NCBI GenBank assembly: GCA_001803565.1
Contig: MHDQ01000179.1
Coordinates: forward strand, 1 to 14,009
Length of the DNA: 14,009 bases
Origin: Nitrospinae bacterium RIFCSPLOWO2_12_FULL_45_22
GTDB taxonomy: Bacteria; 2-12-FULL-45-22
Direction: 5' to 3'
Positions 1 to 14,009 of the stretch are shown here, piece by piece. The first letter of the stretch is position 1. The number at the start of each line of letters is the position of its first letter. Position numbers and translations under genes: made by a program. Under the pieces are notes generated by a model. It made no database searches. It was not told the DNA's origin and saw nothing but the letters and a program-made list of their open reading frames with translations.

Positions 1-1098
1 TTGCCGGGCGGTCTTTTCCCAGGAGAAGAAGGCTGTCCGTTCCAGGCCCGAATTCTTCAGCCGATTTTTTAATTCCGTATCGGTCAATACTTTATGGATA
101 GCCCAGGCTATTTCTTCACCATTTAATGGGTCTATAAGTAAAGCGGCTTTACCAGCAACTTCAGGCATGGAAGAAACGTTTGAAGTTATTACTGGGGTAC
201 CGCAACTCATGGCTTCTAAGATAGGCAAGCCAAAGCCTTCATAGAGGGAGGGATAGGCCAATAGTTCGGCTCCATTATAGAGCAGTACCAGGTCTTCTTC
301 AGGGACATATTCGGTAAAAATGATGTCTTCTTGCAGGCCATACTTATTCAGCATTTCGAAAATCTCTTTATAAAGCCAGCCCTTTTTTCCCACATTGACT
401 AATTGGTAGGAGTTATTGGTTTTTTCTTTAACCAAGCTAAAGGCATTAAACAATCGGGGGAGGTTTTTTCTCGGCTCGATATTACCCACCTGGAGAATAT
501 AATCTTTTTTAATCCCGTATTTTTCTTTAACTGATTTTATCAGGTTTCTATTATTTACTACACGATAACTTGGACTTACCCCCAAAGGGACTACATGGAT
601 TTTTTCTTCCGGTACCTTCAATCGGTCCATTAATTCATTTTTTACTGAATAAGAATCCACAAGGACTTTATCTGCCCGCAGGGTAGCTGCCCTTATGAGC
701 ATCCTCATATAATATTTGTATTTTATGGGAATAGTATGGGGATAGGAGTAAGCTACTAAATCGTGAACAGTTACTACCGCGGCCCTATGCCGGTAGAGGG
801 AGGGAATAAGGAAGGCCGGCCCATGGAAGATATCTATCTGGTTCCAGAAGAGACGAAGGGGGAGGAAGAAATTTTCCCACAAGTCGCCCAAAACATGGTT
901 TTCATTAGAGAACCAGGTAGCCAAAAATCGGCAATTTTGAGCAAACTCACCCAGCACCTCTTCTTCTTGGTTATTAGTTATCAGGAAATAAGAATTTTTT
1001 TTATCAATCTTTCCTAGGGCTTCAACTAGATATCTTACATAAAAACCTACTCCGGATTGCTTATTATTAATTGTCCTAACGTCAATAGCTATATTCAT
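1..1098 (-). CDS. Glycosyltransferase family 4 (GT-B), C-terminus cut by window edge
   Basis: Probable sugar transferase of polysaccharide assembly, acting at the cytoplasmic membrane face on nucleotide-sugar donors. The 366 visible codons are open to base 1 with no stop, so only a short C-terminal tail is missing. The N-terminus reads MNIAIDVRTINNKQSGVGFY, the usual GT4 opening with a GVG(F/R)Y loop. An NIEPRKN stretch marks the start of the donor domain, and SLYEGFGLPILEAMSCGTPV carries the E-x7-E motif (Glu287 and Glu295). The last visible residues, FFSWEKTARQ, match the usual C-terminal helix of this family. The ATG overlaps the upstream flippase stop as ATGA. I see no good Shine-Dalgarno site, so initiation probably depends on termination of the flippase. 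It resembles the GT4 at 2815-4002 in layout and is likely a paralogue. Family is secure; donor and acceptor are unknown. Confidence 0.9.
   Translation of the reverse strand, partial: MNIAIDVRTINNKQSGVGFYVRYLVEALGKIDKKNSYFLITNNQEEEVLGEFAQNCRFLATWFSNENHVLGDLWENFFLPLRLFWNQIDIFHGPAFLIPSLYRHRAAVVTVHDLVAYSYPHTIPIKYKYYMRMLIRAATLRADKVLVDSYSVKNELMDRLKVPEEKIHVVPLGVSPSYRVVNNRNLIKSVKEKYGIKKDYILQVGNIEPRKNLPRLFNAFSLVKEKTNNSYQLVNVGKKGWLYKEIFEMLNKYGLQEDIIFTEYVPEEDLVLLYNGAELLAYPSLYEGFGLPILEAMSCGTPVITSNVSSMPEVAGKAALLIDPLNGEEIAWAIHKVLTDTELKNRLKNSGLERTAFFSWEKTARQ
1095..1098 (-). promoter_or_regulatory. ATGA stop/start overlap (translational coupling site)
   Basis: The TGA of the flippase (1095-1097) and the ATG of the following GT4 gene (1096-1098) share bases as ATGA on the minus strand. 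No convincing Shine-Dalgarno sequence precedes the ATG, so coupling by re-initiation is the simplest reading. The bases just upstream are repeat-derived. Confidence 0.7.
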
Positions 1099-2612
1099 AA
1101 TGGCGTGTCCGTGTCTGTGAACCGTGACCGGAAGTTTTGTTCCAGTCCGTTGGTAGTCACGGACACGGGACACGAATCACGGTCACGACCTAGAAGGCTT
1201 TTTAATATATCTATTTCCCTGGTAGTTATACCCCCTAGCAGATATGTAACTATAATATAGGGTAAAGGCAGAGAGAAAAGGAAGGGGAGGGAATTTTGGG
1301 GTAAAAATATTAGATATGGTATTAAAGCTAAGGAAGCTAAAAGGGGTATGGAGGCAGCTTTGGAGGCAGAAAGGGCATAGGTACGGGTCTTGGGGATACT
1401 GAGGGCATAGAGGAATATAATCATCTGACTAATCATAGCAGCCACCCCGGCCCCGATAAATCCTAGCGGAGGTATTAAGGCTATATTAAGAGCAACATTG
1501 AAAAAGGCAGCCAGCAATGTGGCATAAAGATAATACTTTTGGAGATTGGCGGATACCAGGATATAGTTATAAATCATATTAAAAAAGATAAAGACTATGG
1601 CCCCCATCAGATACGGAAGGACAATGCTGGAAGGCAAATATGCCCTTCCAAATATCAAAGATATTATCTCTTGTCTATAGAAGATCATTATGGTTGTGAG
1701 GGGCAAGATAAAGCTAAAGAGATACTTAAAAGTAGCTTCATAGACTTCTTGCATCTTATCGGGTGCGTGAGGATAATAGCTGGTCATCAGAGGATAAACC
1801 GTTATCAGCATAGTAATGGGGAAGATACTCAAGATTTCTACCAGGCGAACCGCGGCAGAGTAATACCCTACCTCCAGATCACTGCTCAGTTGGGAGAGGA
1901 TCAGGATATCTATCCGGCCTAAGATAAGGCCAATGAAAAGGGTTAAGGCCAGGGGCAGGGAATATTTCATTACTCCCCGACAAAGAGACGGGTCCAGCTT
2001 AAACCTGGGTCTTAAAATTCTATACGACAAAACGATCAGCCATAAAGAACCCGGTAGTGGTGTTATTATCCGGGCTATGATAATACCCGCTAAGCCTTTA
2101 TCAAACCAGATAGTTAAGATAATACCAGCCAGGAACAGGACCTCTGATGAGATCTTTAAAAGCATGGGGGAAAACATCCTTAAATTCATCTGAAAAGGAA
2201 TATCAAAAATAGTGCGGAAAGAATTGTACCGATAAGAAAAGAGGATGGTAAAAGAGGCCAGATAGACCAAGGTTTTTAGTTGGGGCGGATAGTTGAGTAT
2301 ATGGATCAGGATACAGGCGGAAAACAGGCCCAGGAGAGATAGACACAACCGGAGAAAGATGGTATTACCCAGCAGGATGTTGGCTGGGGTATTGCCCCGA
2401 GATATCTCCCTTATGGCTATACTATCAATACCGAAATCTCCCAGCAGACAGAAAAAAGCCAGGTAGGCAAAGATAAAGGAATATTGACCAAACTTCTCTA
2501 CGCCCAAGTATCTAGTAATTATAAAGAAGGATATAATAACTAATAGTCGGCTGATAGATTCTCCTAAGAGAACCAGGCCAGAATTTTTTACCGCCCTACC
2601 CACTAGTTCCAT
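1095..2612 (-). CDS. Wzx-type polysaccharide/lipid-linked oligosaccharide flippase
   Basis: Multi-pass membrane protein of the MATE/MVF (Polysacc_synt) superfamily, expected to flip undecaprenyl-linked oligosaccharide to the outer leaflet. The 505 residues from the ATG are almost continuous hydrophobic segments (about 12-14). The N-terminus ELVGRAVKNSGLVLLGESIS followed by RYLGVEKFGQYSF is the characteristic first helix and loop of this family. The start is uncertain: an in-frame TTG at 2630 adds six residues, and neither start has a good Shine-Dalgarno site; the ATG is preferred because the family usually begins here. The final ~30 residues are hydrophilic and come from the repeat at 1105-1189, so the original C-terminus was probably replaced. 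Its stop overlaps the next GT4 start. Substrate is not predictable. Confidence 0.9.
   Translation of the reverse strand: MELVGRAVKNSGLVLLGESISRLLVIISFFIITRYLGVEKFGQYSFIFAYLAFFCLLGDFGIDSIAIREISRGNTPANILLGNTIFLRLCLSLLGLFSACILIHILNYPPQLKTLVYLASFTILFSYRYNSFRTIFDIPFQMNLRMFSPMLLKISSEVLFLAGIILTIWFDKGLAGIIIARIITPLPGSLWLIVLSYRILRPRFKLDPSLCRGVMKYSLPLALTLFIGLILGRIDILILSQLSSDLEVGYYSAAVRLVEILSIFPITMLITVYPLMTSYYPHAPDKMQEVYEATFKYLFSFILPLTTIMIFYRQEIISLIFGRAYLPSSIVLPYLMGAIVFIFFNMIYNYILVSANLQKYYLYATLLAAFFNVALNIALIPPLGFIGAGVAAMISQMIIFLYALSIPKTRTYALSASKAASIPLLASLALIPYLIFLPQNSLPFLFSLPLPYIIVTYLLGGITTREIDILKSLLGRDRDSCPVSVTTNGLEQNFRSRFTDTDTPL
1105..1189. repeat. GTGTCCGTG/CGTGACC-rich repeat forming the flippase gene end
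   Basis: This stretch is built of short words in both orientations. GTGTCCGTG (1105-1113) recurs inverted as CACGGACAC (1158-1166), and CCGTGACC (1122-1129) recurs inverted as GGTCACG (1181-1187). Composition differs sharply from the surrounding AT-rich membrane-protein gene. It encodes about the last 30 residues of the flippase, which are hydrophilic (RDRDSCPVSVTTNG...). I infer an inserted small repeat; its copy number elsewhere cannot be seen here. Confidence 0.65.
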
Positions 2613-2649
2613 AACTATAGCCAACGACAATAATAAAGTATAATACCTA

Positions 2650-2808
2650 ACATAAATCCTAAATTCAAAATGCTAAATCCTAAACAAATTCAAATGACCT
2701 ACATTCAAAACTATATGTTTTTAGGTGATGTTTTGGACATTTGAATTTTGGATTTTGGTTATTGTTTAGGATTTCGGGTTTAGAATATTTGATTAAGGAT
2801 TTGCATAT
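2650..2808. repeat. Palindromic AT-rich intergenic element between GT4 and flippase
   Basis: The arms are imperfect inverted copies. AATCCTAAACAA at 2676-2687 pairs exactly with TTGTTTAGGATT at 2762-2773, and similarity continues outward through the TAAATCCTAAATTC / TTTAGAAT...AAGGATTT flanks. CATTCAAA/TTTGAA words lie inside. It fills nearly all the gap between the two genes and has no coding frame of note. It resembles dispersed intergenic palindromes of uncultivated bacteria, and transcribed RNA would form a long hairpin. Confidence 0.6.
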
Positions 2809-2814
2809 GTCAAC

Positions 2815-4002
2815 TTATTTATAACTTTCACTATAAATTGCTAGATAAAGCTCCAGGGTTTTTTGGGCGGTTTTATCCCAGGAGAAGTGGGTAGCTTGCT
2901 TAAGGCCCTGCTGGATTAGGGTTTGCCTGAGCTCAGGCCCTATTAAGAGAGTTTTTATGCTATTCATCAGAGACTCTGTGCTGTAAGGATCAAAAAGTAT
3001 GGCCGCTTCTCCCGCTATTTCTGCTATACCTGGGGCATGGGAACAGACTACTGGCGTGCCGCAAGCCATTGCTTCCAATACCGGCAAGCCGAAGCCCTCA
3101 TAGAGGCTGGTATACACAAAGAACTCTGCGGCACTAAAGAGGGCGGGCAAGTCCTCATCGGCTACATAACCTAATAATCTTATCTTGTGATCTATTCCCC
3201 GGTGGCGTATCTGGGCCGTTAATTGCGGGAATTGCGCGTCATTTTCTATCTCGCCGGCGCAAACCAGGCAATAATTGGACCATTCAGGTTCTTTAATTAA
3301 TTCAGCAAAGGCTTGAATCAGCCGATCTACATTCTTTCTTTCATCAATACCACCCAGGTATAAGAAGTATCTCCCCTCTATGCCATACCTTGCCCTCACA
3401 GCACAAATAGTCGCCGGGTCTTTTACTGGCCTAAAACAGGTGTCTATTCCGGGATAGATGACCACTATTTTGTCTGGGTCTATCTTTAGAAATTGTACCA
3501 GGTCTCTCCTGGTCTGCTGCGAGATAGCGATGATCTTTTTGGCATTCCTGATTGCCCTGGCCTCCAGGAATCTTCCGGCCGTAAATCTCATACTAGAATT
3601 TTTTCTATTATATAAATCCTGTAGTACGATAGGGATTATATCCATTACGGTCACCAGGGTCTTTTTGGGAGAAAAGGATGGGGCGTCTAAATGGGAACAA
3701 AAATGGATAAAATCGAGCTCTAGCTTAGCCAGGAAAATGGGTAGCAATATATGCTGTCCAAAAGTCCTCTGCCAATAGGGAGCTTTTATGGGCCAATGAG
3801 TATTAATCTCAATGTAGGAAAATTTATCGGGATCGCTCTCAATAGAAGGGAGTTCCCCTTGTTCGACCAGGAAAAGATATTGATCTCTTTGATCTAACTC
3901 TAATAGACTCTTGATCAGCATGGAGGTATAACGCCCTATCCCGCGGGCCTTATGCGCACGGAATCCCTTCTGTAAAGCCCTTATATCTATCCCTATCCGC
4001 AT
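2815..4002 (-). CDS. Glycosyltransferase family 4 (GT-B fold), mannosyltransferase-like
   Basis: Complete 395-residue retaining glycosyltransferase, expected to add a sugar from a nucleotide donor to a lipid-linked glycan. The N-terminal Rossmann half opens MRIGIDIRALQ with the RGIGRY acceptor-side loop at 20-25. The donor half starts near FLYLGGIDERKN (213-224). YEGFGLPVLEAMACGTPVV begins at 301 and supplies the E-x7-E pair Glu302/Glu310, with the usual H-A-P-G-I-A-E-I-A-G-E-A loop after it. Length is normal for WbaZ/MtfB-like GT4 enzymes. There is no strong Shine-Dalgarno site before the ATG at 4002. It lies between the UbiA-like gene and the flippase, separated from each by palindromic spacers. 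Family is firm; sugar specificity is not readable. Confidence 0.93.
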   Translation of the reverse strand: MRIGIDIRALQKGFRAHKARGIGRYTSMLIKSLLELDQRDQYLFLVEQGELPSIESDPDKFSYIEINTHWPIKAPYWQRTFGQHILLPIFLAKLELDFIHFCSHLDAPSFSPKKTLVTVMDIIPIVLQDLYNRKNSSMRFTAGRFLEARAIRNAKKIIAISQQTRRDLVQFLKIDPDKIVVIYPGIDTCFRPVKDPATICAVRARYGIEGRYFLYLGGIDERKNVDRLIQAFAELIKEPEWSNYCLVCAGEIENDAQFPQLTAQIRHRGIDHKIRLLGYVADEDLPALFSAAEFFVYTSLYEGFGLPVLEAMACGTPVVCSHAPGIAEIAGEAAILFDPYSTESLMNSIKTLLIGPELRQTLIQQGLKQATHFSWDKTAQKTLELYLAIYSESYK

Positions 4003-4031
4003 AGCAATAGGTGATTGGTGAATGGTTAATT

Positions 4032-4060
4032 AGTGATTGGTAATTTACTCACCAATCACT
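4032..4060. repeat. Perfect 10-bp stem-loop in the spacer between UbiA-like and GT4 genes
   Basis: AGTGATTGGT (4032-4041) pairs exactly with ACCAATCACT (4051-4060) around a 9-base loop. A further GTGATTGGT lies at 4011-4019. No T-run follows in either direction, so it is not a standard terminator. It may be a small repeat, or an mRNA hairpin between the two cistrons. Confidence 0.6.
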
Positions 4061-4074
4061 ACTCAGCATTCCCA

Positions 4075-4944
4075 TTAAAGGTATAGGATCAGGACTACCG
4101 CTAATAACCATAACCCTACATTGATCAACAAGGGCTGATCCGTAAGAAGCATCCTGGCGGGATTGCCGCCCTGTTCTCTTTTGTGTACCAGGTATAAGTA
4201 ACGAAATATACCGTAGAGGACAAAGGGAATAGTTAAATTGAGATGGGAAGTCTGGAGCTTGGCCTCTACTTCTGGGGCCATAGTATATAGGGCATAAGCC
4301 ACTACAGTAGAGGCAGTAACTATAGAGATCATCTGATCCAGGAGGTAAGGGTCATATTCATCTAAGGTACGGCGGTGATGAGAAGCTGCGTCTTCCAGGA
4401 GGACTAGCTCATGCCTCCTCTTACCAAGGGCAAGGAGTAGGGCTAAAAGGATAGTACAGACGATTAGCCAGGCAGATATTTCTACATCTATCAGATAGCC
4501 ACCAGCTAATGCCCGCAAGACAAACCCTAAGGCTACTACCATAACATCAATGATCACGATATGCTTCAAGAAACGGGAGTATGCCAGGTTCAAACCCATA
4601 TAGACTAAGGCAATAAGGCCGAATGAGGCATTTAACCAGAAAACAAGGATTAAGGTCATAATAGAAATACTGATAGCTGCGGCGGTAGCGATCTGGGGTG
4701 AGAGCTGACCAGAGGCTATGGGGCGGTTCTTCTTCAAAGGGTGTTTCCGGTCTTCTTCTAAATCTAATAGGTCATTTATCAAATATACCCCACCACAGAG
4801 GAGGCAGAACAGAGAAAAACCTGCCAGGGTCTTAAGGAACATAGGCAGGTCAAACATGGTCTGTGAGAAGAGCAGCGGGGCGAAGATAATCAAGTTCTTA
4901 ATCCATTGGTGCGGTCTTACCGCGATAAATAACGCAGAAACCAT
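4075..4944 (-). CDS. UbiA-family prenyltransferase, decaprenyl-phosphate phosphoribosyltransferase-like
   Basis: Integral membrane enzyme of 289 residues. Closest family by motif is the DPPR synthase branch of UbiA, which transfers phosphoribose from PRPP to a polyprenyl phosphate, a step toward lipid-linked arabinose or related sugars. Visible signs are RPHQWIKNLIIFAPL near the N-terminus, the first Mg-binding motif NDLLDLEED at 57-65 followed by KHPLKKNRPIASG, the second conserved segment DVMVVALGFVLRALAGG (133-149), LGKRRHEL (173-180), and LLTDQPLL near the C-terminus. About eight or nine hydrophobic helices are seen. The ATG has a good AAGGAG site seven bases upstream. The partner epimerase genes known from mycobacteria are not in the window. 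It could instead prenylate another acceptor, but the RP-W-KN and NRPIASG motifs favour DPPR synthase. Confidence 0.85.
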   Translation of the reverse strand: MVSALFIAVRPHQWIKNLIIFAPLLFSQTMFDLPMFLKTLAGFSLFCLLCGGVYLINDLLDLEEDRKHPLKKNRPIASGQLSPQIATAAAISISIMTLILVFWLNASFGLIALVYMGLNLAYSRFLKHIVIIDVMVVALGFVLRALAGGYLIDVEISAWLIVCTILLALLLALGKRRHELVLLEDAASHHRRTLDEYDPYLLDQMISIVTASTVVAYALYTMAPEVEAKLQTSHLNLTIPFVLYGIFRYLYLVHKREQGGNPARMLLTDQPLLINVGLWLLAVVLILYL

Positions 4945-4951
4945 TGATCCA

Positions 4952-4957
4952 CTCCTT
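4952..4957 (-). promoter_or_regulatory. Shine-Dalgarno site of the UbiA-like gene
   Basis: AAGGAG on the minus strand, seven bases before the ATG at 4944. It fixes this start and sits directly behind the last stop of the decayed VapC remnant. Confidence 0.7.
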
Positions 4958-5080
4958 TTAGCCCATATTTAGCCGCTGTAATGTAAACTGGCCATGCTCA
5001 GCCAGATACATGCGAGTCTTTGAAAGCACCACCGGATTCTACCGCATCACCGCCGAGAGGATATCAGTATCCACTACCAC
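4958..5080 (-). pseudogene. VapC-like PIN-domain toxin remnant (in-frame stop, truncated)
   Basis: Reading from a GTG at 5080, the frame gives MVVDTDILSAVMR, then a TAG stop (5039-5041), then NPVVLSKTRMYLAEHGQFT before sequence unlike the family and a final TAA. VVDTDILSAVMR is the first strand and helix of PIN-domain RNases, with the first catalytic Asp in DTD. YLAEHGQFT fits the following segment. The remaining two thirds of the domain, with the other acidic residues, are absent. An AGGAGG lies four bases before the GTG, and the start overlaps the end of the DUF4258 reading frame, so the two were once an operon. The gene is dead twice over, by the stop and by truncation. Identification rests on about 35 residues. 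Confidence 0.65.
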
Positions 5081-5383
5081 TTTTCCTCCTAACTCTATAA
5101 TTTATCCATTCAGTCTCATCCGGGTCATATGCTGTAATAATGACAACTGACGGAGGTAGTGCAATTTGAACATGAAGATTCCTGCCAGATTTAGTCTTTC
5201 CATATAATGAGACAACTTGGAGAATATTTGTCATCGGGATATTCTTCAATAATCTCTCCAGATGACACTGTTTCCTCAATTTCAATTCGATCAATAGACC
5301 GTTTGATCATTCTTTTCACAGCATGATCAGAAAAGCAATATTTCTCCTCTGCCTATTTTAACTCTAATTCCCTCTATTTCCAT
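5064..5383 (-). pseudogene. DUF4258 domain protein gene, broken by two frameshifts
   Basis: Three frames must be joined to recover the family. From ATG 5383 the first frame reads MEIEGIRVKIGR. The second then reads EEKYCFSDHAVKRMIKRS, through EIIEEYPDDKYSPSCLI. The third reads YGKTKSGRNLHVQIALPPS and ends ITAYDPDETEWINYRVRRK. FSDHA-KRM, EIIEEYPDD, the SCLI/LHV core and ITAYDPDETEW are the DUF4258 signature. A single extra base near the codons after SCLI explains the second break, and a one-base change near 5345-5350 the first. The longest open piece (5064-5294) looks like a 76-residue protein, but its first ~28 residues are out of frame. DUF4258 genes commonly lie in toxin-antitoxin-like pairs; here the partner is the VapC remnant downstream. 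Confidence 0.75.
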
Positions 5384-5471
5384 AATTTACTCTTGACATA
5401 TTACTTTGGTGACCAATGAGCGCATATATAGAAACCGGAAATTTTTTTGACATAAAAAATTCGTAATCATT

Positions 5472-5504
5472 CACCGCAGAGCACGCAGAGGACACAGAGG
5501 AAAA
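5472..5504. repeat. CGCAGAG-type dispersed repeat
   Basis: CACCGCAGAGCACGCAGAGG followed by ACACAGAGGAAAA is built from a roughly 9-base GCAGAG(G/C)AC unit. A relative in the opposite orientation lies at 8145-8174. This word family recurs between genes in many uncultivated bacteria. Confidence 0.6.
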
Positions 5505-5512
5505 CTCCTGTA

Positions 5513-5590
5513 GCTCAAGGCTTTAGCCTTGAGCAACCCTAAAGGGTTGAGTTACGGTCCTGGGTAACTCAGGGCTGAAGCCTGGCCCAT
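5513..5590. repeat. Three consecutive hairpins (GCTCAAGGCT...AGCCTTGAGC repeat)
   Basis: Three back-to-back palindromes are visible. GCTCAAGGCT/AGCCTTGAGC (5513-5534) has a two-base loop, AACCCT/AGGGTT (5535-5548) a two-base loop, and GAGTTAC/GTAACTC (5549-5570) an eight-base loop. A trailing AGGGCTGAAGCCTG follows. The regular stacking suggests a mobile intergenic palindromic unit and not a terminator. The wider gap 5384-5668 contains this, the CGCAGAG repeat and nothing else I recognise. Confidence 0.6.
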
Positions 5591-5668
5591 ATTTAATTCA
5601 GAATGGTTAAAAATTTATCGAACTATTGAATCCCCAAAAATATTTAACGTGCCCTAATGTCAACTTTT

Positions 5669-5806
5669 TTATTGGTTTGCAGATAACTTGTTCAATAAGA
5701 ACCAACTTCGTATATACCTCCCTTGTTGAGTTTCTTGGCCGTCTATAAATGCTTCCCAGCCGGGATAATATACCTCGCTCAAGATCAACAGGTTAGGGGA
5801 GTATCC
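5669..5806 (-). pseudogene. C-terminal fragment of a YfhO-like membrane protein
   Basis: The minus-strand frame from 5806 to a TAA at 5669-5671 encodes GYSPNLLILSEVYYPGWEAF then IDGQETQQGRYIRSWF. YSPN-L-LSE-YYPGW-A-(I/V)DG is the hallmark of the extracellular C-terminal part of YfhO-family proteins and related membrane glycosyltransferases, which normally exceed 700 residues. Only about 45 codons remain. Stops (TGA, TAA) lie immediately upstream in this frame, and the usual downstream 'F/YRAV-VPAG-H' segment is missing. I infer that a large surface-glycan gene was deleted, leaving its tail next to the LPG-synthase-like gene. Confidence 0.65.
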
Positions 5807-5850
5807 TTATCAACAGATACCACAACCACGAGATTTAGGGGAAAAGCTTC

Positions 5851-6846
5851 TTACACTCTCTTGGTGCCTTCGTGCCTCAGTGGCAGAGAACGGTTACCCG
5901 ATTCATTTATTAGCTTACGTTGGGTAAGGGATAGAGCTATCATTCCTACTACGACTCCGAACCAGAGGGTGCAGGCCCTGATAATAAAGGTACTGGCTAC
6001 AGCCAGATGTTTAGGGATATTTAACGCCAGCAAGAACCCGGTAATACTGCCTTCTGTTGCCCCCAATCCTCCTGGTAGCATACTGAGGGCCCCGATCAAG
6101 GTAGAGAAGGCATAGATAAATACCGAACTATTCAGGGAATACGATAGATTAAATCCATAAAAAACCAGATAAAAACCAAGACATTCACAAAACCAGGCCA
6201 AACAGCTTATCAATACAGTACAGATTAATGCCTTAGGCATAATCAAGCTGGACATACTATCATAAGCGGTCTCTAATCTGGCTGCCCCTTTAGAAATCAG
6301 GGGCCATTTAGTTAACCACTTAATCAGGCCCAAAGAGAGGGGTGGCCAGCCTACCATGACCATAAAGAGTCCCATGAGCCCAAAACTGATCCCCAGGGTC
6401 TGGAGGCCATATCTGAAGGTTGTTACCCCAAAGACCGAGAGTAAGGCAATAGACATAAAATCGGTAAATCTCTCGGCCAAGACGATTGGGGCCGAGCGGC
6501 TGATGGGGGTGCCATTTATCTCTTTAAGGAGGTACGACTTCAACACTTCTCCCATCTTGCCGGGGGTAATAGCCATGGTCAGGCCTGAGATAAAGATAGC
6601 AAGACTCTCTTTTTGAGAAATCCTGATATCTAGAATGTGCAGATAATAGCTCCATTTGAGATACCTAAAGAGATAATTAGCTAATACCAGGAGTAATATC
6701 AGCGGCAAGTAGCGCCAATTAAAGGCTTGAAAGGCCCGGATAGTCTGCTCAAAATCGGCATAGAAACTAAAGCCCAAAAATACCGCTACGCCTAATATCA
6801 GGGAGATGAGGAACCGCTTGTGCCAGGAAGAGTTAATACCGTTCAA
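5851..6846 (-). CDS. Lysylphosphatidylglycerol synthase TM-domain / AglD-like membrane protein
   Basis: A 331-residue membrane protein of the LPG_synthase_TM (UPF0104, flippase-like) family, which is often found in glycolipid and surface-polysaccharide loci. Around eight hydrophobic segments are seen. Family signs are the N-terminal RFLISLILGVAVFLGF, WRYLPLILLLVLANYLFRYLKW, the loop ITPGKMGEVLKSYLLKE, an APIVLAERFTDF segment and, near the C-terminus, SMLPGGLGATEGSITGFLL. There is no catalytic GNAT domain, so it does not itself make lysyl-PG. The start is a TTG at 6846, 14 bases inside the upstream DUF362 gene, which suggests coupling. The last ~12 residues come from the repeat at 5856-5886, so the native end is lost or replaced. 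Exact role is unknown; moving or modifying a polyprenyl-linked sugar is the usual inference. Confidence 0.85.
   Translation of the reverse strand: MNGINSSWHKRFLISLILGVAVFLGFSFYADFEQTIRAFQAFNWRYLPLILLLVLANYLFRYLKWSYYLHILDIRISQKESLAIFISGLTMAITPGKMGEVLKSYLLKEINGTPISRSAPIVLAERFTDFMSIALLSVFGVTTFRYGLQTLGISFGLMGLFMVMVGWPPLSLGLIKWLTKWPLISKGAARLETAYDSMSSLIMPKALICTVLISCLAWFCECLGFYLVFYGFNLSYSLNSSVFIYAFSTLIGALSMLPGGLGATEGSITGFLLALNIPKHLAVASTFIIRACTLWFGVVVGMIALSLTQRKLINESGNRSLPLRHEGTKRV
5856..5886. repeat. TTGGTGCCTTCGTGCCTCAGTGGC repeat used as coding sequence
   Basis: This matches the familiar pattern of 'CTTxGTGxCTTxGTGxCTxxGTGGC' dispersed repeats. It lies inside the 3' end of the LPG-synthase-like gene and encodes its last residues, LPLRHEGTKR. 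The low-complexity TTGGTGCCTTCGTGCC pattern differs from the rest of the gene. Confidence 0.55.
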
Positions 6847-7912
6847 AGAGTTGTCCCCATATGGTCTTTTTGAAGTCAGAGATGCGCTTTTTACCGATGG
6901 TAGGATACCAGAGATAATCGTGATAGATATTAGAGGCTATCGGGGCCCAAAATACTAAAGGTGAATGGAGGAGGGGCTTTTCTAAGAATCTTAGCGGCCC
7001 TATCCGCAGCAACTGGTCTCCCCAGATGACTAAACTCCGGTTTGTATTAAAGCCAAAGTTTACCCCGGAGATATCTTCTCCGATAAGCTCGATTTCATTC
7101 ATATCGCCTATCCCCAAACCTTTTTCGTGACAGAGGCCGATATAAGGGATATCCATGGGGTTGTAGCCCATCATCCTGGCTGCTACCGCATCAATGGCGA
7201 CAGAATCGCCACTGGCCAGGATAAAATTCTTTATTTTAGGTATCATGGTCCTGGGCCCGGCACCATCACCGCATACCGTACCATCCATCACGGTGAAGAT
7301 ACCCGGGTGAAGTTCTTTCTGCATGATCATAAGATCCACCAGTACCTCATGGATATATTTATGCGCATAGTGTCTTACCTCTTTTAACAGCCCACCAAAA
7401 GAGTTTTTTACGGCACCAGTAATAGTAGAATGTCCATGCGTCTTTATAGTAGGCAGGTGGATAACACTCTTGCCGATAAACATCCTGGGTATCTCGATCC
7501 CTTCAGGGAATATCTGATTCAAGCGTAGTAGCTTGCCTTTGAAGGGGTATTTTACCCACTCTACCTCGGGCAGGGGGATAAAAGGGAGTCCGTATCTATC
7601 CAGGATAGGTAACCATTTATTATGGATAGCGCCTTTCCTGGGGTTAGTGACCACGGTTTTGTTCTCTACCGGGAAGAGTTTAGTAGGCAGGAATTGATCC
7701 CCCAATAGGGTTTTTACTACCCCTTCTAGTTGCCAGGGCTCAGTGGAGCATGCCGGGAAATACTTGGTCCAGGAAAGATTTATCTTTATTAAAGTATCAT
7801 GCCCCTGGGAGATAAAGTCCTGGTATTCTGCCAGGTGCATCAACCGCTTATAATCATCCAGGACTGTTTCCGGGCTAGTCTTTAATACTACAACCCTGGC
7901 TCTTTTCGGCAT
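6833..7912 (-). CDS. DUF362 domain-containing protein
   Basis: A 359-residue cytoplasmic protein of the DUF362 family, whose biochemical role is unsettled. Core motifs are present: IKINLSW near 43-49 in the slot of the family's 'LKPN', VIHLPTIKTHGHSTITGAVK (150-169) followed by NSFGGL, MDGTVCGDGAGP (209-220) and DSVAIDAVAARMMGYNP (236-252). The ferredoxin-like 4Fe-4S module fused to many DUF362 proteins is absent. The ATG at 7912 has AAGGAG upstream at good distance; an ATG slightly earlier is out of frame. It overlaps the LPG-synthase-like gene by 14 bases and follows the GT2 gene after a palindrome-rich gap, so it belongs to the polysaccharide operon by position. A role in lipid or sugar modification would be inference only. 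Confidence 0.88.
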   Translation of the reverse strand: MPKRARVVVLKTSPETVLDDYKRLMHLAEYQDFISQGHDTLIKINLSWTKYFPACSTEPWQLEGVVKTLLGDQFLPTKLFPVENKTVVTNPRKGAIHNKWLPILDRYGLPFIPLPEVEWVKYPFKGKLLRLNQIFPEGIEIPRMFIGKSVIHLPTIKTHGHSTITGAVKNSFGGLLKEVRHYAHKYIHEVLVDLMIMQKELHPGIFTVMDGTVCGDGAGPRTMIPKIKNFILASGDSVAIDAVAARMMGYNPMDIPYIGLCHEKGLGIGDMNEIELIGEDISGVNFGFNTNRSLVIWGDQLLRIGPLRFLEKPLLHSPLVFWAPIASNIYHDYLWYPTIGKKRISDFKKTIWGQLFERY

Positions 7913-7973
7913 CCCATAGCTCCTTTCCTTACAGGAACATTAATGATAAATTTTATGAAACACTCGCAGAATA

Positions 7974-8070
7974 CCCCGCCATTCATGGCGGGGATGAATG
8001 CGAAGCGGGGGTATGGGGGATGCAATCCCCCTCCTTGCCTTTTAAGAAGCCCCGCCTTTCAAGGCGGGGA
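7974..8070. mobile_element. IS200/IS605-like palindromic remnant (no transposase)
   Basis: Two 20-base hairpins of one design, CCCCGCCATTCATGGCGGGG (7974-7993) and CCCCGCCTTTCAAGGCGGGG (8051-8070), have 9-bp arms and the same TC loop. Between them lies GGGGGA/TCCCCC (8015-8031) with a 5-base loop. The second hairpin is flanked by GAAG and AGCTTC. Such subterminal GC-rich palindromes are typical of IS200/IS605 and TnpB-type elements. No tnpA or tnpB fragment is visible, so this would be an end-only (PATE-like) relic or a repeat of the same origin. The rest of the 7921-8190 gap has no gene. Confidence 0.5.
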
Positions 8071-8144
8071 GCTTCACAATGGATTCAAGTAAAGAATTAA
8101 AAAAAGCTATATTTCCCGCTAAAGAGGATTCGTCCATGGACAAT

Positions 8145-8174
8145 TTTTTGCGTTCTCTGCGCCTCTGCGGTGCA
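8145..8174. repeat. Inverted copy of the CGCAGAG-type repeat
   Basis: TTTTTTGCGTTCTCTGCGCC followed by TCTGCGGTG is, read on the minus strand, CACCGCAGAGGCGCAGAGAA. It belongs to the same word family as 5472-5504 in the opposite orientation, and lies just downstream of the GT2 stop. Confidence 0.6.
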
Positions 8175-8190
8175 TAACTCGTGCCTATAA

Positions 8191-8877
8191 TTAATCAACA
8201 AAGCGGTATTTAATAAGGGTCCAGAGGGCCGAGAAACCGTCTTTCCAGGTAATCTTTTTCCCCTCATGATATTCCCTACCAGCATAGGATATCGGTACCT
8301 CATATATCCGGATATTTTTCTTCAAGACCTTTGCTGTTACCTCGGGCTCAAAATTGAACCGATTTGCCTTTAGCTTGATCCCTTTTATTATCTCCGCCTT
8401 CCATACTTTATATCCAGTTTCCATATCACTCAGGGTAGTATTGTATAATATATTGGCAATTAAAGTCAGGAGTTTATTGCCGACCCAATGGTGGAAGAAG
8501 ATATTGCGGTGCTCTCCAGTGAAGCGAGAGCCATAAACCACCTCGGCCTTCCCATCCAGGATGGGCCTTAATAGCTTAGGGTAATCCTGCGGGTCATACT
8601 CCAGGTCTGCATCCTGAACCAGTAAATAGTCTCCAGTCGCTTGTCTAAAGCCAGTTTTAAGGGACGCTCCTTTCCCTTTATTAGTTTCATGAGCCACTAG
8701 TAGTATCCCATTGGCCCTTTCTTGTTCCAGTATCTCCCGGGTACCATCAGTAGAGGCATCGTCAACGACAATAATCTCTTTTTCTACTCCCGGCAAATCT
8801 ACCGCCCTTACTCGTCTCAGAATATCTTTGATAGTATTTTTCTCATTAAAAGCCGGGATAATGATAGAAAGCTTCAT
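8191..8877 (-). CDS. GT2 glycosyltransferase, dolichyl/polyprenyl-phosphate mannose synthase type
   Basis: A 228-residue GT-A enzyme that likely loads a sugar onto a polyprenyl phosphate at the inner membrane face. It opens MKLSIIIPAFNEKNTIKDIL. The nucleotide-binding VVDDASTDGT (Asp39/Asp40), NKGKGASLKTGF (66-77) and the metal-binding QDADLEYDP (Asp89/Asp91) are all intact, as are YGSRF and SDMETGYK later on. It ends soluble, without the C-terminal membrane helices of GtrB-like relatives. The open frame extends upstream to 9042, but those 55 codons read through palindromic repeat DNA (GGCAGGCGAGACGCCTGCC and the MITE edge), so the internal ATG at 8877 is chosen. Its Shine-Dalgarno site is poor. 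It is the first gene of the minus-strand locus. Donor sugar is not predictable. Confidence 0.93.
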   Translation of the reverse strand: MKLSIIIPAFNEKNTIKDILRRVRAVDLPGVEKEIIVVDDASTDGTREILEQERANGILLVAHETNKGKGASLKTGFRQATGDYLLVQDADLEYDPQDYPKLLRPILDGKAEVVYGSRFTGEHRNIFFHHWVGNKLLTLIANILYNTTLSDMETGYKVWKAEIIKGIKLKANRFNFEPEVTAKVLKKNIRIYEVPISYAGREYHEGKKITWKDGFSALWTLIKYRFVD

Positions 8878-8907
8878 CTTTTGTTTTGCTCTGAAAATAA
8901 CACTTTT

Positions 8908-8975
8908 GGCAGGCGAGACGCCTGCCCTATTGGTGGAGGTGGTCCCAAATGGATAGGTCAGGCATCTTGCCTGAC
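8908..8975. repeat. Pair of 3-base-loop hairpins upstream of the GT2 gene
   Basis: GGCAGGCG-AGA-CGCCTGCC (8908-8926) and GTCAGGCA-TCT-TGCCTGAC (8957-8975) share the same architecture, 8-bp arms with a 3-base loop, separated by about 30 bases. The second abuts the MITE. They look like one repeat unit with two hairpins and lie in the presumed 5' leader of the GT2 mRNA. Confidence 0.65.
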
Positions 8976-9110
8976 TAGTGTATCGTTTCATAAAAACATT
9001 TACACTACTGTCATTTCGAGTGAAACGAGAAATCTTTTCCATATCAATGAGATAGAAAGATTTCTCCCTATGGTCGAAATGACAATCTTTTAATGAAACG
9101 CTATACTAGT
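8974..9110. mobile_element. 137-bp MITE with 22-23-bp terminal inverted repeats
   Basis: The left end ACTAGTGTATCGTTTCATAA (8974 onward, arm to 8995) is matched in reverse by the right end, which reads ACTAGTATAGCGTTTCATTA on the minus strand (arm 9088-9110). Only a few positions differ. Inside is a second inverted pair: GTCATTTCGA...GAGAAATCTTT (9010-9037) against its complement at about 9056-9083. There is no coding capacity, so movement would have needed a transposase in trans. The nested palindrome would fold almost end to end. No clear target duplication is seen beyond the CTAG at each terminus. Confidence 0.75.
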
Positions 9111-9398
9111 TTTCATATTTTTATAGCAGATAATGCTGGAATGGGCAAGGTAAAAAACTAATTGGAGTTCCCCCCCAAACTTTTATACCTGAAAGGTATA
9201 ATTGCATGACCATTAATGGTTTTAGGAAATTAGAAATCTGTGATTAAACCCGATGGCTATCTGGCAGCTTAATAGTGCTTTTATTTCCTGCCAGACAACT
9301 GATTGCTAAATATTAGTTTTGAGTGCTTTCGTAATAGCCTCTGGTGGCACATTAACAAATCATGCCGCTGAAATGCTTGACAGATAAAGATTTATCGA
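9111..9398. other. Non-coding spacer with isolated hairpins
   Basis: No credible gene. It holds the promoter above and three small palindromes: TATACCT/AGGTATA (9184-9200), ACCATTAATGGT (9209-9220), and TCTGGCAG/CTGCCAGA (9260-9267 and 9288-9295, 20-base loop). A perfect TTGACA occurs at 9377-9382, but no -10 follows at proper spacing. This is the spacer between the two oppositely directed gene sets. Confidence 0.5.
9120..9148 (-). promoter_or_regulatory. Candidate sigma-70 promoter with extended -10 for the GT2/polysaccharide locus
   Basis: On the minus strand TTGCCC (9143-9148) is followed after exactly 17 bases by TATAAA (9120-9125), with TGC directly before it, an extended -10. Transcription would start close to 9112, so the MITE and paired hairpins would form a ~235-base leader ahead of the GT2 ATG. 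Matches are 4/6 and 5/6; in AT-rich DNA some chance matching is expected. Confidence 0.5.
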
Positions 9399-9518
9399 GG
9401 CCAAAAAATTGGCCTTTTCGGCCAACTTTTTGGCCACTATGGCTCAAACTGGCCACAGTAAAGGGATTACGAGTCAGCAAAAGGTAAAATTTCGATTTTC
9501 GCGGCCAACTTTTTGGCC
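9399..9518. repeat. Three GGCCAA-n4-TTGGCC palindromes
   Basis: Copies are GGCCAAAAAATTGGCC (9399-9414), GGCCAACTTTTTGGCC (9420-9435) and an identical GGCCAACTTTTTGGCC (9503-9518). A degenerate GGCTCAAACTGGCC lies at 9441-9454. The first is followed by TTTT, the third by TTTTT. The 48-bp interval between 9455 and 9502 is not repeated. They may be operator-like sites, terminator hairpins or a mobile repeat. Confidence 0.65.
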
Positions 9519-9523
9519 TTTTT
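9503..9523 (+). terminator. Possible weak intrinsic terminator on the plus strand
   Basis: A 6-bp stem GGCCAA/TTGGCC with a 4-base loop is followed at once by TTTTT (9519-9523). The stem is short for a strong terminator. It lies upstream of the unknown gene pair, where it could shield them from readthrough or attenuate their leader. Confidence 0.3.
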
Positions 9524-9829
9524 GAAGGGAGCCAGTATCCTTAATTTTGCCCCAAAAATTTTTTAAATTTTTTGAACTCCTTCTTCAGATAGCTTTGTCT
9601 TTGCAAAATTTCGCAATCTTACCAAGGATTATTCTCCATATCTGGTCCCTTATGTGGCACATAATTTGCTTCTAATAAACCCATAGTAAGAGCCAACCAA
9701 CTTGTAATAAGCAGCATTCCAAATATTCTTTCTTCAAGAAGGAGGTGAAGCGGGGAAGAAACGTAGAGCAATCTTGTCCATGCAAGACTCTAAAAAGTGC
9801 AAGAGTTTAGTTAGTAAAAATACCGTATC
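9524..9829. other. Leader/spacer without recognisable gene
   Basis: AT-rich spacer. An AAAAATTTTTTAAATTTTTT tract lies near 9553-9572, and a solitary AAGGAGGTGA Shine-Dalgarno sequence at 9739-9748 has no start codon at working distance. No promoter for the downstream genes could be named with confidence. Confidence 0.4.
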
Positions 9830-9830
9830 A

Positions 9831-9836
9831 AGGAGG
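9831..9836 (+). promoter_or_regulatory. Shine-Dalgarno site deciding the start of the 265-aa unknown gene
   Basis: AGGAGG (inside AAGGAGGTGA, a full match to the anti-SD) lies eight bases before the ATG at 9845. The GTG at 9836 that lengthens the frame by three codons overlaps the site itself and is rejected. Confidence 0.8.
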
Positions 9837-9844
9837 TGATAGAT

Positions 9845-10642
9845 ATGTCTTTTAATTATGATGTATGGGGAATGGCGATAAGTTTTGCCCAAAACTATCC
9901 CAAAGGATATAAAAAGGTTTCTATGATTTATGGAGGGGGGAGTATACATCTATCAGAAAAGAAGCCCGATGACTTCAACCTAGTCATTTTTGAAGATGAA
10001 GATCCTCCAGGTAGCGGACTCCGAGTTTATACAGCATTGAGAACCGCCTTAGGCGGTTTATATTTTGTTGAAACGGGGGAAAAAGCAGAGGGTGTTCTTA
10101 TTATACAAATGTATCCCGGAGTTCAGTTATGGCCTACATGGCTACAATTACCCGAGAGTGTAGGGCAGGAATTCAGGTATCCTAATCCGCCCAATGCAGA
10201 AATAAGGCACCTGGGTCCTTCATGTGAAATTAGAGCTACATATCCACCCCACTACAACAATTTTAGAAATTGCATCTTATGGTATGGTGATATTAATGTG
10301 ACCAATAATTACGAAGGGCAACCTAACTGGACAATTTATCCACCTGAATCAGGTATGAATGGTATGGGTGTGAGAAAAGTTGTTGTTACTATTAGTTATC
10401 CCAATGATAATAACCTTTCTGAATGGTCTGCTGCAGATTGTGGGCCTGGGGGAGCAGAGGGTCAACCGACCTTTGGGGTATTAGCTTATGGCCACTTTAG
10501 GTTTATCGGTACAGATAAAGAAAGTCAATGGAAAAATCAAAATTATTATGAAAGATTATCAGAAGTTTGGTGGGGTAATTATACCTCTGGTCCCGTTGAT
10601 TTATTCTTACGATCCTGTGCATATGGAGACCGGTGGTATTGA
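9845..10642 (+). CDS. Protein of unknown function (265 aa), beta-rich
   Basis: Not recognised. The start ATG has an ideal AGGAGG eight bases upstream. The protein opens MSFNYDVWGMAISFAQNYPK with no signal peptide, lipobox or membrane helix, so it should be cytoplasmic unless exported by another route. It is rich in Gly, Pro, Trp, Tyr and Asn, with alternating hydrophobic stretches suggesting beta sheet (VSMIYGGGSIHL, FNLVIFEDEDPPGSGLRV, EGVLIIQMYPGVQLWPTW, VRKVVVTISYPNDNN, FGVLAYGHFRFIG). Four cysteines occur in the C-terminal half (GPSCEIRA, NCILWYG, ADCGPG, RSCAYG). Seventeen bases separate it from the next gene, so the two are probably co-transcribed. Codon use is normal and the frame is intact, supporting a real gene. 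A self-assembling or ligand-binding beta domain is only a guess. Confidence 0.75.
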   Translation: MSFNYDVWGMAISFAQNYPKGYKKVSMIYGGGSIHLSEKKPDDFNLVIFEDEDPPGSGLRVYTALRTALGGLYFVETGEKAEGVLIIQMYPGVQLWPTWLQLPESVGQEFRYPNPPNAEIRHLGPSCEIRATYPPHYNNFRNCILWYGDINVTNNYEGQPNWTIYPPESGMNGMGVRKVVVTISYPNDNNLSEWSAADCGPGGAEGQPTFGVLAYGHFRFIGTDKESQWKNQNYYERLSEVWWGNYTSGPVDLFLRSCAYGDRWY

Positions 10643-10646
10643 AACC

Positions 10647-10653
10647 GGAGGGG
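10647..10653 (+). promoter_or_regulatory. Shine-Dalgarno site of the 112-aa unknown gene
   Basis: GGAGGGG ends six bases before the ATG at 10660, which selects this ATG over the in-frame GTG at 10633 (nine codons earlier, overlapping the end of the previous gene). Confidence 0.65.
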
Positions 10654-10659
10654 AAAACT

Positions 10660-10998
10660 ATGTTTTTATTAAAACCTTTAGATGCAATGGAGGGGACTTA
10701 CATGGTATTTTTAAAGAATGTCGCTCATGATACATCAAAAGGCGGAGGAGGTGGATGGAGTTTCTTATACTTTAGGGTAAATAAGTCGGTGATGCCCGCG
10801 AAACCTTCCTCTTATATTGGGGAGTTGGTCTATCCAGGCCCGGATGGTGGTGCTACTTCGGTAATAAAAATGGATTCTATGAATACCGCCCTGGATTTTG
10901 GAGACTATTGGATATTGCAGTTTGAATACCGAACCATTGACGGATCATCAGTGCCGAACGCACCATATGTGGCTAATATCGTAGCCTACTTTGGTTGA
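10660..10998 (+). CDS. Protein of unknown function (112 aa), partner of the 265-aa protein
   Basis: Not recognised. The 112 residues open MFLLKPLDAMEGTYMVFLKN and contain a Gly run (SKGGGGGWSFLYFRVNK) and a C-terminal beta-like stretch (YWILQFEYRTIDG, YVANIVAYFG). No signal peptide, membrane helix, zinc site or helix-turn-helix is seen, and there is no cysteine. It starts 17 bases after the 265-aa gene with its own good ribosome site, in the same strand and style (Gly/Pro/Tyr/Trp-rich, beta-prone), so the two probably work together or form one complex. The stop lies within the first arm of the stem-loop at 10997-11093. Confidence is in the gene being real, not in any function. Confidence 0.7.
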   Translation: MFLLKPLDAMEGTYMVFLKNVAHDTSKGGGGGWSFLYFRVNKSVMPAKPSSYIGELVYPGPDGGATSVIKMDSMNTALDFGDYWILQFEYRTIDGSSVPNAPYVANIVAYFG

Positions 10999-11093
10999 TG
11001 CCAAAAAGACTATAAATGCAGAGCAAGCTTTGTCACAATAGCTTTAAAAATAGGTTGCAGTGGCTAAGCTTGCTCGATTCCGTCCATGGCATC
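10997..11093 (+). other. Nested stem-loop between the unknown pair and the NHL-repeat gene
   Basis: Three helices nest in order: GATGCC (10997-11002) with GGCATC (11088-11093), GAC (11008-11010) with GTC (11082-11084), and GAGCAAGCTT (11021-11030) with AAGCTTGCTC (11066-11075), a perfect 10-bp core. The 35-base terminal loop contains TAGC...GCTA that could pair further. There is no T-run after it, so it is not an ordinary terminator. It could be an mRNA processing or stability hairpin, a structured leader of the NHL gene, or a repeat. I could not match it to a known riboswitch consensus. Confidence 0.5.
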
Positions 11094-11120
11094 TTACTGT
11101 TCTTAGTGGCCTGAACTATT

Positions 11121-13358
11121 ATGCTTAACATTATTCAATATTTAGTAATTCTGAGGATAAAAATCATACTGTCTGTGGAAAAAGTAATAAGGCGGAAATA
11201 TGTCTTGCTTTCTCTTCTAGGCATAGTAATCAGCCTTATCCTAATACCTAGTCAGGCTTTAACTGAACCCAACACCTATATAAGGATATGGCCAGAGTTA
11301 CCCGGGCCCTGGTATTTCAGATACCCTGAAGGGATAGCAATAGACAGGGATAATAATGTCTATATAGGTGATGGTTATAGTCACATCCAGAAATTTGACG
11401 CCAATGGCCGATTGATCTCCAAATGGGGTGGCTATGGCAGTGGCGATGGCCAGTTTATCCGCTCTCGAGGGATAGCAATAGATAATTCAGGAAATGTTTA
11501 TGTAGTTGATAATGGTAATAACAGAATCCAGAAATTTGATGCTAATGGTCGCTTTATCAGGAAATGGGGCGAATATGGTAGCAGCGATGGCCAGTTTGAA
11601 TACCCTGAAGGGATAGCGATAGATAGTTCGGGGAATGTTTATGTAGCTGATACTTACAATCATAGGATCCAGAAATTTGATCCCAATGGTAACTTTATCA
11701 CTAAATGGGGCAGTTATGGTAGCGGTGATGGCCAGTTTATTTGGCCGAAGGGCGTTGCTGTAAACTTTGCTGGTGACGTATATGTAGGTGAAGATTATAT
11801 AGCTGATAGCGGTAATCACAGGATTCAGAAATTTGATGCTAATGGTCGCTTTATCAGGAAATGGGGCGAATATGGTAGCAGCGATGGCCAGTTTAACCAC
11901 CCTGAATGGATAGCTATAGATGGTTCAGGGAATGTTTATGTGGCTGATACCTACAACTTTAGGATTCAGAAGTTTGATCCCAATGGTAATTTTATTACTA
12001 AATGGGGCAGCTATGGTAGTGGCGATGGCCAGTTTTCTAGTATTAGCGGGATAGCGGTGGGCAGCTTAGGGAAAGTCTATGTTGTGGATTTCGGCAATAA
12101 CCGAGTCCAGAATTTTGACACTGAGGGTAACCTAATCGCAAAATGGCAAAGCAGTGGTATTAGTGATGGCTATTTCACTAACCCCGGAGATGTAGCGATA
12201 GATAGTTCAGGGAATGTGTATGTAGCCGATAGCGGCAATCATAGAATCCAGAAGTTTGATGCCGACGGCAGGCTCATTACTAAATGGGGCAGTGAAGGTA
12301 CTGGTGACGGTGAGTTTAAATATCCAGCCAGGGTAGGAGTGGATAGTTTAGGAAAGGTCTATGTGTTAGATAGTGTAGATAGTGGCAATCGTAGGGTCCA
12401 GAGGTTTGACGCCAATGGCCAGTTCATTACAAAGTGGGAAGTCGGGGGGATGGTTGGTAGTGGTCCTGTCATTGGTATCTTAGATATGGCAGTAGATAAT
12501 TCAGGTAATGTGTATCTTGCAGATAATTATTATTATCGGTTTTATAATTTTATTAATGGCCGAATCTTGAAGTTTGATTCCAACGGTAAATTCATTACTG
12601 AATGGGAGAGGGCTGACGTATGGTGGCAGCCAATGGGAATAGCGGTAGACAATATGGGTTCTGTGTATGTTGCCGATAGGGTTAATAAAGAAATTGTTAA
12701 GTTTGACTCCAACGGAGGCTTTATTACTAAATGGGGGGGCAGGGGTAGTGGAACCGGTCAGTTCTCTGAACTGTGGGCAATAGCAGTAGATAGCGCCAGC
12801 AATGTCTACGTAAATGCTGATTCCCAAATCCAGAGGTTTGACTCGGGTGGTGGCTTTATCACTAAATGGGGCAGTTATGGCGGTGATATTCTTCAGTTCG
12901 GTGGAAGTGTCGAGATAGCGGTAGACAATTCGGGCAATGTTTATGTAGCTGATAGCGTTAATAACCGTATCCAGATTTTCCCACCGAATCCCTCTATAAT
13001 GTTGCATCTTAATAATGATAGCTTCCGGCCAGATGGTATATTGGATTTATCTATCGACATCTGGGCAGGTACTGATAATTATATTGCCGATGCATATTTA
13101 GCCCTACTAGCACCTGATGGCAGGCTCTTCTTCTGGGGTCCGAGATTGAAGAGTTTCAGTGAGAAAGTCCAACCTGTATGTAGCTCCTGTGCGGTAGAGA
13201 ATTATTCGGAAGTTATTATGTCCATACCTCTTGATGCCTCTATCACTATCGGACTCTATACTTTCTATGCGGTGCTGACCAAGGTAGGAAGTAATCCTCT
13301 GGAGCAAAATAATTGGCTCAGCAATCTAGCTCAAGCTACCTGTAAGTTTACAAAATAA
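11121..13358 (+). CDS. Secreted protein with twelve NHL repeats (double beta-propeller)
   Basis: An exported 745-residue protein. A positive stretch (EKVIRRKY) and hydrophobic core (VLLSLLGIVISLILIP) ending SQA-LTEP form a signal peptide. Twelve repeats follow, of type GIAIDSSGNVYVADTYNHRI, then QKFDPNGNFITKWGSYGSGD. The count fits two six-bladed NHL propellers. Blades 4, 8 and 9 carry short insertions. After the last blade (...NNRIQIFPPNPS) comes a ~120-residue domain (LHLNNDSFRPDGILDLSIDI ... GLYTFYAVLTKVGSNPLEQN), a beta-sandwich commonly found at the end of such proteins. NHL propellers usually bind proteins or glycans; catalytic use is rare. Start is unsure: ATG 11121 lacks a Shine-Dalgarno site, and GTG 11175 would give a more typical signal peptide. 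It follows the unknown pair after a structured 122-base gap. Confidence 0.88.
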   Translation: MLNIIQYLVILRIKIILSVEKVIRRKYVLLSLLGIVISLILIPSQALTEPNTYIRIWPELPGPWYFRYPEGIAIDRDNNVYIGDGYSHIQKFDANGRLISKWGGYGSGDGQFIRSRGIAIDNSGNVYVVDNGNNRIQKFDANGRFIRKWGEYGSSDGQFEYPEGIAIDSSGNVYVADTYNHRIQKFDPNGNFITKWGSYGSGDGQFIWPKGVAVNFAGDVYVGEDYIADSGNHRIQKFDANGRFIRKWGEYGSSDGQFNHPEWIAIDGSGNVYVADTYNFRIQKFDPNGNFITKWGSYGSGDGQFSSISGIAVGSLGKVYVVDFGNNRVQNFDTEGNLIAKWQSSGISDGYFTNPGDVAIDSSGNVYVADSGNHRIQKFDADGRLITKWGSEGTGDGEFKYPARVGVDSLGKVYVLDSVDSGNRRVQRFDANGQFITKWEVGGMVGSGPVIGILDMAVDNSGNVYLADNYYYRFYNFINGRILKFDSNGKFITEWERADVWWQPMGIAVDNMGSVYVADRVNKEIVKFDSNGGFITKWGGRGSGTGQFSELWAIAVDSASNVYVNADSQIQRFDSGGGFITKWGSYGGDILQFGGSVEIAVDNSGNVYVADSVNNRIQIFPPNPSIMLHLNNDSFRPDGILDLSIDIWAGTDNYIADAYLALLAPDGRLFFWGPRLKSFSEKVQPVCSSCAVENYSEVIMSIPLDASITIGLYTFYAVLTKVGSNPLEQNNWLSNLAQATCKFTK
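11529..11894 (+). repeat. 69-bp exact direct repeat inside the NHL gene, 297 bp apart
   Basis: Bases 11529-11597 and 11826-11894 are identical (69 of 69), and the flanking blade sequence remains highly similar. The 297-base period is 99 codons, two blades. Blades 2-3 and 4-5 therefore look like a recent in-frame duplication or gene-converted pair, in contrast to the more diverged blades 6-11. Confidence 0.85.
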
Positions 13359-13608
13359 GCATGATCGTACCCAGAAGTAATACTGATATACTCATCCTTA
13401 GAACCCTCGGTCCCCAAAATTAGTTCATCGCGGCCAAGAGACTATCGAGCATGAGGAAGCTAGGTTTTTTAATATTATGCCTTTGCCGCCTTGGCTGCAC
13501 CTAGCTCTACCCAGAGCGGCTCTCCCCAACTCCTCAGCCCCATCAACCTGGCATATTTTGATTTTAGCCATTAATGTTTAAGCTCCAGCACTATGTATCA
13601 GGCATCAA
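13359..13608. other. Intergenic spacer with a stem-loop
   Basis: No gene seen. AGCTAGGT (13458-13465) pairs with ACCTAGCT (13499-13506), and the next bases form GCTCT/AGAGC (13504-13508 and 13513-13517). The arms share bases, so the two hairpins would compete at the boundary. The T-run after AGCTAGG lies inside the loop, so this is not a classical terminator for the NHL gene. Confidence 0.4.
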
Positions 13609-13638
13609 TTGATAAAGGTGAGTTAAAAGCGGTACACT
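13609..13638 (+). promoter_or_regulatory. Candidate promoter of the antitoxin gene
   Basis: TTGATA (13609-13614) is followed after 18 bases by TACACT (13633-13638), matches of 5/6 and 4/6. Initiation would fall just before the GGAGG at 13647-13651, giving a very short leader. Plausible for a toxin-antitoxin operon but weak. Confidence 0.3.
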
Positions 13639-13659
13639 TTTATCCTGGAGGTGATAGGA

Positions 13660-13884
13660 GTGCCGGCAAAGAACCCTAGGATTAATCTGGTACTAGAAAA
13701 ATCCCTTTATGATTATATTAAGTACCTTGCTAAAAAGGAAGGTGTATCTTTATCGCTAAAAGCCCGCGATTTATTAAAAGATGCATTAGAAGCAAGAGAA
13801 GATATGGCTTTAGCGAAAATTGCGGGAGATAGAGAAAAGACCTTCGACAAATCTAAGGCTTTAACCCATAGCCAGGTCTGGTAA
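13660..13884 (+). CDS. Ribbon-helix-helix antitoxin (RelB/CopG-like)
   Basis: A 74-residue DNA-binding antitoxin expected to repress its own operon and neutralise a RelE/ParE-type toxin. It begins PAKNPRINLVLEKSLYDYIK, a short beta strand (RINLVL) followed by helix 1, then KEGVSLSLKARDLLKDALEA, helix 2 of the ribbon-helix-helix fold. The C-terminal half (REKTFDKSKALTHSQVW) is the usual toxin-binding tail of this family. The GTG at 13660 is chosen because GGAGG (13647-13651) lies eight bases before it; a GTG at 13651 overlaps that site. A TTG one base after the stop opens a toxin-like frame, which appears truncated, so the antitoxin may now be an orphan. Confidence 0.8.
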   Translation: MPAKNPRINLVLEKSLYDYIKYLAKKEGVSLSLKARDLLKDALEAREDMALAKIAGDREKTFDKSKALTHSQVW

Positions 13885-13885
13885 T

Positions 13886-13993
13886 TTGGCTTTTGAACTG
13901 AAATATCATTCTGACGTTAATCTGTCATTTCCAGGATATTTCTCCTACTGCTATCCCGATATCCCGGGCATCTGGAGATATGCCGGCCACTAA
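13886..13993 (+). pseudogene. Truncated RelE-type toxin start
   Basis: A TTG one base after the antitoxin stop opens LAFELKYHSDVNL, which matches the first strand of RelE-family mRNA interferases ('M-(F/W)-(E/K)(V/L)KYH--V'). After about 13 residues the frame turns into YFSYCYPDIPGIWRYAGH and stops at 13991-13993, unlike the family, which should run ~85 residues. No rescue was found in the other two plus frames. The break therefore looks like a deletion or insertion junction near 13920-13930. On the minus strand a frame enters from the right edge (WNPLVAGISPDARDIGIAVG...) and ends with a TGA at 13925-13927, which may be the tail of the inserted neighbour. Evidence is short. Confidence 0.45.
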
Positions 13994-14009
13994 TGGGTTC
14001 CAAACCCGG

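Follow-up and report, generated by a model that had tools for sequence, protein, structure and literature searches.

The closest described counterparts of the locus analyzed here are catalogues of novel gene families, short palindromic repeats of bacterial genomes and beta-propeller proteins. One of these catalogues, FESNov, draws on 149,842 genomes and contains 404,085 novel families (PMC10849945). The two adjacent genes at the center of this study, termed A and B, resemble FESNov entries (PMC10849945) in lacking detectable relatives in known families and in originating from an almost unsampled lineage. They differ in that the catalogue's entries are families judged evolutionarily significant, whereas A and B are single sequences, with no second member of either family found among 386 genomes. 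Two dispersed elements near the pair are comparable to REP and MITE-like repeats (PMC3733652, PMC2229807), as both are short, palindromic, intergenic where read and present in several to many copies per genome, and the upstream element (8974-9110) additionally carries terminal inverted repeats. Unlike the described repeats, neither was matched to a named family, and a search of Rfam gave no match in the window. The protein encoded downstream of the pair meets the Pfam cut-off for NHL beta-propeller proteins (PF01436), with ten repeats passing on their own, a likeness that concerns this neighbor only and not A or B.

The analyzed stretch of DNA, termed the window, covers 14,009 bases at the left end of contig C179, which is 17,431 bases long and belongs to a draft genome of 3.67 Mb (321 contigs, 85% complete). 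The lineage is represented sparsely; its order offers one other genome for comparison, which is 68% complete. On the minus strand, the window contains a glycan-synthesis cluster encoding glycosyltransferases, a flippase-like protein, UbiA, a DUF362 protein and an LPG-synthase-like membrane protein, with O-antigen-ligase-like and asparagine-synthase-like proteins on the same strand at or past the right end of the window. The names of the flippase-like, O-antigen-ligase-like and asparagine-synthase-like proteins were given by inspection. The plus strand between 9845 and 13884 carries four genes, encoding A, B, the NHL protein and a ribbon-helix-helix protein.

The reading that we favor, with some reserve, is that A and B are real genes translated together as a lineage-restricted orphan (ORFan) pair, situated within a low-GC3 plus-strand island in the glycan-synthesis cluster and probably acquired horizontally. 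The pair is novel in sequence but a familiar kind of thing; since orphan genes are common in uncultivated bacteria, we regard it as a modest finding, and its interest will stay modest unless relatives show conserved pairing. If real and conserved, A-B would be one more lineage-specific protein system invisible to current databases.

Coding evidence and predicted properties of A and B

Gene A (9845-10642, plus strand) is an intact open reading frame for an orphan protein of 265 amino acids with a pI of 5.05 and four cysteines. It is preceded by a Shine-Dalgarno site (9829-9840, plus strand) that is a near-perfect complement of the 16S rRNA 3' end; the sequence CAAGGAGGUGAU forms 11 consecutive pairs with the 3' end from the same genome, GGATCACCTCCTTTCT, at -18.1 kcal/mol. 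This value lies beyond the 1% quantile (-15.4 kcal/mol) obtained from every ATG of that strand and is the strongest match among the starts tested. Among 200 shuffled windows, none contained 265 codons in a row without a stop, and the frame showed clear 3-base periodicity (z 8.1); codon-usage frame scores, unlike periodicity, did not single it out. A is certainly coding, and its strong ribosome site leads us to expect a product that merits a search in proteomes.

Gene B (10660-10998, plus strand) is likewise intact and encodes 112 amino acids. Its Shine-Dalgarno site, GGAGGGG at 10647-10653 (plus strand, approximate to a base or two), pairs at -11.3 kcal/mol, beyond the 5% quantile of the same set of ATGs. 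Taken alone, the length of the frame is near the limit of chance expectation: it belongs to a stop-free stretch of 132 codons, and runs of that length occurred 0.55 times per shuffled window. Its 3-base periodicity reached z 2.4. B is nevertheless probably coding because of its place and its ribosome site. The original prediction of two intact frames 17 bases apart, each with a strong Shine-Dalgarno site, therefore agrees with our measurements, with the site of B good and that of A the strongest of those tested. Since the gap is short and both ribosome sites are good, A and B probably share one transcript.

Both proteins are acidic and rich in glycine, proline, tryptophan and tyrosine, as had been noted before; by residue counts, these four together account for 30% of the residues in A and 27% of those in B. 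Inspection revealed no signal peptide in A or in B, again as predicted, and both would thus be cytoplasmic. Comparisons of A with B and of A with the NHL protein showed no similarity. The earlier description of both proteins as beta-rich held weakly for B and was not confirmed for A. AlphaFold2, run without relatives, gave a pLDDT of 32 for A, a model too poor for structure search. For B, it returned an all-beta model with six strands at low confidence (pLDDT 57.8), from which B is likely a small all-beta protein. Structure searches, suggested originally for both proteins, were run with this low-confidence model and gave no significant match: the best Foldseek E values were 0.045 against the PDB and 0.019 against viral proteins, and VIA-align Z scores did not exceed 7.4, a level that the program itself describes as typical for models lacking a clear match. 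In both searches, ferredoxin reductases, efflux adaptors, ATPase barrels and helicase barrels appeared at background level as candidate folds for B, and no known family stood out, although B may still belong to one. Under the favored reading, A and B would be two soluble, largely beta proteins that probably form a complex. That they bind surfaces or glycans, or are a phage-derived structural remnant, is a guess to which we attach little weight.

Two sequence features precede A. A second strong Shine-Dalgarno-like sequence, AAGGAGGTGAAG, lies in the region 9739-9810 and is followed by very short frames only; this region may represent a leader peptide or what is left of a gene. Farther upstream, 9394-9519 contains nested GGCCAA...TTGGCC palindromes and terminator-like T runs.

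Searches for relatives

Neither A nor B matched Pfam (up to an E value of 10), NCBIfam, PHROGs or PADLOC, in line with the claim that both belong to no recognized family. PDB sequences yielded no credible match, and no relative of either protein was found in phage records, plasmid records, IMG/VR or GTDB contigs, where scans with one sequence detect close relatives only. The 386 whole genomes, including the single order-mate (68% complete), contained no credible relative, and none was found elsewhere in the source genome. Two matches of A, one within a YicC-like gene of another genome (G002) and one within a membrane protein of its own genome, were at chance level. In the collections searched, A and B thus have no detectable homologue outside their lineage, which makes them ORFans with respect to single-sequence queries; because such queries miss distant relatives, 'orphan' here means that none is detectable. 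Neither of the two findings that had been named as arguments against novelty, clear homology to a known family and homologues that never occur as a pair, was seen, solely for want of any detectable homologue.

An alternative that we consider unlikely, though the best placed of those weighed here, is that A and B belong to a known family from which they have diverged too far for single-sequence search to reveal it. It draws on two weak matches of B, which turned up in several genomes. One, at about 30% identity over 80 residues with at most one gap, is to a protein named by inspection as a class II ribonucleotide reductase. The other is to what we take, by inspection, to be a DUF4091-like protein, which has the motif YPGPDG in common with B. 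On these chosen targets, both matches beat 500 shuffles of B. Against a profile of four class II ribonucleotide reductases, B scored 10.5 bits (best of 1,000 shuffles, 6.4), and against a profile of two DUF4091-like proteins, 9.7 bits. These targets were, however, picked as the best among hundreds of genomes, and about four matches at an E value of 0.01 are expected by chance over 386 genomes; four genomes besides the source genome gave one. As the two matches overlap on B, involve different families at similar scores of around 10 bits and are accompanied by silence from Pfam up to an E value of 10, they are best read as chance similarities between sequences. We rejected B as a fragment of a class II ribonucleotide reductase (no Pfam or NCBIfam match, about 10 bits) and as a piece of a DUF4091-like protein (no Pfam match up to an E value of 10).

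The spacer repeat and the NHL gene

The original prediction combined A and B with the downstream NHL gene into a three-gene unit with two small partner proteins. In such a unit, A and B would be expressed and act with the exported propeller, for example in surface binding; we consider this rather improbable. The arrangement itself is suggestive, with A, B and the NHL gene consecutive on one strand and the first ATG of the NHL gene (11121) separated from B by 122 bases, and the GC3 values of A and the NHL gene both lie below those of the minus-strand neighbors. The B-NHL gap is, however, filled by a palindromic repeat of the dispersed type. At this position, the nested stem-loop noted before does exist, with arms at 11021-11036 and 11060-11075 and a folding z of -3.2 relative to shuffles, but our analysis did not confirm that it belongs to the unit: it is part of a repeat copy (11016-11122) with six further matches in the genome, and the spacer is therefore not specific to A-B-NHL.

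These six matches are 73-84% identical and are located on contigs C4, C11, C292, C81 (two) and C265 (partial). The element measures about 105 bases in the window and is longer in other copies, and both orientations occur. Aligned in one orientation, five of the matches share the element. Most copies end in ...CTTGGTGGCTGAACGGTTAC, equivalent to about 11103-11122 in the window, and the hairpin is retained in the copies that were aligned. The three copies read with their surroundings are intergenic and adjoin unrelated genes. Being a dispersed repeat, the spacer is no evidence for an A-B-NHL unit, and its location between the genes leaves the link of A-B to the NHL gene weak. The case shows that a reader confined to a single window can mistake a dispersed palindromic repeat for a stem-loop specific to one operon.

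The NHL gene (11175-13358, plus strand) encodes a protein with a likely signal peptide and a PF01436 match (E value 7e-80) in 10 stretches. The gene was thus recognized correctly in the prediction, while its count of 12 repeats compares with 10 NHL stretches that Pfam accepts individually. Because the shared repeat end maps to about 11103-11122, ATG 11121 sits at the edge of the repeat and without a ribosome site (-2.8 kcal/mol). GTG 11175 (-5.6 kcal/mol) is the likelier start, also giving the more usual signal peptide. Even there, the ribosome site is weak, which disfavors the three-gene unit, as does the contrast between a seemingly exported NHL protein and the lack of signal peptides in A and B. 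NHL repeats are present on six other contigs, the C-terminal region of the NHL protein recurs in further proteins and no relative of A or B was found near the genome's other NHL places. With NHL proteins occurring elsewhere without A or B, the three-gene unit is unsupported. In the favored reading of an independent A-B pair, the NHL protein would be a separate exported propeller that lies downstream by happenstance.

The NHL protein also passes the NCBIfam cut-off for ScyF (366 versus 350 bits) and touches PD-T4-6 in PADLOC, in both cases most likely because the scores of many repeats add up.

Composition and origin of the plus-strand stretch

Dispersed repeats flank the A-B pair on both sides. 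The left flank of the island carries a MITE-like element (8974-9110). Its inverted ends lie near CTAGTATAGCGTTTC and AAACGCTATACTAG, and it contains the palindrome TGTCATTTCGAG...GAAATGACA internally. The genome holds about 40 matches to it, although some are a single place matched on both strands. The neighborhood is a place of repeated insertion. Compared to the minus-strand genes (GC3 0.485), third-position GC contents are lower in A (0.308, z -5.5), B (0.407, z -1.6), the NHL gene (0.402, z -3.9) and the ribbon-helix-helix gene (0.347, z -2.4). This low-GC3 plus-strand stretch fits a horizontally acquired island, and A and B probably arrived by horizontal transfer; expression or strand effects instead of transfer could also account for the low GC3. 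Since the lineage is almost unsampled, with one order-mate at 68% completeness, A and B could also be old in the lineage rather than acquired. No integrase, tRNA or flanking direct repeats of at least 12 bases marking an island were found in the window, and the longest word shared by the island flanks, at 11 bases, is itself a ribosome site.

We also weighed whether A and B are fast-evolving structural or accessory proteins left behind by a prophage or another mobile element, the rest of which was lost. Orphan sequence, low GC3, repeat-rich surroundings and a nearby ribbon-helix-helix gene would suit such an origin, and the viral fold matches of B include tail proteins, all above an E value of 0.01. 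These fold matches are at background level, however; searches of PHROGs, phage records and IMG/VR gave no match and no integrase, capsid or tail gene was seen in the window, so that we think this origin improbable. Very improbable, in our estimate, is a further scenario in which A and B, translated at high levels and with new folds, form an undescribed two-protein system that is restricted to this almost unsampled lineage and works alongside the NHL propeller on glycans or at the cell surface.

At the right end of the plus-strand stretch, the ribbon-helix-helix gene (13651-13884, plus strand) is antitoxin-like, and no neighboring toxin gene was seen. Its start is likelier GTG 13660, because 13651 falls inside the ribosome site GGAGGTGATAG. 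Directly beyond the window, the contig contains a run of Ns (contig 14010-14034; contig 13925-14107 equals L033 5926-6108). The peptide RVWNPLVAGISPDARDIGIAVGEISW flanks this run on both sides, and the duplication is likely a scaffolding artifact at an assembly gap.
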